This document shows, piece after piece, positions 1 through 64,000 of a stretch of DNA of 64,000 nucleotides. Below the pieces are notes generated by a model. That model was not told the DNA's origin, did no database searches, and was given only the letters and a program-made list of their open reading frames with translations. Numbering within the stretch: position 1 is the stretch's first letter; every line of letters begins with the position of its first letter. The DNA is taken from positions 1-64,000 of the forward strand of contig NZ_CDOI01000101.1 in NCBI RefSeq assembly GCF_000827555.1, in the 5' to 3' direction. Source of the stretch: Capnocytophaga canis. GTDB lineage: Bacteria; Bacteroidota; Bacteroidia; Flavobacteriales; Flavobacteriaceae. The position numbers and the translations under genes are program-made.

Positions 1-3000
1 CCCTGTGGCTACCGATCGGTTACCTGCTGCCCCCACGCCACCGGCAAATACTAAAGGTAGTAAGCCTACGATAAAGGCAAATGAGGTCATCAAAATGGGT
101 CTGAGCCTTGCCATAGCGGCATTGATTGCCGATTTGGATAGGCTCTCGCCGTGATGCCTACGTTGTACGGCAAATTCCACGATTAAGATGGCATTCTTAG
201 CCAACAAACCGACCAACATAATGAGCGATATCTGAAAGTAAATATTGTTTTCCAAGCCCATTGCCCATTGCCCCAAATAAGCGCCCATAATTCCGAACGG
301 AAGTGAGCAGATTACCGCCAAGGGTAACAGATAACTTTCATACTGAGCCGATAGAATGAAATAGGTGAAAATCAGCGAAAGTGCAAAAATAACAAGGGTT
401 TGCGTACCTGCACGTTGCTCTTCGCGAGTAAGCCCCGTATAGTCAATGCCATAATTACTATTTAAAGTTTCCGATGCCACCTCTTTTACTGCATTTAAGG
501 CATCGCCGGTACTGTATCCTTCGGCATTAGCGCCGGTTAAGGCTACCGAAGTAAACAGATTATAGCGGTTCACACTCTGCGGACCAAAGGTACGTTTGAG
601 CGTAACGAATTGCGAAATAGGTGCCATCTGCCCGTTGGAGGTACGTACGGTAAGTCCGTCAAGGCTTTGAATGCTTTTTCGGTCATCAGGAAGTGCTTGT
701 ACCATTACTCGGAATTGTTTTCCGTACTTGGTAAAGTCTGTTGCATAGAGTCCACCGATATAATTTTGTAGCACCGAAAGGATATGCGTAACGCTAATGC
801 CCGATTGTGCAGCACGTTCTACGTTTATTTCCAACTGATACTGCGGATAGTTTACGTTGAAAGAGGTTTGCACATACTGAATTTCAGAGCGTTGGTTAAG
901 GGCTTGAAGGAACTGCTGTGTGGTGCTGTTAAGTTCGCTGATTTCGCCCCCTGTTTTGTCCAACAAAACCATTGAAAACCCTGAACTCATACCGAAACCG
1001 GGTACAGCAGGTGGCTGAAAGAAAATGACTTTGGCATCGGTAATACCTGAAACTGCCCCAAAAGCCTGACCTAATATAGCTTGTATGCTTTGCCTTGGGT
1101 CAGCTTGTCGCTCGGCGAAGGGTTTTAATCGTAAAAAGCCCATTCCGTAGTTGCTTCCGGCACCTGAGATAAAGCTTCTACCTGAAATTCCTGTTACCGA
1201 ATGCACTCCGGGTATTTTACGAACTCGCTCCTGTACCTCTTGCAGTACGTTTGCCGTACGCTCCATCGAAGCACCGGGGATAAGCTCTACGTTCATCATC
1301 AGCATACCATTATCTTCCGTAGGAACGAATCCTGTTTTCATTTTCTCGTTACTGTAATAAAGCACACCTCCTGCCACTACAAAGAGGATAAGCGTTACCC
1401 ATTTGTGGCGTAAAAAGAAGGTAAAGGTTTTTCCGTACCGCTTGGTGGCTGCCTCGAAAGCAAGGTTAAACTTATGGAAAAACTTGCCAATGAAAGATTT
1501 TTCTTCATAGGCTTTATCCGGATGAGGTTTCAGTAGTAAAGCACATAGTACGGGGCTAAGCGTAAGGGCATTTACTGCCGAAATAGCAATAGCAATGATA
1601 AGTGTAATCCCGAATTGTTTGTAAAATACACCTGTAGTTCCGCCAATGAACGTTACCGGAATGAATACCGCAGCCATTACTAAGGTTACCGAAATAATCG
1701 CACCTGTTATCTCGTGCATAGCCGATAGGGTAGAAGCCTTGGCTTTGTCGCGAGTTTGCTCCATTTTGGCGTGTACGGCTTCCACTACAATAATAGCATC
1801 GTCCACTACAATACCAATGGCAAGTACCAAAGCGAATAGCGTAAGCATATTTATAGAGTATCCGAATAGGTTCAAGAAGAAGAATGTACCTACTATTGAT
1901 ACCGGAACTGCTATGGCAGGAATTAGTGTGGAGCGGAAATCTTGTAGGAATAAGTAAACTACTAAGAAAACAAGTAGAAAGGCTTCGAGTAAAGTGGTTA
2001 AAACTTTGGAAATGGAAGCGTCTAAGAACTCATTAGAGTCCATATTTATGGTGTATCCGATACCTTCAGGAAGGGCTAACTCGGCTTCTTTGAGGTATTT
2101 TTTTACATCGTTGATAATGTCACGTGCGTTAGAGCCCGGCGTTTGATATACTCCCATTGAAACGGCAGGGTTTCCGTTATTACGTGCAAATCCTGTGTAA
2201 TACAAAGCCCCTAATTCAATATCAGCTACGTCTTTCAATCGGAGTATCTGACCGTTGTTCATTGCCTTTATTACGATGTTCTCATATTCTTGAACCTCAT
2301 TATATTTTCCTTTATACTTGATTACGTATTCGTAAGAGCTACCGCTGTTCTGACCGAGTGTACCTGCTGCAGCCTCACGACTTTGGTCGGTAATGGCAGC
2401 GGTAACTTCAGCAGGGTTTAAACCATAAGCGGCTAACTTTTCGGGGTGTAGCCAAATCCGCATAGCGTAATCCTTCCCACCGAATACATTGGCATCACCC
2501 ACACCATTGATACGCTTTATGGCAGGAATGATATTGATATTTAAGTAATTCTGTATAAAGATGTCGTTAATCTTATCATTGGTGGAGTAAAACGTCATAA
2601 ACATCAAAGCCCCTGTGTTTTGCTTTTGAGTAACCACCCCTGCGCGAGTAACTTCGGCAGGTAAAATGGAGTTGGCACGAGCCACACGATTCTGTACGTT
2701 AACTACAGCAATATCAGGATTAGTTCCCTGCTTAAAATAAACGTTTATCGATGCCGAACCATTGTTCGTAGCGGTAGAGGTGATATAATCCATATTCTCC
2801 ACACCATTGATTTGCTCCTCTAACGGAATTACTACCGATTTCAAAACGGTTTCCGCATTAGCACCGGTATAATTTGCTGATACTTGAACCGTCACCGGAG
2901 CAATATCAGGGTATTGCGAAATGGGTAAGCCTACAATACCCAATATACCGAGTATTACAATGAGTATGGAAATCACTGTTGACATTACAGGTCTGTCGAT

Positions 3001-3015
3001 AAATAGTTTTACCAT
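1..3015 (-). CDS. RND efflux pump, HAE1/AcrB-type permease (partial at 3' end)
   Basis: Proton-driven inner-membrane pump subunit of a tripartite RND exporter for drugs or hydrophobic compounds. The frame is open for 1005 codons from ATG at 3015 to the window edge, so only about the last 40-50 residues of a typical 1040-1050-residue pump are missing. It begins MVKLFIDRPVMSTVIS, the usual first helix, and carries the paired proton-relay aspartates in IGIVVDDAIVVVE (D405, D406). The second half ends in LLPLVFAGG, the conserved penultimate region. It is the last visible gene of the operon regulator-adaptor-pump; an outer-membrane TolC partner would be expected further left. The 589 bp separating it from the adaptor gene is unusually long and filled with tandem repeats, so the pump may have its own promoter. 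Substrate cannot be told from sequence. Confidence 0.96.
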   Translation of the reverse strand, partial: MVKLFIDRPVMSTVISILIVILGILGIVGLPISQYPDIAPVTVQVSANYTGANAETVLKSVVIPLEEQINGVENMDYITSTATNNGSASINVYFKQGTNPDIAVVNVQNRVARANSILPAEVTRAGVVTQKQNTGALMFMTFYSTNDKINDIFIQNYLNINIIPAIKRINGVGDANVFGGKDYAMRIWLHPEKLAAYGLNPAEVTAAITDQSREAAAGTLGQNSGSSYEYVIKYKGKYNEVQEYENIVIKAMNNGQILRLKDVADIELGALYYTGFARNNGNPAVSMGVYQTPGSNARDIINDVKKYLKEAELALPEGIGYTINMDSNEFLDASISKVLTTLLEAFLLVFLVVYLFLQDFRSTLIPAIAVPVSIVGTFFFLNLFGYSINMLTLFALVLAIGIVVDDAIIVVEAVHAKMEQTRDKAKASTLSAMHEITGAIISVTLVMAAVFIPVTFIGGTTGVFYKQFGITLIIAIAISAVNALTLSPVLCALLLKPHPDKAYEEKSFIGKFFHKFNLAFEAATKRYGKTFTFFLRHKWVTLILFVVAGGVLYYSNEKMKTGFVPTEDNGMLMMNVELIPGASMERTANVLQEVQERVRKIPGVHSVTGISGRSFISGAGSNYGMGFLRLKPFAERQADPRQSIQAILGQAFGAVSGITDAKVIFFQPPAVPGFGMSSGFSMVLLDKTGGEISELNSTTQQFLQALNQRSEIQYVQTSFNVNYPQYQLEINVERAAQSGISVTHILSVLQNYIGGLYATDFTKYGKQFRVMVQALPDDRKSIQSLDGLTVRTSNGQMAPISQFVTLKRTFGPQSVNRYNLFTSVALTGANAEGYSTGDALNAVKEVASETLNSNYGIDYTGLTREEQRAGTQTLVIFALSLIFTYFILSAQYESYLLPLAVICSLPFGIMGAYLGQWAMGLENNIYFQISLIMLVGLLAKNAILIVEFAVQRRHHGESLSKSAINAAMARLRPILMTSFAFIVGLLPLVFAGGVGAAGNRSVATG

Positions 3016-3176
3016 ATTTGTTTTATTTTGATTTTTTATGGTTTTATATACGGATAAACATATAAATACGATGAATTGAATGAGTTTATCTGATTTATAA
3101 AACTTATTTTTCTATAAATGATTATTGTTTGTTATTCGTTGTAACCTATCTTTATAACTGACTTACGTAGTTTTAT

Positions 3177-3553
3177 ACTTTTAAAAACTGCTATAATTTT
3201 CCGAGAAATGGCTTTTTTACTTTTGAAAATGACTATATTTTTCAGATATGTCGTTTTTCACTTGTAAAAAACTGCTATAATTTTCCAAGAAATAGCTTTT
3301 TCACTTTTAAAAACTGCTATAATTTTCGGATATGACGTTTTTCACTTGTAAAAAACAGATATAATTTTCCAAGAAATGGCTTTTTCACTTTTGAAAACGA
3401 CTATATTTTTCGGATATGACGTTTCTCACTTGTAAAAAACCGATATAATTTTCCGAGAAATGGCTTTTTCACTTCTGAAAACGACTATATTTTTCAGATA
3501 TGGCGTTTCTCACTTGTAAAAAACCGATATAATTTTCGGATATAGCATTTTTA
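3177..3553. repeat. Nine-unit tandem repeat with an 84-bp higher-order period
   Basis: Nine imperfect units of 41-43 bp start at 3177, 3219, 3260, 3303, 3344, 3387, 3428, 3471 and 3512. Odd units (A type) read acttgtaaaaaacNgatata then attttccRagaaatggcttttt; even units (B type) read acttttgaaaacgactatat then ttttcggatatgacgtttctc. B units are exactly 84 bp apart (3219, 3303, 3387, 3471), so the array grew by duplicating an A+B pair, about 4.5 copies. Unit 9 starts as A and ends as B, as expected from recombination between types. It lies inside the efflux operon between adaptor and pump. On the plus strand one frame is open through several units but is broken by stops in units 4, 6 and 9, so it is probably not coding. 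Confidence 0.9.
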
Positions 3554-3604
3554 ATTATTGATAAACTCAAAAAATAGGTTGCTTTTATTGTTTTTATATA
3601 GAAA

Positions 3605-4702
3605 TTATCTGAAAGCAGGTTTGATGGCTTGTACTAAGCTATCCATAGAAACGGGTTTCGTTTGGATTTTCATACTTGTTCGGATACCATTAAGTCCTTG
3701 CACGACCAAAATATCGCCTTTTTGCAGTCCGTCAGACACTACGGCTAAGTTATTATTTCGGTTTTTAAGGGTAATGATGACTTGTTTTACAGTGTCTTGC
3801 TCTACTTTATAGGCGAAAATTAAGCCTTGTTGCTCAAAGGTGGCTACCTCCGGAATTACTAAACTATTTGCGTGTACCTCCGGAATAAGTATGGTACCGC
3901 TGTTACCATTAGTAAGCAGTCCTTCCGCATTGGGGAATGTAGCTCGAAACCGAATGCTTCCGGTGTTTTTATCAACTTGACCCGTTACGGTACTGATGGT
4001 TCCTTGGTGTGGATAGCGTTCGCCATTGGCTAAAACTAATGTAATCTTGGGCAAATTACCGATTTTTTCATTCAAGGACTTGCCTTTGGCAACCTCTAAG
4101 AAGGTAATATAGTCTTTCTCATTCATAGAAAAGTAAGCATATACCTCTTTCACATCTGAAACGGTAGTCAAAACCGTGTTATTGGCACTAACCAAAGCAC
4201 CTTCACGTAAGGGAATGCTACCCACTACACCTGTTACAGGGGCTCTGACTATGGCATAATCAATGTTGGCATTCACTTCGGCATAACTTGCCTTTATCCG
4301 AGCCAAGTTGGCTTTGGCAGTTTCTAACTGTACGGGACTGATAATATTTTTGGCGACAAGAGGTTCAAGGCGATTGACTTCCACCAGCGCTGCATCTACT
4401 GCCGATTTGGCGGCTTGAGAGCTTTGGTTAAGTGCTTGAGTTTCCAATCTAAAAAGAGGTTGACCTTTGGTTACTTGCTGACCTTCATCAACCAACACTT
4501 GTGTAATATATCCCGATATCCGCGCTTGTACAGGGCTATTCACTTTTCCTTCAATGTTCACCGGATAAGAAAGGTGATACGTACTGCTTTGTTCCCCCAC
4601 CGTGATTACCGGAAGCGTTTTTATACCTTGTTGAACTTGTTTTGGGGTGTTGTTACAGGCTGTCATTAGGCTCAAACCTGCCAAAATGAAGAATATTCTC
4701 AT
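3605..4702 (-). CDS. RND efflux periplasmic adaptor, membrane fusion lipoprotein
   Basis: Adaptor (MFP/HlyD family) that joins the inner-membrane pump to an outer-membrane channel. The first 16 residues form a lipoprotein signal with lipobox LMTAC and acceptor Cys16. Then come a beta-strand segment (around 40-60), a lipoyl-like half (GYITQVLVDEGQQVTKGQPLF), an alpha-helical hairpin (about 85-135), the second lipoyl half (IVRAPVTGVVGSIPLREG) and C-terminal barrel domains (GTISTVTGQVDKNTGSIRF). At 365 aa the length is normal. Its ATG overlaps the stop of the upstream regulator gene by 4 bp (ATGA), so the two are translationally coupled. The pump gene follows after a repeat-filled gap. Confidence 0.95.
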   Translation of the reverse strand: MRIFFILAGLSLMTACNNTPKQVQQGIKTLPVITVGEQSSTYHLSYPVNIEGKVNSPVQARISGYITQVLVDEGQQVTKGQPLFRLETQALNQSSQAAKSAVDAALVEVNRLEPLVAKNIISPVQLETAKANLARIKASYAEVNANIDYAIVRAPVTGVVGSIPLREGALVSANNTVLTTVSDVKEVYAYFSMNEKDYITFLEVAKGKSLNEKIGNLPKITLVLANGERYPHQGTISTVTGQVDKNTGSIRFRATFPNAEGLLTNGNSGTILIPEVHANSLVIPEVATFEQQGLIFAYKVEQDTVKQVIITLKNRNNNLAVVSDGLQKGDILVVQGLNGIRTSMKIQTKPVSMDSLVQAIKPAFR

Positions 4703-5166
4703 ACGTTTTCTATTTTAAAAAGGGTTTCTTTAAATGCTTCTATACCTTGTTGTAAAAATTCTTGATGGATTTGTTTGCGTTTTAGTAAGGTTTTAGGAGT
4801 ATTGGGGTGCTTTTTCGATAGGTTATTAACGCGTTGTACTACGCTAAGGGTGTATTCCATCCGTTCGATGGATTGTTTTAACCATAGTATAATATAGTCT
4901 TGATTGTAAACGAAGTAGGTTTTTCTCTCGTTGAACTTGTTAATTTCTAAAATAATCCCCTTATCGATGAGTTTACGTAGGTTCATCGAGATGGAACCCT
5001 TACTTACCCCTAAGGCTTGTTGAAGTTGGTCGAAGGTAGCACCATTTCCTTCGAAGTCCAATTTCAGATAAGCACAAATTTTTGCCATAATAGGGCTTAG
5101 CCCAAAATGGTTGGTGTACAAGGTAATCAAATCTTGTAGTAAAGTATGGTCTGTGTTTTTTATCAT
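4699..5166 (-). CDS. MarR/GbsR-type winged-helix transcriptional regulator
   Basis: Likely local regulator of the efflux operon it heads. A winged-helix domain is visible: helix-turn-helix DQLQQALGVSKGSISMNLRKL followed by a wing (IILEINKFNERKTYFV). The C-terminal half is helical and suits dimerisation. The family assignment to GbsR-like MarR proteins rests on this HTH and the overall 155-165 aa size. A TTG codon at 5193 would add nine residues; I prefer ATG at 5166 because the added residues are not needed for the fold and TTG starts are rare here. The stop overlaps the adaptor start by 4 bp. Whether it represses or activates, and its ligand, cannot be read from sequence. Confidence 0.85.
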   Translation of the reverse strand: MIKNTDHTLLQDLITLYTNHFGLSPIMAKICAYLKLDFEGNGATFDQLQQALGVSKGSISMNLRKLIDKGIILEINKFNERKTYFVYNQDYIILWLKQSIERMEYTLSVVQRVNNLSKKHPNTPKTLLKRKQIHQEFLQQGIEAFKETLFKIENV

Positions 5167-5292
5167 TTCTGCGAAAAAATCATTTCGGAGCAAAAGTAGA
5201 AAAAAAAGTTTAATTAGTTCAATAAGTATTGAACTTTTTAGATTTTTTTAATTGTTAGAGGTGTGAAAAAGACGATTAAAGATGTTCATGGG

Positions 5293-5322
5293 TTTGTATT
5301 TTAATTTTTTTTTATATGTTTG
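5293..5322 (+). promoter_or_regulatory. Bacteroidota promoter of the outer-membrane protein gene
   Basis: -33 TTTG at 5293-5296 and -7 TATGTTTG at 5315-5322, separated by 18 bp, match the Bacteroidota consensus. Predicted transcription start is near 5328, leaving a leader of about 20 nt before ATG 5349. Confidence 0.7.
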
Positions 5323-5348
5323 CTTCGCTTTAATTAAAATTTATTTTC

Positions 5349-5912
5349 ATGAAAAAAATCATTGCTACCATGTTTATGGTATTAGGACTGAATGCAGTTT
5401 ATGCGCAACATGTAAGTGTAGAGAAAGATCTTGTAGGCGTTCAAGCAGGATTATTGGGGGTAAATATTTACAATGAACACCGGCTTTCCGATGCTATAAC
5501 TTTGCGTTCTGATGCAAGTTTACATGGAGGTTTTTGGACAGGAGATATTTATGACAAAACGGGCTTTTTACTTGCTCCTGCTATTTCCATAGAGCCAAAG
5601 TGGTACTATGGATTGAACCGCCGTGTAAAAAAAGGAAAAAATATTAGCAATAACTCAGGAAATTATTTTTCACTTAGGACAGAATTTTCTCCTAATTGGT
5701 TTGTAATCTCTAATGATAGTAATGTAAGCAACGACTATAATGCGATTAGTGTTATACCTGTTTTTGGGATTCGCCGTAGCTTTAGCCGAAATTTTAATTA
5801 CGAATTTAATGTTGGTTACGGTTATTCGACCACACTTGGAAGAACACCTAATAGCAAAGGAGGTACTTTTTGGATTAGTTTTAAAATTGGTTACGATTTC
5901 TTTAAACGTTAG
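5349..5912 (+). CDS. Secreted hypothetical protein, probable small outer-membrane beta-barrel
   Basis: 187 residues with a signal peptide ending LNAVYAQ. The mature part alternates hydrophobic and polar residues and ends in IGYDFFKR with aromatic residues near the C-terminus, as in outer-membrane barrels. Strand-like stretches include YFSLRTEFSPNWFVI, YNAISVIPVFGIRRSF and YEFNVGYGYSTTLG. I do not recognise a named family and assign no function. It has its own promoter, and the gene downstream (6001) is unrelated. Confidence 0.75.
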   Translation: MKKIIATMFMVLGLNAVYAQHVSVEKDLVGVQAGLLGVNIYNEHRLSDAITLRSDASLHGGFWTGDIYDKTGFLLAPAISIEPKWYYGLNRRVKKGKNISNNSGNYFSLRTEFSPNWFVISNDSNVSNDYNAISVIPVFGIRRSFSRNFNYEFNVGYGYSTTLGRTPNSKGGTFWISFKIGYDFFKR

Positions 5913-6000
5913 TTTTCGTTGTAAAATGCGTATCTGATAGAGTTGAATTTCCTTAACAACAAATGTTGAGTTTAAAGGCTCCGAACTTAAAGAAAAGTCT

Positions 6001-7455
6001 ATGGAAAAATATTTTGAAATTATCAGTGGATATGTTTGGTCGTATGCCTTAATTGGTTTATGTATCTTTTCGGGAGTGTATTTCACCATTCGCACAGGTT
6101 TTTTGCAGTTTCGTTATCTAAAAAGTATGGTTCGTTTGCTTTTTAGCGGAGGTAATTCGGCACAAGGTATATCGCCATTTCAAGCGTTTTCGTTGGCAAT
6201 TTCAGGACGTGTAGGTACGGGGAATATTATCGGAGTTGCATCGGCAATCTCTTTTGGTGGGCCAGGGGCCGTTTTTTGGATGTGGGTGATTGCTCTTTTG
6301 GGTGCTACTTCGGCATTTGCAGAGGCTACGCTTGGTCAGGTTTACAAACAAGAAATCAAAGGACAATACCGTGGAGGCCCTGCTTACTATATCGAAAAAG
6401 GATTGGGAATCAAGTGGTATGCTGTGTTTTTTGCCTTGGTGGCAATTCTCAGTTGTGGTTTTTTGTTACCAGGTATTCAAAGTAATAGTATTGTAACCTC
6501 GCTGAATCAATCTGTACAGATTCCAAATGTAAACATAGCTGGATATGAAGTTCATACAGTAGGCGTGGCAATCATTATTCTGGTTTCGATTATTATCTTT
6601 GGAGGTGTGAAACGTTTGGGTAAAGTAACGCAAATCATAGTGCCTTTTATGGCGGTTAGTTACATTGTGATGGTTTTGATCATTATAGGTATGCATTTTT
6701 CACAAATTCCCGATGTTTTTATGTTAATAATTGATGCTGCATTCAGTAGCGAGTCTATTTACGCAGGTATAACAGGTTCGGCAATCGCATGGGGTGTAAA
6801 GCGTGGTATTTATTCTAATGAAGCAGGACAGGGAACAGCACCACACGCCGCAGCTGCATCCGAAGTAAAACACCCTGTGGAACAAGGATTGGTACAGGCA
6901 TTTTCCGTTTACGTTGATACGCTTTTCATTTGTACTGCAACTGCTTTTATGATACTTTTCACAGGAAAGTACAACGTAATTAATGAAAAAACAGAAATAG
7001 CCATCGTCGAAAAGATTCCTTCTGTGGAATATAGTTTTTTTACGCAAGAGGCGTTGAATATTCATTTTCCAGTTATCGGAAGTCATTTTGTGGCACTTGC
7101 ACTCTTCTTTTTTGCTTTTACTACTATTTTGGCATACTATTACTATGCTGAAACTAATATCGCTTACATCTTCAAAGGGAAACGAAATGCTCAACTTTAT
7201 ATTTGGATTTTGCGTATCGGTTTCCTCTATGGAGTGTATATGGGAGCAATTAAAGAAGCTAAATTGGCATGGACTGTTGGGGATATTGGTGTAGGGCTCA
7301 TGGCATGGGTCAATGTAGTTGCTATTTTGCTACTCAGCGGTGTGGTTATCCGCGTTTGGAAAGATTATGTTTCTCAAAGGAAAAAAGGCATAAAAAATCC
7401 AATTTTTGATCCTAAAAAATCTAATATAAAGAACAGTGATTTCTGGAATCCGTAG
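6001..7455 (+). CDS. Sodium:alanine/glycine symporter (AGCS family)
   Basis: Inner-membrane Na+-coupled amino-acid importer. The 484-residue protein has the family signature GRVGTGNIIGVASAISFGGP (about residues 71-90), followed by FAEATLGQVYK and GGPAYYIEKGLG, and about ten hydrophobic helices. WGVKRGIYSNEAGQGTAPHAAA near residue 265 is also an AGCS hallmark. Length is normal for the family (450-540). It is 88 bp downstream of the barrel protein and converges with the DAACS symporter gene. Alanine or glycine is the usual substrate; the true one is not determined by sequence. Confidence 0.93.
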   Translation: MEKYFEIISGYVWSYALIGLCIFSGVYFTIRTGFLQFRYLKSMVRLLFSGGNSAQGISPFQAFSLAISGRVGTGNIIGVASAISFGGPGAVFWMWVIALLGATSAFAEATLGQVYKQEIKGQYRGGPAYYIEKGLGIKWYAVFFALVAILSCGFLLPGIQSNSIVTSLNQSVQIPNVNIAGYEVHTVGVAIIILVSIIIFGGVKRLGKVTQIIVPFMAVSYIVMVLIIIGMHFSQIPDVFMLIIDAAFSSESIYAGITGSAIAWGVKRGIYSNEAGQGTAPHAAAASEVKHPVEQGLVQAFSVYVDTLFICTATAFMILFTGKYNVINEKTEIAIVEKIPSVEYSFFTQEALNIHFPVIGSHFVALALFFFAFTTILAYYYYAETNIAYIFKGKRNAQLYIWILRIGFLYGVYMGAIKEAKLAWTVGDIGVGLMAWVNVVAILLLSGVVIRVWKDYVSQRKKGIKNPIFDPKKSNIKNSDFWNP

Positions 7456-7495
7456 ATTAGAAATATTTAGAATGGTGTGAGTTGGTAAATGTCGG

Positions 7496-8662
7496 TTATT
7501 CACCGACTTGTCTGCTACTTAATTTATTGACTATTAAGGATACTGCCCCGTCACCAGTAACGTTACAAGCAGTCCCGAAACTATCCATAGCAATGTACAG
7601 GGCGATCATCAGTGCTTGTTGCTGAGCATCGAAACCAAGTATTGATTGTAGTATAGCTAAAGCAGCCATAATAGCACCGCCTGGAACGCCAGGGGCGGCA
7701 ACCATAATAACTCCCAACATCATAATGAATCCCGCGAATAGATCAATACTAACCGTTTGTCCGTTCATCAACATTAATGCCATGGCACAGGCTGTGATTT
7801 TCATGGTGCTTCCCGAAAGGTGAATAGCGGCACACAAAGGCACAACAAAACCAGCTATTCGTTCCGAAACCCCCAATTTGATTACTTGTTGTAAAGTTAC
7901 AGGAATGGTTGCTGCTGATGATTGTGTTCCCAATGCTGTGGCATATGCAGGCATCATGGTCAATAAAGCCTTCAATGGATTTTTTTTAGAGATAATTCCC
8001 GCTAGTAAAAATTGAAGTAGCAACAAAGCAATGTGCATCACAAAAATGATTCCGATGATTTTAAAAAATAGCCCCATTACAGAAGCAACCTTCTCGCTGT
8101 AGGCTATTTCAGAAAATATACTCATGATATAGATCGGTAATAATGGAATAATCACTTTTTCAATTACCAGTACAATGATGTCTTTAAAATCTTTAAGTAC
8201 ACCTCCTAACGTTGAGTTACTTTTTAGTGATAACCCAATTCCGATCATAAAAGCCAGTACCAAAGCACTCATTACATCCAGAATTGGCGGAATGTCGAGC
8301 GTGAAAAAAGGAGTTAATGTACGCTCAACAACTTCTGTATTTACGGTTGGGCTTTGTCCTAATAGTTTTGGAAAGACTATTTTCCCTACAAAAAAAGTAG
8401 AAAATCCTGAAAATAAAGTAAATGAGTAGGCTATGATTACTGTCATAAAGAGCAGTCGTCCTGCATTTTTACCCAATTCAGCAATAGCAGGCATTACCAA
8501 TCCCATGATAATAAGAGGAATAGAAAATCCTAAGAAACTTCCGAATAGCTTGTTGAATGTCACAAACAAACGATTATACCATTCAGGGGCATATGATCCT
8601 ACAAGAATACCAATGATAATGGCAATAAACACTCTAAATAGAAGATTATTAAATAGTTTCAT
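7496..8662 (-). CDS. Dicarboxylate/amino acid:cation symporter (DAACS family)
   Basis: 388-residue inner-membrane symporter of the glutamate/aspartate/C4-dicarboxylate family. Visible features: N-terminal MKLFNNLLFRVFIAIIIGI, a serine-rich re-entrant loop (ATALGTQSSAATIPVT, about residue 243-258), the helix-7 region (HLSGSTMKITACAMALM) and the C-terminal segment MDSFGTACNVTGDGAVSLIV, where conserved substrate and cation ligands sit. It is transcribed away from aspartase (9009), so aspartate uptake feeding aspartase is a reasonable inference. Its promoter is complete (8697-8728). Confidence 0.93.
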   Translation of the reverse strand: MKLFNNLLFRVFIAIIIGILVGSYAPEWYNRLFVTFNKLFGSFLGFSIPLIIMGLVMPAIAELGKNAGRLLFMTVIIAYSFTLFSGFSTFFVGKIVFPKLLGQSPTVNTEVVERTLTPFFTLDIPPILDVMSALVLAFMIGIGLSLKSNSTLGGVLKDFKDIIVLVIEKVIIPLLPIYIMSIFSEIAYSEKVASVMGLFFKIIGIIFVMHIALLLLQFLLAGIISKKNPLKALLTMMPAYATALGTQSSAATIPVTLQQVIKLGVSERIAGFVVPLCAAIHLSGSTMKITACAMALMLMNGQTVSIDLFAGFIMMLGVIMVAAPGVPGGAIMAALAILQSILGFDAQQQALMIALYIAMDSFGTACNVTGDGAVSLIVNKLSSRQVGE

Positions 8663-8696
8663 TTGATTTCGGTTTATGTGAGAAATACATCTGCTA

Positions 8697-8728
8697 CAAA
8701 AATAGTAGATCCTTTCAAAAAAGACAAA
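8697..8728 (-). promoter_or_regulatory. Promoter of the DAACS symporter gene
   Basis: On the minus strand, -33 TTTG (8728-8725), 20-bp spacer and -7 TATTTTTG (8704-8697). Predicted start near 8690 gives a leader of about 28 nt. Confidence 0.75.
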
Positions 8729-9008
8729 ATAATTTTCAATTTAATTCAAATATATTTAGTATCTTTACACGAAATAAGGTTTAATGATTTCTAATGTTAA
8801 TCGTTTTTCTTAGGTACAAAAGCAAATTGGTACGCTTATTTCTTTTTGATAATCAATCTTTTTAGGAAAAGATTTTTTAACAACAAAATATTTAAGATTA
8901 TTTACAACCATTGGTAGAATAGATGATTGCATAAAATAAAAGTGAAGCACTCGAAGTTATAGATACATGAAATTTCAAAAAAATAGATTAATAAAAAAAT
9001 AAGAAAAT
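8729..9008. other. Non-coding gap upstream of aspartase
   Basis: About 280 bp with no credible gene. TATCTTTA at 8760-8767 is one base from the -7 consensus and is the best promoter candidate for aspA; it would leave a leader of roughly 235 nt. No clear hairpin or riboswitch fold was recognised. Confidence 0.4.
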
Positions 9009-10400
9009 ATGTCAAAATTTAGAACTGAATCTGATTTGTTAGGTGATTTACAAGTGCCTTTTGATGCCTATTATGGGGTACAAACTCAACGAGCTATTGA
9101 CAATTTCCATATTTCAGGAAGTAAAATGAGTGATTTTCCGGAGTTTGTCCGTGCCATTGCTTATGTGAAACTGGCAGCTGCACAAACCAATCACGAGTTA
9201 GGATTGTTAAGTGACTCGTTGTTGAACGTCATTTCTCAAGCGTGTAATGAATTAATCGAAGGCAAGATGCACGATCAGTTCCCTGTGGATATGATTCAAG
9301 GAGGGGCTGGTACATCTGTGAATATGAATGCGAATGAAGTAATAGCAAACCGAGCTTTACAGATTATGGGACATGCGTTGGGAGACTATCAGCATTGCTC
9401 TCCTAATGACCATATAAATTTATCACAATCAACCAACGATGCCTACCCAACTACCATAAAATTGGCAATTATCCGAATGAATCAAACCTTGATTGAGCAT
9501 TTGAGATTATTGATAGCTTCATTCCGTAAAAAGGGAGTAGAATTTGCCGATGTGATCAAAATGGGACGAACCCAGTTGCAAGATGCTGTGCCGATGACTT
9601 TAGGACAAGAGTTTGAAGCTTTTGCCGCAACGTTGGAGGAGGAAATCACTCGTTTGCAATACAACGCTAATTTGTTTTTAGAAATTAATATGGGAGGAAC
9701 TGCCATCGGTACGGGTATCAATGCACCCAAAGAATTTCCTGCTGTATGTGCCAAAAAATTAGCAGATTTGACAGGAGAAGCATTCGTAGCTGCGTCGAAT
9801 TTAGTTGAAGCCACTCCCGATACCGGATCGTACGTAATCTACTCATCTGCATTGAAGCGTATGGCAGTTAAATTATCTAAAATATGTAACGATTTGCGTT
9901 TACTTTCTTCTGGTCCACGTGCTGGATTAAACGAAATTAACTTACCCCCGATGCAACCTGGTTCATCTATTATGCCGGGGAAAGTAAATCCTGTTATCCC
10001 CGAGGTGGTTAACCAAGTGTGTTACAAGATTATCGGAAATGACCTTACGGTTACTTTTGCCGCTGAAGCTGGTCAATTGCAATTGAATGTAATGGAACCT
10101 GTTATATGTCAGTCGATTATAGAATCTATTGTTTTTGTACAACGAGCTATAGAGACCCTCAGAACCAAGTGCATTGATGGCATTACAGCCAATCGTGAAG
10201 TATGTTTAAATATGGTAAAAAATAGTATCGGTATCGTTACTGCGTTGAATCCACATATAGGTTACAAAAACAGCACGAAAATTGCCAAAGAAGCCTTAGA
10301 AACAGGTAAATCAGTCTATGATTTGGTTTTAGAAAAAGGACTGCTTTCGCAAGAGCAGTTGGATACAATCTTAGACCCTAAAAATATGTTGGGAATATAA
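9009..10400 (+). CDS. aspA: Aspartate ammonia-lyase (aspartase)
   Basis: Cytosolic enzyme converting L-aspartate to fumarate and ammonia. The 463-residue protein belongs to the fumarase/aspartase superfamily: it has the signature GSSIMPGKVNP (about residues 317-327, the catalytic-serine loop), the substrate motif QSTNDAYPT (about 139-147) and GRTQLQDAVP. The start MSKFRTESDLLGDLQVP and IGTGINAPKEF favour aspartase over class II fumarase, but the families are close. The gene sits beside a DAACS symporter, forming a likely aspartate uptake and catabolism pair. Fumarate produced this way can serve as electron acceptor in capnophilic flavobacteria (inference). A strong terminator follows. Confidence 0.93.
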   Translation: MSKFRTESDLLGDLQVPFDAYYGVQTQRAIDNFHISGSKMSDFPEFVRAIAYVKLAAAQTNHELGLLSDSLLNVISQACNELIEGKMHDQFPVDMIQGGAGTSVNMNANEVIANRALQIMGHALGDYQHCSPNDHINLSQSTNDAYPTTIKLAIIRMNQTLIEHLRLLIASFRKKGVEFADVIKMGRTQLQDAVPMTLGQEFEAFAATLEEEITRLQYNANLFLEINMGGTAIGTGINAPKEFPAVCAKKLADLTGEAFVAASNLVEATPDTGSYVIYSSALKRMAVKLSKICNDLRLLSSGPRAGLNEINLPPMQPGSSIMPGKVNPVIPEVVNQVCYKIIGNDLTVTFAAEAGQLQLNVMEPVICQSIIESIVFVQRAIETLRTKCIDGITANREVCLNMVKNSIGIVTALNPHIGYKNSTKIAKEALETGKSVYDLVLEKGLLSQEQLDTILDPKNMLGI

Positions 10401-10425
10401 ACTTTTCTAAGCAATGATATTTTGG

Positions 10426-10476
10426 ATCTACCGTAAAAGTTAAAATGAATATTTTAACCTTTACGGTAGATTTTTT
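10426..10476 (+). terminator. Rho-independent terminator of aspA
   Basis: 21-bp stem with one mismatch: atctaccgtaaaagttaaaat (10426-10446), loop gaat, and its complement at 10451-10471, followed by a T run. Confidence 0.88.
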
Positions 10477-10533
10477 CTATTTGCTTGTCTATCAATTGTT
10501 TCTGTGAGGTGTTAATAGGTAAAAAAAAATACG

Positions 10534-10541
10534 TATCTTTG
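10534..10541 (+). promoter_or_regulatory. -7 promoter element of the GH3 gene
   Basis: TATCTTTG is an exact TAnnTTTG match, 24 bp upstream of ATG 10565. No good -33 TTTG at the expected distance. Confidence 0.6.
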
Positions 10542-10564
10542 CCAATATAAAATAAATACGTAGG

Positions 10565-12064
10565 ATGTCACTAAAATCGTTTGGAGCCAAACTATTTGCG
10601 TCTATTGTTAAGAGAAAAATAGACAAATGGGCAAAAAGGCCTATTGAAACGCAGCAAAACGTCTTTGAGGAACTTATTCGTAGAGCAAAACATACTGCTT
10701 TTGGCAAAGATCATGATTTTGAAAATATAAAAGACCATGCCGATTTCGTTAAAAAGGTGCCTGTTCGAGATTATGAAGACTTAAAACCTTATATTCAGCG
10801 TTTGATATCGGGCGAGAGAGATGTGCTTTGGAGAGGAAAACCACTTTATTTTGCTAAAACTTCGGGTACAACCAGCGGAACTAAGTATATTCCAATCACA
10901 AAAGAATCTATGCCCTATCAAGTACAAGCTGCACGAGATGCTTTTTTGTGTTATATTCACGAAACCAAAAAAGCTAATTTCGTTAACGGTAAAATGATTT
11001 TCTTACAAGGAAGTCCTGTTTTAGAGGAAAAAAATGGTATCAAAATAGGTAGGCTATCAGGGATTTCGGCACATTATGTGCCTCAATATCTACAAAAGAA
11101 CCGTGTTCCATCATGGGAAACCAACTGTATCGAAGATTGGGAAACCAAAGTAGATGCTATTGTTGAGGAAACTATTAGCGAAAATATGACCCTCATTAGC
11201 GGTATTCCTCCTTGGGTACAGATGTATTTCGAGCGACTTAAAGCAAAATCAGGTAAAAATATAGGTGATTTGTTTAAGAATTTTTCACTTTTTGTATATG
11301 GAGGGGTCAATTACGAGCCGTATCGCCAAAAGTTTGAACATCTTATCGGAAGAAAGGTCGATAGTATTGAGCTTTTTCCTGCCAGCGAAGGCTTTTTTGC
11401 TTTTCAAGATACGCAAACTGAGAGAGGAATGCTTTTGTTGCTCAATTCAGGTATATTTTATGAATTTATCAAGTCTGACGATTTTTTTTCAGAAAACCCA
11501 AAACGTCTGACCTTAGCTGAGGTAGAACTGAATGTAAATTATGTGATGATTATTTCGACCAATGCTGGGCTTTGGGCATATAATATTGGTGATACTGTTC
11601 AGTTTACAAGTTTAAATCCGTACCGAGTAATTGTTTCGGGACGTATAAAACATTTTATTTCGGCTTTTGGAGAACATGTCATCGCTAGTGAAATTGAAGA
11701 AGCTATGATTCAATCTATTCAAGGTACGGAGGTGCGGGTTTCCGAATTTACGGTAGCTCCACAGGTAAATCCTTCCGAAAATCAGTTGCCTTATCACGAA
11801 TGGTTTGTCGAATTTGAAAAAGAACCTGATAATATGGCAGATTTCGTCTCGAAATTAGACAATTTCCTACAGCAAAAGAATTCATATTACTTCGATTTGA
11901 TTCAAGGAAAGGTACTACAACCTTTGAAAATAACTAAAGTTGCCAAAGATGGATTCGTACGTTATATGAAACAAAGTGGTAAATTTGGAGGACAAAACAA
12001 AGTACAACGTTTGGCTAATGACCGAAAGATTGTTGAGCAACTAGAACTTGAAAATTTAAAATAA
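10565..12064 (+). CDS. GH3 auxin-responsive promoter family protein (acyl-adenylate ligase fold)
   Basis: 499-residue protein of the GH3 family, whose plant members join acyl acids to amino acids through acyl-adenylates. The ATP-binding P-loop-like motif is visible as KTSGTTSGTKYIP (about residues 99-111). Further conserved parts are YGGVNYEPYRQKF, ELFPASEGFFAFQD (adenylate-binding region), LWAYNIGDTVQF and GRIKHFISAFGEHV. The family is widespread in Bacteroidota but its bacterial substrate is unknown, so no pathway is assigned. It stands alone with its own promoter and converges with brnQ. Confidence 0.92.
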   Translation: MSLKSFGAKLFASIVKRKIDKWAKRPIETQQNVFEELIRRAKHTAFGKDHDFENIKDHADFVKKVPVRDYEDLKPYIQRLISGERDVLWRGKPLYFAKTSGTTSGTKYIPITKESMPYQVQAARDAFLCYIHETKKANFVNGKMIFLQGSPVLEEKNGIKIGRLSGISAHYVPQYLQKNRVPSWETNCIEDWETKVDAIVEETISENMTLISGIPPWVQMYFERLKAKSGKNIGDLFKNFSLFVYGGVNYEPYRQKFEHLIGRKVDSIELFPASEGFFAFQDTQTERGMLLLLNSGIFYEFIKSDDFFSENPKRLTLAEVELNVNYVMIISTNAGLWAYNIGDTVQFTSLNPYRVIVSGRIKHFISAFGEHVIASEIEEAMIQSIQGTEVRVSEFTVAPQVNPSENQLPYHEWFVEFEKEPDNMADFVSKLDNFLQQKNSYYFDLIQGKVLQPLKITKVAKDGFVRYMKQSGKFGGQNKVQRLANDRKIVEQLELENLK

Positions 12065-12139
12065 AAACTTTGACAGGAGTCCTACGGTTTGTCATAAAAT
12101 TTCGATAAAGTACGAAAAAGCATTTTTCTATTTACTTTT

Positions 12140-13438
12140 TTAATTTTGATTTCGATCCAAAGCAGTTCCAAAGACAAAAGCTATTAAGGATGGTAATAAC
12201 CATTCTAAGCTATATTCCTGTAATGGTAAATAGGATTTTAGAGTGCTTAACAACTCTTTTTGCATATCCAAATTGATTCCTACGGAAATTAAAGAAACGA
12301 TAGCGGTAGTAATGATACTTGCTACGTAGGGTTGTCGTATTTTTACGTATCGACCAAAAAGTAATAAATATAGTATTAATGCAAAGACAATCGGGTAGAT
12401 GAACAATAATATGTTGACAGCATATTTTATAATAGCATCTACTCCGTTAATGGATAAGACTACCGAAATCAGTGTGCAAAGAATAACGCTTAAACGATAA
12501 GGTATTTTTCCGTGTGATATTTTTTCAAAAATGCTTCCAGTGGCCGTAGTCAATGCAATTGCCGTGGTTAAACACGCGAAAGCAATAGCAATAGCTACTA
12601 CGAAAGTTCCTTTTTCTCCCAAGATGGAGGAGGAAATGTGCAATAGCAATTGCGTACGGGTACTGTTATCTTGCATTGGAAAATCGGTTGTAGCTCCCAA
12701 GTAAATTAATCCTCCATAGATGAGAAGCAATGAAATAGTAGACACCAGTCCTGCGGCAAGTGTTATCCTACTTCGTTCATTCTCAGAAGAGAACCCTTTG
12801 TCAATAACAGCTTCAATTATGACTCCTGCAAAAATTACCGATGCTAGTACATCTAATGTTTGGTAACCTTCAACAAATCCGAAAGAAAAAACCTCGGTTG
12901 CGGTCATTGTGCTTTCAGTAATGACATCAGGAGGGTTTATGACTCCCAGAACTACTAACAGTACCAATGATAGCAATAAAAAAGGGGTCAGAAACTTACC
13001 GATAATATCCACTGTTTTGGTTTTTGAAATTGATAATAGAAATACTGTTCCAAAAAATAGAATAGCGAAAACAACATTGCTAAATGAAGGAAAAGACGGT
13101 TGCACTCCAATTTCAAATACAGTGGCTCCTGTGCGTGGGATTGCTACTAACGGCCCGATACACAAGATGATTAGTATTGCCAACACATTGATTAACTTTG
13201 GATGAGTTCTATATCCCAAATCCGTAAACGAAAGTCCTGATTTTGAAATAACAAGTACACCAAGAAAAGGAGCTAAAATGGCTGTTAGGAAAAATCCTAC
13301 TAATGCCATTAGCCATTCATCGCCTGATTGAAGTCCTATGAAAGGAGGTAAAATCAAGTTTCCAGCTCCAAAAAACATAGCAAATAAGGCAAATCCAACA
13401 GTTGTTATAGTAAGAGTTTTATTTTTGTGTGTTTTCAT
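12140..13438 (-). CDS. brnQ: Branched-chain amino acid carrier (BrnQ, LIVCS family)
   Basis: 432-residue inner-membrane cation-coupled importer of leucine, isoleucine and valine. The N-terminus contains the family motif FAMFFGAGNLILPPFIG (about residues 17-33), followed by GDEWLMALVGFFLTAI, and the protein has about twelve hydrophobic segments. Other characteristic stretches are GFVEGYQTLDVLASVIFAG and FACLTTAIALTTATGS. Length is normal. It has a -7 element at 13471-13478 and is one of three amino-acid importers within 8 kb. Confidence 0.93.
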   Translation of the reverse strand: MKTHKNKTLTITTVGFALFAMFFGAGNLILPPFIGLQSGDEWLMALVGFFLTAILAPFLGVLVISKSGLSFTDLGYRTHPKLINVLAILIILCIGPLVAIPRTGATVFEIGVQPSFPSFSNVVFAILFFGTVFLLSISKTKTVDIIGKFLTPFLLLSLVLLVVLGVINPPDVITESTMTATEVFSFGFVEGYQTLDVLASVIFAGVIIEAVIDKGFSSENERSRITLAAGLVSTISLLLIYGGLIYLGATTDFPMQDNSTRTQLLLHISSSILGEKGTFVVAIAIAFACLTTAIALTTATGSIFEKISHGKIPYRLSVILCTLISVVLSINGVDAIIKYAVNILLFIYPIVFALILYLLLFGRYVKIRQPYVASIITTAIVSLISVGINLDMQKELLSTLKSYLPLQEYSLEWLLPSLIAFVFGTALDRNQN

Positions 13439-13470
13439 TCTTTAAGGTATAAAAGGTACTTATGTTTCTG

Positions 13471-13478
13471 CAAAAGTA
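13471..13478 (-). promoter_or_regulatory. -7 promoter element of brnQ
   Basis: Minus-strand TACTTTTG (13478-13471) is an exact TAnnTTTG; predicted start near 13465, leader about 27 nt. Confidence 0.6.
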
Positions 13479-13561
13479 AAAATAAAAAGGGTCTCTTGAA
13501 ATTTTTGTGATGTAAACTTCTTAAATTCCATTAGTAAGTGCAATTTTTTGGGATAGTTTTT

Positions 13562-13619
13562 CTCTCTTTTTCTTTGGGCTAGCCCAAAGAAAAAAGAGAG
13601 AAAGTAAAAAAACTTTCTC
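13562..13619. repeat. Long palindrome followed by a second hairpin
   Basis: Left arm 13562-13580 (core ctttgggct) and right arm 13581-13600 (core agcccaaag) form a near-perfect inverted repeat with only one extra base; a second hairpin, gagaaagt at 13598-13605 and actttctc at 13612-13619, overlaps its end. Similar purine/pyrimidine-rich palindromes occur as dispersed intergenic repeats in Flavobacteria. It could form a cruciform or act as a terminator, but no intact gene ends here. Confidence 0.7.
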
Positions 13620-13840
13620 CCTTCAAAACAAAAGATTTTCTATTTAGGGAACTCAAAATTGAATTCACAGAAAAATTACTAAAGCCATTTCATTTGGTCT
13701 GTGAACAATTGCAACTTACAGATTTACAACCTTCAACAAATCGTTTAATAGCATCAATTCCTTTTATGGTAAAAAGGACAGTTACTAAAAAGACAAAAAT
13801 TCTTTTAATAACAGACGCTTATTTTTCATTACCTTCATAA
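13606..13840 (+). pseudogene. Possible gene remnant (open frame without a start)
   Basis: From 13606 to a TAA at 13838-13840 one frame stays open for about 77 codons with an ordinary protein-like composition (for example KLLKPFHLVCEQLQLTDLQ and KTKILLITDAYFSLPS), but there is no usable start codon before 13766 and no recognised family. It may be the tail of a deleted gene whose 5' end was replaced by the palindrome at 13562-13619. Chance openness in AT-rich DNA is also possible. Confidence 0.3.
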
Positions 13841-13868
13841 TTCTGAAAAACTTTTTCGTAAAAGTAAA

Positions 13869-13899
13869 AATTGCGAGATTATCGTAAAATCTCGCAATT
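13869..13899. terminator. Hairpin terminator, copy 1
   Basis: 12-bp perfect stem aattgcgagatt / aatctcgcaatt with 7-nt loop atcgtaa. Read on the minus strand it follows the small membrane-protein gene and is followed by TTTTT, as a terminator. A nearly identical hairpin lies at 15456-15488. Confidence 0.8.
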
Positions 13900-13911
13900 C
13901 CATGAATAGAA

Positions 13912-14196
13912 TTAATTATAAAAAGTAGACGAAATTAATAACACTATGGTTATCAGGTTAATAATAAATATAAGTCTAAAGCTATTATCTTTTTTTATTA
14001 CTTTTATTAAACTAAAAATAAACATAAATAAAAGAAATAAAATCAATGGAATAGTCAGTAGTTCACCGAAAAAGCTAACAGAACCAACCATTATTTCATT
14101 ATTTAGTGAATGATAGTTAATTAACAGTAAAAATACAAAGTAACAAAAACAGAAAATACTTCCTGCCAAAAACCATCTTTGAGAATTTGTTTTCAT
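13912..14196 (-). CDS. Small hypothetical membrane protein
   Basis: 94 residues with three predicted transmembrane helices (about residues 9-27, 40-65 and 72-90) and a short positively charged loop KVIKKDNSFR between the second and third. No family is recognised. It ends 13 bp from hairpin copy 1, and structured element copy 1 lies 94 bp upstream, the same arrangement as the unrelated gene at 15493-15687. No TAnnTTTG is visible upstream on this strand. Reality as a gene is supported by its length in strongly hydrophobic sequence and by the matching terminator. Confidence 0.6.
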   Translation of the reverse strand: MKTNSQRWFLAGSIFCFCYFVFLLLINYHSLNNEIMVGSVSFFGELLTIPLILFLLFMFIFSLIKVIKKDNSFRLIFIINLITIVLLISSTFYN

Positions 14197-14290
14197 ATAA
14201 AAGTATGTTATAAATTAGTTATTTCACTGATTTTTTGAAGATTTGTTATTCACTTATGGAGATATATCAACAATGAGATTTTAGTATATC

Positions 14291-14436
14291 ATATTTTTGC
14301 ACTATTTTCCTATGAAGAAACTTCTCGTAGCTTAGAAATCTGTCAGAAAAACCTTTAAATGACATTTATCTTCGTATAATTTCCGCCAAGATAATGTTTT
14401 TTGCTGTAATAGGAAAATTATTTTGTAAAATGTTTT
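14291..14436 (+). ncRNA. Duplicated structured element, copy 1 (candidate small RNA)
   Basis: 146-bp element that recurs at 15771-15918 with a few substitutions. Outer stem ATTTTCCTAT (14304-14313) pairs with ATAGGAAAAT (14409-14418); inside are a small hairpin gaag-aaa-cttc and a larger one acatttatctt / aagataatgt with a 15-nt loop. TATTTTTG at 14292-14299 on the plus strand matches the -7 promoter consensus just before the outer stem, and a perfect inverted repeat ttttgtaaaa/ttttacaaaa follows it. It may be a small RNA, an mRNA leader structure or a small mobile repeat; strand and function are inferred only. Confidence 0.45.
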
Positions 14437-14856
14437 ACAAAACAATAAGTAATTGATTATTAGAAATTTTAAAAAATCATAAAGTTTTGAAAATATGATA
14501 ATTATATGTTGTACAGGAATGCGTTACAAAAAATGGAGTACAGTTTGTCGGTGTTAAAAATATATTTATATTCGCAACGAGTTTTAAAATTATTGTTCAT
14601 AACTATTTTTACTTTTACTCTTTTTAAAACAAGAAGCAAAGATTTTGGTTTCATAAAGAAACTGCTCAAAAACCATGTTGATATTTGTCAGCGTATACTA
14701 AGAACTACTCAAAAAATATTTTTTTTGTTTACAGTTTATAAGCATACAGAAATGGACATTTATCTTTCCTCCGGTAAGGACATAGTGAGTCAATTTAAGT
14801 TTATTATAGGAATAATTTGAGAATCTACTTGAATTACTTCTCTGAACATGTACTAT
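14437..14856. other. Non-coding stretch after structured element copy 1
   Basis: About 420 bp of very AT-rich DNA. A 104-codon frame at 14506-14820 has a lysine/phenylalanine-rich, family-less product and is judged spurious. No clear promoter for the 14857 gene was found. Confidence 0.4.
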
Positions 14857-15456
14857 ATGAAAAAATCAATTACATATTTGCTTATTATATGCGGTTTTTG
14901 CCTTTCAACAGCACAAAATACCGTAGAAAATGACACTATTTTTCTTAGTGAAGTCGTGGTAACACAATTTCAAAAAGAAAAATTAAATAAAATAGCTACT
15001 AAGGGAAGAAAAAATTACAGCATAGGAAGCTATTATAATACGTTTTTTGCTAATGAAATTAAAGTAGATAAGTGTTTTATAATCAAGAAAATAGTATTCT
15101 TTATAGAAAAAATAGAGAAAAATTACGACACGAAAGCAACCTTTGAATTAGTATTTTTTTCAGTAGGAGAAAACGGATTTCCTGATAAAAAATTGCATAG
15201 TCAAACACTATTATTTGAGTCTGTTAGGAAAAATAAATTGGAAATAAATATCGAAGATTTATCACCTAAATTCTGTGAAAATTTCTTTGTTGCACTGAAA
15301 AAAACTGAAGATACAAACAAAAAGTCAACAAATTACAGGATTTTAGGACACATGAACAAACGAAAGGAAATATACCTAAATTCAGAAAATAAAGGTTGGC
15401 ACAAACTCGAAGGAGGTAATTTAGCAATAGAAATTTATTATATAGAAGAGAAATAA
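14857..15456 (+). CDS. Secreted hypothetical protein, related to the 23264 gene product
   Basis: 199 residues with a signal peptide (MKKSITYLLIICGFCLSTAQ). ATG 14848 would add three residues; ATG 14857 gives the canonical signal start. After cleavage comes NDTIFLSEVVVTQFQKEKLN, resembling the linker that follows a carboxypeptidase-regulatory domain, then a C-terminal domain resembling that of the 23264 protein: KGRKNYSIGSYYNTFFANE here against TFHKKGVFLNSVPFGYEKA there, and a VFFSVGENGFPDKKLHSQTL strand block against FYNVDDRGFPKETLSKELF. The N-terminal carboxypeptidase-regulatory domain of the longer paralogue is absent. Function unknown. Its stop codon abuts hairpin copy 2. Confidence 0.7.
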   Translation: MKKSITYLLIICGFCLSTAQNTVENDTIFLSEVVVTQFQKEKLNKIATKGRKNYSIGSYYNTFFANEIKVDKCFIIKKIVFFIEKIEKNYDTKATFELVFFSVGENGFPDKKLHSQTLLFESVRKNKLEINIEDLSPKFCENFFVALKKTEDTNKKSTNYRILGHMNKRKEIYLNSENKGWHKLEGGNLAIEIYYIEEK

Positions 15457-15488
15457 AATTGCGAGATTATAGTAAAATCTCGCAATTT
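15456..15488. terminator. Hairpin terminator, copy 2 (between convergent genes)
   Basis: 13-bp perfect stem aaattgcgagatt / aatctcgcaattt, loop atagtaa, beginning at the last base of the plus-strand gene stop codon and lying just after the minus-strand gene at 15493. Placed to terminate both. Near-identical to 13869-13899. Confidence 0.82.
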
Positions 15489-15492
15489 AAAT

Positions 15493-15687
15493 TCAAAAAA
15501 ACGTTTTCTTTCCGAAAATATATCTAAAATAGTAGTACACATCGGCAAAAGGTACCCAAATATAAAACGATTTGTTTGTAATATTCTTATTATAAACCAA
15601 GTGAACGCGGACTTTATACTTTACGAACACAATAAAGCCTAACAAAAGTAATATTGATATTCCAAATAAAATAGGTAGTGTTTCCAT
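15493..15687 (-). CDS. Small hypothetical membrane protein
   Basis: 64 residues from METLPILFGISILLLLGF, with one clear N-terminal transmembrane helix, a basic stretch KYKVRVHLVYNK and a second aromatic-rich segment (WVPFADVYYYFRYIF). A longer frame could start at 15726, but the A/T-rich stretch before 15687 and the immediate hydrophobic start favour the shorter one. It is not visibly homologous to the 94-aa protein at 13912, although both lie between the same terminator hairpin and the same structured element. No function assigned. Confidence 0.5.
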   Translation of the reverse strand: METLPILFGISILLLLGFIVFVKYKVRVHLVYNKNITNKSFYIWVPFADVYYYFRYIFGKKTFF

Positions 15688-15770
15688 AGTTAAAAATTTT
15701 ATCGTACCACTTAAACATGAACACAACCAATCCTATGGTTTTAATTTAATGGACTGATTTTTAGAACATT

Positions 15771-15918
15771 ATATTTTGCACTATTTTCCTATGAAGAAAT
15801 TTCTCGTAGCTTAGAAATCTGTCAGAAAAAAACTTTAAATGACATTTATCTTCGTATGATTTTCGCTAAGATAATGTTTTTTGCTGTAATAGGAAAATAA
15901 TTTTTGTAAAATGTTTTT
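15771..15918 (+). ncRNA. Duplicated structured element, copy 2 (candidate small RNA)
   Basis: 148 bp, near-identical to 14291-14436. Outer stem ATTTTCCTAT (15783-15792) with ATAGGAAAAT (15889-15898). The substitutions between copies lie in the 15-nt loop, in a single-stranded linker and in one hairpin position where C becomes T, keeping a G-T(U) pair. The -7-like TATTTTG before the stem is one base short of the consensus. The palindrome that follows copy 1 is degraded here. Confidence 0.45.
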
Positions 15919-16152
15919 AGAAATAATATAAATCACAGAAAATAAATAAGTTAATTGTTTGATGTGTCTCTAAAGTTACAAAAAAAATATAATCAATATT
16001 AAAGAGAAATATAGGATAGAGCTCTATGTTACTATGTGGTTTTAATCATAATAAATTCTAAAAAATATTTCAGGAGTTTAACCTAATTAAAATACCCTAA
16101 AATTAAGTTTGTTTTTTCAAAATAAAGAACGACTTTTGCAGTTGCAATCCAT
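15919..16152. other. Non-coding gap before the small membrane-protein gene
   Basis: About 230 bp of AT-rich sequence after structured element copy 2, with no gene recognised. TTTG at 16135-16138 lies 14 bp before the -7 element of the next gene, shorter than the usual spacing. Confidence 0.4.
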
Positions 16153-16160
16153 TAATTTTG
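16153..16160 (+). promoter_or_regulatory. -7 promoter element of the 16166 gene
   Basis: TAATTTTG, an exact TAnnTTTG, ending 5 bp before ATG 16166. It implies a leaderless or nearly leaderless transcript and excludes the longer frame starting at TTG 16109. Confidence 0.6.
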
Positions 16161-16165
16161 CAGTT

Positions 16166-16348
16166 ATGACAATGAATAAAAATACTATTTTAGGGTATGC
16201 CACTTTGATTATGGTTGTTATGGGGTTGATTCTCATTGGTTTGGGGATTTTTAAATACAACGAAGTAGCAGGAATAGGTTTTGCTACTGTAGGGATAGGT
16301 TTTTTAGCCATCGCATGGGTGTTTAACTCGCTAAAAGGCAGAGTGTAA
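16166..16348 (+). CDS. Small two-helix membrane protein (CAL67264-like)
   Basis: 60 residues (58 if started at ATG 16172) with two hydrophobic helices separated by KYNEVAGIGF and a basic C-terminus SLKGRV. The pattern MNKNTILGYATLIMVVMGL and FATVGIGFLAIAWVFNSLKG resembles the small flavobacterial family named CAL67264, from memory and not verified by search. The promoter position rules out a start at 16109. It sits 31 bp upstream of the GapN-type dehydrogenase and is probably co-transcribed with it. Function unknown. Confidence 0.75.
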   Translation: MTMNKNTILGYATLIMVVMGLILIGLGIFKYNEVAGIGFATVGIGFLAIAWVFNSLKGRV

Positions 16349-16379
16349 TGCTTTAAATTATTAAACAGATTAATATAGA

Positions 16380-17966
16380 ATGAAAAAATTTAGAGAAATT
16401 CCTGAAGAGTTTCGTGTTGAGCCTTTGCATCAAGATATTTATTTGGCAAATGGGGAATTACGCAAATGGGAAGGAGCCATGACAGATGTTTACTCCACCA
16501 TTTCATCGACCGAAAACTATGAGCCCACATTTTTGGGGAGTGTTCCCAATATGGGAGAAGAAGAGGCTTTAGAGCTATTGTATTCATCATGCGAGGCTTA
16601 CAACAAAGGGAAAGGTTTGTGGCCAACCATGAAAGTGAAAGACCGAATTCAATTTATGGAAAAATTTGTCAAGCAGATGGCAACCAAACGCGATGAGGTC
16701 GTGAAACTAATGATGTGGGAGATTGGGAAAAGTTTAGAAGATTCTCGCAAAGAGTTTGATAGGACGATACAGTATATTTATGACACTATAGAGGAATATA
16801 AAAACCTCGATCGAGATTCCTCTCGTTTTGAAAAAAGAGATGGTATTTATGCTCATATTCGTCGTGGGCCTTTGGGAGTGGTGTTTTGTTTAGGGCCTTA
16901 CAACTATCCGCTGAACGAAACTTTTGCGTTGCTGATTCCTGCTGTGATTATGGGTAACACCGTTATTTTCAAACCCGCAAAACATGGAGTTTTGTTATTT
17001 GCTCCGTTGTTAGAGGCTTTCAAAAACAGTTTCCCTCGTGGAGTTATAAACATCTTGTACGGACGCGGTAGAACGGTAGCTCCACCCATTATGCGAAGTG
17101 GTCGTGTGGATGTGTTAGCACTTATTGGAAATAGTAAGACTGCTATCGCACTACAAGATTTACACCCTAATAAAAACCGATTGCGATTAGTGTTCGGGTT
17201 GGAAGCAAAAAACCCAGGAGTAGTGTTACCTGATGCTAATTTAGAATTAGCCGTTGAAGAATGTGTGAAGGGAGCTTTGTCTTTCAATGGGCAACGTTGT
17301 ACTGCTCTGAAAATCATATATGTACACAAAAAAATTAAAGATAAATTCATCAAAGAATTTTCTAAAAAAGTGGATGAGTTGGTCTATGGAAATCCTTGGG
17401 AGAAAGATGTAACTCTTACTCCATTGCCTGAGAAGGAAAAACCTGCCTACATCCAAGAACTGATAGATGATGCTATTTCAAAAGGAGCTAAGATTGTTAA
17501 TCAAAGAGGAGGAGAACGCTCTGAAAATTATATTTTCCCTGCAGTTTTATACCCCGTTTCAACCGATATGCGTGTGTTTTCAGAGGAACAATTCGGCCCA
17601 TTAGTGCCAATCAAATCTTTTTCGCACATCAACGAAATTTTAGATGAGATTGCTAATTCAAAATACGGACAGCAAATCAGTCTTTTCGGGGAGGATGCTT
17701 ATGAGCTTTCACCTTTGATTGACAATTTAGTGAATTTGGTTTGTCGTGTGAATATCAATAGTCTCTGTCAGCGAGGTCCAGATGTTTTTCCGTTTACGGG
17801 TCGTAAGGATTCTGCAGTAGGAACTTTGAGTGTTCACGATGCATTGCGTTCATTTTCAATACGTACTTTTGTAGCATCACGGGATGATGACTATAACAAT
17901 AAAATTGTAGAAAATCTCCTACGAACAGGGGTTTCAAACTTTATGAACACGGATTATATTTTGTAG
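16380..17966 (+). CDS. NADP-dependent glyceraldehyde-3-phosphate dehydrogenase (GapN-type aldehyde dehydrogenase)
   Basis: 528-residue member of the aldehyde dehydrogenase superfamily. The catalytic cysteine is in [10 protein letters not shown] (Cys307), the general base in [10 protein letters not shown] (Glu275), and the cofactor region includes [18 protein letters not shown] and IFKPAKHG. Non-phosphorylating GapN oxidises glyceraldehyde 3-phosphate directly to 3-phosphoglycerate while reducing NADP+, bypassing ATP formation. Assignment to GapN rather than another aldehyde dehydrogenase rests on the overall resemblance to Bacteroidota proteins annotated that way. It is longer than the usual 475-500 residues, with extensions at both ends. 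A very strong terminator follows. Confidence 0.82.
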
Positions 17967-17988
17967 ATTTTATTGGGTTCAATTGAAG

Positions 17989-18033
17989 AACACGCCGAGA
18001 TGAGGCATTTGCCTCATCTCGGCGTGTTTTTAA
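17989..18033. terminator. Strong bidirectional terminator
   Basis: 18-bp perfect, GC-rich stem aacacgccgagatgaggc (17989-18006) with its complement at 18011-18028, loop attt, followed by T on one strand and preceded by A on the other. It separates gapN-type and beta-galactosidase genes, which converge. Confidence 0.92.
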
Positions 18034-18083
18034 AACATGCTACCCCAATTTGATGTTTATATCCTATAAAAAACTGAGAGTTC

Positions 18084-21290
<3,207 letters not shown>

Positions 21291-21363
21291 TTATGGTATT
21301 GGTTATATTATTCTGTTGATTTTTAAGGTTTTCTATGTCAAATCATGAAAATGTATTTGTTGT

Positions 21364-22281
21364 TTAAGGTTCTATATATACCATTTCTTGAAACGGAACT
21401 ACTGTTGAAAATCCTTTTTTGTGGAAATAATCGAATACGTAGTTTCGTTCGCCCACGGCCAAAACAAAATCCCCTCCCCATGCTCCTAAACTTTTGATAC
21501 TTCCTGAAAAATCTCGAAAAAGAGTTTCTTTGACCGTGGGGATTTTGAGAAAATCGGCTATTATTTGCTCGTGATTATCAATCAATTGGCAAAAATCAGA
21601 TAGCGAAGTCGTTCGGATAATATTTTCCGTGATTTCTGTAATGCGACTTGCCAAGTTTTTCTTACTTCGTTTGATGGATTTATATAGGGCGATACCTTCC
21701 TTACTATTTTGTTTCTTATTCAAATATACGAAAAACAACTGGTCGGTCTGTGGCAGTAAAAATTGTAACGGATAGGCGCTGGGGCGATTTTCCGTCAGTT
21801 TGTACAGTATGGGGGTTTTATGCATGGCACAAGCGATGTCATAGCCACTGCCTCCAAAACTTTTGAATAACAACTCAAATGGGTTTACTCCTGCCCATTG
21901 AGCGATATTGTTAATTAAGGTGGAAGAAGTACCTAAGCCCCATTCTCGCTCAAACTCTAAATGAGTTTCTATCTGACAGTGACTTAGTTGAGTAGCGAAT
22001 GTAGGATTCAACTCCACGGCCGTATTTAAGATATTTAGCAAAGTTTCAGCCGTTGTTGAAAATGTTGTATTTTGTTTAAAATCATCGAAAGTCAATTCAT
22101 GGTGTTCAAACCATACTTTTTTATTAAAGTCAAAACTTTTCCACGAAAATCCTTGATTTGTTTCCGAAATACATAAGGATTGTCCCAAACGCGTAGGGAA
22201 AGCTAAACTCAACGCTCCATCCAAAACGGCATATTCTCCCGTGAGTAATAGTTTGCCTCTACTGTGAAAAAATTTTGTCAT
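21364..22281 (-). CDS. GYDIA-type GHMP kinase
   Basis: 305-residue small-molecule kinase of the galactokinase/homoserine/mevalonate/phosphomevalonate superfamily. GKLLLTGEYAVLDGA is motif 1, REWGLGTSSTLINN the ATP-binding motif 2, GSGYDIACAMHKTPIL the segment that names the Bacteroidota family, and LGAWGGDFVLAVG motif 3. By neighbourhood in other organisms these may act in mevalonate-type metabolism, but substrate is unassigned. The longest frame begins at 22329, inside the -7 element; MTKFFHSRGKLLL at 22281 matches the family start. A start at 22311 is also possible. GH2 lies 79 bp downstream and may share the transcript. Confidence 0.87.
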   Translation of the reverse strand: MTKFFHSRGKLLLTGEYAVLDGALSLAFPTRLGQSLCISETNQGFSWKSFDFNKKVWFEHHELTFDDFKQNTTFSTTAETLLNILNTAVELNPTFATQLSHCQIETHLEFEREWGLGTSSTLINNIAQWAGVNPFELLFKSFGGSGYDIACAMHKTPILYKLTENRPSAYPLQFLLPQTDQLFFVYLNKKQNSKEGIALYKSIKRSKKNLASRITEITENIIRTTSLSDFCQLIDNHEQIIADFLKIPTVKETLFRDFSGSIKSLGAWGGDFVLAVGERNYVFDYFHKKGFSTVVPFQEMVYIEP

Positions 22282-22326
22282 ATCTTGTCGCTGAATATTT
22301 TTTTCGTACATTTGTTTCTTGTGTTG

Positions 22327-22334
22327 CAAAGGTA
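22327..22334 (-). promoter_or_regulatory. -7 promoter element of the GHMP kinase gene
   Basis: Minus-strand TACCTTTG (22334-22327). It overlaps the first ATG of the longest frame and so argues for a downstream start. Confidence 0.6.
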
Positions 22335-22426
22335 AAAAATATTACGGATAAATGTCCTATTTTTTTGGGATAAGCACTCAAATATGTGTTTGAATTTGTA
22401 AACATCTTATGTTAAAAATATTAAAA

Positions 22427-23218
22427 ATGAATGCAGAGAAAGTTACTAATCATATAGTACATTGGCTAAAGACCTATGCCGAAAATGCAAAGGTAAAAGG
22501 CTTTGTCATTGGAATTTCAGGAGGAATTGATTCAGCAGTTGTTTCCACACTTTGTGCCGAGACGGGCGTGCCGACACTTTGCTTGGAATTGCCAATACAT
22601 CAGGCAGAAAATCACGTGAGTAGAGCTAAAGAACATATCGCTTTTTTGAAAGAAAAATACAGTAACATCACTGATTTGCAAGTAGATTTGACACCCGTTT
22701 TTGACCAGTTTGTAAAGCAAATTCCTACTACCGATCAACATTCCTATGAAATGGCATTGGCAAATACGCGTTCTCGACTTCGCATGACTACGCTGTACTA
22801 TTTTGCAGGTTTGGACGGACGCTTGGTTGTTGGGACAGGTAATAAAATTGAAGATTTTGGAGTAGGATTTTTTACTAAATATGGCGATGGGGGAGTAGAT
22901 ATTAGTCCTATTGCCGATTTGATGAAGAGTGAAGTCTATCAGTTGGCGCGTTATTTAGGTGTTCCTGAATCCATTGTAATGGCGAAACCTTCCGACGGGC
23001 TTTTTGGCGATGACCGAAGCGATGAAGACCAACTCAAAGCGAATTATGACGAACTTGAATGGGCGATGTTGCAACACGAAAACGGCAAAACGACTGAGGA
23101 TTTTTCAGGCAGACAAAAGGAAGTTTTTGAGATTTATCAACGGCTCAACCGAGCTAATCAGCATAAAATGAATCCCATACCTATTTGTAAAGTTGAGAAT
23201 AGCGTGAAAAAAGGTTAG
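22427..23218 (+). CDS. nadE: NAD+ synthase, ammonia-dependent
   Basis: 263-residue enzyme of the adenine nucleotide alpha-hydrolase fold that amidates nicotinic acid adenine dinucleotide to NAD+. The PP-loop SGGIDSAV is at residues 31-38, followed by RLRMTTLYYFAG, VVGTGNKIEDFGVGFFTKYGD and KPSDGLFGDDRSDE, all signature parts. There is no N-terminal glutaminase domain, so free ammonia is the expected donor. ATG 22409 would add six residues; MNAEKVTNHIVHWLK at 22427 fits the family start. It is followed after 45 bp by a secreted-protein gene and then purD. Confidence 0.95.
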   Translation: MNAEKVTNHIVHWLKTYAENAKVKGFVIGISGGIDSAVVSTLCAETGVPTLCLELPIHQAENHVSRAKEHIAFLKEKYSNITDLQVDLTPVFDQFVKQIPTTDQHSYEMALANTRSRLRMTTLYYFAGLDGRLVVGTGNKIEDFGVGFFTKYGDGGVDISPIADLMKSEVYQLARYLGVPESIVMAKPSDGLFGDDRSDEDQLKANYDELEWAMLQHENGKTTEDFSGRQKEVFEIYQRLNRANQHKMNPIPICKVENSVKKG

Positions 23219-23263
23219 ATTACAAGTATATTCAAGAATACAGTCGTTTTTTCTGAAGAATAA

Positions 23264-24154
23264 ATGAGAATCATATTGTTATTTATCATAAGTTTTTCGA
23301 TGTATAGCCAAACATTGGAAGGCTTTGTTATTGATTCTCTGACCCAAGAACCGCTTCCGTATGCAAATATTTCTTTTTTGGATAGAAATATTGGAGTTTC
23401 AGCAGATGAAAATGGATTTTTTAAGTTGGATATATCAAAAAAAGAGTCTGAAAATGTATTAATATCGTTTGTAGGTTATGAAAGTAAGATTATTTCATTA
23501 GAAAAGTATGTTGAAAACAGAAAATATACGCAAAAAATAAACTTATTGCCCACAACCGAAGTTTTAGAAGAAGTCGTTTTAGTAGAAAAACAATTGCAAA
23601 AGGCAAAAAAAACGAATGTAGGGACGTTCCATAAAAAGGGTGTTTTTCTGAATTCTGTTCCATTCGGATATGAAAAAGCGGTTTTTATTGAGAATAAAAC
23701 ACGAAAATCGGGACAAATAACCGCTGTTACGCTCTATTTTAAGTCAGAAACGAACGAGCTTTATGAACCACTTGAAGCCTTTTTCAGATTGAATTTTTAC
23801 AACGTGGACGACAGAGGTTTTCCAAAAGAAACGCTTTCAAAGGAGTTGTTTTTGATAAAACCTGGCGTAAAACAGCAAAAAATTAGGGTAGATTTATCAA
23901 ATTATGGATTACCTTTTCCGGAAAAAGGGATTTTTGTTGGAGTAGAAGTGATTAATCCGACAGAAAAACAACCAAAAGGGAGTTTGTACGTGACAAAGCC
24001 GAGTTTAGTCCATACGCATACGGATAAAAACATCGTAATAACACGATTTCGAGGTAAGGAATGGTATAAAAATAGTAAAAAATCGACTTTTAAAAAGGAA
24101 TATTACGCCGTTCCGAGAGTGAAAATGGAAGTTTTATTGCCAAATCGTGAATGA
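23264..24154 (+). CDS. Carboxypeptidase-regulatory-like domain protein
   Basis: 296 residues. A short signal peptide (LLFIISFSMYSQ) precedes a CarboxypepD_reg-like beta-sandwich (about 17-90) with the typical GFVIDSLTQEPLPYANISF and ISFVGYESKII motifs seen at the N-termini of TonB-linked outer-membrane proteins. A second domain of about 180 residues follows. Here no barrel follows, so it is not a receptor. The second domain recurs in the shorter protein at 14857. Function unknown; cell-surface or periplasmic location expected. It sits between nadE and purD with gaps of 45 and 43 bp, probably one transcript. Confidence 0.82.
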   Translation: MRIILLFIISFSMYSQTLEGFVIDSLTQEPLPYANISFLDRNIGVSADENGFFKLDISKKESENVLISFVGYESKIISLEKYVENRKYTQKINLLPTTEVLEEVVLVEKQLQKAKKTNVGTFHKKGVFLNSVPFGYEKAVFIENKTRKSGQITAVTLYFKSETNELYEPLEAFFRLNFYNVDDRGFPKETLSKELFLIKPGVKQQKIRVDLSNYGLPFPEKGIFVGVEVINPTEKQPKGSLYVTKPSLVHTHTDKNIVITRFRGKEWYKNSKKSTFKKEYYAVPRVKMEVLLPNRE

Positions 24155-24197
24155 TACAAATTTATGTGTGAAACAAAAATAATAAAAACATATAGAA

Positions 24198-25469
24198 ATG
24201 AACATATTAATATTAGGTTCGGGTGGACGTGAACATGCTTTTGCCTTGAAAATTAGTCAAAGTAAACTTTGTGAGAATTTGTATGTAGCTCCAGGCAATG
24301 GAGGAACGCATCAAGTGGCTACCAACGTGAGTGTTTCTCCTACTGATTTTCAATCGGTTAAGAAATTTGTTTTGGACAATCAGATTACTATGCTTGTGGT
24401 AGGCCCCGAAGATCCTTTGGTACACGGAGTGTATGATTTCTTCAAAAATGATTCTGATTTACAGCATGTCCAAGTAGTAGGGCCTTCAAAGGAAGGAGCA
24501 AAACTCGAAGGTAGCAAGGAGTTTGCCAAACAATTTATGCAACGTCATGGCATACCTACGGCAAGATATGAAAGTTTTACAAAAGAAACTGTTGAACGGG
24601 GGTGCCAATTCCTATCCACGATGCAACCTCCATATGTTTTGAAAGCTGATGGACTGGCAGCAGGAAAAGGGGTGTTGATTATCAATGATTTGTCTCAGGC
24701 ACAATCTGAATTGAGAAATATGTTACTGAACGAAAAGTTTGGAAGTGCAAGTCAAAAGGTGGTTGTGGAAGAGTTTTTGGATGGTATCGAATTGAGTTGT
24801 TTTGTACTGACTGACGGTAAAAATTATAAAATTTTACCTACAGCTAAGGATTACAAACGAGTAGGGGAGAATGACCAAGGACTTAACACAGGAGGTATGG
24901 GAGCTGTTTCGCCTGTGCCATTTGCGGATGCGGATTTTATGCAAAAGATTGAGGAACGCATCGTTCAACCGACAATCGCAGGGCTCAAAAAAGATTCCAT
25001 TGAATATCAAGGATTTGTGTTTATAGGATTAATAAAAGTTAAGGGAGAACCTTATGTGATTGAGTACAACGTACGCATGGGCGACCCTGAAACAGAAGTC
25101 GTACTACCTCGTATTGAAAGTGATTTAGTAGCTGTTTTTCAGTCGCTTAGAAGTCAAACATTGGATGAATTAACCCTGCAAATCAATCCAGAAAGTGCTA
25201 CTACAGTGATGATGGTCTCTGGAGGATATCCCGAAGACTATGAAAAAGGAAAGATCATTACAGGCGTAGAAAACGTTTCAGGAAGTATCGTTTTTCACGC
25301 AGGAACAGCGCGTAAGGGTGATGATTTAGTGACTTCAGGAGGTCGCGTATTGGCGGTGACATCTTTTGGAAAAGATTTTAAAGAAGCCTTAAAAAAATCG
25401 TATGAGAATATCGAAAAAATTCATTTCGATAAGATGTATTTCAGAAAAGATATAGGGTTTGATTTGTAA
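24198..25469 (+). CDS. purD: Phosphoribosylamine-glycine ligase (GAR synthetase)
   Basis: 423-residue ATP-grasp enzyme of purine synthesis that joins glycine to 5-phosphoribosylamine. N-terminal MNILILGSGGREHAFALKIS is the family hallmark. Then come VVGPEDPLVHGV, SKEFAKQFMQRHGIPTA, YVLKADGLAAGKGVLI (ATP-grasp B domain), LNTGGMGAVSPVP and the metal-binding segment EYNVRMGDPETEVVLPR. Length is standard. Ends near a structured hairpin at 25512-25577. The PurF-like amidotransferase, which makes its substrate, lies only 2 kb away on the opposite strand. Confidence 0.97.
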   Translation: MNILILGSGGREHAFALKISQSKLCENLYVAPGNGGTHQVATNVSVSPTDFQSVKKFVLDNQITMLVVGPEDPLVHGVYDFFKNDSDLQHVQVVGPSKEGAKLEGSKEFAKQFMQRHGIPTARYESFTKETVERGCQFLSTMQPPYVLKADGLAAGKGVLIINDLSQAQSELRNMLLNEKFGSASQKVVVEEFLDGIELSCFVLTDGKNYKILPTAKDYKRVGENDQGLNTGGMGAVSPVPFADADFMQKIEERIVQPTIAGLKKDSIEYQGFVFIGLIKVKGEPYVIEYNVRMGDPETEVVLPRIESDLVAVFQSLRSQTLDELTLQINPESATTVMMVSGGYPEDYEKGKIITGVENVSGSIVFHAGTARKGDDLVTSGGRVLAVTSFGKDFKEALKKSYENIEKIHFDKMYFRKDIGFDL

Positions 25470-25511
25470 ATAATCGATTGTATATCACTTTAAATGTAAC
25501 ACAAGAGAAAT

Positions 25512-25577
25512 GAGACTATCCGAAGAGTTTGGTTTTTAGCAATACTACATTGAAAACCAACTTTTTCAGGTGGTCTC
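25512..25577. repeat. Imperfect inverted repeat, terminator or MITE-like
   Basis: Arms gagactatccgaa...agtttggtttt and, reversed, gagaccacctgaa...agttggtttt pair with two G-U, one mismatch and a bulge around a central loop. It separates purD from the convergent 25692 gene, so a terminator is the simple reading. The extended similar termini beginning GAGAC also look like the ends of a transposon relic. No T run follows directly. Confidence 0.55.
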
Positions 25578-25691
25578 TTATTCTTTTCTTTCCTTTTTCA
25601 TTTAGATTTAGCAGAACTAAAATTGTTGATAAGATTGATTTTCAGTAATTTATCATATTTTACAAACAGAATATGTTAAAAAATACTTCAG

Positions 25692-26546
25692 TTACATAAA
25701 AACCACCCGAAAACCAACGAAGATTTGCCCCAATGCATTGCGATTATCTCTTCTGGCTATGCGTATATTCATTTTTTGCTGATTGTAATGCCCTCCACGT
25801 GTAACTTTATCCTCTGGATACGAGTGGTTGCTTGGTGTCTTACTCATTATTGCCATAAAAAACGCACTGAAAACTGAAGGTTTTTCTTTTTTCTCTTCTG
25901 TATTCCCGAGTTTATAGTCATACGACGTGAAATCATCTTCGCACCACTCTGAAACATTGCCATTCATATCATAAATACCGAGTTCATTAGGTTTTTTCTT
26001 ACCAACTGGCTGAAGATAATCTGTATTTTGCCGATGCCAAGCTACTTCATCAAGCGTATTACTCCCCGCATAAGTGTACTTTTGAGTTTTATTTCCTCCA
26101 CGAGCTGCATATTCCCATTGTTCTTCCGTAGGTAATTTGCCTCCAACCCATTGAGCGTACGCATTTGCTCCGTACCACGATACCAATACCACAGGATGTT
26201 GTTCATATCCCTTTTTGGCGATGTACTTGCCGTTTACTTTTTCAATCTGGCTCCAACCTTCTTTTAGTTCTATGTAAGGAATGTCGCCTTTCATCTGATT
26301 GCCTTTTGCATTTAGGAATTCGGCATATTGTGCATTAGTGATTTCGTATTTGCTTATCTTAAAAGTTTGTAAAAACACCTTATGTTGCGGGTGCTCAATG
26401 GTTTCTCCTTCCGATTTTGGACTTCCCATCAGGAAAAAACCTCCTTCTACTAAGACCTTATCCTTTTCTGGGTAAGTTCCTTTCGTTTGTGCTTTTATCA
26501 TTGTCGCAAATGAAACAAGAAAAATAAAAAATATTTTGTGATGCAT
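25692..26546 (-). CDS. Formylglycine-generating-enzyme-like (SUMF1/GldJ-K fold) secreted protein
   Basis: 284 residues with a signal peptide (FFIFLVSFATMIKAQ). It shows the whole FGE-sulfatase domain pattern: GGFFLMGSPKSEGE, FKISKYEITNAQYAEFLNA, PVVLVSWYGANAYAQWVG, KLPTEEQWEYAARGG, GIYDMNGNVSEWCEDDF and the C-terminal RIARRDNR...FVGFRVV. Despite the name, most secreted Bacteroidota members, including gliding-motility proteins GldJ and GldK, are structural or of unknown function. The catalytic cysteine pair of true FGE is not apparent, so I do not assign sulfatase activation. Confidence 0.88.
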   Translation of the reverse strand: MHHKIFFIFLVSFATMIKAQTKGTYPEKDKVLVEGGFFLMGSPKSEGETIEHPQHKVFLQTFKISKYEITNAQYAEFLNAKGNQMKGDIPYIELKEGWSQIEKVNGKYIAKKGYEQHPVVLVSWYGANAYAQWVGGKLPTEEQWEYAARGGNKTQKYTYAGSNTLDEVAWHRQNTDYLQPVGKKKPNELGIYDMNGNVSEWCEDDFTSYDYKLGNTEEKKEKPSVFSAFFMAIMSKTPSNHSYPEDKVTRGGHYNQQKMNIRIARRDNRNALGQIFVGFRVVFM

Positions 26547-26626
26547 AAATTATTATCGGTTTTTTACAGAAAATAATTACTTCTTTATAAAAAAGTAGAA
26601 AGGACAAGTTAGTTCTTGCCCTTTAA

Positions 26627-27142
26627 TTATTTTTCCAAAATTAGTTCTATTTTTGAAAATAGTTCCCTGACACATTCTTCTATGGTTTTATGCGAAGTAT
26701 CAATCTGTATTCTATTTTCAGTCCAATTTTCGTAATGATATTCTGATATAGCTTCCCAATTGGGTAATTTCAAATTTTCTATTTCAGATATTCGATTAAA
26801 AACTCGCCTATGGTGTTCCTCTTTATCTGAACACACAATTTCAATGTTAATTAGAAAAGAATTTGTGTTATGAGCTATATTTTTCCATTCATCACGAGTT
26901 AAGGTGATTGGGTTGCAACAATCAGCAACTACATTCATTCCCAATAGTAAATTGTCTTTGGCGATTCGATATGCCATTCGATATCCTTCTCCTTCTACAT
27001 TAACATTACACAAGTCACGAAGCCCTTGCTCAATGGTATCTATACGAAGATACACTGCAATAAATTTTGATACTATCCATTTGGAGAGTGTTGATTTTCC
27101 AGAAGCAGGAAGTCCTGAAAAGACAAATAAAATAGGACGCAT
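26627..27142 (-). CDS. P-loop kinase (AAA_33/zeta-toxin-like fold)
   Basis: 171-residue single-domain P-loop protein. Walker A is GLPASGKSTL (about residues 10-19). YLRIDTIEQGL and MNVVADCCNPITLTRDEW form the substrate region, and EEHHRRVFNR resembles the LID arginine segment of small-molecule kinases such as gluconate kinase, chloramphenicol phosphotransferase and zeta toxins. The exact phosphate acceptor is unknown. It starts 11 bp after the PurF-like stop, so it is likely co-transcribed with it. No antitoxin gene sits beside it, which argues against a zeta toxin. Confidence 0.78.
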   Translation of the reverse strand: MRPILFVFSGLPASGKSTLSKWIVSKFIAVYLRIDTIEQGLRDLCNVNVEGEGYRMAYRIAKDNLLLGMNVVADCCNPITLTRDEWKNIAHNTNSFLINIEIVCSDKEEHHRRVFNRISEIENLKLPNWEAISEYHYENWTENRIQIDTSHKTIEECVRELFSKIELILEK

Positions 27143-27153
27143 AACTCACCAAA

Positions 27154-29049
27154 TTAGTACGCTCTATCTTTCTTTCCTTCGTAATAGTTGATAAAAGCTC
27201 GGTTCACTACCCTATTTCCGCCGTTGGTAGGATAATCGCCTGTGAAATACCAATCGCCCAAGTTCTGCGGACAAGCTTGGTGTAGATTTTCAACGCTTTG
27301 GAAAAGTATTTCTACCTCTGGCATAAAGTTATCAGGTAATAGCATCTGTGTGATTTTTCGAGTAATTTCCTCATCGGTAAATGGTGCATAAATTTCTTTT
27401 ACATGATTAATTACCTTATCGTCACTCAAATTTACTTGGGAAATACATTTCTTATACGTCTCATCAACAATGTTGTATGTTCCCCGTTCGCGATGTAATG
27501 CTAACGCAGCCTCAAAAGCAATCAATTCTTCCATACGAGCCATGTCAATTCCGTAACAATCGGGATAACGAATTTGAGGAGCGGAGGAAACTACCACGAT
27601 TTTCTTTGGATGTAGGCGACCAAGTATACTCAAAATACTCTTTTTTAGAGTTGTTCCACGTACGATACTATCATCAACAATAACTAGATTATCTCCTTTT
27701 TCTACCGAACCGTAGGTGATGTCATAGACGTGAGCCACTAAATCATCACGCGAACTATCCTCAGTGATGAATGTGCGCAGCTTAGCATCTTTGATAGCGA
27801 CTTTTTCCTTACGGATTTTTTCAGAAAGGATTTCATTCAATCGCTCGGGAGTTATGTTTTTCTCTGCTAAAATGAGTTGTTGTTTCAGTTGGTTGAGGTA
27901 GGTGTTAGCTTCTTCCACCAATCCTAAATAAGAGGTTTCTGCCGTATTGGGAATGTAGGCAAATACGGTGTTTTTCAAGTCATTATCAATTGATTTTAAA
28001 ACATCAGGCAGTAATAAAGCTCCTAATTTCTTACGTTCTCGATAAATTTCCTTATCGCTTCCTCGTGAGAAATAAATCCGCTCAAACGAACATGCTTTTC
28101 GTTCCAACGGTTCTACGATTTGCTCAATACTGAGGTCTCCATTTTTTTTGATAATAATTCCTGAGCCTGGTTCAAGTTCGTGGATTTGGTCGAATTCCAA
28201 ATTGAAGGCCGTCTGAATTACAGGTCGTTCCGAAGCTATAACTACAACCTCTTCATCTTTATAATAGTATGCTGGACGGATACCTGCTGGGTCACGAACC
28301 ACAAACGCATCACCGTGTCCGAGAATTCCTGCCATTGCATATCCGCCATCCCATCGCCGTGCTGATTTTCGCAAGATTTTCGCCACGTCCAGTTCCTCAG
28401 CAATGCGTTTGGAGGCTTCTATCTTTGAAAGTCCTTCGTCCTTAAATTTACGGTAAAGATTTTCTACTTCGGTGTCCAAAAAATGTCCGATACGCTCCAT
28501 AACCGTAACGGTATCAGTGTTTTCTTTCGGATGTTGACCGAGTTCTACCAAACGTTGGAAGAGTTCTTTGGCATTGGTCATGTTGAAATTTCCTGCCACA
28601 ATCAAGTTGCGCGATTGCCAGTTGTTTTGTCTTAAAAATGGATGTACACTCTCTATGCTGTTCTTCCCGAAAGTTCCGTACCGAACGTGTCCTAAATAAA
28701 TCTCACCCAGATAAGGCAACATGCGACGTTGTTCCTGTACATCGTTTTTTAGTTCTGGATATTCTTTTAGCAAATTACTAATCCGAGTGTTAATTTGCTT
28801 GAAGATGTCTTGAATCGGTTGTGATTCGTTTGACCGTACTCGACTGATGTAGCGTTCACCTGCCTGCATGTCAAATTTGACACTCGCCAAACCCGCTCCA
28901 TCCTGTCCGCGATTGTGTTGTTTTTCCATCAACAGGTACATTTTGTTGATAGCATAAAAAAGGGTTCCGTACTTTTCTTTGTAGTACTCTAAAGGTTTTA
29001 GCAGTCGCACCATCGCGATACCGCATTCGTGTTTTAAATTGTCACTCAT
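27154..29049 (-). CDS. PurF-like amidophosphoribosyltransferase (long form)
   Basis: 631 residues, about 130 longer than a usual PurF, in a form known in Bacteroidota. The N-terminal class II glutamine amidotransferase starts MSDNLKHECGIAMVRLL: Cys9 would become the nucleophile after removal of an eight-residue propeptide. NRGQDGAGLASV and GNFMNTNAKELF-like segments (here AGNFNMTNAKE) follow. The phosphoribosyltransferase half has the PRPP loop NLVIVDDSIVRGTTLKKSI. The extra length lies in an insert around 330-420 (LGLVEEANTYLNQLKQQL) and at the C-terminus. It makes 5-phosphoribosylamine, the substrate of purD; it could be a second PurF paralogue with a specialised role. Confidence 0.88.
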   Translation of the reverse strand: MSDNLKHECGIAMVRLLKPLEYYKEKYGTLFYAINKMYLLMEKQHNRGQDGAGLASVKFDMQAGERYISRVRSNESQPIQDIFKQINTRISNLLKEYPELKNDVQEQRRMLPYLGEIYLGHVRYGTFGKNSIESVHPFLRQNNWQSRNLIVAGNFNMTNAKELFQRLVELGQHPKENTDTVTVMERIGHFLDTEVENLYRKFKDEGLSKIEASKRIAEELDVAKILRKSARRWDGGYAMAGILGHGDAFVVRDPAGIRPAYYYKDEEVVVIASERPVIQTAFNLEFDQIHELEPGSGIIIKKNGDLSIEQIVEPLERKACSFERIYFSRGSDKEIYRERKKLGALLLPDVLKSIDNDLKNTVFAYIPNTAETSYLGLVEEANTYLNQLKQQLILAEKNITPERLNEILSEKIRKEKVAIKDAKLRTFITEDSSRDDLVAHVYDITYGSVEKGDNLVIVDDSIVRGTTLKKSILSILGRLHPKKIVVVSSAPQIRYPDCYGIDMARMEELIAFEAALALHRERGTYNIVDETYKKCISQVNLSDDKVINHVKEIYAPFTDEEITRKITQMLLPDNFMPEVEILFQSVENLHQACPQNLGDWYFTGDYPTNGGNRVVNRAFINYYEGKKDRAY

Positions 29050-29105
29050 TGTCTTTTTCTCCTATCCCTCTAAATAAGAAAGTTTTTTGTTTTGAAATTG
29101 TCGGG

Positions 29106-29113
29106 CAAAAATA
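29106..29113 (-). promoter_or_regulatory. -7 promoter element of the PurF-like gene
   Basis: Minus-strand TATTTTTG (29113-29106), predicted start near 29100, leader about 50 nt. It lies directly next to the terminator of the upstream gene. Confidence 0.5.
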
Positions 29114-29149
29114 CAAAAAAGAAAGCAAATCACACATCTGCTTTCTTTT
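29114..29149 (-). terminator. Terminator of the PfkB kinase gene
   Basis: 11-bp stem aaaagaaagca (29117-29127) / tgctttctttt (29139-29149), with further T residues on the minus strand. Confidence 0.8.
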
Positions 29150-29161
29150 GTAATGTTATTT

Positions 29162-30088
29162 TTATGGTGTATCTATCTCAAATTTTGTCAGTTCTTTAAA
29201 CTGTAGTAAACGTTGTGAGAATTCATTTTTGCTTAGGTTGAGAACTCGTTCAGTACCAAATTTTTCCACGCAGAACGAGGCCAGAACAGCACCGTAGACG
29301 ATGGCGTTTTTGATGCTTTCGAAAGAATAATCTTCAGCGTTAGTCAAAAAGCCAACCATTCCACCAGCAAATGTGTCACCTGCACCTGTGGGATCAAAGA
29401 CTTCTTCCAAAGGTAGGGCAGGAGCAAAAAACACTTTGTCTTGGTGAAACAATAATGCCCCGTGTTCTCCTTTTTTGATAACTACATATTTGACTCCCAT
29501 CTTCATAATCCGTTGTGCAGCTTTTACCAACGAGTATTCTCCCGTAAGCTGACGTGCTTCTTGGTCGTTGATGGTAATCAGGTCTACCTTTTGGATAACT
29601 TCCATCAGTAAATCCCATGTGTGAATCATCCAATAGTCCATTGTGTCAAGAACCACCAAACTTGGTTTCTGCTGCATCTGTTCCAACACATCCAATTGAA
29701 TCCTTGGGTGCAAATTCCCTAACATCAGCACATCTGCTTTTTTATATTCTTCAGGAACTACGGGCTTAAAATCAGCAAGAACGTTCAGTTGGGTTTCGAG
29801 TGTATCACGTTTGTTCATATCATGATGATATTTACCTCTCCAAAAGAATGATTTGCCTCCTTTAACAATTTCAATACCTGAAGTTTTGATGTTTCTATCG
29901 CTAAGAAGTTGTAAATATTCGGAAGGATAATCTTCTCCTACAATTGAAACGACCGCCGATTCTCCACAACAGTGCGATGCTGCCAAAGCAATATAGTTTG
30001 CAGCACCTCCCATAATACAGTCTGTTTTTCCGAAAGGCATTTCAATTGCATCAAAGGCTACGGTTCCAACGATTAAAAGTTTTCCCAT
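29162..30088 (-). CDS. PfkB-family carbohydrate/nucleoside kinase
   Basis: 308-residue ribokinase-fold kinase. GGAANYIALAASHCCG (about 27-42) is the substrate-binding N-terminal motif, GRKMIxxNDQEA-like TINDQEARQLTGE lies near 173, and the catalytic signature is FDPTGAGDTFAGGMVGF (about 242-258) with the base Asp in GAGD. Substrate cannot be assigned, but the neighbourhood (PurF-like protein directly downstream) would fit a nucleoside or sugar. It appears to be the last gene of a TPR-barrel-kinase transcript and ends in a clear terminator. Confidence 0.88.
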   Translation of the reverse strand: MGKLLIVGTVAFDAIEMPFGKTDCIMGGAANYIALAASHCCGESAVVSIVGEDYPSEYLQLLSDRNIKTSGIEIVKGGKSFFWRGKYHHDMNKRDTLETQLNVLADFKPVVPEEYKKADVLMLGNLHPRIQLDVLEQMQQKPSLVVLDTMDYWMIHTWDLLMEVIQKVDLITINDQEARQLTGEYSLVKAAQRIMKMGVKYVVIKKGEHGALLFHQDKVFFAPALPLEEVFDPTGAGDTFAGGMVGFLTNAEDYSFESIKNAIVYGAVLASFCVEKFGTERVLNLSKNEFSQRLLQFKELTKFEIDTP

Positions 30089-30143
30089 TATAAATCAGAT
30101 ATGAACAAAAAACTATAAAATATTTTATCCTATAATGAAAGTA

Positions 30144-31877
30144 TTATTTTTTCTTTAAGCTAAACAAATAACGTAGTCCTGCATAGGCTTGTATACCTTG
30201 AACAGGATAGTACGCCCATTGGTTGTAGTTGTTTGATAATAAATTGTTTACTTTAGCAAAAAGCATAAATTGTTTGTTGATTGTATAATCAACGTGGAAG
30301 TTGAGGTCGAAATATCCATCAACAGTTAAAGTTTGGGTGGAGTAGTTTAAGTCATACCGATTCCCTACATAAAATGCATCTACTCCTGCAAAGAGGTTTT
30401 CTATGATTTTAACATCCGTAAACAACGATGCTTTGGTTTCTGGTAAGTTCCATACCTGAGTTTGGATGTCGGGTGTGAAGCGGTTGTATTGAGCTTCAAA
30501 ATCAAAGAAAAATCGTTCTGCGATGCTACCCTCCATACCTGCTGTTAGGTTGAACATGTTGACTTTGTCATAGACCAAACTGAAAGCATTATTATGTTGA
30601 TATCCAAGGTTTCCTGTTTCTGTGTGGGTGATGAACATTGGCAAGTTCTCACATTGCTTGTAACCAGCTTTAATTTTGTAGTACAATCCTGTACCCACCT
30701 CTCCCTTGACTCCTCCGAAAGCATCAATGCCAATATTTGTAGGTGTAATATGCTGTATTGGGGCTAAAAAAGGATTGTTTTTAGAGAGTTTCTCAAAGGT
30801 ATTTTGCTGCATCATCCCACGAACACCTCCGTGGAAAATAGTATTCCCTTCCAAAAGTTTATACGAAATTTCTACGTCGGGGTAAGCCTTGAATCGACTT
30901 TCATTGGTTTGATTTCCTCCTAAATAAGCTATAGCAAGTCCGACTTTCAAATCCAGGTTATCCATGGTTAAATTATACGATGGATTAGCACCAAAAATTA
31001 ACCATTTATTTTCAATTGCACTTGGAGTAAGAGCGGTAGCCCGATTGAATTTACTATTGTAGTAATCCAATAAGACTCCAAAATGTATTTTTTGTTCTTC
31101 ACTGCTGATAGGTAGCTCAAAAGAAGGTGATGTTTTCACGTTTATTTCGCTAGTGTCAAACGCATCTGACAATCCACTAAACTCAAAATCAAGTCCTTTA
31201 AAGTATGGGTTTGCGAGTTTTATGTAAGCATTTACACCATAATCGATATAGGTTTGCTTTAATCCGGTAAGGGCTTTCAGCTGTTCTTCGGAAGCGTAGA
31301 ATCCTTTTTGGATTCCGTACCAATTGTTCGATCTTCTCCCGAAATCGGCAGCTATACCGAAGTTGTAATCACTATTCAAAAAGTCGTATCGCAATTGAGC
31401 TGTTGTTTTCGCATAGTTGTTATCTGGAATCACTCCTTTTATGTCACCATTGGAAGACAGATGTTCAGCTATGAAAGCCAAATTACTTTCGTTATTTACG
31501 GGTAAGGTTATGGACGCATCACCATATAACGTGTTTGCATTTCCAAAAGCTCCTCCTATGTATGAATCCAAGTAACGTTCTCTTTTTATGTTGGTTCTCA
31601 TGGCACTTGCCTTTCCCTTTTCAGGTACGAAAGTTGATGCCACAGGTACAGAGTAAATAGAATAATTGATTTGTCGTTTAGCTATTGACAACGAATCGGC
31701 TTTGAGATTAGCATCTTCACGTTTTTTGTAAGCATCGGCAATTGAGGCTGTGTAGGAACGAACTACGTCTACTACTTTGGTGCTTAAGCTGTCACGTTTA
31801 GTTTGCCCCGTAACTATTCCAAAAGTTGATAACGCAATTATCAATAGGGATTTACGGTAGGATATATGTTTATTCAT
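30144..31877 (-). CDS. TonB-dependent-receptor-like outer-membrane barrel without a plug
   Basis: 577 residues with a signal peptide (SLLIIALSTFGIVTGQ). Most of the protein is alternating beta-strand sequence and it ends GIQAYAGLRYLFSLKKK with a late aromatic residue, as in outer-membrane barrels; the C-terminal part (FMLFAKVNNLLSNNYNQW) is typical of TonB-dependent receptors. There is no recognisable plug domain and no CarboxypepD_reg domain, and it is shorter than a complete receptor (700-1000), so it may be a TonB-receptor-derived porin. It follows the TPR protein after 79 bp and precedes the PfkB gene by 55 bp. Confidence 0.75.
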   Translation of the reverse strand: MNKHISYRKSLLIIALSTFGIVTGQTKRDSLSTKVVDVVRSYTASIADAYKKREDANLKADSLSIAKRQINYSIYSVPVASTFVPEKGKASAMRTNIKRERYLDSYIGGAFGNANTLYGDASITLPVNNESNLAFIAEHLSSNGDIKGVIPDNNYAKTTAQLRYDFLNSDYNFGIAADFGRRSNNWYGIQKGFYASEEQLKALTGLKQTYIDYGVNAYIKLANPYFKGLDFEFSGLSDAFDTSEINVKTSPSFELPISSEEQKIHFGVLLDYYNSKFNRATALTPSAIENKWLIFGANPSYNLTMDNLDLKVGLAIAYLGGNQTNESRFKAYPDVEISYKLLEGNTIFHGGVRGMMQQNTFEKLSKNNPFLAPIQHITPTNIGIDAFGGVKGEVGTGLYYKIKAGYKQCENLPMFITHTETGNLGYQHNNAFSLVYDKVNMFNLTAGMEGSIAERFFFDFEAQYNRFTPDIQTQVWNLPETKASLFTDVKIIENLFAGVDAFYVGNRYDLNYSTQTLTVDGYFDLNFHVDYTINKQFMLFAKVNNLLSNNYNQWAYYPVQGIQAYAGLRYLFSLKKK

Positions 31878-31956
31878 TGTTCTTTTTTTTAGAAATATAC
31901 CATTAATATATTTTGTTTTTGTTCATTTGGCTTTGAATTGTCTTCAAACAAATCAA

Positions 31957-34950
31957 TTACATTTTCACAGAAGAATTACTCTTCGCTGCTTCTGCCTTCA
32001 CTACAGCCAATTCTTTTTTAGCTTCTGCAACCACTTCGGGGTAATCCTTGAAATTATTTATCACGTTCTCAAGGATATAAGTGGCTTGATAGGAGTCTTT
32101 CAGTCCGTAGTAGTTCTTTGCCATTACTACCAACCCTTTGGAAGCGAATTCTTTATGTCCTCCGTATTCTTTTGCCAACTGTTGTACTACGTCGTTCGAT
32201 TCTTTGAACTTGCCGTCTTTATGTTTGAAGTAAGCATCATAGTACATAGCTTCGGCAGCCAAACTTCCTGTAGCGGTTTTTGCTACTTCTTGGTATGCTT
32301 TGCGAGCCTCTGCCTCATTTTCTGTTTTGATGTAGGAGCGTGCTAAAACGCTGTAAGCGTCGTTTTTAATGCGTGTGTCGACCGATTTTTCGGCTAATAC
32401 CTTTTGAGCATACTGGATAGCGTTGCTGTACAATTTTTCGGTATAGCAAACTCGCATTAAGTTTGATTGTGCATAGACCTTATTCTGTGCGATGGTGGCT
32501 GTTTTTTCCAACTGCTCCAAATGAGGTTTTGCTTTCAGATAGCTCCCCGCATCCAACAAAATCTGTGTTAATCGCACTAATGACTGTTCTGAATATTCTT
32601 CTGAACCACTGTTGATTACGTTTTCGTATAAAGTTACAGCTTTTGATTTTTGGTTTGAAGCGTTGTAAAGTTGTGCTAAATGGAATTGAGCGTTTGTAAT
32701 CCGCATTCCGTTAGGGAATTCTTTGATGTATTTTTCAAATCCTGCAATAGCTTCTTTTTCATTTTGTTGAATGTGTTGTCGTTCGGCAGCTTCATAGGTG
32801 GCATTTTCTAACTCCAAATCTGACACTTCAACATAGCCTAAACTTTTTGCCCAAGAAGCGTATTCGTTCACTTGTCCCATGTCCATATAAATTTGTTTTG
32901 CAGATGCAATGGATTGAATTGCTTCGTTTGAGTTTGGATATTGTTTTGCGATGTCTTTAAAAAGTTGCAACGCTTTTTGATTTTCATTTTTGTTGTAGTA
33001 AACTAATCCTTCGCGAAGCATGGCACGAGGAACTAAATTACTATTCTTGTATTCGGTTTGTACCTGTTTGTAGAGTTTTGTGCCTTTTTCGGAATTTCCT
33101 GCGGACACATAACTGTTTCCTAATTCGAATAACGCGTTTGGGCGTAGATTTGAGTTGCGATATGTTTTCACGAACTTTTCTAAGTCTTCAATTTTGCGTT
33201 GTGGTCTGTCCACAAATCCGTAGCTCATAGCTTTTTGATAGGCGGCATAATCCTCGTCGGCTGATTTTAAGTCAATTAATTTATTGTAACGTTCCATGGC
33301 AGGCCAATATTTTCCCTGTACGAAATAGGAGTCTGCTAAACGCAATAAAGCATCGTTTGTCCAAGAATTTGCTTTCGGATTTTGTTTCAAATATGCCTCA
33401 AAATTATCTACAGCTCCTCCGTAATTTTTTAAATTAAAATTACTGTACGCCAAGCTGTAATGAATATTTTTGTATTCATAGGTTGATTTTGCATTCGGAT
33501 GGTTGATAAATTCGGTGTAATATTTTTTAGAACTTTCAAAATCATGTAGTTGATAAGCCGATTCACCACTCCAAAACAGAGCACGAGCCGATAGTTTAGG
33601 GTCGCCACCAACGGCTTTTTGTAAAAACACCAATGCTTCGGCGTATTGCAATTCATTAAATAGTTCTAACCCTCGGTAGAAGGCTACTTTTTTGTAAATC
33701 TGTTGATCTTTTGGGTCATTTGATTTTTCTAAAAGATTAATCGCAGCTTGGTAGCTACGCGAAGAAATGTACGAATCCACCAACAAAGCTTGGATTTCTT
33801 GCTGATTGTCGTTTGGATAATTTTTGGAATAGTCCAACAACACACCAGGCACACTTTCGTATGGGTTTCCAATATCATAACTCAAACGAGCGTAGTTCAG
33901 ATGAGCATCCTTTTGAATTTGTGGCTCATAGTTCATCTGATATGCATTGCGAAAAGCGTTCAAAGCCTGTGGTTTCTGTCCTGTTTTCAGATAGCATTCC
34001 GCTAAATGATAGTAAGCATTTTGTGCTACGGCATCGCGTCCGTCAATGATTTTGTTGAACTGGTCGATGGCATTGGCATAGTCTTTATTTTTGTAGTAAG
34101 CATATCCTAAATAATAATAATCAGTATTTGAGAACTTTCCTCTTTTTCCTTTGTATTCCTTCAAATACGGGATAGCTTCATCGTATTTTCCTAAATTGAA
34201 ATAACTTTCCCCAATGATTTTGTTGATTTCCGATAAGTCTTGTGCGTTTTTAGTTTTGGATTTTTGCTTTAAACCTTCGTCTATAGCCTCTTGGAAAAGC
34301 CCTTGCTTAAAGTTCATATTTGCTTGAAAATATGACACACTTGGGTCGTCTTGTACTTGACTGAAGTAAGTAGATGCTTTTTCATAATCATCGGAGTCGT
34401 AAGCGATATATCCTAAATAGTAGTTAGCATCCGTGCTGTAGTCGGGATGATTTTTTACAAAGTTGAAATATTTTTCCGATTCTGCCTTTTTGTTCGTAGC
34501 AAACAAAGCATATCCTTTTTGGAAGTAATATTTGGAGCGTTCACTTTTGCTGATGCCACTTTCTTTGACCTGATCATACCATTTTAGAGCTTCTTTGTAG
34601 TTTCCTTGTTGAAAATAAAGATCGGCCATACGTAAAAAGGCTCCTGAAGCCAATGGTGATTCGGGATGTTCTTCAATAAAATTTCGCATTAAGGATTCTG
34701 CCCCTGGCTCTCCTAAAATGACAGCAATTGAAGCTACGTAAAACTTTGATTTTGTCCGTAAATCACTATCAGTAGTTTCAGCGATTTCTTTTAGAAACAA
34801 ATGCTGAGCAGGTTTGTACAAATTTCGGTTGTACAAAAACATTGCTTTTTCAAAATTTACCAACGAATTGGTGTGTGTTTCAGTGCTTTGAGCCATCAAA
34901 AACGGGCAAAAAACACTTAAAAGAATAGTAACAAAAAATGCTCTTATCAT
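31957..34950 (-). CDS. Exported tetratricopeptide-repeat protein
   Basis: 997 residues beginning MIRAFFVTILLSVFCPFLMAQ, a signal peptide, followed by at least twenty TPR-like helical pairs of about 35 residues (for example GSYFNLGKYDEAIPYLKEYK-like units ESYFNLGKYDEAIPYLKEY and YAYYKNKDYANAIDQFNKI). TPR superhelices hold partner proteins together; periplasmic assembly scaffold is the likely role. The longest frame starts with TTG at 34971, but a -7 element at 34969-34976 covers it, so ATG 34950 is chosen. It heads a likely transcript with the barrel protein and the PfkB kinase. Confidence 0.88.
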   Translation of the reverse strand: MIRAFFVTILLSVFCPFLMAQSTETHTNSLVNFEKAMFLYNRNLYKPAQHLFLKEIAETTDSDLRTKSKFYVASIAVILGEPGAESLMRNFIEEHPESPLASGAFLRMADLYFQQGNYKEALKWYDQVKESGISKSERSKYYFQKGYALFATNKKAESEKYFNFVKNHPDYSTDANYYLGYIAYDSDDYEKASTYFSQVQDDPSVSYFQANMNFKQGLFQEAIDEGLKQKSKTKNAQDLSEINKIIGESYFNLGKYDEAIPYLKEYKGKRGKFSNTDYYYLGYAYYKNKDYANAIDQFNKIIDGRDAVAQNAYYHLAECYLKTGQKPQALNAFRNAYQMNYEPQIQKDAHLNYARLSYDIGNPYESVPGVLLDYSKNYPNDNQQEIQALLVDSYISSRSYQAAINLLEKSNDPKDQQIYKKVAFYRGLELFNELQYAEALVFLQKAVGGDPKLSARALFWSGESAYQLHDFESSKKYYTEFINHPNAKSTYEYKNIHYSLAYSNFNLKNYGGAVDNFEAYLKQNPKANSWTNDALLRLADSYFVQGKYWPAMERYNKLIDLKSADEDYAAYQKAMSYGFVDRPQRKIEDLEKFVKTYRNSNLRPNALFELGNSYVSAGNSEKGTKLYKQVQTEYKNSNLVPRAMLREGLVYYNKNENQKALQLFKDIAKQYPNSNEAIQSIASAKQIYMDMGQVNEYASWAKSLGYVEVSDLELENATYEAAERQHIQQNEKEAIAGFEKYIKEFPNGMRITNAQFHLAQLYNASNQKSKAVTLYENVINSGSEEYSEQSLVRLTQILLDAGSYLKAKPHLEQLEKTATIAQNKVYAQSNLMRVCYTEKLYSNAIQYAQKVLAEKSVDTRIKNDAYSVLARSYIKTENEAEARKAYQEVAKTATGSLAAEAMYYDAYFKHKDGKFKESNDVVQQLAKEYGGHKEFASKGLVVMAKNYYGLKDSYQATYILENVINNFKDYPEVVAEAKKELAVVKAEAAKSNSSVKM

Positions 34951-34968
34951 AAAAAAAGTTTTAATGGA

Positions 34969-34976
34969 CAAACTTA
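34969..34976 (-). promoter_or_regulatory. -7 promoter element of the TPR gene
   Basis: Minus-strand TAAGTTTG (34976-34969); predicted start about 34962, leader about 12 nt to ATG 34950. Confidence 0.55.
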
Positions 34977-35233
34977 CGTATTTTTACCGAACTAAAAAAG
35001 AAAAGTGTTTTTTAGTTGAGAGCTTAGATTCAATCTCAAGTATAATAATTCGATTGAATCTTTTTAACGCAAAATAATATCCTTATTAATAGTTATAGAT
35101 TCTTATTTCTCTCTCAAAAACCTACTGAATCAATACTAAAGGTGTCAATTTTAGTGTTTAAACTTTCACGTAAAATTACAAGTTATCTGATTTTGTTTGT
35201 TTTGAATTTTTGCTATGTAAAATGAACAAAAAC

Positions 35234-36727
35234 TCACAAATAATACCCCAATAGAAGCATTCCTACAGAGAGTAGCAAAAGCATTAGCAACAAAGGTGAC
35301 ACGAATTTTAACCATTGTTTATAATTCAAATTCACCATCGCTAAAGAAGGTAGGATAAGCCCTGTGGGGGTAATGAAACTCATCAAACCCATTCCAAACA
35401 GATAAGCATTTACAACGTGTTGCCCTTCGATACCTACTACCGTTGCTAATGACCCCATGATGGGCATCGTTACTACAGCCATTCCCGATGAGGAAGAAAT
35501 AAACAATGTTAATAATCCGAATACACACATCAATACAGGCAAGAAAAGAATGGGCGACATACCTCCCACTAAGTTTGTTGAATAATGTAAAATAGTGTCC
35601 GAAATTTGTCCGTCATTAAGGATAAAAGTCACTCCACGAGCAATCCCAATGATGAAAGCTACCCCAAGCAAATCTTTTGCTCCTGCGATAAAATCAGCGA
35701 TGAATTGCTCTTCACTCATTCGTAAGAACAAGGCAATACATACGGATGCTACCAAAAACAAGGCAGTCATCTCCTCAAACCACCATCCCCAACGAGCTAC
35801 CCCTATAATCATTATCAAAAACGACAAAGCGAAAACAAGAAGTAACCATTTGCTTGACAATTTCAATCTTTCAACAGGAGCTACCTTTTGCGAAGTCAGT
35901 GAATCAGGTAGTGGTGTTTCGTATGCAATTGACAGTTGTGGGTTTCTTTTTACTCTCTCCGCATAACGTATGACATACGCAATGGTGATAGTCAAAGAGG
36001 CAATAAGCATAATGACACGAATGGTTGTTCCTGTAGTCCAGTCCACACCTGCTGCGTCAGAAGCTATAATGACTGAGAACGGATTGATGGTCGCTGCCAT
36101 CGTTCCTATAGAGGAACCTAAATAAATAACCGCTAACGGAACCATCAGGTCATAACCTGCGGCTAAAAAGACAGGAATCAAAATCGGATAAAAAGCCAAA
36201 GTTTCTTCGGCAAGTCCAAAAGAAGTTCCTCCCAAAGCAATGAGTGTACACACGATGATAATCAATATACCTTCACGTCCTTTGAGTTTATGAGACAAAT
36301 AACCTACCCCTTCGTTTAACGTTCCTGAATTGTTAAAAACTCCAATGAATCCCCCCAGAATCAGTACAAATAAGATGATGTCTATAGTTTCATAAATTCC
36401 TCTTATGGGAGCGAATAAAACCTCTTTAACTCCTTGAGGGTGAGGAGATGTTTCTGTGTAGGTATTTGGAATTGATACAGGCTTTTTAATTTTCCCTTCC
36501 TTAAATTTGGCAATATTGATAGCTATGGATTTTTCGTCCAAAGTCTGTTGCGTAGCTGGGAGAGTTTGGGTTATTTCCTTCGATTTTAACACAAAAACAT
36601 CTTGAGTAGCGTCATAGGTTAGAGTGTCATACGAACCCGATGGCAACAAATAAGTTAGCAATGCGGCAAACATAATCACTATCATCAGAACCGTATAAGG
36701 GGTTGGGAATTTTAAAAATCGTTTCAT
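35234..36727 (-). CDS. YfcC-family transporter (DcuC/arginine-ornithine antiporter-like)
   Basis: 497-residue inner-membrane carrier with about twelve helices. It begins FPTPYTVLMIVIMFAALLTYLLPSG, as in YfcC and basic-amino-acid antiporter relatives. GGFIGVFNNSGTLNEGVG, GGTSFGLAEETLAFYPIL and SSIGTMAATINPFSVIIAS are characteristic segments, and the C-terminal half repeats the topology (SSSSGMAVVTMPIMGSLA). A periplasmic insert of about 70 residues lies after the first helix. Substrate unknown; ornithine aminotransferase two genes upstream makes an amino-acid substrate plausible. It is the last gene of a DUF5362-pth-yfcC run. Confidence 0.88.
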   Translation of the reverse strand: MKRFLKFPTPYTVLMIVIMFAALLTYLLPSGSYDTLTYDATQDVFVLKSKEITQTLPATQQTLDEKSIAINIAKFKEGKIKKPVSIPNTYTETSPHPQGVKEVLFAPIRGIYETIDIILFVLILGGFIGVFNNSGTLNEGVGYLSHKLKGREGILIIIVCTLIALGGTSFGLAEETLAFYPILIPVFLAAGYDLMVPLAVIYLGSSIGTMAATINPFSVIIASDAAGVDWTTGTTIRVIMLIASLTITIAYVIRYAERVKRNPQLSIAYETPLPDSLTSQKVAPVERLKLSSKWLLLVFALSFLIMIIGVARWGWWFEEMTALFLVASVCIALFLRMSEEQFIADFIAGAKDLLGVAFIIGIARGVTFILNDGQISDTILHYSTNLVGGMSPILFLPVLMCVFGLLTLFISSSSGMAVVTMPIMGSLATVVGIEGQHVVNAYLFGMGLMSFITPTGLILPSLAMVNLNYKQWLKFVSPLLLMLLLLSVGMLLLGYYL

Positions 36728-36750
36728 TTTTTTGTTTTATCGAAAAGAGT

Positions 36751-37317
36751 TTATTTATTGTTAAACGTATTCATGGTTATGTTGATACCGGACAAACCAA
36801 AAGAAAGTACCGCTTGAGCACATTTTTCCAATCGTTCGGGTAAGGCCGTGTTTTCTTCGTCGCTCCATTCCCCCAATACGTAGTCCACCTGTTTTCCTTT
36901 AGCAAAATCATTACTGATTCCAAAACGGAGTCGTGCGTAATTGATGCTATTCAATTGGGCTTGTGTGTCTTTCAGTCCGTTATGACCTCCATCACTCCCT
37001 TTGGATTTGATGCGAATTGTTCCAAAAGGCAGGTTTAAGTCATCAGTAATTACTAACAGATTTTCTATGGGAATATTTTCCTTTTCCAACCAATAGCGAA
37101 TGGCTTTTCCGCTCAGATTCATATAGGTAGATGGTTTCAATAGAATAAAGGTTCTTCCTTTGTGCTTTACCTCAGCCAAATCCCCTAATCTTTGTGTAGA
37201 AAAAGTTGTAGTATGTTGAGATGCTAAAAAATCAACCACTTTAAAACCAATATTATGACGTGTGTTTTTGTATTCCTCGCCAATATTTCCCAGTCCTACG
37301 ATCAGATATTTTTTCAT
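36751..37317 (-). CDS. pth: Peptidyl-tRNA hydrolase
   Basis: 188-residue cytosolic esterase that recycles peptidyl-tRNA released from ribosomes. N-terminal [24 protein letters not shown] contains the catalytic His21, [13 protein letters not shown] the tRNA/peptide-binding segment with conserved Asn, DDLNLPFG the Asp pair that supports the histidine, and [12 protein letters not shown] the signature. Length is standard. It overlaps nothing but sits 24 bp after the DUF5362 gene and 23 bp before yfcC. Confidence 0.97.
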
Positions 37318-37341
37318 TTTATGACTGCTTAAACAAAGATA

Positions 37342-37797
37342 TTAATACCCTCCTATCGCTCCGAGAAATCCTACGATTAATAACACTCCTATAAGAATCA
37401 GAATGTACAACGATAGCATCACGATGGTAAAGATTCCCATAAATTTGTAATGAGACTTCAAATTTTCAAAAGCTCTACTAAAAACAATTCTGTTGCTCGT
37501 TTTCAATGAATCTTTCATATTTGTAGCAAAATCATACAGATATTTTATGGGAAAGTAATAGACCGCCGCCATACCTAAATATAGAACTCCAACAAAAGCA
37601 AGAGGAAAAGGAGTATCCTCCATGCTGGAAGCAATCACTCCGAAAATAATTGTGAAAATAGATACTAGCACAAGAATCGCTATGCCTACGAACCCTAGAA
37701 TAGCTAAAAATTTCGCCCATTTAGCAATTTCTTTTAGATTTTCTTGAATGCTTTGTGTAAACTCTAATTTGTCAGCACTCAAATATTGATTCTCCAT
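37342..37797 (-). CDS. DUF5362-like membrane protein
   Basis: 151 residues with about four hydrophobic helices (roughly 30-55, 63-83, 120-145) and a soluble N-terminus. The N-terminal ENLKEIAKWAKFLAILGFVGI and central YYFPIKYLYDFATNMKDSL match my recollection of the DUF5362 family, common in Bacteroidota; the assignment is unverified. Function unknown. Probably co-transcribed with pth. Confidence 0.7.
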   Translation of the reverse strand: MENQYLSADKLEFTQSIQENLKEIAKWAKFLAILGFVGIAILVLVSIFTIIFGVIASSMEDTPFPLAFVGVLYLGMAAVYYFPIKYLYDFATNMKDSLKTSNRIVFSRAFENLKSHYKFMGIFTIVMLSLYILILIGVLLIVGFLGAIGGY

Positions 37798-37861
37798 TTT
37801 TTTTCGTATAACTTTTTCTAATTAACAATGATTTTAAAAGCCGAATCTCTTAGCAAAGAAT

Positions 37862-39103
37862 CTAGCGTTCGAATTCTTTTAAAGTGCTTATAATAATATC
37901 AATACACTCTTTCAATTGCTCTTGGTTAATAACCAATGGAGGAGCAAAACGAATGATATTTCCGTGAGTAGGCTTTGCTAACAGACCTTTATCGCGCATA
38001 CGTAAACATATATTCCATGCGGTGTCGCTTTCTTCTGTATCGTTGATAACTACCGCGTTAAGTAATCCTTTTCCACGCACTGCTGTAGCGATATTTGAGT
38101 TTTCGATATACGCACCGATTTCCTTACGGAAGATTTCACCCATTTTTTGTGCATTTTCGGCCAGTTTTTCGTCTTTTACCACTTGTAGCGCTTCGATAGC
38201 TACGGCTGCGGCTATAGGATTTCCGCCAAAGGTACTTCCATGTTGCCCTGGCTTGATCACGTGCATTACCTCATCATCTGCTAAAACCGCACTCACTGGA
38301 TAAGTTCCTCCACTCAAAGCCTTTCCTAACACCAAAATATTGGGCTTTACGTTTTCATGATCAACAGCTAAACGCTTTCCTGTACGAGCAACTCCTGTCT
38401 GTACCTCATCGGCGATAAACAGTACATTGTATTTTTCACAAATAGCTTTGGCTCCACTCAAAAATCCATCCGAAGGAACGTATACACCTGCTTCCCCTTG
38501 AATAGGCTCCACCAAAAATCCTGCAACATTCGGATTTTCAGCCAAAAAAGACTCCAAAGCTCTCAAATCATTGTACGGAATGCTTACGAATCCCGGTGTG
38601 TAAGGTCCAAAGTTTTTACGTGCGTTTTTGTCCGAAGAAAAAGAAATGACTGTAGTAGTACGTCCGTGGAAATTTTGCTCACAAACCACGATAATCGCTT
38701 GGCTCTCAGGGAGATTTTTTCGTTCGTACGCCCATTTTCGGCATATTTTGATAGCTGTTTCTACTGCCTCAGCACCAGTGTTCATCGGTAACATCTTTTC
38801 AAATCCGAAATATTCGGTAATATATTTCTCATATACCCCTAACTTATCGTTGTAAAACGCGCGTGAGGTCAACGTTAAAGTTTGTGCCTGTTTAGTCATC
38901 GCTTCGATAATTCTAGGGTGGCAATGCCCTTGATTCACAGCTGAATATGCGGAAAGAAAGTCAAAATATTTCTTCCCCTCCAAATCCCACACGTACACAC
39001 CTTCGCCTTTGCTGAGTACTACAGGTAGTGGATGATAATTATGGGCTCCATATTTGTCTTCAAGCTCCATCGCTTGTTGTGAAGATAATTTTTCTGTTTT
39101 CAT
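37862..39103 (-). CDS. rocD: Ornithine aminotransferase
   Basis: 413-residue PLP-dependent class III aminotransferase converting ornithine and 2-oxoglutarate to glutamate semialdehyde and glutamate. [27 protein letters not shown] is the ornithine-aminotransferase N-terminus; [24 protein letters not shown] (PLP-binding Asp) and [14 protein letters not shown] (Schiff-base lysine) follow. The frame can be extended to 39139, but a promoter-like arrangement there (TTTG, 19 bp, TATATTGC) and the usual 413-aa length support ATG 39103. It connects to arginine/ornithine catabolism and proline synthesis. Confidence 0.94.
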
Positions 39104-39179
39104 ATCTAAAAAAGTATAAATCGTTAAAAAGTTTGGCAATATACGAAATAGATTTCTCTTTGCAAAGAAAAATTACCTT

Positions 39180-39579
39180 TATAAGTTGGATGTAGCGTCA
39201 ACAAAAACACCTTAACCATTTTTAATTTTCTAAAATTATGTTTTATTTTGCATTTCCGTACGATGAATTTCTTTTGATAGAAGGCTGAAAACTATTAAAC
39301 TTCACCTTTTATTTTCTTGATTTGTACTGATACCATTTAATAACCAACATATATTGTATAATGAATCTTTCGTTATTTGGAAAAACTATATCCAGCGGAC
39401 TTAAATATTTTGCTTATTTCTTTTTATTTTTTTCTCGCTAATCGTTTCCTATTTTTATACGTATATGGTAATTATGAGCAACTGTCCTCTATATTCCACA
39501 AAACCAAATGTGCTAAAATTCAAAACGAAATGTACATTTTTTAAACGTACGTACAAAGCAATCAAATGTATTACTCAAC
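39180..39579. other. Non-coding gap upstream of rocD
   Basis: About 400 bp with no credible gene on either strand. The only recognisable item in the larger gap 39104-39714 is the terminator at 39580-39601, which belongs to the toxin-antitoxin operon. Confidence 0.45.
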
Positions 39580-39601
39580 AAAAAAAGCCCCTTTTGGGGC
39601 T
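39580..39601 (-). terminator. Terminator of the toxin-antitoxin operon
   Basis: Minus-strand stem agcccc / ggggct with loop aaaa followed by a run of seven T residues, 113 bp after the antitoxin stop codon. Confidence 0.85.
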
Positions 39602-39714
39602 ATATTTTACCCCGTAGATAGACGAGGCACTAATGCGGATGCAACGGAATAATCTTTGTTGTCAGATGTTCGTTTTGCATAAAATTTGGCAACTAACAAC
39701 AACAAGTTTATTTG

Positions 39715-40827
39715 TTATTGATTTTTTTCAGTAAAACTAACTTGTCTAATGTCTTTATCTATCTTTTTTATTTTATAATTATTGTTTTCTTTTGAATATC
39801 TTCCTTGTAAAATAGCAGGGTGTATTCCGTAATGTTTAGAAACACTCATCACAGAACTTTCATTATGAAAATTTATCGATTTTATTTTTTTCCACACATC
39901 ATCAGGAATAAGCAGTTTAGATGCTAATTCATCAGCCTCTTGTTCTTCTTTTTGGTGCTTTTCTTCCAAATTGATGTATTCCTTTCTGTTATTATTCACC
40001 AAATGCAAATAAATATGAGAAAGCTCGTGAAAGAGCGTAAAAGCAAAAGAATCTATACTTTTGTTTCTCAAACTCAAACATATAGTAGGGTTTTCACTCC
40101 AAAAAGAAACTCCATCTACTGCACAATCTTTTGGTTTTGGAACTATTAGAAATTTTATTCCGTAAGAACTTAAAACTTCTTTTACTTCATCTAATATATT
40201 TTCTTTATTTTTATATAAAACCTCTCTTATTGCCTTAAAAACCTGTTCCTTTTCAGATTGGTTAAAGTCCGAAACATACAATTGACTTGCCTTATATTTC
40301 ACATAATTTACCCAACAAACAAGGCTGTTTCTCTCAATATTTGATTTTTCGGACTTTCTAAATCGTTGATATTCTAACTCTGCAAATCGCCCAACAAATC
40401 CATCTAAATCGCTAACTGCAAACACTTTAAAAATAATGTTGATGTTTTGCTTTAAGTCATCAGTGATAACCCCCTCACGCTTGAAAAATGGCATACGAAT
40501 ATAGGATTTTATTACACTCCATATTTCATTGTTTTTCACAAATTCTTGATGTTTTTCCTCCACTCTTCGTTTGTCTATTTCATAATCAGCCTGTGCGTTG
40601 AGCCAAAATTTAGCAGGAATTCCCAATACTTTTTCTAATCTCAATGCGATGTCTGTATTTATATTTTTTTTACCCTTAATAATTTCATTAACAACAGATT
40701 TTGGTAAATCCATTTCCATAGCCAAATCTTTTTGACTCATCTCCCTTGCTTGTATTTCATCAAGAAGATGTTCGCCGGGGTATGTTGCTTGTTTTGGTAC
40801 TAATTTTTTTATATTTATCGTTGCCAT
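39715..40827 (-). CDS. HigA-type antitoxin fused to an ImmA/IrrE (M78) metallopeptidase domain
   Basis: 370-residue two-domain protein. An N-terminal XRE/HigA helix-turn-helix (about 18-75: PGEHLLDEIQAREMSQKDLA, LPKSVVNEIIKGKKNI, RLEKVLGIPAKFWLNAQ) precedes a helical linker and a C-terminal M78 domain with zinc motif HELSH (residues 267-271) and a downstream EADELASKLLIP glutamate segment. M78 peptidases such as ImmA cleave repressors; here the domain may allow conditional proteolysis of the antitoxin or itself, as an inference. It lies 12 bp after the toxin gene, in the toxin-first order typical of HigBA. Confidence 0.9.
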   Translation of the reverse strand: MATINIKKLVPKQATYPGEHLLDEIQAREMSQKDLAMEMDLPKSVVNEIIKGKKNINTDIALRLEKVLGIPAKFWLNAQADYEIDKRRVEEKHQEFVKNNEIWSVIKSYIRMPFFKREGVITDDLKQNINIIFKVFAVSDLDGFVGRFAELEYQRFRKSEKSNIERNSLVCWVNYVKYKASQLYVSDFNQSEKEQVFKAIREVLYKNKENILDEVKEVLSSYGIKFLIVPKPKDCAVDGVSFWSENPTICLSLRNKSIDSFAFTLFHELSHIYLHLVNNNRKEYINLEEKHQKEEQEADELASKLLIPDDVWKKIKSINFHNESSVMSVSKHYGIHPAILQGRYSKENNNYKIKKIDKDIRQVSFTEKNQ

Positions 40828-40839
40828 TCTCCTCTTTAT

Positions 40840-41154
40840 TTACTGATAATGATTACTTAATTCTTCAATGGACAAAATAATTACTTTGCCCTCTTCGTCT
40901 TCTATTTCTTCAAAAATGATTCTGTATTTTATATCTACTCTCACAGATGATTTTCCACTTAAATTACCTTGCAACTTTTCATAATTTAATGATTTAAATA
41001 AAAAAGCATCTTCTATTTTTTCTAATGATTTTAATCTATCTACTGTTTTGATGAATAATTTTTGAAGATTACCATTTGATTTTAATTCTTTATTTTTGAC
41101 CTTTCCTCCTTCATAAAATCTTGCTAATTCTTCATCTATAAATTCTATCTGCAT
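40840..41154 (-). CDS. HigB/RelE-superfamily toxin
   Basis: 104 residues; predicted ribosome-dependent mRNA interferase. The RelE-like alpha-beta fold shows as LQKLFIKTVDRLKSLEKIEDAFLF, then LNYEKLQG-SGKSSVRVDIKYRIIFEE and the terminal strand KVIILSIEELSNHYQ, a typical HigB ending. The longer frame from 41187 overlaps the promoter -7 element at 41177-41184, so ATG 41154 (MQIEFIDEELARFY) is chosen. The antitoxin gene follows immediately. Family assignment from pattern only. Confidence 0.82.
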   Translation of the reverse strand: MQIEFIDEELARFYEGGKVKNKELKSNGNLQKLFIKTVDRLKSLEKIEDAFLFKSLNYEKLQGNLSGKSSVRVDIKYRIIFEEIEDEEGKVIILSIEELSNHYQ

Positions 41155-41176
41155 TGCGGTGAAATTTATTTTTGCA

Positions 41177-41211
41177 CAAAGATACAAAAAGTTCGTGATT
41201 TAGCGAACTTT
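41177..41211 (-). promoter_or_regulatory. Promoter and palindromic operator of the higBA-like operon
   Basis: -7 TATCTTTG (41184-41177) on the minus strand. An inverted repeat aaagttcg (41188-41195), spacer tgatttag, cgaacttt (41204-41211) lies just upstream, covering the expected -33 region. Binding of the HigA-type protein there would block transcription; this autorepression is inferred from the family. Confidence 0.65.
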
Positions 41212-41223
41212 TTTCGATTTTAT

Positions 41224-41301
41224 TTAAAATATTTTCGGTCTGAATTTTAAGAAGCCTGCCACTACAAGCAATATAAGTCCTGCAATGATGTATGCCGAAG
41301 C
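41224..41301 (-). pseudogene. C-terminal remnant of a membrane transporter
   Basis: On the minus strand the last 25 codons of a membrane protein can be read, ASAYIIAGLILLVVAGFL then KFRPKIF and stop (TAA at 41226-41224). A hydrophobic helix followed by a short basic tail is typical of the final helix of an MFS or similar carrier. The open frame stops making sense at about 41301, exactly where the sulfatase-fold fragment begins on the other strand. Everything upstream of this remnant has been lost. Confidence 0.55.
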
Positions 41302-41758
41302 TGGCGACCATAATATCCGACAAGTTTTTGAATACGATAGTGAGAATGCTTTTCTCCAGCGAAGTGTTCCGATACTTTTCTACGTTCCAGAAGATTATAA
41401 ACCCCTGTTCTTTGATGCAAACGTTATGGCTTCGCACAAAGATATTTTCCCTACGTTATTTCATTTGAGCCTTTCCAATCAAAAATATATGTATTCGGGA
41501 GATGATTTATTTTCAAAATCTTTAAATTATCGCTTTGGTATAAATGATTATAACTTCATTGCAGATTCTCTCGGAGTACTTTTCAAAGGAAACCAAAAGC
41601 CCTTATATTTTACGTGGAAAGACAGCATAAAACGGAAACTTGCTCCTAACAATTCTGATAGTCCACACGCAGAATTTCTGTCAAACAAACTGAAAAGTTT
41701 CGAAACTTTACAGACAATCCAAATTTATTCCGACATCAAAAATCAGAAAAAAAACTAA
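41285..41758 (+). pseudogene. C-terminal fragment of a sulfatase/LTA-synthase-fold phosphotransferase
   Basis: 157 codons are open, but sensible homology starts only at about codon 7: GDHNIRQVFEYD (41303 onward), where the Asp-His of the metal-binding ITGDH motif of alkaline-phosphatase/sulfatase-fold membrane enzymes would lie. VPILFYVPEDYKP, ASHKDIFPTLFHLSLSNQKY and YTWKD-like FTWKDSIKRKL match the C-terminal third of such enzymes. The first 400 or so residues, with membrane helices and catalytic Thr/Ser, are missing. It is therefore a truncated relic and not a functional enzyme. EptA/LTA-synthase relatives modify lipid A or make surface polymers. Confidence 0.7.
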
Positions 41759-42053
41759 CGGATTGGGTTTAGTAACAACAGTATCCCATAAAAAACCAAC
41801 GCAAATTCGTGACAAAAGAAAAGTCGCAGCTTTTTAAATGTAAAACTACTAAGTTGAAATTCTGCTATTTCGCTCAGATTGGCATACCGTTTGTTTTACT
41901 AAGTGGAACCGAAGCATCAGTGATGATTACAGTAAATTCAATAATGATTTGAAGTGTTCCTACACTTGTTTTACAATTAGAAACTCACAAAGGCTAACGT
42001 CTTTTTTAGAAGAACCCTCCCTTTGCTTTGTTGTATAAATAGTTTGTTTATTC
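41759..42053. other. Non-coding or degenerate stretch after the sulfatase fragment
   Basis: No intact gene. One plus-strand frame without a start (about 41779-41952, including IGIPFVLLSGTEASVMI) is open for nearly 60 codons and could be another relic, but this is weak. Confidence 0.35.
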
Positions 42054-42061
42054 TATATTTG
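42027..42061 (+). promoter_or_regulatory. Promoter of the radical-SAM/DUF4130 pair
   Basis: -7 TATATTTG at 42054-42061 (exact TAnnTTTG) with TTTG at 42027-42030, spacing 23 bp, at the upper end of the usual range. The leader would be about 140 nt. Confidence 0.55.
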
Positions 42062-42209
42062 CGAGGGGCTCTTAATGCTGAAATCCTTTTTATTCAATTA
42101 AAAATCAGCAATAAAAAGTGAACTTTCTTTTTTAAAAAAAGAGAAAAAAGAGAAGTTTTCAGCAAAGGACGATATTCTCTTTTTCATCAAAACCTCAAAA
42201 CCTTACACG

Positions 42210-43469
42210 ATGAACTACGACCGCATTAACGAAAAACTAACCATACTTGCCGATGCTGCCAAGTACGATGTTTCTTGCTCTTCCAGCGGAGGCAACCGAA
42301 AAAATACTCATAAAGGCTTAGGAAATTCGGCACCCTCGGGCATATGCCACACCTACACCGAAGACGGACGCTGTGTGTCTCTGCTCAAAATATTACTCAC
42401 CAACCACTGTATTTACGATTGTATCTACTGCATATCCCGAAAAAGCAACGACATTAAACGAGCTGCTTTTACTGTAGATGAAGTGGTGGATTTGACCATC
42501 AACTTTTACCGTCGTAACTACATCGAAGGGCTATTCCTCAGCTCGGGAATTTTCAAAAATGCCGACTACACGATGGAACGCCTGATTCTTATCGCCAAAA
42601 AATTAAGAACCGAGCATCGTTTCAATGGGTATATTCACCTGAAAACCATTCCAAATGCCTCGCCAGAGCTTTTGCAAGAAGCCGGTTTGTGGGCTGACCG
42701 ACTCAGCATCAATATGGAAATACCTACTGTTTCGGGCTTAAAGCTATTGGCTCCTGACAAAAGCCACGAGCAGATGATTCAACCAATGAACCATATAAAA
42801 AACAGCATCGTACAAGCTCAATCGGAACGAAAAATCATAAAATCAACTCCCAAATACGCTCCTGCCGGACAAAGTACACAGTTTATCATCGGTGCAGCGG
42901 GCGAAAACGACGTACAAATTATCCTCAGTGCCGACCATTTTTACAAGCAATTTCAACTCAAAAGGGTATATTACTCGGGCTATGTTCCTGTTACGGCCGA
43001 TAGCAGACTACCCGCACTTACCACGCCTGTTCCCACGATTCGGGAAAATCGGCTTTATCAGGCAGATTGGCTGATGCGCTTCTACGGATTTGAAGCACGC
43101 GAAATTTTAACGCCTCAAAATCCTTTTTTGGATTTAGAGATAGACCCAAAACTAGCTTGGGCACTTAGAAATCCCCAACTTTTTCCCGTGAATTTACAAA
43201 CAGCAGCCTATGAAATGATTTTGCGTGTTCCAGGTATTGGGCGAACTTCGGCTTACAAAATCGTAAATTCCAGAAGATTTCAGACCATTACAATGGAACA
43301 TCTGAAAAAAATGGGGGTTGCCGTAAATCGAGCTAAATTCTTCATTGATTTGGCAGAAAAGAATCCGTTTCTAAAATATTTAGACCAACTTGAACTTAGG
43401 CAATTGGTTATCAGTAGTATGAAATCTAAATATAAAAATCATTTTTCCCAGCAATTGAGTTTATTCTGA
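42210..43469 (+). CDS. Radical SAM protein linked to DNA repair/modification (TIGR03916-type)
   Basis: 419 residues. The [4Fe-4S] cluster motif is C67-x3-C71-x2-C74 in LLTNHCIYDCIYCISR. LFLSSGIFKNADYTMERLI and GYIHLKTIPNASPELLQEAG are radical-SAM barrel elements. The C-terminus contains a helix-hairpin-helix DNA-binding motif VPGIGRTSAYKIVNSRRFQ. This is the family elsewhere found beside uracil-DNA-glycosylase-like genes, and considered a DNA modification/repair enzyme of unknown reaction. N-terminal residues KLTILADAAKYDVSCSSSGG fit the family. It overlaps the DUF4130 gene by one base (TGATG). Confidence 0.9.
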   Translation: MNYDRINEKLTILADAAKYDVSCSSSGGNRKNTHKGLGNSAPSGICHTYTEDGRCVSLLKILLTNHCIYDCIYCISRKSNDIKRAAFTVDEVVDLTINFYRRNYIEGLFLSSGIFKNADYTMERLILIAKKLRTEHRFNGYIHLKTIPNASPELLQEAGLWADRLSINMEIPTVSGLKLLAPDKSHEQMIQPMNHIKNSIVQAQSERKIIKSTPKYAPAGQSTQFIIGAAGENDVQIILSADHFYKQFQLKRVYYSGYVPVTADSRLPALTTPVPTIRENRLYQADWLMRFYGFEAREILTPQNPFLDLEIDPKLAWALRNPQLFPVNLQTAAYEMILRVPGIGRTSAYKIVNSRRFQTITMEHLKKMGVAVNRAKFFIDLAEKNPFLKYLDQLELRQLVISSMKSKYKNHFSQQLSLF

Positions 43470-44224
43470 TGATACGTTTGGTCTATGATGGCAGTTTCGA
43501 GGGATTGCTTACGGCTGTTTTCGAAGTTTTTGAATACCACTATGCGGATGTTGAGATTGTATGTAGCACTCATACCCTTGGTGCACTTTTTTCGGAAGAA
43601 CAAGAGGTGGTAACCCATTTCGAAAAAGCAGAACGCGTAGTGAAAGGCATTGAAAAATATGCCGATAAATCCGCAGTAAACCAACTTCTGAAAGTATTTC
43701 TATCGGAAGACCCTCAGCGAGAGTCTTTGATTCTGTATGCCGTACGCTATTTAGTAAATACCAAGGAAAATATTTTCGAAAATTATGCCGATGCTCAAAT
43801 GATGCGCATTGCTCGTTTGGTAAAGTCGGTTCAAAGGGAATCCCACAGAATGAAAGCCTTCGTGCGTTTCCAAAAACTGCAAGATGAGAGCTTTTTCGCT
43901 CAAATAGCTCCCGATTTTGATGTTCTACCTTTAATCATCAAGCATTTTAAAGACCGATATGCCGACCAAAAGTGGATGATTTACGACCTCAAACGCGGTT
44001 ATGGTATTTATTATGACTTAGAAGAAGTACTTCCCGTAGTTCCTGATGCTGCTACCAAGCAAAAACTTAAAAATCCTGAGGCTTTTTTCCACGAGGAGGA
44101 GCGCCCCTACGAAACGCTTTGGAAAAACTACTTTCAAAGTGTGAATATCAAGGAGCGATACAACCCAAAACTCCACCGACAATATGTTCCTAAACGCTAT
44201 TGGAAATATTTGGTGGAGAAATAG
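43469..44224 (+). CDS. DUF4130 protein, partner of the radical SAM enzyme (TIGR03915-type)
   Basis: 251 residues. MIRLVYDGSFEGLLTAVFE is the family start, followed by a long helical middle and the conserved C-terminus DLKRGYGIYYDLEEV and RYNPKLHRQYVPKRYWKYL. In many bacteria this protein is adjacent to or fused with a uracil-DNA-glycosylase domain and always paired with the radical SAM gene; here no glycosylase domain is fused and none lies beside it. Translationally coupled to the upstream gene. The reaction is unknown; a role in DNA metabolism rests on genome context. Confidence 0.9.
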   Translation: MIRLVYDGSFEGLLTAVFEVFEYHYADVEIVCSTHTLGALFSEEQEVVTHFEKAERVVKGIEKYADKSAVNQLLKVFLSEDPQRESLILYAVRYLVNTKENIFENYADAQMMRIARLVKSVQRESHRMKAFVRFQKLQDESFFAQIAPDFDVLPLIIKHFKDRYADQKWMIYDLKRGYGIYYDLEEVLPVVPDAATKQKLKNPEAFFHEEERPYETLWKNYFQSVNIKERYNPKLHRQYVPKRYWKYLVEK

Positions 44225-44457
44225 AGAGTAGTTTATACCTTTTATGAACTTTGAAAGAATGACTTTTTTGGGCATCCTCGAAATTTTATAAGTCAACAAA
44301 GCAAGACTTAAGATTTTATATTTTTGAGCATTTCTGTAAATATAAGGGCTACTTAGTTGATTGCATTGTTATTTTATAAATACTTTTATTAGAAGTATAT
44401 TTTAATGAAAAAATGATTTTTTGTAAAAATATATTTTACTAATTGTTTTTTTATGCA

Positions 44458-44465
44458 TACTTTTG
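44458..44465 (+). promoter_or_regulatory. -7 promoter element of the NhaC gene
   Basis: TACTTTTG, exact TAnnTTTG, 25 bp upstream of ATG 44491. No convincing -33 element. Confidence 0.6.
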
Positions 44466-44490
44466 CAGCCTTAATCTATAAAAGATCGCA

Positions 44491-45795
44491 ATGTCAACTG
44501 ATAAGCAACCTTCCATTATTTCAATTTTACCTCTTTTAATTTTCGTAGGTATATTCCTATGGAGTGGTATTTACTTCAATAATTTTTACTCTATTCCTTC
44601 TCCACTGATTGCTTTGGCAGGTGTGGTAGTGGCTCTATTGATTTACAAATCGACTTTAAAAGAAAAAATACAGATTTTTTTTACAGGAGCAGGAAACAGT
44701 AATGTATTAGCAATGTGTGTTATAAGTTTACTTGCTGGAGGGTTTTCATTCGTAACGAAAGCCTCGGGAAGTGTCGATTCGATTGTAAATTTAGGAACGT
44801 ACTACATCTCTCCTGCGTATCTGCCGTTGGGTGTATTCCTCGTATCATCCTTTTTGTCCTTTGCCACAGGGACATCCGTAGGAACCATTATGACTTTGGG
44901 TACTATAGTTATTGATTTGGCTACGCAATCACAGTCCAACATATCATTGGTGGGAGCCTGTTTGCTTTCGGGAGCCATGTTTGGTGATAACCTATCCTTG
45001 ATTTCAGATACTACCATTACTTCTACACAAACGATGGGAGCCGAAATGAGCGACAAGATGAAAGCAAATAGTAAGATAGCTATACCAGCCGCTATATTGA
45101 CAATGATTATTCTAATTTTCATAGGAAATTCGGACGTGCAACCAGCTGTAAGTAAAGCTACTGCTGACTTTGATGTGGTACTTATTTTACCGTATATTGC
45201 CGTAGTTGTACTTTCTTTGTTGGGAGTAAACGTATTCGCCTCGTTATTTACAGGAATTATTTTTGCTGGAACTCTGGGCATCATCTACGGAAAGTTTGAT
45301 TTTCTTGGTTTTACAACTAATGTCTATGAAGGTTTTATGAGTATGTCTGAAGTATTTTTACTGTTTTTCTTCACTGGAGGATTAGCAACTTTAGTTGAAT
45401 ATTTCGGAGGTATTCGTTTTCTTATGAATGGTATTCAAAAATACATAAAATCCTATAAAACAGCACTTTTAGGAATAGGAGCTTTGGTGAGTTCTGCGAA
45501 TTTGTGCGTAGCAAACAATACAGTTTCAATCCTAATTGTATCGAAAATCAGTCGAAAAATCAGCACAAAATTCAATATCGCACCTCGCAATGGAGCTTCA
45601 GTTTTGGACATTTTTTCATGCTACGTGCAAGGAATCATCCCCTACGGAGCCCAGGTTTTAGGACTTATCTATTTGAGTAAAAACACTATAAATTATCCCG
45701 AATTGGTACTATATGCTGTTTATTTACACTTGTTGCTATTGCTAACTTTGGGATACATTATTTTTCGAAGTAAAAAAACTTTGCTCGAAAAATAG
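44491..45795 (+). CDS. NhaC-family Na+/H+ antiporter
   Basis: 434-residue inner-membrane antiporter of about eleven helices. SLLAGGFSFVTKASGSVDSIV, SFATGTSVGTIMTLGTIV and GAMFGDNLSLISDTTITSTQTMG are the hallmark NhaC segments (the last around 165-185 includes the likely ion-binding Asp residues). The C-terminal half includes SSANLCVANNTVSILIVSKIS and GIIPYGAQVLGLIYLS. Sodium/proton exchange is the usual role; some relatives exchange lactate/malate, which cannot be excluded. It has its own promoter and lies 51 bp before the nitroreductase gene. Confidence 0.9.
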   Translation: MSTDKQPSIISILPLLIFVGIFLWSGIYFNNFYSIPSPLIALAGVVVALLIYKSTLKEKIQIFFTGAGNSNVLAMCVISLLAGGFSFVTKASGSVDSIVNLGTYYISPAYLPLGVFLVSSFLSFATGTSVGTIMTLGTIVIDLATQSQSNISLVGACLLSGAMFGDNLSLISDTTITSTQTMGAEMSDKMKANSKIAIPAAILTMIILIFIGNSDVQPAVSKATADFDVVLILPYIAVVVLSLLGVNVFASLFTGIIFAGTLGIIYGKFDFLGFTTNVYEGFMSMSEVFLLFFFTGGLATLVEYFGGIRFLMNGIQKYIKSYKTALLGIGALVSSANLCVANNTVSILIVSKISRKISTKFNIAPRNGASVLDIFSCYVQGIIPYGAQVLGLIYLSKNTINYPELVLYAVYLHLLLLLTLGYIIFRSKKTLLEK

Positions 45796-45815
45796 TTTTT
45801 TAGTATTGAATATCG

Positions 45816-45823
45816 TAATTTTG
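45816..45823 (+). promoter_or_regulatory. -7 promoter element of the nitroreductase gene
   Basis: TAATTTTG. It overlaps the GTG codon that would open the longest frame (45823), so the downstream ATG 45847 is used. Confidence 0.58.
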
Positions 45824-45846
45824 TGCGCATATGTAAAAACAATCTT

Positions 45847-46443
45847 ATGAAATTTATAGAATTAGCACAAAACCGATATACAACAAAAGCATATAATAAC
45901 AAGAAAATTGACCAAAATCTTATTTGCGAACTGAAAGAGATTTTGCGTTTAAGTCCTTCATCAATCAATTCACAGCCTTGGCGCTTTATCATTGTTTCAG
46001 ACGAAAAGACAAAACGAGCCTTAGCTGATGTTTCTCATTTTAACAAGAGTAAAATCAACGAAGCTAGTCATTTAGTAGTTTTTTTAGGTTTTAAAGACCT
46101 TCGTAAATTTGAAAAACAAATCACTGATTTTCTCCCAGAAGGTGCGGTGAACTACTATCACCAAGTACTAAAACCCAAAGGCGATGAACAAGTTCATATA
46201 TGGCTAAACAAACAAGTATACATTTCATTAGGATTCTTTTTAAGTGCTTGTGCATCAATGAACATTGATTCTACGGCTATGGAGGGCATCCAAAATGAGA
46301 AATACGATGAAATCTTACAAGAAGAAGGTTATCAAACTTTATTTGCGGTCGCTATCGGTTATCGCCATGAAGATGACGCAAACCAGCCAGACCGAAATCC
46401 AAAATTACGGTTACCCTTAGAACAGGTTGTAAAAGAGAGATAG
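45847..46443 (+). CDS. Nitroreductase-family NAD(P)H:flavin oxidoreductase
   Basis: 198-residue FMN-dependent oxidoreductase. MKFIELAQNRYTTKAYNNKKI is the FMN-phosphate-binding N-terminus and LRLSPSSINSQPWRFIIVSDE the signature segment, both as in NfsB. LNKQVYISLGFFLSACASMNIDSTAMEGI and VAIGYRHEDDANQPDRNPKLRL complete the fold. It can reduce nitro compounds, quinones or flavin; physiological substrate unknown. The longer frame from 45823 starts inside the promoter and is rejected. Confidence 0.92.
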   Translation: MKFIELAQNRYTTKAYNNKKIDQNLICELKEILRLSPSSINSQPWRFIIVSDEKTKRALADVSHFNKSKINEASHLVVFLGFKDLRKFEKQITDFLPEGAVNYYHQVLKPKGDEQVHIWLNKQVYISLGFFLSACASMNIDSTAMEGIQNEKYDEILQEEGYQTLFAVAIGYRHEDDANQPDRNPKLRLPLEQVVKER

Positions 46444-46482
46444 AAATATTTCAGTTGTATAAATCTACGCTTGTATCAAGTC

Positions 46483-46521
46483 GGAATAGCACCTCTCTCT
46501 TGATTTTCAGAGGTGTATTCC
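46483..46521. terminator. Hairpin between convergent nitroreductase and wzc genes
   Basis: Arms ggaatagcacctct / agaggtgtattcc pair over 13 bp with one bulged base. A weaker hairpin lies near 46540-46570. No clean T run, so termination is an inference from convergent position. Confidence 0.5.
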
Positions 46522-46591
46522 TGTGATGGATGGTGATTAATCTAGCAAAACAATACACCTTGACTGAGGAGTGTTGTCCTACGCTATCGGA

Positions 46592-48943
46592 CTACCACCT
46601 GAATTTATGTAAAATTTTCTTGAATAGTGATTTATTCTTTTGATTCTTAGCCCCGTAACCATAACCATAGTTATAACCATAATAGGGTGTCATATTTCCT
46701 AAAGAAACATCGTTGAGAACCACTGCCATATTAGGTAGCCTCTTGTCATCGTACAATCTTTGAACGGACTCAAGCATTCGCTTATCAGAAAAATTCTCAC
46801 GAATTACATAAACACAAGCGTCCGCATATTTAGCTATCAATAGAGTGTCGGCAACCACATTAACAGGAGCTGTATCAACGATAATGTAATCAAATTCTTG
46901 CTTAAGTTGTTCAAACATTTTTGTTATTTTTGAACTGGTTAGCAATTCTGCTGGATTTGGAGGAACTACTTTGGTTGGCAACACATAAAACTCCCTGAAA
47001 TTAGGGATTTTCACTATCACCGACGACAGATCGATATCCGAAGCCAAATAGTTAGTAAGACCAACCGAGCGTAAATTTAATTGCTCCCCTATTTTTGGAT
47101 TTCGGATATCCATTCCTATAAGTAGTGTTTTTTTTCCAGAAACAGCAAATGTAGCCGCCAAATTGACTGATACGAATGTTTTACCTTCTTCTGGAAATGA
47201 GGAGGTAACAAGAATCGTTTTGCTTTGTCCTTGAGGGGTGTCGTTCAAAACAAAATCCATATTAGTACAAACCATTTGGAACCCCTCTGCCAAAGGAGAA
47301 AGAGTATCCAATGTTACTATTTGCTGAGTATCATCCGTATGTGGAATTTGCCCAACAAAAGGTACTGACAATCGCTCTTCGACATCTGATTTACTTCGCA
47401 CTTTTATGTTAAATAATTCCATTATGTAGATAACCAAAAACGGAATTATACAACCTAGAACAATTGCTCCCAAGAGTATGATCATCGGGCGGGGCGAGAT
47501 GGGGGTAGCCCCTCCTAAAGCTCTATCTATAACTTTAGCTTTGGGAGCTAAAGCCGCCATAGAAATCTCTGCTTCCTCTCGTTTTTCTAATAGATACAGA
47601 AATAAGGATTCTTTTACGCTTTGTTGCCGAGTTATTTCTCGCAATTCTTTTTCTAAAGTAGGAATGGTGCGTACACGTCCACTCAAAGAAGCTTGCTTTT
47701 TGCTGATCTCATTTTTCTGAATCAACAAATTCGATTTCATAAGCAATAGATTCTCTTTAATGGTTATTTTAAGAGCTTCGATTTCTTCTTCTATTTGCTT
47801 AAGCATAATGTTTCCTTCTCCTGCATTGAGAGCTATTTGATTTCGATGAATCGTCTTTTTGTTATGTTCCTCAATAGCTGCAGATAGCACTTGATTTGAT
47901 GTAAAAACATCCAAAAGAGGAAAGGTTTTTCCCGTGCTTTTCACATCAATAAACCCTTTTATGGTGTTTTCTATAAGTTCAATTTGAGTGGTTGCTTCTA
48001 CGTATTTTCTGTCAAATAAGTTTGCATTTTCTAAATTGAACTGAGCATCTGTCTGAATATTAGTAACTCTGTTTTCTTTTTTGAATATTTCGGCATGTTT
48101 TTCAACCTCATGTAACTCTTTGGTGAGGACTTCCAAACGCTTTGTAAGAAAATCAGAAGTATTCTGTGATATAAATCGCTGGTCAGTAATGGTTTCTGTA
48201 TTGTATATTTCGACGAGAGTATTCAGATAATCCTCCGCTTTCTTTTTATTTTGATGGCTCACGGACAATTCTAACACAGATGTGTTTTTCCCAACTAATT
48301 TAATATTTAAACTACTTCTGTAGCTTGAGGCCACTCTAATAGGATCTTCAATATCAATCCCTATTGAGTATGGAAATTTTGTATTTTCTGCTGATTTATG
48401 TATAGAAAACAGCCCAATGTGATTTTGGATTATCTCTCCATAGCGAAACGTTCCTAACGGTTGTTCATCTTCAAATAGTGTAAATTCATTTTCTTCGCCA
48501 ACGACCTTCAATTTGACGGATGACCGAACCAAAGTTTCGATGGATATAAAAGCAGGTGTATTGTTATAAACATCAAATGTCTTTACTTTTCCCTCAGAAA
48601 TGTAAGATATATGAAGATTTAGTTTCTGTACGACCTTTTCAGATAAAGTCCGTGATTTCAGTACTTCTATCTGATTTTCAATATTATCCTTAATATCTTT
48701 GAGTATGTCCAAATCCGACAAAGCAGAAAGTTCATTCACTACTCCTCCTTTTTTGTCGTCTTTAAGCATTACAGTAGTTGTTGCTCTGTAAATAGAGGGA
48801 GCGTATCGCAAGTAGGCATAAGCAAAAATGAAAGCTACGACCACACTAATAGCAAACCACAGCCAACGAGAAAGGTAGGGCTGAATTATTTTTGAAAAAT
48901 CTATCTTCTCGTCTTTTTCATTAAAGGATAACTGATTTTCCAT
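46592..48943 (-). CDS. Polysaccharide co-polymerase / tyrosine autokinase (Wzc-like)
   Basis: 783-residue inner-membrane protein controlling capsule or exopolysaccharide export. Two membrane helices (about 28-48 and 495-515) flank a long periplasmic coiled-coil region (about 250-440). The cytosolic BY-kinase domain has Walker A SSFPEEGKTFVSVNLA, Walker A-prime LIGMDIRNPKIG and Walker B DYIIVDTAPVN. The C-terminus has a tyrosine cluster (YYGYNYGYGYG) for autophosphorylation. A G-rich motif found in gram-negative Wzc proteins is present around the second helix (PISPRPMIILLGAIV). It follows the Wza-type gene by 3 bp. Confidence 0.94.
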   Translation of the reverse strand: MENQLSFNEKDEKIDFSKIIQPYLSRWLWFAISVVVAFIFAYAYLRYAPSIYRATTTVMLKDDKKGGVVNELSALSDLDILKDIKDNIENQIEVLKSRTLSEKVVQKLNLHISYISEGKVKTFDVYNNTPAFISIETLVRSSVKLKVVGEENEFTLFEDEQPLGTFRYGEIIQNHIGLFSIHKSAENTKFPYSIGIDIEDPIRVASSYRSSLNIKLVGKNTSVLELSVSHQNKKKAEDYLNTLVEIYNTETITDQRFISQNTSDFLTKRLEVLTKELHEVEKHAEIFKKENRVTNIQTDAQFNLENANLFDRKYVEATTQIELIENTIKGFIDVKSTGKTFPLLDVFTSNQVLSAAIEEHNKKTIHRNQIALNAGEGNIMLKQIEEEIEALKITIKENLLLMKSNLLIQKNEISKKQASLSGRVRTIPTLEKELREITRQQSVKESLFLYLLEKREEAEISMAALAPKAKVIDRALGGATPISPRPMIILLGAIVLGCIIPFLVIYIMELFNIKVRSKSDVEERLSVPFVGQIPHTDDTQQIVTLDTLSPLAEGFQMVCTNMDFVLNDTPQGQSKTILVTSSFPEEGKTFVSVNLAATFAVSGKKTLLIGMDIRNPKIGEQLNLRSVGLTNYLASDIDLSSVIVKIPNFREFYVLPTKVVPPNPAELLTSSKITKMFEQLKQEFDYIIVDTAPVNVVADTLLIAKYADACVYVIRENFSDKRMLESVQRLYDDKRLPNMAVVLNDVSLGNMTPYYGYNYGYGYGAKNQKNKSLFKKILHKFRW

Positions 48944-48946
48944 AAC

Positions 48947-49705
48947 CTAAAATTTTAGTAATAAGGCAATTACAGTAATTGTTACCGAAATAGCAGATAA
49001 GATAGTACTTGTATCTAAACCTAATACGGAAGAATTTATTCGTGTTTTATTAGGTTCAACATACACCACATCGTTCTGAGCTAAGTAGTAGAAATCGGAG
49101 TTCATAAATTCAGAGGAAGACATATCCACCACATTAAAAGTTCTTTGCCCATCCTGTTCACGAATGATAATAACATGACTACGCTTACCATAGATGGTCA
49201 TATCTTCCGCCATACTCAACGCTTGTAATAATGTAATACGCTCCGATTCAATAGTAAACGTACCAGGCTTTCGTACCTCTCCTTGCACAGTTACCTTGAA
49301 ATTAGCGATTCGCAGATTCACAGTTGCATCCTTGATAAAAGTGCGGACCGCTTTGGTCAATACATCAATCGCTTCATTACGAGTCAGACCTCCTAATTTA
49401 ATATTTCCAATAACTGGATAAGTGATATATCCATCCTTATCAATCAAGTAGGTTTGTAGTGGTGAAGATCCTACCGCAGCTACGCCTGTATTTTGAGTTT
49501 TATTAAAATCCGAAAGTAGCTCCTCCGTTTGTGAATTAATAATTATTTTTAATAAATCATCAGGTTGGAGCCTAATTTCATAGGATTTTAAAATCTCTGT
49601 TTTATTGTTTTCAATATCCGAAAAGTACGCAACATTCTTTCTTGAGGTACAAGAAAAAAGTATTGAAACTAAACATATTATTACGGATATTTTTTTCATT
49701 TTCAT
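48947..49705 (-). CDS. Polysaccharide export lipoprotein (Wza-like)
   Basis: 252 residues: lipoprotein signal with lipobox LFSC (Cys19, from the ATG at 49705), a Poly_export domain (about 45-120: SYEIRLQPDDLLKIIINSQT, YLIDKDGYITYPVIGNIKLGGLTRNEA) and a SLBB-type domain (VQGEVRKPGTFTIESERITLLQAL), then a terminal hydrophobic helix (TILSAISVTITVIALLLKF). Wza-type proteins form the outer-membrane channel for capsule polymers. ATG 49699 is an alternative start. It lies 1 bp after the HIT gene and 3 bp before wzc, so one operon. Confidence 0.92.
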   Translation of the reverse strand: MKMKKISVIICLVSILFSCTSRKNVAYFSDIENNKTEILKSYEIRLQPDDLLKIIINSQTEELLSDFNKTQNTGVAAVGSSPLQTYLIDKDGYITYPVIGNIKLGGLTRNEAIDVLTKAVRTFIKDATVNLRIANFKVTVQGEVRKPGTFTIESERITLLQALSMAEDMTIYGKRSHVIIIREQDGQRTFNVVDMSSSEFMNSDFYYLAQNDVVYVEPNKTRINSSVLGLDTSTILSAISVTITVIALLLKF

Positions 49706-49706
49706 G

Positions 49707-50099
49707 TTATTTTAGTTCTCTTTGTACTTTTTCAACTACCTCCTTGAACTGAGCATCAGTGAGCGAGACCTTGTGCCCAAAAGTCATTTCTTTCATCTCA
49801 TTGATAGGAATAAGATGTACATGTACGTGAGGTACTTCCAACCCTATGACAGCCACCCCTACACGATTACAAGGAATAGCTCGTTCCAAGGCTTGAGCAA
49901 CTTTTCGCGAAAATGTCATTAGTTCGTTGTAGGTGGTTTCATCCAGGTCAAACAATTTATCTGCCTCCTTTTTGGGAACACAAAGGGTATGCCCTATCGC
50001 ATTGGGATTGATATCTAAAAACGCGATAAAACCCTCATTTTCAGCGATTTTATACGCAGGAATTTCTCCTTGAATGATTTTTGTGAAAATACTCGCCAT
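49707..50099 (-). CDS. HIT-family hydrolase
   Basis: 130-residue histidine-triad nucleotide-binding protein. The triad HVHVHL occupies His91, His93 and His95, and the N-terminal SIFTKIIQGEIPAYKI with FLDINPNAIGHTL is the Hint-type start. Such proteins hydrolyse AMP-amino acid or AMP-lysine conjugates. It lies 23 bp after greA and 1 bp before the Wza-type gene. Confidence 0.95.
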   Translation of the reverse strand: MASIFTKIIQGEIPAYKIAENEGFIAFLDINPNAIGHTLCVPKKEADKLFDLDETTYNELMTFSRKVAQALERAIPCNRVGVAVIGLEVPHVHVHLIPINEMKEMTFGHKVSLTDAQFKEVVEKVQRELK

Positions 50100-50122
50100 T
50101 GGTCAGTTGTTTTTTAGATGAT

Positions 50123-50596
50123 TTATCGACTAATTTCTAAAATTTCCATTTTCAATATGCCATTAGGCACTTGAATTTCAGCAATTTCACCAACAGCTTT
50201 GCCCAACAAGCCTTTCCCAATAGGAGAACTTACCGAGATTTTACCTGTTTTCAAATCCGCTTCACTTTCAGCAACTAAGGTATATGTCATTTGCATATTG
50301 TTGCTTAAGTTCTTGATTTTCACTGTTGAAAGCACCAACACTTTTGAGGTATCTAATTGAGACTCATCAATCAAACGTGCATTCGCTAACAATTGCTCCA
50401 ATTTAGCGATTTTCATCTCTAAAAGCCCTTGTGCTTCCTTCGCTGCGTCATATTCAGCGTTTTCCGATAAATCTCCTTTATCTCTCGCTTCAGCAATTGC
50501 CTGTGATGCTTTCGGACGTTCAACGTCTTTGAGTTGGTTTAATTCATCTCTTAATTTTTTTAATCCCTCAGCTGTATAATACGATATATTATTCAT
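50123..50596 (-). CDS. greA: Transcript cleavage factor GreA
   Basis: 157-residue elongation factor that enters the RNA polymerase channel to rescue backtracked complexes. The N-terminal coiled coil holds the acidic tip DLSENAEYDAAKEAQG (about 42-57), and the C-terminal FKBP-like domain includes VSSPIGKGLLGKAVGEIAEIQVPNG. Length is standard (~158). It is the first gene of a unit with HIT, wza and wzc, with promoter 50652-50659 and a 5'-terminal leader hairpin. Confidence 0.96.
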   Translation of the reverse strand: MNNISYYTAEGLKKLRDELNQLKDVERPKASQAIAEARDKGDLSENAEYDAAKEAQGLLEMKIAKLEQLLANARLIDESQLDTSKVLVLSTVKIKNLSNNMQMTYTLVAESEADLKTGKISVSSPIGKGLLGKAVGEIAEIQVPNGILKMEILEISR

Positions 50597-50612
50597 AGTT
50601 TATGTAAATTTA

Positions 50613-50646
50613 AAAAAAACGAAAAATCCTCATTAGTTTGAGGATT
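50613..50646 (-). terminator. Hairpin with T run: luxS terminator or greA leader attenuator
   Basis: Minus-strand stem aatcctca / tgaggatt (50646-50625), loop aactaa, then TTTTT, CG and eight T. It stands 84 bp after the luxS stop, and begins at the predicted greA transcription start, so it would be the first structure in the greA mRNA too. Confidence 0.75.
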
Positions 50647-50651
50647 CGGTG

Positions 50652-50659
50652 CAAAGATA
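50652..50659 (-). promoter_or_regulatory. -7 promoter element of greA-hit-wza-wzc
   Basis: Minus-strand TATCTTTG (50659-50652); predicted start near 50646. No -33 TTTG at usual spacing. Confidence 0.6.
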
Positions 50660-50729
50660 CAAATATTTTTTTGTTTTATTACCAATTATAGATTATTTAA
50701 CGAATCATTCAATAGTCTAATTTTCAATT

Positions 50730-51206
50730 CTATAACGGATAATTCAGATTTTCTTCCTTCATATTGTAAAGCACTTCTTCAAGATATTTCTTTGCCTCAA
50801 ACTTTGCCATTGGTAAATTGTTGTTGTAAAAGTTACCACATTCTAAGGCTGATGCTCCTGGGATTTCTCCTTCAAAATGAGTCATGTATTCAAACAATCG
50901 CGTGATAAGTGGCAGAATATCCTCTGAAGTGTAATCCCCTGCTAAAATAAGATAATTCCCTGTCATACAGCCCATCGGCCCCCAGTAAATGATTTTATCT
51001 TTCCAATCGCTATTTCGCAACCAAGTAGCTGCTAAGTGTTCAATAGTATGAATTTCAGCACCTCCCAACACAGGCTCACGATAAGGTAATTTCATGCGAA
51101 TGTCAAATGAAGTAATTACTTCATTGCCAACAAAATCCTTACGCGAAACAAAAATACCACGTTGCAATTTCAAATGATCTATACAAAAACTGGCTATCCT
51201 TTCCAT
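50730..51206 (-). CDS. luxS: S-ribosylhomocysteine lyase
   Basis: 158-residue metalloenzyme converting S-ribosylhomocysteine to homocysteine and DPD, the precursor of autoinducer-2. Metal ligands are His53 and His57 of HTIEH and Cys123 of ALECGNF; Glu56 is the catalytic base and GPMGCMTG contains the second active-site cysteine. Length is standard. It has a complete promoter (51224-51254). It is monocistronic as far as visible. Confidence 0.97.
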   Translation of the reverse strand: MERIASFCIDHLKLQRGIFVSRKDFVGNEVITSFDIRMKLPYREPVLGGAEIHTIEHLAATWLRNSDWKDKIIYWGPMGCMTGNYLILAGDYTSEDILPLITRLFEYMTHFEGEIPGASALECGNFYNNNLPMAKFEAKKYLEEVLYNMKEENLNYPL

Positions 51207-51223
51207 ATGATTAAAAATTTCCG

Positions 51224-51254
51224 CAAATATACTCCTTTTTCATTTATAAGCAAA
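51224..51254 (-). promoter_or_regulatory. Promoter of luxS
   Basis: -33 TTTG (51254-51251), 19-bp spacer, -7 TATATTTG (51231-51224), the best consensus match in the window with mfd. Start about 51217; leader about 11 nt. Confidence 0.8.
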
Positions 51255-51519
51255 AATACGACGCTATACTAACAGTCAGTTCTCATAAAGGCAAAAGCAT
51301 ACAACAAAATCTTCCATAATACCACATCGAATTGAATTTTTTGGCAAGCTATAATGGATAAAACTCAATGTGCTATGTAGCTTTAAAACATTGAATTGAA
51401 AACACAAAAGGCATTAGAGTTTAATTCGGATTATGCACCAGTAAAAATATCTAAAGGAAGATGTATTAATTATCAGAAGAGATTGGAACTGTAAAAAAAA
51501 CAATTGAGTTCATTATTTA

Positions 51520-51836
51520 TTTTCATACATCGTTCTTTTCCTTAGATGAAAAGAACCAAAAATCAATACTTTGGATATTTGCCTAAAAATCAGACTCATG
51601 TCGCTAAAATTTTCCAAACTTGCTTCCTACGGTCGCTTCGAACAATGGAAAATTTTCCACATACTAAGCTCCAAGTTTTCGCTTACTTTGCTTTATTCGT
51701 TGATTTTCTTAACGCCAAATCTCCAATCCGATTAAAAGCGGTCAAAATGCTGAAAAATCAGCATTTAACCGTTAAAAAATATATGCAATTAAGTAGTGAA
51801 CTCAAAAAAACAAATTGTGTTTGTGGTATATTCTAA
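51520..51836 (+). repeat. Dispersed Bacteroidota-type intergenic repeat
   Basis: The sequence around 51530-51600 (ttcttttccttagatgaaaa, gaaccaaaaatca) followed by a low-complexity stretch matches, from memory, a repeat scattered through many Flavobacteria genomes. It creates a 96-codon open frame (51546-51836) with no recognisable domain, which is not called as a gene. The rest of the 720-bp gap 51207-51928 holds nothing identifiable beyond the luxS promoter. Confidence 0.5.
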
Positions 51837-51928
51837 TTTCTGCATTAAGTAAAATTGCAAAAAAGTGTCCCACATAGACTTTGGATTACACCACAAACAC
51901 AATGAAAAGTATTTAAAAATAAAAAAAA

Positions 51929-52249
51929 CTAACCTAAGATTCCGTCAAGAGCTTCTGTGTATGTTTTTTTAGGGGCAACACCCACTTGTCTACCTACCAC
52001 CTCTCCATTTTGGAATACTAATACTGTTGGAATGTTTCGCACTCCATACTTAGAAGCAAATTCTTGGTTGTTGTCTACGTCCACTTTTCCTACAACTACT
52101 CTTCCTTCATATTCCTTTGAGATTTCCTCAACCACAGGAGCTAACATACGACAAGGTCCGCACCAAACTGCCCAAAAATCTACCAATACGGGTTTATCAC
52201 TCTTCAAAACCACTTCTTCGAAAGTAGCATCTGTTATTTCTAAAGCCAT
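51929..52249 (-). CDS. trxA: Thioredoxin
   Basis: 106-residue cytosolic disulfide reductase. Active site WCGPC with Cys30 and Cys33, preceded by VLVDFWAVWC, and cis-proline in VRNIPTVLVF. The final GILG is a typical C-terminus, and there is no signal peptide. Single gene with its own -7 element. Confidence 0.97.
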   Translation of the reverse strand: MALEITDATFEEVVLKSDKPVLVDFWAVWCGPCRMLAPVVEEISKEYEGRVVVGKVDVDNNQEFASKYGVRNIPTVLVFQNGEVVGRQVGVAPKKTYTEALDGILG

Positions 52250-52278
52250 TTTTAAATTGTTTTAAGTGTTAATGGAGG

Positions 52279-52286
52279 CAAAGATA
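52279..52286 (-). promoter_or_regulatory. -7 promoter element of trxA
   Basis: Minus-strand TATCTTTG (52286-52279), 30 bp upstream of the ATG. Confidence 0.62.
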
Positions 52287-52371
52287 ATAAATCAAATTCA
52301 ATATACACAGTATGTTATATAAATTTTAACTATATCCGTATCGATTTTGTTTATTTAAACAAGATTAAAAT

Positions 52372-52401
52372 AAAAAAGCTACCCACTGTAGGGTAGCTTT
52401 T
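52372..52401 (-). terminator. Terminator of tRNA-Gln
   Basis: Minus-strand stem aaagctaccc / gggtagcttt with loop tacagt and a T run, directly after the tRNA 3' end. Confidence 0.85.
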
Positions 52402-52402
52402 G

Positions 52403-52473
52403 TTGGCTCACAAGGACTCGAACCTTGAATAACAGAACCAAAATCTGCTGTGTTACCATTACACCATGAGCCA
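52403..52473 (-). tRNA. tRNA-Gln (TTG anticodon)
   Basis: 71-nt cloverleaf read on the minus strand: acceptor TGGCTCA (52473-52467) with TGAGCCA, D-arm around gtgtaatggtaacac, anticodon stem GCAGA/TCTGT with loop TTTTGGT, anticodon TTG, and T-arm with GGTTCGAGTCC. Discriminator A; CCA is not encoded. Followed by a terminator. Confidence 0.95.
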
Positions 52474-52609
52474 ATCGTTATTTTTGCGGTGCAAAGATAC
52501 GTAAGTTTTTTAAACTTCCAAATAAAATAACGATAAAAATATTTTTATTATCTGATTAACCTATTTAATTAACTAAATATCAATATGTTAACTCTTAAAT
52601 ATTTTTTGA

Positions 52610-54094
52610 TTATTTTATCAAAGTTATTAAAATAACTCCATTTTTTCCTTTTTCACCATATGCTTCAAGAGCTTTTTTGTCTTTCAACACTACTATGGAT
52701 TGAATATTTTCAGCGCCAAGATCGGCTAATTTTGTATATTCCATTTCTTTTCCGTCAACTAATAACAAAGGGTCATTTGCCTTTTTTCCATTCATTTTAA
52801 AGGCTGTTACTTTTTGTGTTACTTGAACTTCCTTAACGTCAACAACTTTTGAATCAGACATAAGGGTATCGGACTCTTGTTTTAGTTTTAGAACGGTCAT
52901 ATTACCACTTGTAACTGGGGCTTTTTCGGAGGACTTTGAAAGTTTAAACGTCTTTTTGTCTTTTGCTTTTTTTGCAAATTCCTCTGGAACATTTCCTTGG
53001 GTGTAGATTTCAACAACGCCATTTTTACCTTTTTCGCCATACCTTTTTGTCGCTTTTTCATCTTTGAGCACGTTTATCCATCCAATGTTGTCCGCAGGTA
53101 TTCCTGAAATTGCTTCCTTTGTTGCCTCTTTCCCGTCAATGAAAAACAACGGTTGCGGATTTTTATCATCAGTCACATAGCCTAAAACTACTATCTGAGG
53201 CTCTTTTTCTTGTGCTTGTATCGTTTCTGTTGAAGTTAACGACATGGTTAAAGTGGCAGCCAACGCCAGAGCTGCATAGCCCCATTTGGCTTTTGCGGTT
53301 GATTTGTTTTTCATTGTCATATAAATACGTTTTTTTAGGTTACTTGTTTCAAAATTATGTGCCATAGCTATTCGTTCAGCTCCTACACATAGGTGAATGA
53401 GTTGCTTTCGGTACTCGTTAGGATGGGTGGTTTGTTCAATTACTCGCTGATCAGCTTCAAATTCGTGTACAGTAATTAGTTGATTTTTAAGCAACCACAC
53501 AAAAGGATTCCACCAAAAGGCTAAGCAATAAAGCTGTGCAAAAAGTAAGTCCCACGAATGCCCAAATTCAACATGTGCCAACTCGTGTTTGATAATATTA
53601 TCAGCTCCTTTCGTCATATCTTCTTCAGAAATAACTACATAACCAAACCAACTAAATGGAGATACCTTTTTCTTGGTCACATATATATTCTTGTTATTTG
53701 TTGTTTTTTCAAGTGTGGCTCTGCTAACAATTCGACCAATGAATATAATTCCGATAAGATATCGAAGTAAAAAGAGCAAAATACCTACCACATAAACAAT
53801 CCATAGGAGAGTTGTAAGGCTATAACTATTATCACTTTCTGTTGCTACGATTGACTCTGTTTGAGTCTCTGAAGAGGATAGCTCAAATGCAACTATTTGT
53901 TTTTCAGCGAATATACTATCATAAGGAAGTGGAATATTTACTAAAGGACACATCATTCCTATTGCAAAAATCAGCAATAGGGTGATTCTATTAGTTCTAT
54001 GAAAAGTGTTACCACTGACAAACAAACGATAGCCTCCCCATAATATCCCCATAAAAACAAAATGTTTTAGCAGGTACAATACTAAATTTTCCAT
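52610..54094 (-). CDS. M56 (BlaR1-type) membrane metallopeptidase with TonB-plug-like C-terminal repeats
   Basis: 494 residues. Four hydrophobic helices in the first 120 residues and the zinc motif HELAH in NIIKHELAHVEFGHSWDLLFAQLYC (about residue 168) identify an M56 peptidase. After a helix near 270-290 (YAALALAATLTMSL) the exported C-terminal half carries two copies of a plug-like motif, NIGWINVLKDEKATKRYGEKGKNGVVEIY and NIQSIVVLKDKKALEAYGEKGKNGVILIT, in the style of SusC-family receptors. No beta-lactamase-type sensor domain is present, so the signal is different from BlaR1. It starts 3 bp after the BlaI gene. Confidence 0.9.
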   Translation of the reverse strand: MENLVLYLLKHFVFMGILWGGYRLFVSGNTFHRTNRITLLLIFAIGMMCPLVNIPLPYDSIFAEKQIVAFELSSSETQTESIVATESDNSYSLTTLLWIVYVVGILLFLLRYLIGIIFIGRIVSRATLEKTTNNKNIYVTKKKVSPFSWFGYVVISEEDMTKGADNIIKHELAHVEFGHSWDLLFAQLYCLAFWWNPFVWLLKNQLITVHEFEADQRVIEQTTHPNEYRKQLIHLCVGAERIAMAHNFETSNLKKRIYMTMKNKSTAKAKWGYAALALAATLTMSLTSTETIQAQEKEPQIVVLGYVTDDKNPQPLFFIDGKEATKEAISGIPADNIGWINVLKDEKATKRYGEKGKNGVVEIYTQGNVPEEFAKKAKDKKTFKLSKSSEKAPVTSGNMTVLKLKQESDTLMSDSKVVDVKEVQVTQKVTAFKMNGKKANDPLLLVDGKEMEYTKLADLGAENIQSIVVLKDKKALEAYGEKGKNGVILITLIK

Positions 54095-54097
54095 ACT

Positions 54098-54457
54098 TTA
54101 TTGTTTTTTTTCAATATCATCCAACAATTGTCGAATTTCTTCAATGGATAATTTTTCGGATTTTATGAACGTATTGACTACATTCAAGTACGAATTCTGA
54201 AAATATTTTGCTACAATATTTTTTAACGTTCGGTTGTTGTATTCCTCTTTGGAAATCAGTGGATAATATTGGTAAGAGGTGCCAAACGGCTCATGTGCCA
54301 AAAACCCCTTCTCTTCAAGCATACGTACATATGTAGATATGGTATTGAAATGTGGTTTTGGATCAGGATACTGCTCTACGATTTGCTTAACAAAGAGTTT
54401 ATTATGTTTCCAAAAAAATGTCATTATCTCTTCTTCTTTTGCTGTTAATTCTTTCAT
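54098..54457 (-). CDS. BlaI/MecI-type repressor
   Basis: 119-residue winged-helix DNA-binding protein with a C-terminal dimer helix. KELTAKEEEIMTFFWKHNKLFVKQIVE and ISTYVRMLEEKGFLAHEPFG are the family helix-turn-helix and wing. Pairing with the M56 peptidase gene 3 bp downstream is the classical arrangement in which the peptidase triggers cleavage of the repressor. Autorepression through 54570-54586 is inferred. Confidence 0.92.
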   Translation of the reverse strand: MKELTAKEEEIMTFFWKHNKLFVKQIVEQYPDPKPHFNTISTYVRMLEEKGFLAHEPFGTSYQYYPLISKEEYNNRTLKNIVAKYFQNSYLNVVNTFIKSEKLSIEEIRQLLDDIEKKQ

Positions 54458-54561
54458 TTTTTTGTGTTTTATTTATTGATTTTACCTATTTATCTGATTG
54501 TTTCTATAAACTTTCATTTCGCCTCTTTCTTACCGGAAGATAGCTTTATTAATTCACAGTG

Positions 54562-54586
54562 CAAATGTAAACTAAAAAATTTAGTT
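54562..54586 (-). promoter_or_regulatory. Promoter and dyad operator of the BlaI/M56 pair
   Basis: -7 TACATTTG (54569-54562) with directly upstream inverted repeat AACTAAA (54570-54576), AAA, TTTAGTT (54580-54586). A BlaI dimer there would block the promoter between -33 and -7. A second dyad TAGTT/AACTA overlaps its edge. Confidence 0.65.
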
Positions 54587-54688
54587 AAGCAACTATTTTT
54601 TATAGTTTGTTTAAAATCGCTTGTTCTTAAAGGCTCTGAAAAGCTATTCGATATTTGAAATTCTGCTTTTAAAACAGCTAATACATAT

Positions 54689-54719
54689 TTTGCAAAGTTT
54701 ATTAGAAATCGTATTTTTG
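54689..54719 (+). promoter_or_regulatory. Promoter of mfd
   Basis: -33 TTTG (54689-54692), 19-bp spacer, -7 TATTTTTG (54712-54719). Predicted start about 54725, only about 8 nt before the GTG start, so an almost leaderless mRNA. Confidence 0.8.
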
Positions 54720-54732
54720 CAAGAAAAAATAA

Positions 54733-57700
54733 GTGAAACTAAACGATATTCTTCTCAAAATAAGTGAAAATCCGATATTTATTGAGCTAAACTCAAAAAT
54801 TAAAGCAGGAATATCCTCTCTGCAAATCAATCATTTATCAGGAGCTTCATTATCATTTGTCATTGCCAATCTTTTCCGAAACACGAAACGAAATTTGTTT
54901 GTGATGCTTTCGGATAAGGAAGAAGCAGCCTATTTTCTGAATGATTTGGAAAGCCTACTAGGCGATGAGCACGTAATATTTTTCCCCGATAGCTACCGCC
55001 GTCCGTATCAGATTGAAGACACGGATAACGCCAATGTTTTGCTTCGTGCCGAAGTGTTAAACCGATTGGGTTCACATCAAACGCCTTTGATCGTGGTGAG
55101 TTATCCTGAGGCTCTTTTTGAAAAGGTAATTACTCGCAAACAACTCGAGAAGAACACTTTAAAAATTAAAAAAGGAGACTCTTTATCTTTGGATTTCCTC
55201 AATGAAATGCTTTTCACCTACAACTTCAACCGAACAGATTTTGTCACCGAACCCGGGGAATTTTCAGTTCGTGGTGGTATTGTCGATGTTTTTTCTTTCT
55301 CGAACAACGAACCTTATCGCATTGAGTTTTTCGGCAATGAAATCGAAAGTATCCGAACTTTTGATGTTGAAACACAGCTTTCTACACAACAATTATCAAA
55401 AATCACGATTATTCCAAACATCGAAAACAAGGAAAATGAAGAAGTAAGGCAGTCCATTTTGGAATACATTTCGGAAGAAACACTTTTTATCGCGAAGGAT
55501 ATTGATAGTTTTCCTCAAAAAATCGATAAATTATTCAATAAATCCGTTGAAATTTACGAAAAACTATCGAACGAAGTCAAACATATCACTCCCGAAGTAC
55601 TTTTCTGTCAAAGTAATGAACTTTTGGAACGTATCAGCTCCTTTCAATCGATTTTCACAGGGGCAAACTCATTATTTTCTTCAGAAAAAATCGTTTTTAG
55701 AACTAATCCGCAACCTGCATTCAATAAGCAATTTGAGCTATTAATCAGCTATTTAAATGAGAAACACGAAGAAGGTTTCACCAATTACATTATTTGTTCC
55801 ACCGAGCAACAAGCAAAGCGTTTTGATGATATTTTCAAGGAAATGGAACAAAAAGTACATTATCAAACCGCCATTTTATCGCTACACAGCGGATTTGTAG
55901 ATTCGGACAATAAAATCAACGTCTTTACCGACCATCAGATTTTTGAACGCTATCATAAGTTTCACCTAAAAAATGGATATGCTAAAAAACAAGCCATTAC
56001 GCTTAAAGAACTCACTCAACTTACTGTTGGTGATTATGTTACGCATATCGACCACGGCATCGGGAAGTTTGCAGGATTACAAAAAATTGAAGTAGAAGGC
56101 AAAATGCAGGAAGCCATCAAACTTATCTATGGCGACCGCGATGTACTTTTTGTCAGCATTCATTCCCTACATAAAATTACGAAATACAACGGCAAAGACG
56201 GCAAACCTCCGAAGATTTACAAACTGGGTTCGGGAACGTGGAAAGCCCTGAAACAGAAGACAAAAGCTCGGGTTAAAGAAATCGCCTTCAACCTCATTCA
56301 ATTGTATGCCAAACGGAAAGAATCTAGCGGTTTTACCTTTGCTCACGACAGTTATCTGCAAAATGAATTGGAAGCCTCATTTCTTTACGAAGATACGCCC
56401 GACCAAAGCAAAGCTACTGCCGAGGTCAAAGCCGATATGGAAAGTCCAAAACCAATGGATAGGCTTGTTTGTGGCGATGTTGGCTTTGGAAAAACGGAAG
56501 TTGCCATTCGGGCAGCCTTTAAAGCGGTTGATAACGGAAAACAAGTAGCCGTTTTGGTGCCTACGACCATTTTGGCATTTCAACATTATCAGACATTTAG
56601 CAGCAGAATGAAAGATTTTCCGGTGAGGATTGATTACTTAAATCGATTCCGAACGGCAAAAGAGAAAAAAAACATTTTGGAAGAACTCGCCGAAGGCTCA
56701 CTAGATATCATCATTGGGACACATCAAATTGTAAATGAAAGTGTTAAGTACAAAGATTTAGGACTTCTAATCGTTGATGAAGAGCAAAAATTTGGTGTGG
56801 GTGTGAAAGACAAACTCAAAACGCTGAAAGAAAACCTTGACGTACTGACACTTACAGCAACTCCAATCCCAAGGACACTGCAATTCAGTTTGATGGCAGC
56901 AAGGGATTTGTCAGTAATCAATACGCCTCCACCAAATCGATATCCTATTGATAGTCAAGTTATCCATTTCAATGAAGAAATTATCCGTGATGCCGTTGCT
57001 TACGAAATTCAGCGAGGCGGACAAGTGTTTTTCATCAATAATCGAGTGGAAAATATCCGTGAAGTGGCAGGAATGCTACAACGGCTTGTTCCCGATGCCA
57101 AAATAGCCGTAGGTCACGGGCAAATGGACGGCAAAAAACTCGAAGAAACGATGCTTGCCTTTATGGACGGAACTTATGACGTTTTGGTAGCAACGACCAT
57201 CATCGAAAGTGGTTTAGATGTGCCTAATGCCAACACGATTTTCATCAATAACGCTCATAATTTTGGCTTGTCTGACCTACATCAAATGCGTGGACGTGTG
57301 GGGCGAAGCAACAAAAAAGCCTTCTGTTATTTCATCACACCTCCGTTTGTAGCAATGAGCGATGATGCTCGCAAACGAATACAAGCCATTGCTCAGTTTT
57401 CGGACTTAGGAAGTGGGTTCAATATTGCGATGAAGGATTTGGAAATACGAGGAGCGGGTGACTTGCTTGGTGGAGAACAAAGCGGTTTCATTAACGAAAT
57501 CGGATTTGAAACCTATCAGAAAATTTTGCAAGAAGCCATCGTAGAGCTGAAAGAAAACGAGTTTTCCGAATTGTATCAAACGAAGGAAGAAGACAAATCA
57601 TATCTGAATGATACACAAATTGATAGTGATTTTGAGCTTTTATTTCCGGATACTTACGTAAACCGAGTTGCGGAACGATTAAATCTTTACAATGAGCTAA

Positions 57701-58083
57701 GTAACATCAGTTCGGAAGCCGATTTACTAACCTACGAGAAGAATCTGATTGACCGCTTTGGTCAGTTGCCCCCTCAGGCTGTCGATTTGCTCAATAGCGT
57801 ACGTCTGAAATGGTTTGCAACCAAAATGGGAATCGAAAAATTAGTAATGAAAAACGGAAAAATGACAGGATATTTCATTTCCGACCAAGAAAGTCCGTTT
57901 TATCAAAGTTCTCGTTTTCAAAAAGTATTGCAATTTGTGCAACGCCACCCCGACCGATGCAGAATGCAAGAAAAAGAAACCCGCAACGGACTACGGTTGT
58001 TGCTTCACTTCAATAGTATCAATACTATTCATCAAGCCTTAAAAGTGATGCAATTGGTTTTCAACGAACAACACTCCTTTTAG
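54733..58083 (+). CDS. mfd: Transcription-repair coupling factor Mfd
   Basis: 1116-residue ATP-dependent translocase that removes stalled RNA polymerase and recruits nucleotide excision repair. N-terminal UvrB-like module (FVIANLFRNTKRNLFVMLSD), CarD-like polymerase-interacting domain (YVTHIDHGIGKFAGLQKIEV, about 435), helicase lobes with Walker A GDVGFGKTEVA (about 581-591), DEEQ box VDEEQKFGVG and TATPIPRTLQF, then VGRGQM-like VGHGQMDGK and QMRGRVGR, and the C-terminal domain. The start codon is GTG; no upstream ATG is in frame and the promoter is just upstream. Length is typical. Monocistronic, with a terminator at 58108. Confidence 0.96.
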   Translation: MKLNDILLKISENPIFIELNSKIKAGISSLQINHLSGASLSFVIANLFRNTKRNLFVMLSDKEEAAYFLNDLESLLGDEHVIFFPDSYRRPYQIEDTDNANVLLRAEVLNRLGSHQTPLIVVSYPEALFEKVITRKQLEKNTLKIKKGDSLSLDFLNEMLFTYNFNRTDFVTEPGEFSVRGGIVDVFSFSNNEPYRIEFFGNEIESIRTFDVETQLSTQQLSKITIIPNIENKENEEVRQSILEYISEETLFIAKDIDSFPQKIDKLFNKSVEIYEKLSNEVKHITPEVLFCQSNELLERISSFQSIFTGANSLFSSEKIVFRTNPQPAFNKQFELLISYLNEKHEEGFTNYIICSTEQQAKRFDDIFKEMEQKVHYQTAILSLHSGFVDSDNKINVFTDHQIFERYHKFHLKNGYAKKQAITLKELTQLTVGDYVTHIDHGIGKFAGLQKIEVEGKMQEAIKLIYGDRDVLFVSIHSLHKITKYNGKDGKPPKIYKLGSGTWKALKQKTKARVKEIAFNLIQLYAKRKESSGFTFAHDSYLQNELEASFLYEDTPDQSKATAEVKADMESPKPMDRLVCGDVGFGKTEVAIRAAFKAVDNGKQVAVLVPTTILAFQHYQTFSSRMKDFPVRIDYLNRFRTAKEKKNILEELAEGSLDIIIGTHQIVNESVKYKDLGLLIVDEEQKFGVGVKDKLKTLKENLDVLTLTATPIPRTLQFSLMAARDLSVINTPPPNRYPIDSQVIHFNEEIIRDAVAYEIQRGGQVFFINNRVENIREVAGMLQRLVPDAKIAVGHGQMDGKKLEETMLAFMDGTYDVLVATTIIESGLDVPNANTIFINNAHNFGLSDLHQMRGRVGRSNKKAFCYFITPPFVAMSDDARKRIQAIAQFSDLGSGFNIAMKDLEIRGAGDLLGGEQSGFINEIGFETYQKILQEAIVELKENEFSELYQTKEEDKSYLNDTQIDSDFELLFPDTYVNRVAERLNLYNELSNISSEADLLTYEKNLIDRFGQLPPQAVDLLNSVRLKWFATKMGIEKLVMKNGKMTGYFISDQESPFYQSSRFQKVLQFVQRHPDRCRMQEKETRNGLRLLLHFNSINTIHQALKVMQLVFNEQHSF

Positions 58084-58107
58084 AGATAAATACTAGAAAT
58101 TAAATTT

Positions 58108-58155
58108 AAAACCATATAGAAACATAGAAAAATGCTATGTTTTTATATGGTTTTT
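58108..58155 (+). terminator. Terminator of mfd
   Basis: Long two-part stem: aaaaccatata / tatatggtttt outside and acatag / ctatgt inside, followed by T residues. Confidence 0.85.
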
Positions 58156-58275
58156 ATTTATAGAAACTATCCTTACAAAGTAAAGAATCAAGATGAGTTT
58201 GGTAATTCATACACTTGCATTCACGATTTTTTGAAAACTATTTGAACGTTACTTTTTTAATATTTTATAAATTAG

Positions 58276-58283
58276 TATCTTTG
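58276..58283 (+). promoter_or_regulatory. -7 promoter element of the thioesterase gene
   Basis: TATCTTTG, 22 bp before ATG 58305; it lies inside the longer open frame that starts at 58215 and so excludes that start. Confidence 0.65.
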
Positions 58284-58304
58284 CCTTTCATTCAATGTAA
58301 ACCA

Positions 58305-59072
58305 ATGAAACAAACCATTTTTACAGAAACCTACAAAGTACGAAGTACACAACTCAACGTAAACAATCAGTTAGGGCTTTACGGAGTGTTGGGCATATTG
58401 CAAGATATCGCTGCCGAACACGCTGAAAATTTAGGCTTTGGCTACGAACAATTAGTCAAGGAAGGCTTCTTTTGGGTGCTTACTCAGCAAAAACTAAAAA
58501 TGAAACGTTGGCCCAAATGGAATGAAAGAATTACAGTAAAAACGTGGTCGCTACCCGTAATGGGGGTTTATGCTTTCCGTGAGTTTGAAATCCTTTCAGA
58601 AAAAGGAGAAGTCATTGGGAGTTGTTCCAGTACTTGGATTACTTTGGATATTGCATCACGCAAACCCATTGACCTATCGGATAGGCAAGAGCTTTTCTAT
58701 GCGCGTACCGATGGAGCGTTGGACTTCAAAACCGAACGTATTGACCTCCCCTCAGATTTAGAACTGATAAAAAAATTCAACGTACGCATTTCGGATTTGG
58801 ATGTCAATCTCCACGTGAACAACATAAAATATTCGCAATGGGTACTTGATATGCTTTCTTTGAAAAATCATAAGAATTATGTCATCAAAGAATATGATAT
58901 CAATTTCTTGTCGGAAACCTTTTATAACGATGAAATTCAAGGCTACTCAAGTACGCCTACGTTCGAAACCGACGGAAATATTACCGTTTTTTTCTGCGGT
59001 AAAAAGTCCGAACAAACCAAACCTGCCTTTATCGCTAAGTTGGTTGCCGAACCCATAAAAAAGAACCTTTAA
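58305..59072 (+). CDS. Acyl-ACP thioesterase
   Basis: 255-residue double hot-dog enzyme of the FatA/FatB family that releases free fatty acids from acyl carrier protein. The first half has LGILQDIAAEHAENLGFGYEQL and FFWVLTQQKLKMKRWPKWNERI; RVSDLDVNLHVNNIKYSQWVLDML (here RISDLDVNLHVNNIKYSQWVL) is the catalytic segment of the second half with conserved Asn-His. The start MKQTIFTETYKVRSTQL agrees with the promoter. The longer ATG 58215 is rejected. It lies 24 bp before the fucosidase gene, but co-transcription is only possible, not shown. Confidence 0.9.
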   Translation: MKQTIFTETYKVRSTQLNVNNQLGLYGVLGILQDIAAEHAENLGFGYEQLVKEGFFWVLTQQKLKMKRWPKWNERITVKTWSLPVMGVYAFREFEILSEKGEVIGSCSSTWITLDIASRKPIDLSDRQELFYARTDGALDFKTERIDLPSDLELIKKFNVRISDLDVNLHVNNIKYSQWVLDMLSLKNHKNYVIKEYDINFLSETFYNDEIQGYSSTPTFETDGNITVFFCGKKSEQTKPAFIAKLVAEPIKKNL

Positions 59073-59096
59073 AACAATCAAACACATTATAAAATG

Positions 59097-61331
59097 ATGA
59101 AACTTTTCACAAAACAATCAAAAACATTTTTGTTTTTATGTTTTCTAATCGGTGCATCAGGATATGCCCAGCAAAAAAAAGTGCACAATACCATTAAAGT
59201 CGAAGAAAACGACTCAAAAGAGGTCATTATCGAAAAAGCCTCAAGAGTGGTGCCTAACCAAAACCAATGGGAAGCCCTAAGCAATGAATACATCGCCTTT
59301 GTGCATTTTGGGCCAAACACCTTTACCCGTATGGAATGGGGCAGCGGAAAGGAAGACCCTAAAATATTCGATTTAAAAACCTTAGATACCGACCAATGGT
59401 GTAAAGCAATGCACGATTCAGGAATGAAAATGGTTATTCTAACGGTAAAACATCACGATGGATTCGTGCTTTGGCAAAGCCGATATACCAATCACGGAGT
59501 TATGTCTACAGATTTTCGAGGTGGAAAAGGCGATATTTTGAAAGACCTTTCGGAATCTTGTCAAAAATACGGTCTGAAATTAGGCGTATACTTATCTCCT
59601 GCTGACCTCTATCAAATAGAACACCCTGAAGGATTATATGGTAATTTAAGCAAATACACTAAAAGAACCATTCCGCGAGAGGTGCCAGGCAGACCTTTTG
59701 CAAACAAAACCACTTTTGAATTTGAGGTTGACGATTATAACGAGTATTTCCTTAACCAACTTTTTGAAATACTCACCGAATACGGCCCTGTACACGAAGT
59801 ATGGTTCGATGGGGCGCATCCTAAAACCAAGGGCGGTCAACAGTACAACTACACCGCTTGGAAGCAACTTATCCGCACGTTGGCTCCCAAAGCGGTTATC
59901 TTCGGAAGAGAAGATATCCGTTGGGGAGGAAACGAATCCGGAGCCACCCGAGAAACCGAATGGAATGTAATTCCTATGCCGATGAATCCTGCAACGGCTC
60001 AACGCTTCCCCGATATGACCGGAAAAGATTTGGGTTCACGCGAAAAGCTCTATAATGCCAAATACCTACACTATCAACAAGCCGAAATCAATACCTCCAT
60101 TCGTGAAGGTTGGTTCTACCGAGATGATACCTTCCAAAAAGTACGTAGTGCTGATGATGTTTTTGATATTTACGAACGAACCGTTGGCGGAAATACCACC
60201 TTCTTATTGAATATTCCACCCAATCGGGAAGGAAAATTTCCACAAACCGATGTTGATGTACTTAAAGAAGTAGGACAACGCATACGAGAAACTTATGATA
60301 ACAATTTGCTTTACAGAGCCAAAGGATGCAAAAAAGTATTGGATAATAACCCCGATACTTACTTGACTTTGAACAAAAAAAATCAGGAGATTATTATTTC
60401 TTCCAAAAAGCCGATAACCTTCAACCGAATTGTTTTACAAGAAGCCATTCGCACTCACGGAGAACGTGTAGAAAAACACAGCGTAGAGGCTTGGATTAAC
60501 AATCAATGGCAAGAAATTGCCTCGGCAACCAACATCGGTTATAAACGTATTTTACGTTTTCCAGAAGTAACCACCTCTAAAATTCGTTTTCGAGTGTTGG
60601 AATCACGTAATACCCCTGCAATCAGTCACATTTCGGCGCATTATTACAAAACTCGTCCGCCCCAGCTTTCTTTTTTCAGAAACTTGGACGGAATGGTAAC
60701 CATTGCACCAATGCAAACCCAATTCAATTGGAAACCCCACGGACAAAATGCCTCGGAAAACTTAAATACAGGTTATGAAATTTTCTATACTTTAGATGGT
60801 TCAGAACCTAATGAAAACAGTGCCAAATACACCGAGCCTTTTTTCGTAGAAAATAAACAACTCAAAGCCGTTTCTTTCAATAAAGGGATGAAAGGTGCGG
60901 TACGCTCAGAAGATTTAGGAATTCTAAAAAAACAATGGAAAGTACTCAATTTCAGTTCTGAACAAAATGATAGAAAAACCACTATGGCTTTTGATGCCCA
61001 ACCCAATACCTATTGGCAATCACAAAAAAGCTCTGAAAAACCATTCATAGCCATTGATTTAGGCAAAATACAGACCTTAAAGGCTTTGGTCTATACGCCA
61101 CAAACTTTCCATAGTAAAGGTATGTTAGCCAAGGGGTTAATTCAAGTGAGTAACGATGGTAAAACTTGGCAAACCGTAGCCAATTTTGAATTCGGAAACC
61201 TAATTAACGACCCAACCCCCAGAACTTTCTATTTTCCAGAAAGCGTTACCAGTCGTTACGTACGTATCGAAGCCACTGAAATTGCAGAAAACGGAGATAT
61301 TTTAACCATTGCAGAATTGGATTTTTTATAG
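59097..61331 (+). CDS. Secreted alpha-L-fucosidase (GH29) with C-terminal discoidin-like domain
   Basis: 744 residues with a signal peptide (SKTFLFLCFLIGASGYAQ). The GH29 barrel occupies about 50-370: FVHFGPNTFTRMEWGSG, MVILTVKHHDGFVLWQS and the nucleophile Asp238 in HEVWFDGAHPK. After about 420 come a beta-sandwich segment, a chitobiase-type beta-hairpin domain (FYTLDGSEPNENSAKYTEPF) and an F5/8 type C carbohydrate-binding domain (FIAIDLGKIQTLKALVYTPQ to SRYVRIEATEIAENG). It would release L-fucose from host glycoproteins. A second ATG at 59094 adds one residue. Confidence 0.93.
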   Translation: MKLFTKQSKTFLFLCFLIGASGYAQQKKVHNTIKVEENDSKEVIIEKASRVVPNQNQWEALSNEYIAFVHFGPNTFTRMEWGSGKEDPKIFDLKTLDTDQWCKAMHDSGMKMVILTVKHHDGFVLWQSRYTNHGVMSTDFRGGKGDILKDLSESCQKYGLKLGVYLSPADLYQIEHPEGLYGNLSKYTKRTIPREVPGRPFANKTTFEFEVDDYNEYFLNQLFEILTEYGPVHEVWFDGAHPKTKGGQQYNYTAWKQLIRTLAPKAVIFGREDIRWGGNESGATRETEWNVIPMPMNPATAQRFPDMTGKDLGSREKLYNAKYLHYQQAEINTSIREGWFYRDDTFQKVRSADDVFDIYERTVGGNTTFLLNIPPNREGKFPQTDVDVLKEVGQRIRETYDNNLLYRAKGCKKVLDNNPDTYLTLNKKNQEIIISSKKPITFNRIVLQEAIRTHGERVEKHSVEAWINNQWQEIASATNIGYKRILRFPEVTTSKIRFRVLESRNTPAISHISAHYYKTRPPQLSFFRNLDGMVTIAPMQTQFNWKPHGQNASENLNTGYEIFYTLDGSEPNENSAKYTEPFFVENKQLKAVSFNKGMKGAVRSEDLGILKKQWKVLNFSSEQNDRKTTMAFDAQPNTYWQSQKSSEKPFIAIDLGKIQTLKALVYTPQTFHSKGMLAKGLIQVSNDGKTWQTVANFEFGNLINDPTPRTFYFPESVTSRYVRIEATEIAENGDILTIAELDFL

Positions 61332-61353
61332 ATAGATAGAACCTTTATCAATT

Positions 61354-61404
61354 AAGAACATTACAATATACCACAGGTGTACTGTAATGTTCTTCGTTTT
61401 TTTT
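61354..61404 (+). terminator. Terminator of the fucosidase gene
   Basis: 12-bp perfect stem aagaacattaca (61354-61365) / tgtaatgttctt (61383-61394) followed by cg and eight T. Confidence 0.88.
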
Positions 61405-61842
61405 AAATTGTTTAAGTTGAGGTAGTCTTCGGGTAATTGTAATTTCAAAAAGAATAAAATTAGTTCAGTTTTATTATTGATTTTCAGTGGTGTACATCTC
61501 TTTATGTAGAATCTTTTTCTATACATTACACAGGAGATATATGATAAATATACCATATGTGTAACTGTTAAAAAAAGAAAAATATCGGAAAGATTCCTAA
61601 AAAGGCATATTTATTGCCTGGTATTTTAAAGTGTTGAAGAAATATGGAGAGCAGTTCGGATTAATAATTCAGTGAATCTGACATGTTTTTTATAAAGACA
61701 AATTATTCCTCCGTTGGTTGTGTCTTTGTGTTGACAATGTTGTATTTATCGTATAATTCAACTGTAAATCTTTTTTATGAAGGTGAATCTCTCTTGAGGT
61801 TTCTACATTCTTTAAAAACAAATTAAAACAACTATAAAAACA
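61405..61842. other. Non-coding gap upstream of the DUF2147 gene
   Basis: About 440 bp without a credible gene, strong promoter motif or hairpin. Confidence 0.4.
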
Positions 61843-62277
61843 ATGAAAAAAACTATTTTTACACTCGTTACGCTGTTATTAGGAAGTATTTTATATGCTC
61901 AAAATAAAGAGGATATCGTAGGAGTATGGCTCAGTGAAACCAAAGATGGTAAATTTCAAATTTATGAAGAAGGAGGTTTATTCTTCGGAAAACTAATTTG
62001 GATGAAAGAGGAGTTTGAAAAAGATGGTAAAACGCCTAAAAAGGACGTCAATAACCCCAACAAATCCCTTCGAAATGAACCTTTGAAAGGTAGCGTTATC
62101 TTAAAAAAATTGAAATACCATAAAGGGGAATGGAAAAATGGCGAAATTTACGATCCTCAAAGCGGAAAAACCTATCATTGTAAAGCTAAAATCAAAAATA
62201 ATCAATTGATTCTTAGAGGATTTGTAGGTATCTCTTTATTAGGAAAAAACACAACTTGGACTCGCGTAGAATCATAG
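61843..62277 (+). CDS. DUF2147 domain secreted protein
   Basis: 144 residues with a signal peptide (FTLVTLLLGSILYAQ). The rest fits DUF2147: DIVGVWLSETKDGKFQIYEEGG near the start, NPNKSLRNEPLKGSVIL in the middle, and WKNGEIYDPQSGKTYHCKAKI with LILRGFVGISLLGKNTTWTRV at the end. The family is a lipocalin-like beta-barrel of unknown function. It lies 24 bp before the SDR gene, so the two may be co-transcribed. Confidence 0.9.
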   Translation: MKKTIFTLVTLLLGSILYAQNKEDIVGVWLSETKDGKFQIYEEGGLFFGKLIWMKEEFEKDGKTPKKDVNNPNKSLRNEPLKGSVILKKLKYHKGEWKNGEIYDPQSGKTYHCKAKIKNNQLILRGFVGISLLGKNTTWTRVES

Positions 62278-62301
62278 TATAAGAAAAAATCAAAAACAAA
62301 T

Positions 62302-63321
62302 ATGCAAAAGAAAACAATACTATTAACTGGTGCAGGAGGAAGTGTAGGTAAAGAAGCACTTCAACTTTTAGTCAATAAACATAACTTGTACAACATCCGA
62401 ATATTTGATTTGGATACACCCAAAAACAGAAAGTATTTTGAAACGTTTTCAGATAAAATTGAAATTTTCTACGGAGATATAACCCGAAAGGAAGATACCG
62501 TAGCTCCAGTAACGGGAGTAGATGTAATTATCCATTTGGCGTCGGTCATTCCGCCTTTAGCGAATGAAAAAACTCATTTGGTAGATAGCGTAAACGTAGG
62601 TGGAACGCGTCATTTGGTGGAAAATACCGAAAAATACGCTCCTGATGCTTTTATGTTATTTGCTTCAAGTGTAGCCACATACGGCGACCGTTTGCAAGAC
62701 CCATACATACGCGTTACTGACCCGCTTGTACCCAGTGAGGGCGATTACTATGCTCAAGGGAAAATCATTATGGAAAAAATCGTGCGTGAAAGTCGTTTGC
62801 AGTGGAGTATTTTCCGCTTAGGAGCGATTATGGGGCCTAAAAACCATAAAATTTCGGGCATTATGTTTTTAATGTCGCTTGACCAATTGATGGAAATCGC
62901 CACGCCCCGAGACACCGCCAGAGCCTTTGTAAATGGCATTGATCATCTGCAAAGTTTAAATCAAAAAATATTCAATTTAGGCGGAGGAGCTGATTGTGTA
63001 ACCACGTATCGCGAATTTTTAGGCAAGAATTTTGAAATTTACGGTTTAGGAAAGCTCAATTTTCCTGAGCGTGCTTTTGCTACTAAGAACTTCCATTGTG
63101 GCGTTTATGTCGATGGTGACGAACTTGAAAAAATCGTTCGTTTCAGAAAAGACACCCTTGAAGATTATTACCAAATGGTGCGTGAGGCAACACCAATGCT
63201 ACAACGATGGGCAACTCGTTTATTTGCCCCAATTATCAAAAAATATTTACTTTCAAAGTCCGAACCCTATAAGGCTTGGAAGCAAAACGATACGGAGAAA
63301 ATAAAGCGCTATTTCCAATAG
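62302..63321 (+). CDS. NAD-dependent epimerase/dehydratase (extended SDR)
   Basis: 339-residue Rossmann-fold oxidoreductase. The cofactor motif is LLTGAGGSVGKEAL (residues about 7-20), with FDLDTPKNRKYF, IIHLASVIPPL and the catalytic YAQGK (Tyr-x3-Lys) preceded by LFASSVATYGD. The C-terminal third (FFRKDTLEDYYQMV-like RFRKDTLEDYYQMVREATP, LFAPIIKKYLLS) is specific to a flavobacterial subgroup. Sugar-nucleotide or steroid-like substrates are both possible, so no pathway is assigned. Confidence 0.88.
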   Translation: MQKKTILLTGAGGSVGKEALQLLVNKHNLYNIRIFDLDTPKNRKYFETFSDKIEIFYGDITRKEDTVAPVTGVDVIIHLASVIPPLANEKTHLVDSVNVGGTRHLVENTEKYAPDAFMLFASSVATYGDRLQDPYIRVTDPLVPSEGDYYAQGKIIMEKIVRESRLQWSIFRLGAIMGPKNHKISGIMFLMSLDQLMEIATPRDTARAFVNGIDHLQSLNQKIFNLGGGADCVTTYREFLGKNFEIYGLGKLNFPERAFATKNFHCGVYVDGDELEKIVRFRKDTLEDYYQMVREATPMLQRWATRLFAPIIKKYLLSKSEPYKAWKQNDTEKIKRYFQ

Positions 63322-63593
63322 TTTAAAAGAATGATTGTGTAGAAAAAACACAAATATCTGTATTTTAATACTTTATGTTAGATTAGGTTTGGCTTAGGAG
63401 ATTTTAGTTGGATTTCCTAAGCCATAAATTTTTGTTGCCAAGTGTAAGATCTAAGTCATTTACTCTCTGTATTTTAAGACAAAACGCAAATATCATGTTT
63501 TCCTAAGTATAGCTATAAAAAACATATTTGTTTGCCGAGTTTGCCTGTCCCTTATTCGATTTCTCCGAAATTGTTTCTTCTGAAAAAATACGT
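63322..63593. other. Non-coding gap with a terminator-like hairpin
   Basis: Mostly empty AT-rich sequence. Hairpin ggcttagga (63391-63399) / tcctaagcc (63415-63423) follows the SDR gene and is the likely terminator. Confidence 0.6.
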
Positions 63594-63601
63594 TATCTTT
63601 G
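63594..63601 (+). promoter_or_regulatory. -7 promoter element of the lipoprotein gene
   Basis: TATCTTTG, 24 bp upstream of ATG 63625; an ATTG at 63570-63573 is 20 bp upstream in -33 position. Confidence 0.6.
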
Positions 63602-63624
63602 TGACCAAATAAAAAATAATCAAT

Positions 63625-63907
63625 ATGAAAAGGCAAGGAGTATTTATGTTGATTTTTCTTCTCAACTTTGTTTGCATAGGTTGTCTAAAAAATGAAGAGG
63701 AAGACATTGAACGGATATCCGGTGCTTTATGACGCTCTTTTTTGCTTAGATAACCAAACGAAAAGGCTCGTTATAGTCGAAGAAATAAAAAATTTTGAGT
63801 TTGAAGTAGGTTACAGCTATATTTTAAAAGTAAACAAGGTGATAAAAGCCTCTCCTTACTCTGTTTCTTACGAGCTTATTGAAATGAAATCAAAGAAATT
63901 ACCATAA
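63625..63907 (+). pseudogene. Frameshifted DUF4377-like lipoprotein gene
   Basis: From ATG 63625 the frame reads a lipoprotein signal (MKRQGVFMLIFLLNFVCIGC) and then stops after 15 more codons (TGA). From about 63692 a different frame, YDALFCLDNQTKRLVIVEE then FEFEVGYSYILKVNKVIKAS, matches my recollection of the DUF4377 fold, 71 codons to 63907. Loss of one base in the A6 run at 63687-63692 would join signal peptide and domain in one frame. It could be a pseudogene, a phase-variable gene or a sequencing error. Not listed as intact. Confidence 0.6.
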
Positions 63908-63923
63908 AATCATTCATTTTCTT

Positions 63924-64000
63924 ATGAAAAACATATTTTTATCAACTATTTTATTGGGGCTGAGTTCCCTGAGCCTTGCACAAACCACGCAAAGGCTCGA
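63924..64000 (+). CDS. Secreted protein, N-terminal part only
   Basis: ATG 63924 opens MKNIFLSTILLGLSSLSLAQTTQRL, a complete signal peptide with cleavage near SLAQ, then the window ends. Too short to classify. Confidence 0.6.
   Translation, partial: MKNIFLSTILLGLSSLSLAQTTQRL

Follow-up and report, generated by a model that had tools for sequence, protein, structure and literature searches.

The closest described counterparts of the locus analyzed here are cis-regulatory leaders of the Rfam type and, in gene order, the Fab1/Rfab1 pairs of Bacteroides fragilis, which are bacteriocin-immunity pairs for which orphan immunity genes without a toxin have also been reported (PMC8406203). Two accounts of structured-RNA discovery in human-associated bacteria do not name Capnocytophaga in their main text (PMC8040213, PMC7160235). 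In Capnocytophaga canis we found a putative leader RNA that shares with Rfam-type leaders its position in the 5′ UTR, compensatory base changes, a loop and tail that hardly vary, an upstream promoter and a fixed distance to the start codon. It differs from them in belonging to one genus in the searches made and in preceding unrelated exported proteins rather than the genes of one pathway, and neither the element nor its relatives matched a covariance model of Rfam 15, even at E values up to 1–5. Unlike those of a riboswitch, its downstream genes carry no metabolic hint. The likeness to Fab1/Rfab1 is one of gene order alone: a secreted protein without known domains, then a partner gene. We give a probability of about three in four to a joint explanation that combines a promoter with a folded 5′ leader RNA, cis control through a common partner, local duplication, and orphan partner genes.

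Two cassettes in the window

The window is the whole stretch of DNA analyzed, 64,000 nucleotides of contig NZ_CDOI01000101.1. On its minus strand, the order element, small membrane-protein gene, hairpin occurs twice (Table 1). The first-pass annotation had described pairs of hairpins and elements in shared order and orientation around unrelated genes, and this description is confirmed. The hairpins, aligned over 13867–13899 and 15455–15487, are 97% identical at a spacing of 1588. The elements, about 145 bases long and side by side (14295–14447 and 15774–15928), align without gaps in three blocks (98%, 94% and 85% identity) at a spacing of 1479–1481, with a mean column identity of 95% across 157 columns. 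When this genome was searched at the DNA level, copy 2 matched copy 1 far past chance (E = 3e-59) and no third copy was found. The annotation had named homology of the two inner genes as evidence against its reading; BLASTP detected none between the 94-aa and 64-aa proteins (E = 9.3), and they are unrelated as claimed. Neither protein belongs to a family in Pfam, NCBIfam or PADLOC, and the weak genus matches of the 94-aa protein (L037, L038) were discarded, as they lie in unrelated larger proteins or span stop codons.

Table 1. Predicted features of the two cassettes and of the gene between them (window coordinates)
Feature	Position	Strand	Remarks
Terminator hairpin 1, AATTGCGAGATTATCGTAAAATCTCGCAATT	13869–13899		downstream of the 94-aa gene
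94-aa small membrane protein	13912–14196	-	first ORF, 95 nt past leader 1
Leader RNA copy 1	14292–14379	-	covariance model R1, 95.6 bits; covariation
Copy 1 helices	P1 14369–14373/14314–14318; P2 14360–14364/14341–14345; P3 14334–14340/14319–14325	-	
Copy 1 loop AAGCUACG and tail GUGCAAAA	14326–14333; 14295–14302	-	
Upstream portion of the repeat common to both copies (promoter region, TTTTACAAAATAATTTTCCTATTACAGC...)	14380–14440	-	
Copy 1 degenerate -7 box, TATCTTGG	14389–14396	-	same place as TATCTTTG in G013
202-aa secreted protein	14848–15456	+	outside the leader cassettes; 42% homologue in G002
Terminator hairpin 2	15456–15488		between two convergent genes, 202-aa (+) and 64-aa (-)
64-aa small membrane protein (from ATG)	15493–15687	-	first ORF, 83 nt past leader 2
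Leader RNA copy 2	15771–15859	-	covariance models R1–R3, 98.9 bits with R1; covariation
Copy 2 parts: P1 GAAGA/UCUUC; P2 UGUCA/UGACA; P3 hairpin loop AAGCUACG; tail GUGCAAAA	loop 15805–15812	-	
Copy 2 degenerate -7 box, TATCTTAG	15869–15876	-	

The secreted-protein gene does lie between the cassettes as annotated, but it is on the opposite strand and is of a separate family. Its stop codon abuts hairpin 2, and a weak paralogue occurs at 23264–24154. This paralogue and a second distant relative (L121:2387-3253) carry an extra N-terminal domain, and one relative adjoins another leader of this genome (on contig C182), as the 202-aa gene adjoins the window leaders. The structure model of the 202-aa protein, mostly beta, was of low confidence (mean pLDDT 54) and too poor for use. 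Outside the cassettes, a long near-perfect hairpin (13559–13603, core TTTCTTTGGGCT/AGCCCAAAGAAA) lies just upstream of a minus-strand BrnQ-type transporter gene; the Rfam matches obtained there look like chance miRNA matches.

The first cassette hairpin was far more stable than its shuffles on both strands (z of -5.5 and -6.3). Each small gene has a copy of the hairpin downstream, the second one between convergent genes, and we therefore conclude that it is a bidirectional terminator. This genome has a third copy, directly after the rnr gene. Twenty-seven of its bases recur letter for letter twice in C. felis, flanking a Fic gene that matches SoFic in a defence-gene library, and in a 400-kb C. 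felis sample it was the only repeating stem among those counted. No copy of this hairpin was found beside the leader in the other leader loci fetched, the nearest being two copies about 2.4 and 3.7 kb from the leader in C. felis locus L120. The hairpin is accordingly no fixed component of the frame, and its proposed role as the frame's second half falls away, since elsewhere it stands apart from the leader and here it also ends rnr.

The rnr region is 87–92% identical in DNA between this genome and C. felis. In the latter, hairpins of the window type bracket the SoFic-like candidate defence gene (L159:12033-13443, G005:C5); at the matching place in this genome there is one hairpin (L070:2671-2699, C138) and a different gene of 135 aa. 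Since the occupant differs, the spot beside rnr looks, on comparison of the two sequences, like a site of gene replacement.

Fold, relatives and strand of the leader

On the minus strand the element is predicted to form a three-way junction: P1, a purine/pyrimidine helix, closes the junction, P2 is variable, and P3 bears the nearly invariant loop (A/G)AGCUAC(G/A), with a conserved tail, GUGCAAA. The folding of single sequences was unremarkable, minimum-energy folding recovering P3 and often replacing P1 and P2 with an alternative, so the structure rests on the comparison of relatives. Unguided RNAalifold, given a sequence-only MAFFT alignment of five members, returned the same three helices, with two-sided changes in 8 of 17 pairs. 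Across 15 members, 13 of the 17 pairs showed two-sided changes, 94.8% of the cells could pair, and the covariation score of 0.495 was reached by none of 500 shuffles (slid controls, 0.06–0.16); the 11- and 15-row alignments were fitted to the model, whereas the five-row alignment was not. The P3 loop may possibly pair with the tail: a G-C to A-U exchange in one subclass provides one covarying pair, but in the window subclass this pairing works only with a bulge. The idea that the leader holds a conserved upstream peptide was dropped, the short ORFs not being alike.

The first distant relative, L008, came from a blastn search of the genus and shares with the window copies a minus-strand hairpin with loop AAGCUACG and the tail GUGCAAA. 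That search gave many low-score matches, mostly by chance, of which L008 and G005:C8:1919 (L027) alone turned out to be homologous. A pattern search for loop and tail gave three copies in this genome, one in C. felis (G005) and one in G013, all in the same context, together with three unrelated matches; the reversed control pattern gave none. In a wider collection of genome contigs the exact pattern occurred in C. felis and at three unrelated places. Iterated covariance models raised the count to 15 members, spread over 9 of the 20 Capnocytophaga genomes; none of them scored under 41.9 bits and the next match reached 27 bits. The C. felis member lies on contig NZ_BLBC01000008. The element is thus not unique to this locus; uniqueness of the pair was what the annotation had held would count against its reading. 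No true member was found outside the genus among 397 family genomes (R1) and 396 order genomes (R3), and none was credible in viral contigs, phages or plasmids. Matches in two family genomes (L071, L073) and L072 were judged chance, and the two R3 matches from beyond the genus, L141 and L142, turned out to be a terminator and a coding sequence. By these searches the leader appears confined to Capnocytophaga so far, and distant members elsewhere are possible because the stricter filters of the large family and order searches lose weak matches (R1 missed known weak members there).

Ten of the 15 leaders had the Bacteroidota -7 box TAnnTTTG at most 110 nt upstream, where 1.06 would be expected. 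Outside the window, the first ORF of every one of the 12 intact loci begins 25–38 nt past the leader, compared with 83–95 nt in the window. These regularities bear on a second account, in which the repeat is itself mobile or a site of recombination (MITE-like, or an attachment site) and shuttles cassettes, its structure acting in DNA. Such an element would explain why two near-identical copies accompany different genes and why the genes between identical hairpins differ between this genome and C. felis. Yet a MITE is recognized by multiple near-identical dispersed copies, and this genome holds just two, both local, at the DNA level; the remaining members are divergent and mostly single, with a fixed spacing to the start codon, G-U-rich pairing and a promoter, and no duplicated target site was noticed beside the copies. 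We consider this account unlikely.

The window copies themselves have -7 boxes that are off consensus and first ORFs 83–95 nt away, so the two leaders may, judging from their sequence, be weakly active or decaying. A plain duplication of promoter and UTR beside an unrelated gene, kept similar by recency alone and devoid of a regulatory role, would account for these degenerate promoters, for the 95% identity of the copies and for a decaying tandem copy in G017. It does not account for members in nine genomes that keep structure, loop and tail through compensatory changes, nor for window copies whose differences all preserve base pairs, and we rate it slightly less probable still than a mobile element. 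Under the preferred reading of a regulatory leader, local duplication of promoter and leader remains the simplest and most likely origin of the near-identical window copies.

About 29 paired cells are G-U on the minus strand and would become A-C mismatches on the opposite one; the functional RNA is therefore that of the minus strand, which is the sense strand for the small genes. Least probable of all is the reading in which a promoter of its own (TATTTTTGCAC at the left end) drives a small RNA from the plus strand, perhaps a type I antitoxin with the small membrane proteins as toxins: a plus-strand TAttTTTG at the left end of copy 1 (~14292–14299) fits the -7 box, the element ends can pair, and small hydrophobic proteins are positioned divergently, but the G-U pairs and the minus-strand TAnnTTTG boxes oppose it, the downstream genes are mostly lipoproteins of 174–350 aa rather than tiny toxins, and the structured RNA lies on the sense strand rather than antisense to a toxin mRNA as in type I systems. 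The compensatory base-pair changes, together with a location on the coding strand downstream of the promoter and ahead of the start codon, point to the element being a structured 5′ leader RNA of the minus-strand genes.

Genes behind the leader

By one crude rule, all 14 intact first genes look exported (41% of 370 sampled genes) and 10 of 14 look like lipoproteins (13% of the same sample), counts that take related loci separately, so that the excess is smaller in independent terms. The first genes belong to several unrelated families. The annotation's idea that diverse small membrane proteins share a recurring regulatory frame is thereby supported and broadened, to unrelated exported proteins, mostly lipoproteins, across the genus. 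In several of the lipoproteins the cysteine is followed at once by acidic residues, reminiscent of K-(D/E)2, the lipoprotein export signal of Capnocytophaga (PMC5080379). In G013 the leader precedes an NVEALA protein (PF14055, at the Pfam cut-off); the other leader-controlled proteins tested gave no match to this family. A structure model of one leader-controlled lipoprotein was unusable (mean pLDDT 43).

In G000:C2, G017 and C. felis, three loci in all, the gene behind the lipoprotein encodes a small protein with two to four predicted membrane spans; the C. felis order is leader, 350-aa lipoprotein, membrane protein of the 105-aa type. On C182 of this genome the leader stands directly before a membrane protein 57% identical to the C. 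felis one, and DNA similarity between the two loci starts at the start codon of the membrane gene. In G017 a second, decaying leader lies 340 nt upstream of the intact one, and behind it the start of the lipoprotein persists as a decayed copy, a signal-peptide remnant (L116/L147:2111-2196, G017:C50). From the C182–C. felis comparison and the G017 tandem pair, we conclude that leaders duplicate and that genes downstream of them disappear or give way to others. The window is in keeping with such turnover, with two near-identical leaders, two different small membrane genes and no lipoproteins. The idea of an exchangeable cassette is thus partly supported, in that the genes at a leader change; cassette exchange by recombination at the leader would be a plausible way.

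The lipoproteins of the G000:C2 and G017 loci (L117:2483-3340 and L147:930-1739) are 72% identical over their last 61 residues and 40% over the remainder. This contrast suggests that the C-terminal part, which is glycine-rich and hydrophobic and ends in YYRSSNC, may be the working part, and the two could be peptide precursors. Both are followed by genes for small membrane proteins and for larger lipoproteins of one shared family.

A proposed common partner for envelope genes

Our preferred explanation is that the element comprises a promoter and, for the minus-strand genes, a folded and conserved 5′ leader RNA with a tail, GUGCAAA, that ends about 30 nt ahead of the start codon. The leader would act in cis on the mRNA of the exported protein, probably on its translation or stability. 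One common partner, be it a protein, a small RNA or a metabolite, would recognize the AGCUAC loop and the GUGCAAA tail, and through it scattered, fast-changing envelope genes would answer to one signal. The two window copies would most likely have arisen by local duplication of the promoter–leader segment. More speculatively, gene order and the analogy with Fab1/Rfab1 raise the idea that the small membrane genes of the window might be orphan partner genes, immunity-like, of operons composed of leader, lipoprotein and membrane protein.

A wider proposal, which we regard as doubtful, is that a genus-specific leader RNA controls an exported antagonism arsenal and its membrane immunity proteins, that new genes recombine in behind it, and that the window holds two orphan immunity genes. 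If it were true, the RNA would stay while the weapons change.

The leader adds to Capnocytophaga an undescribed, putatively structured RNA, found through two copies in one window. As read here, it suggests that in oral bacteria of people and pets the fast-evolving surface lipoproteins and the small membrane proteins belong to one shared regulon, and its nearly invariant loop and tail offer a direct target for finding the binding partner.
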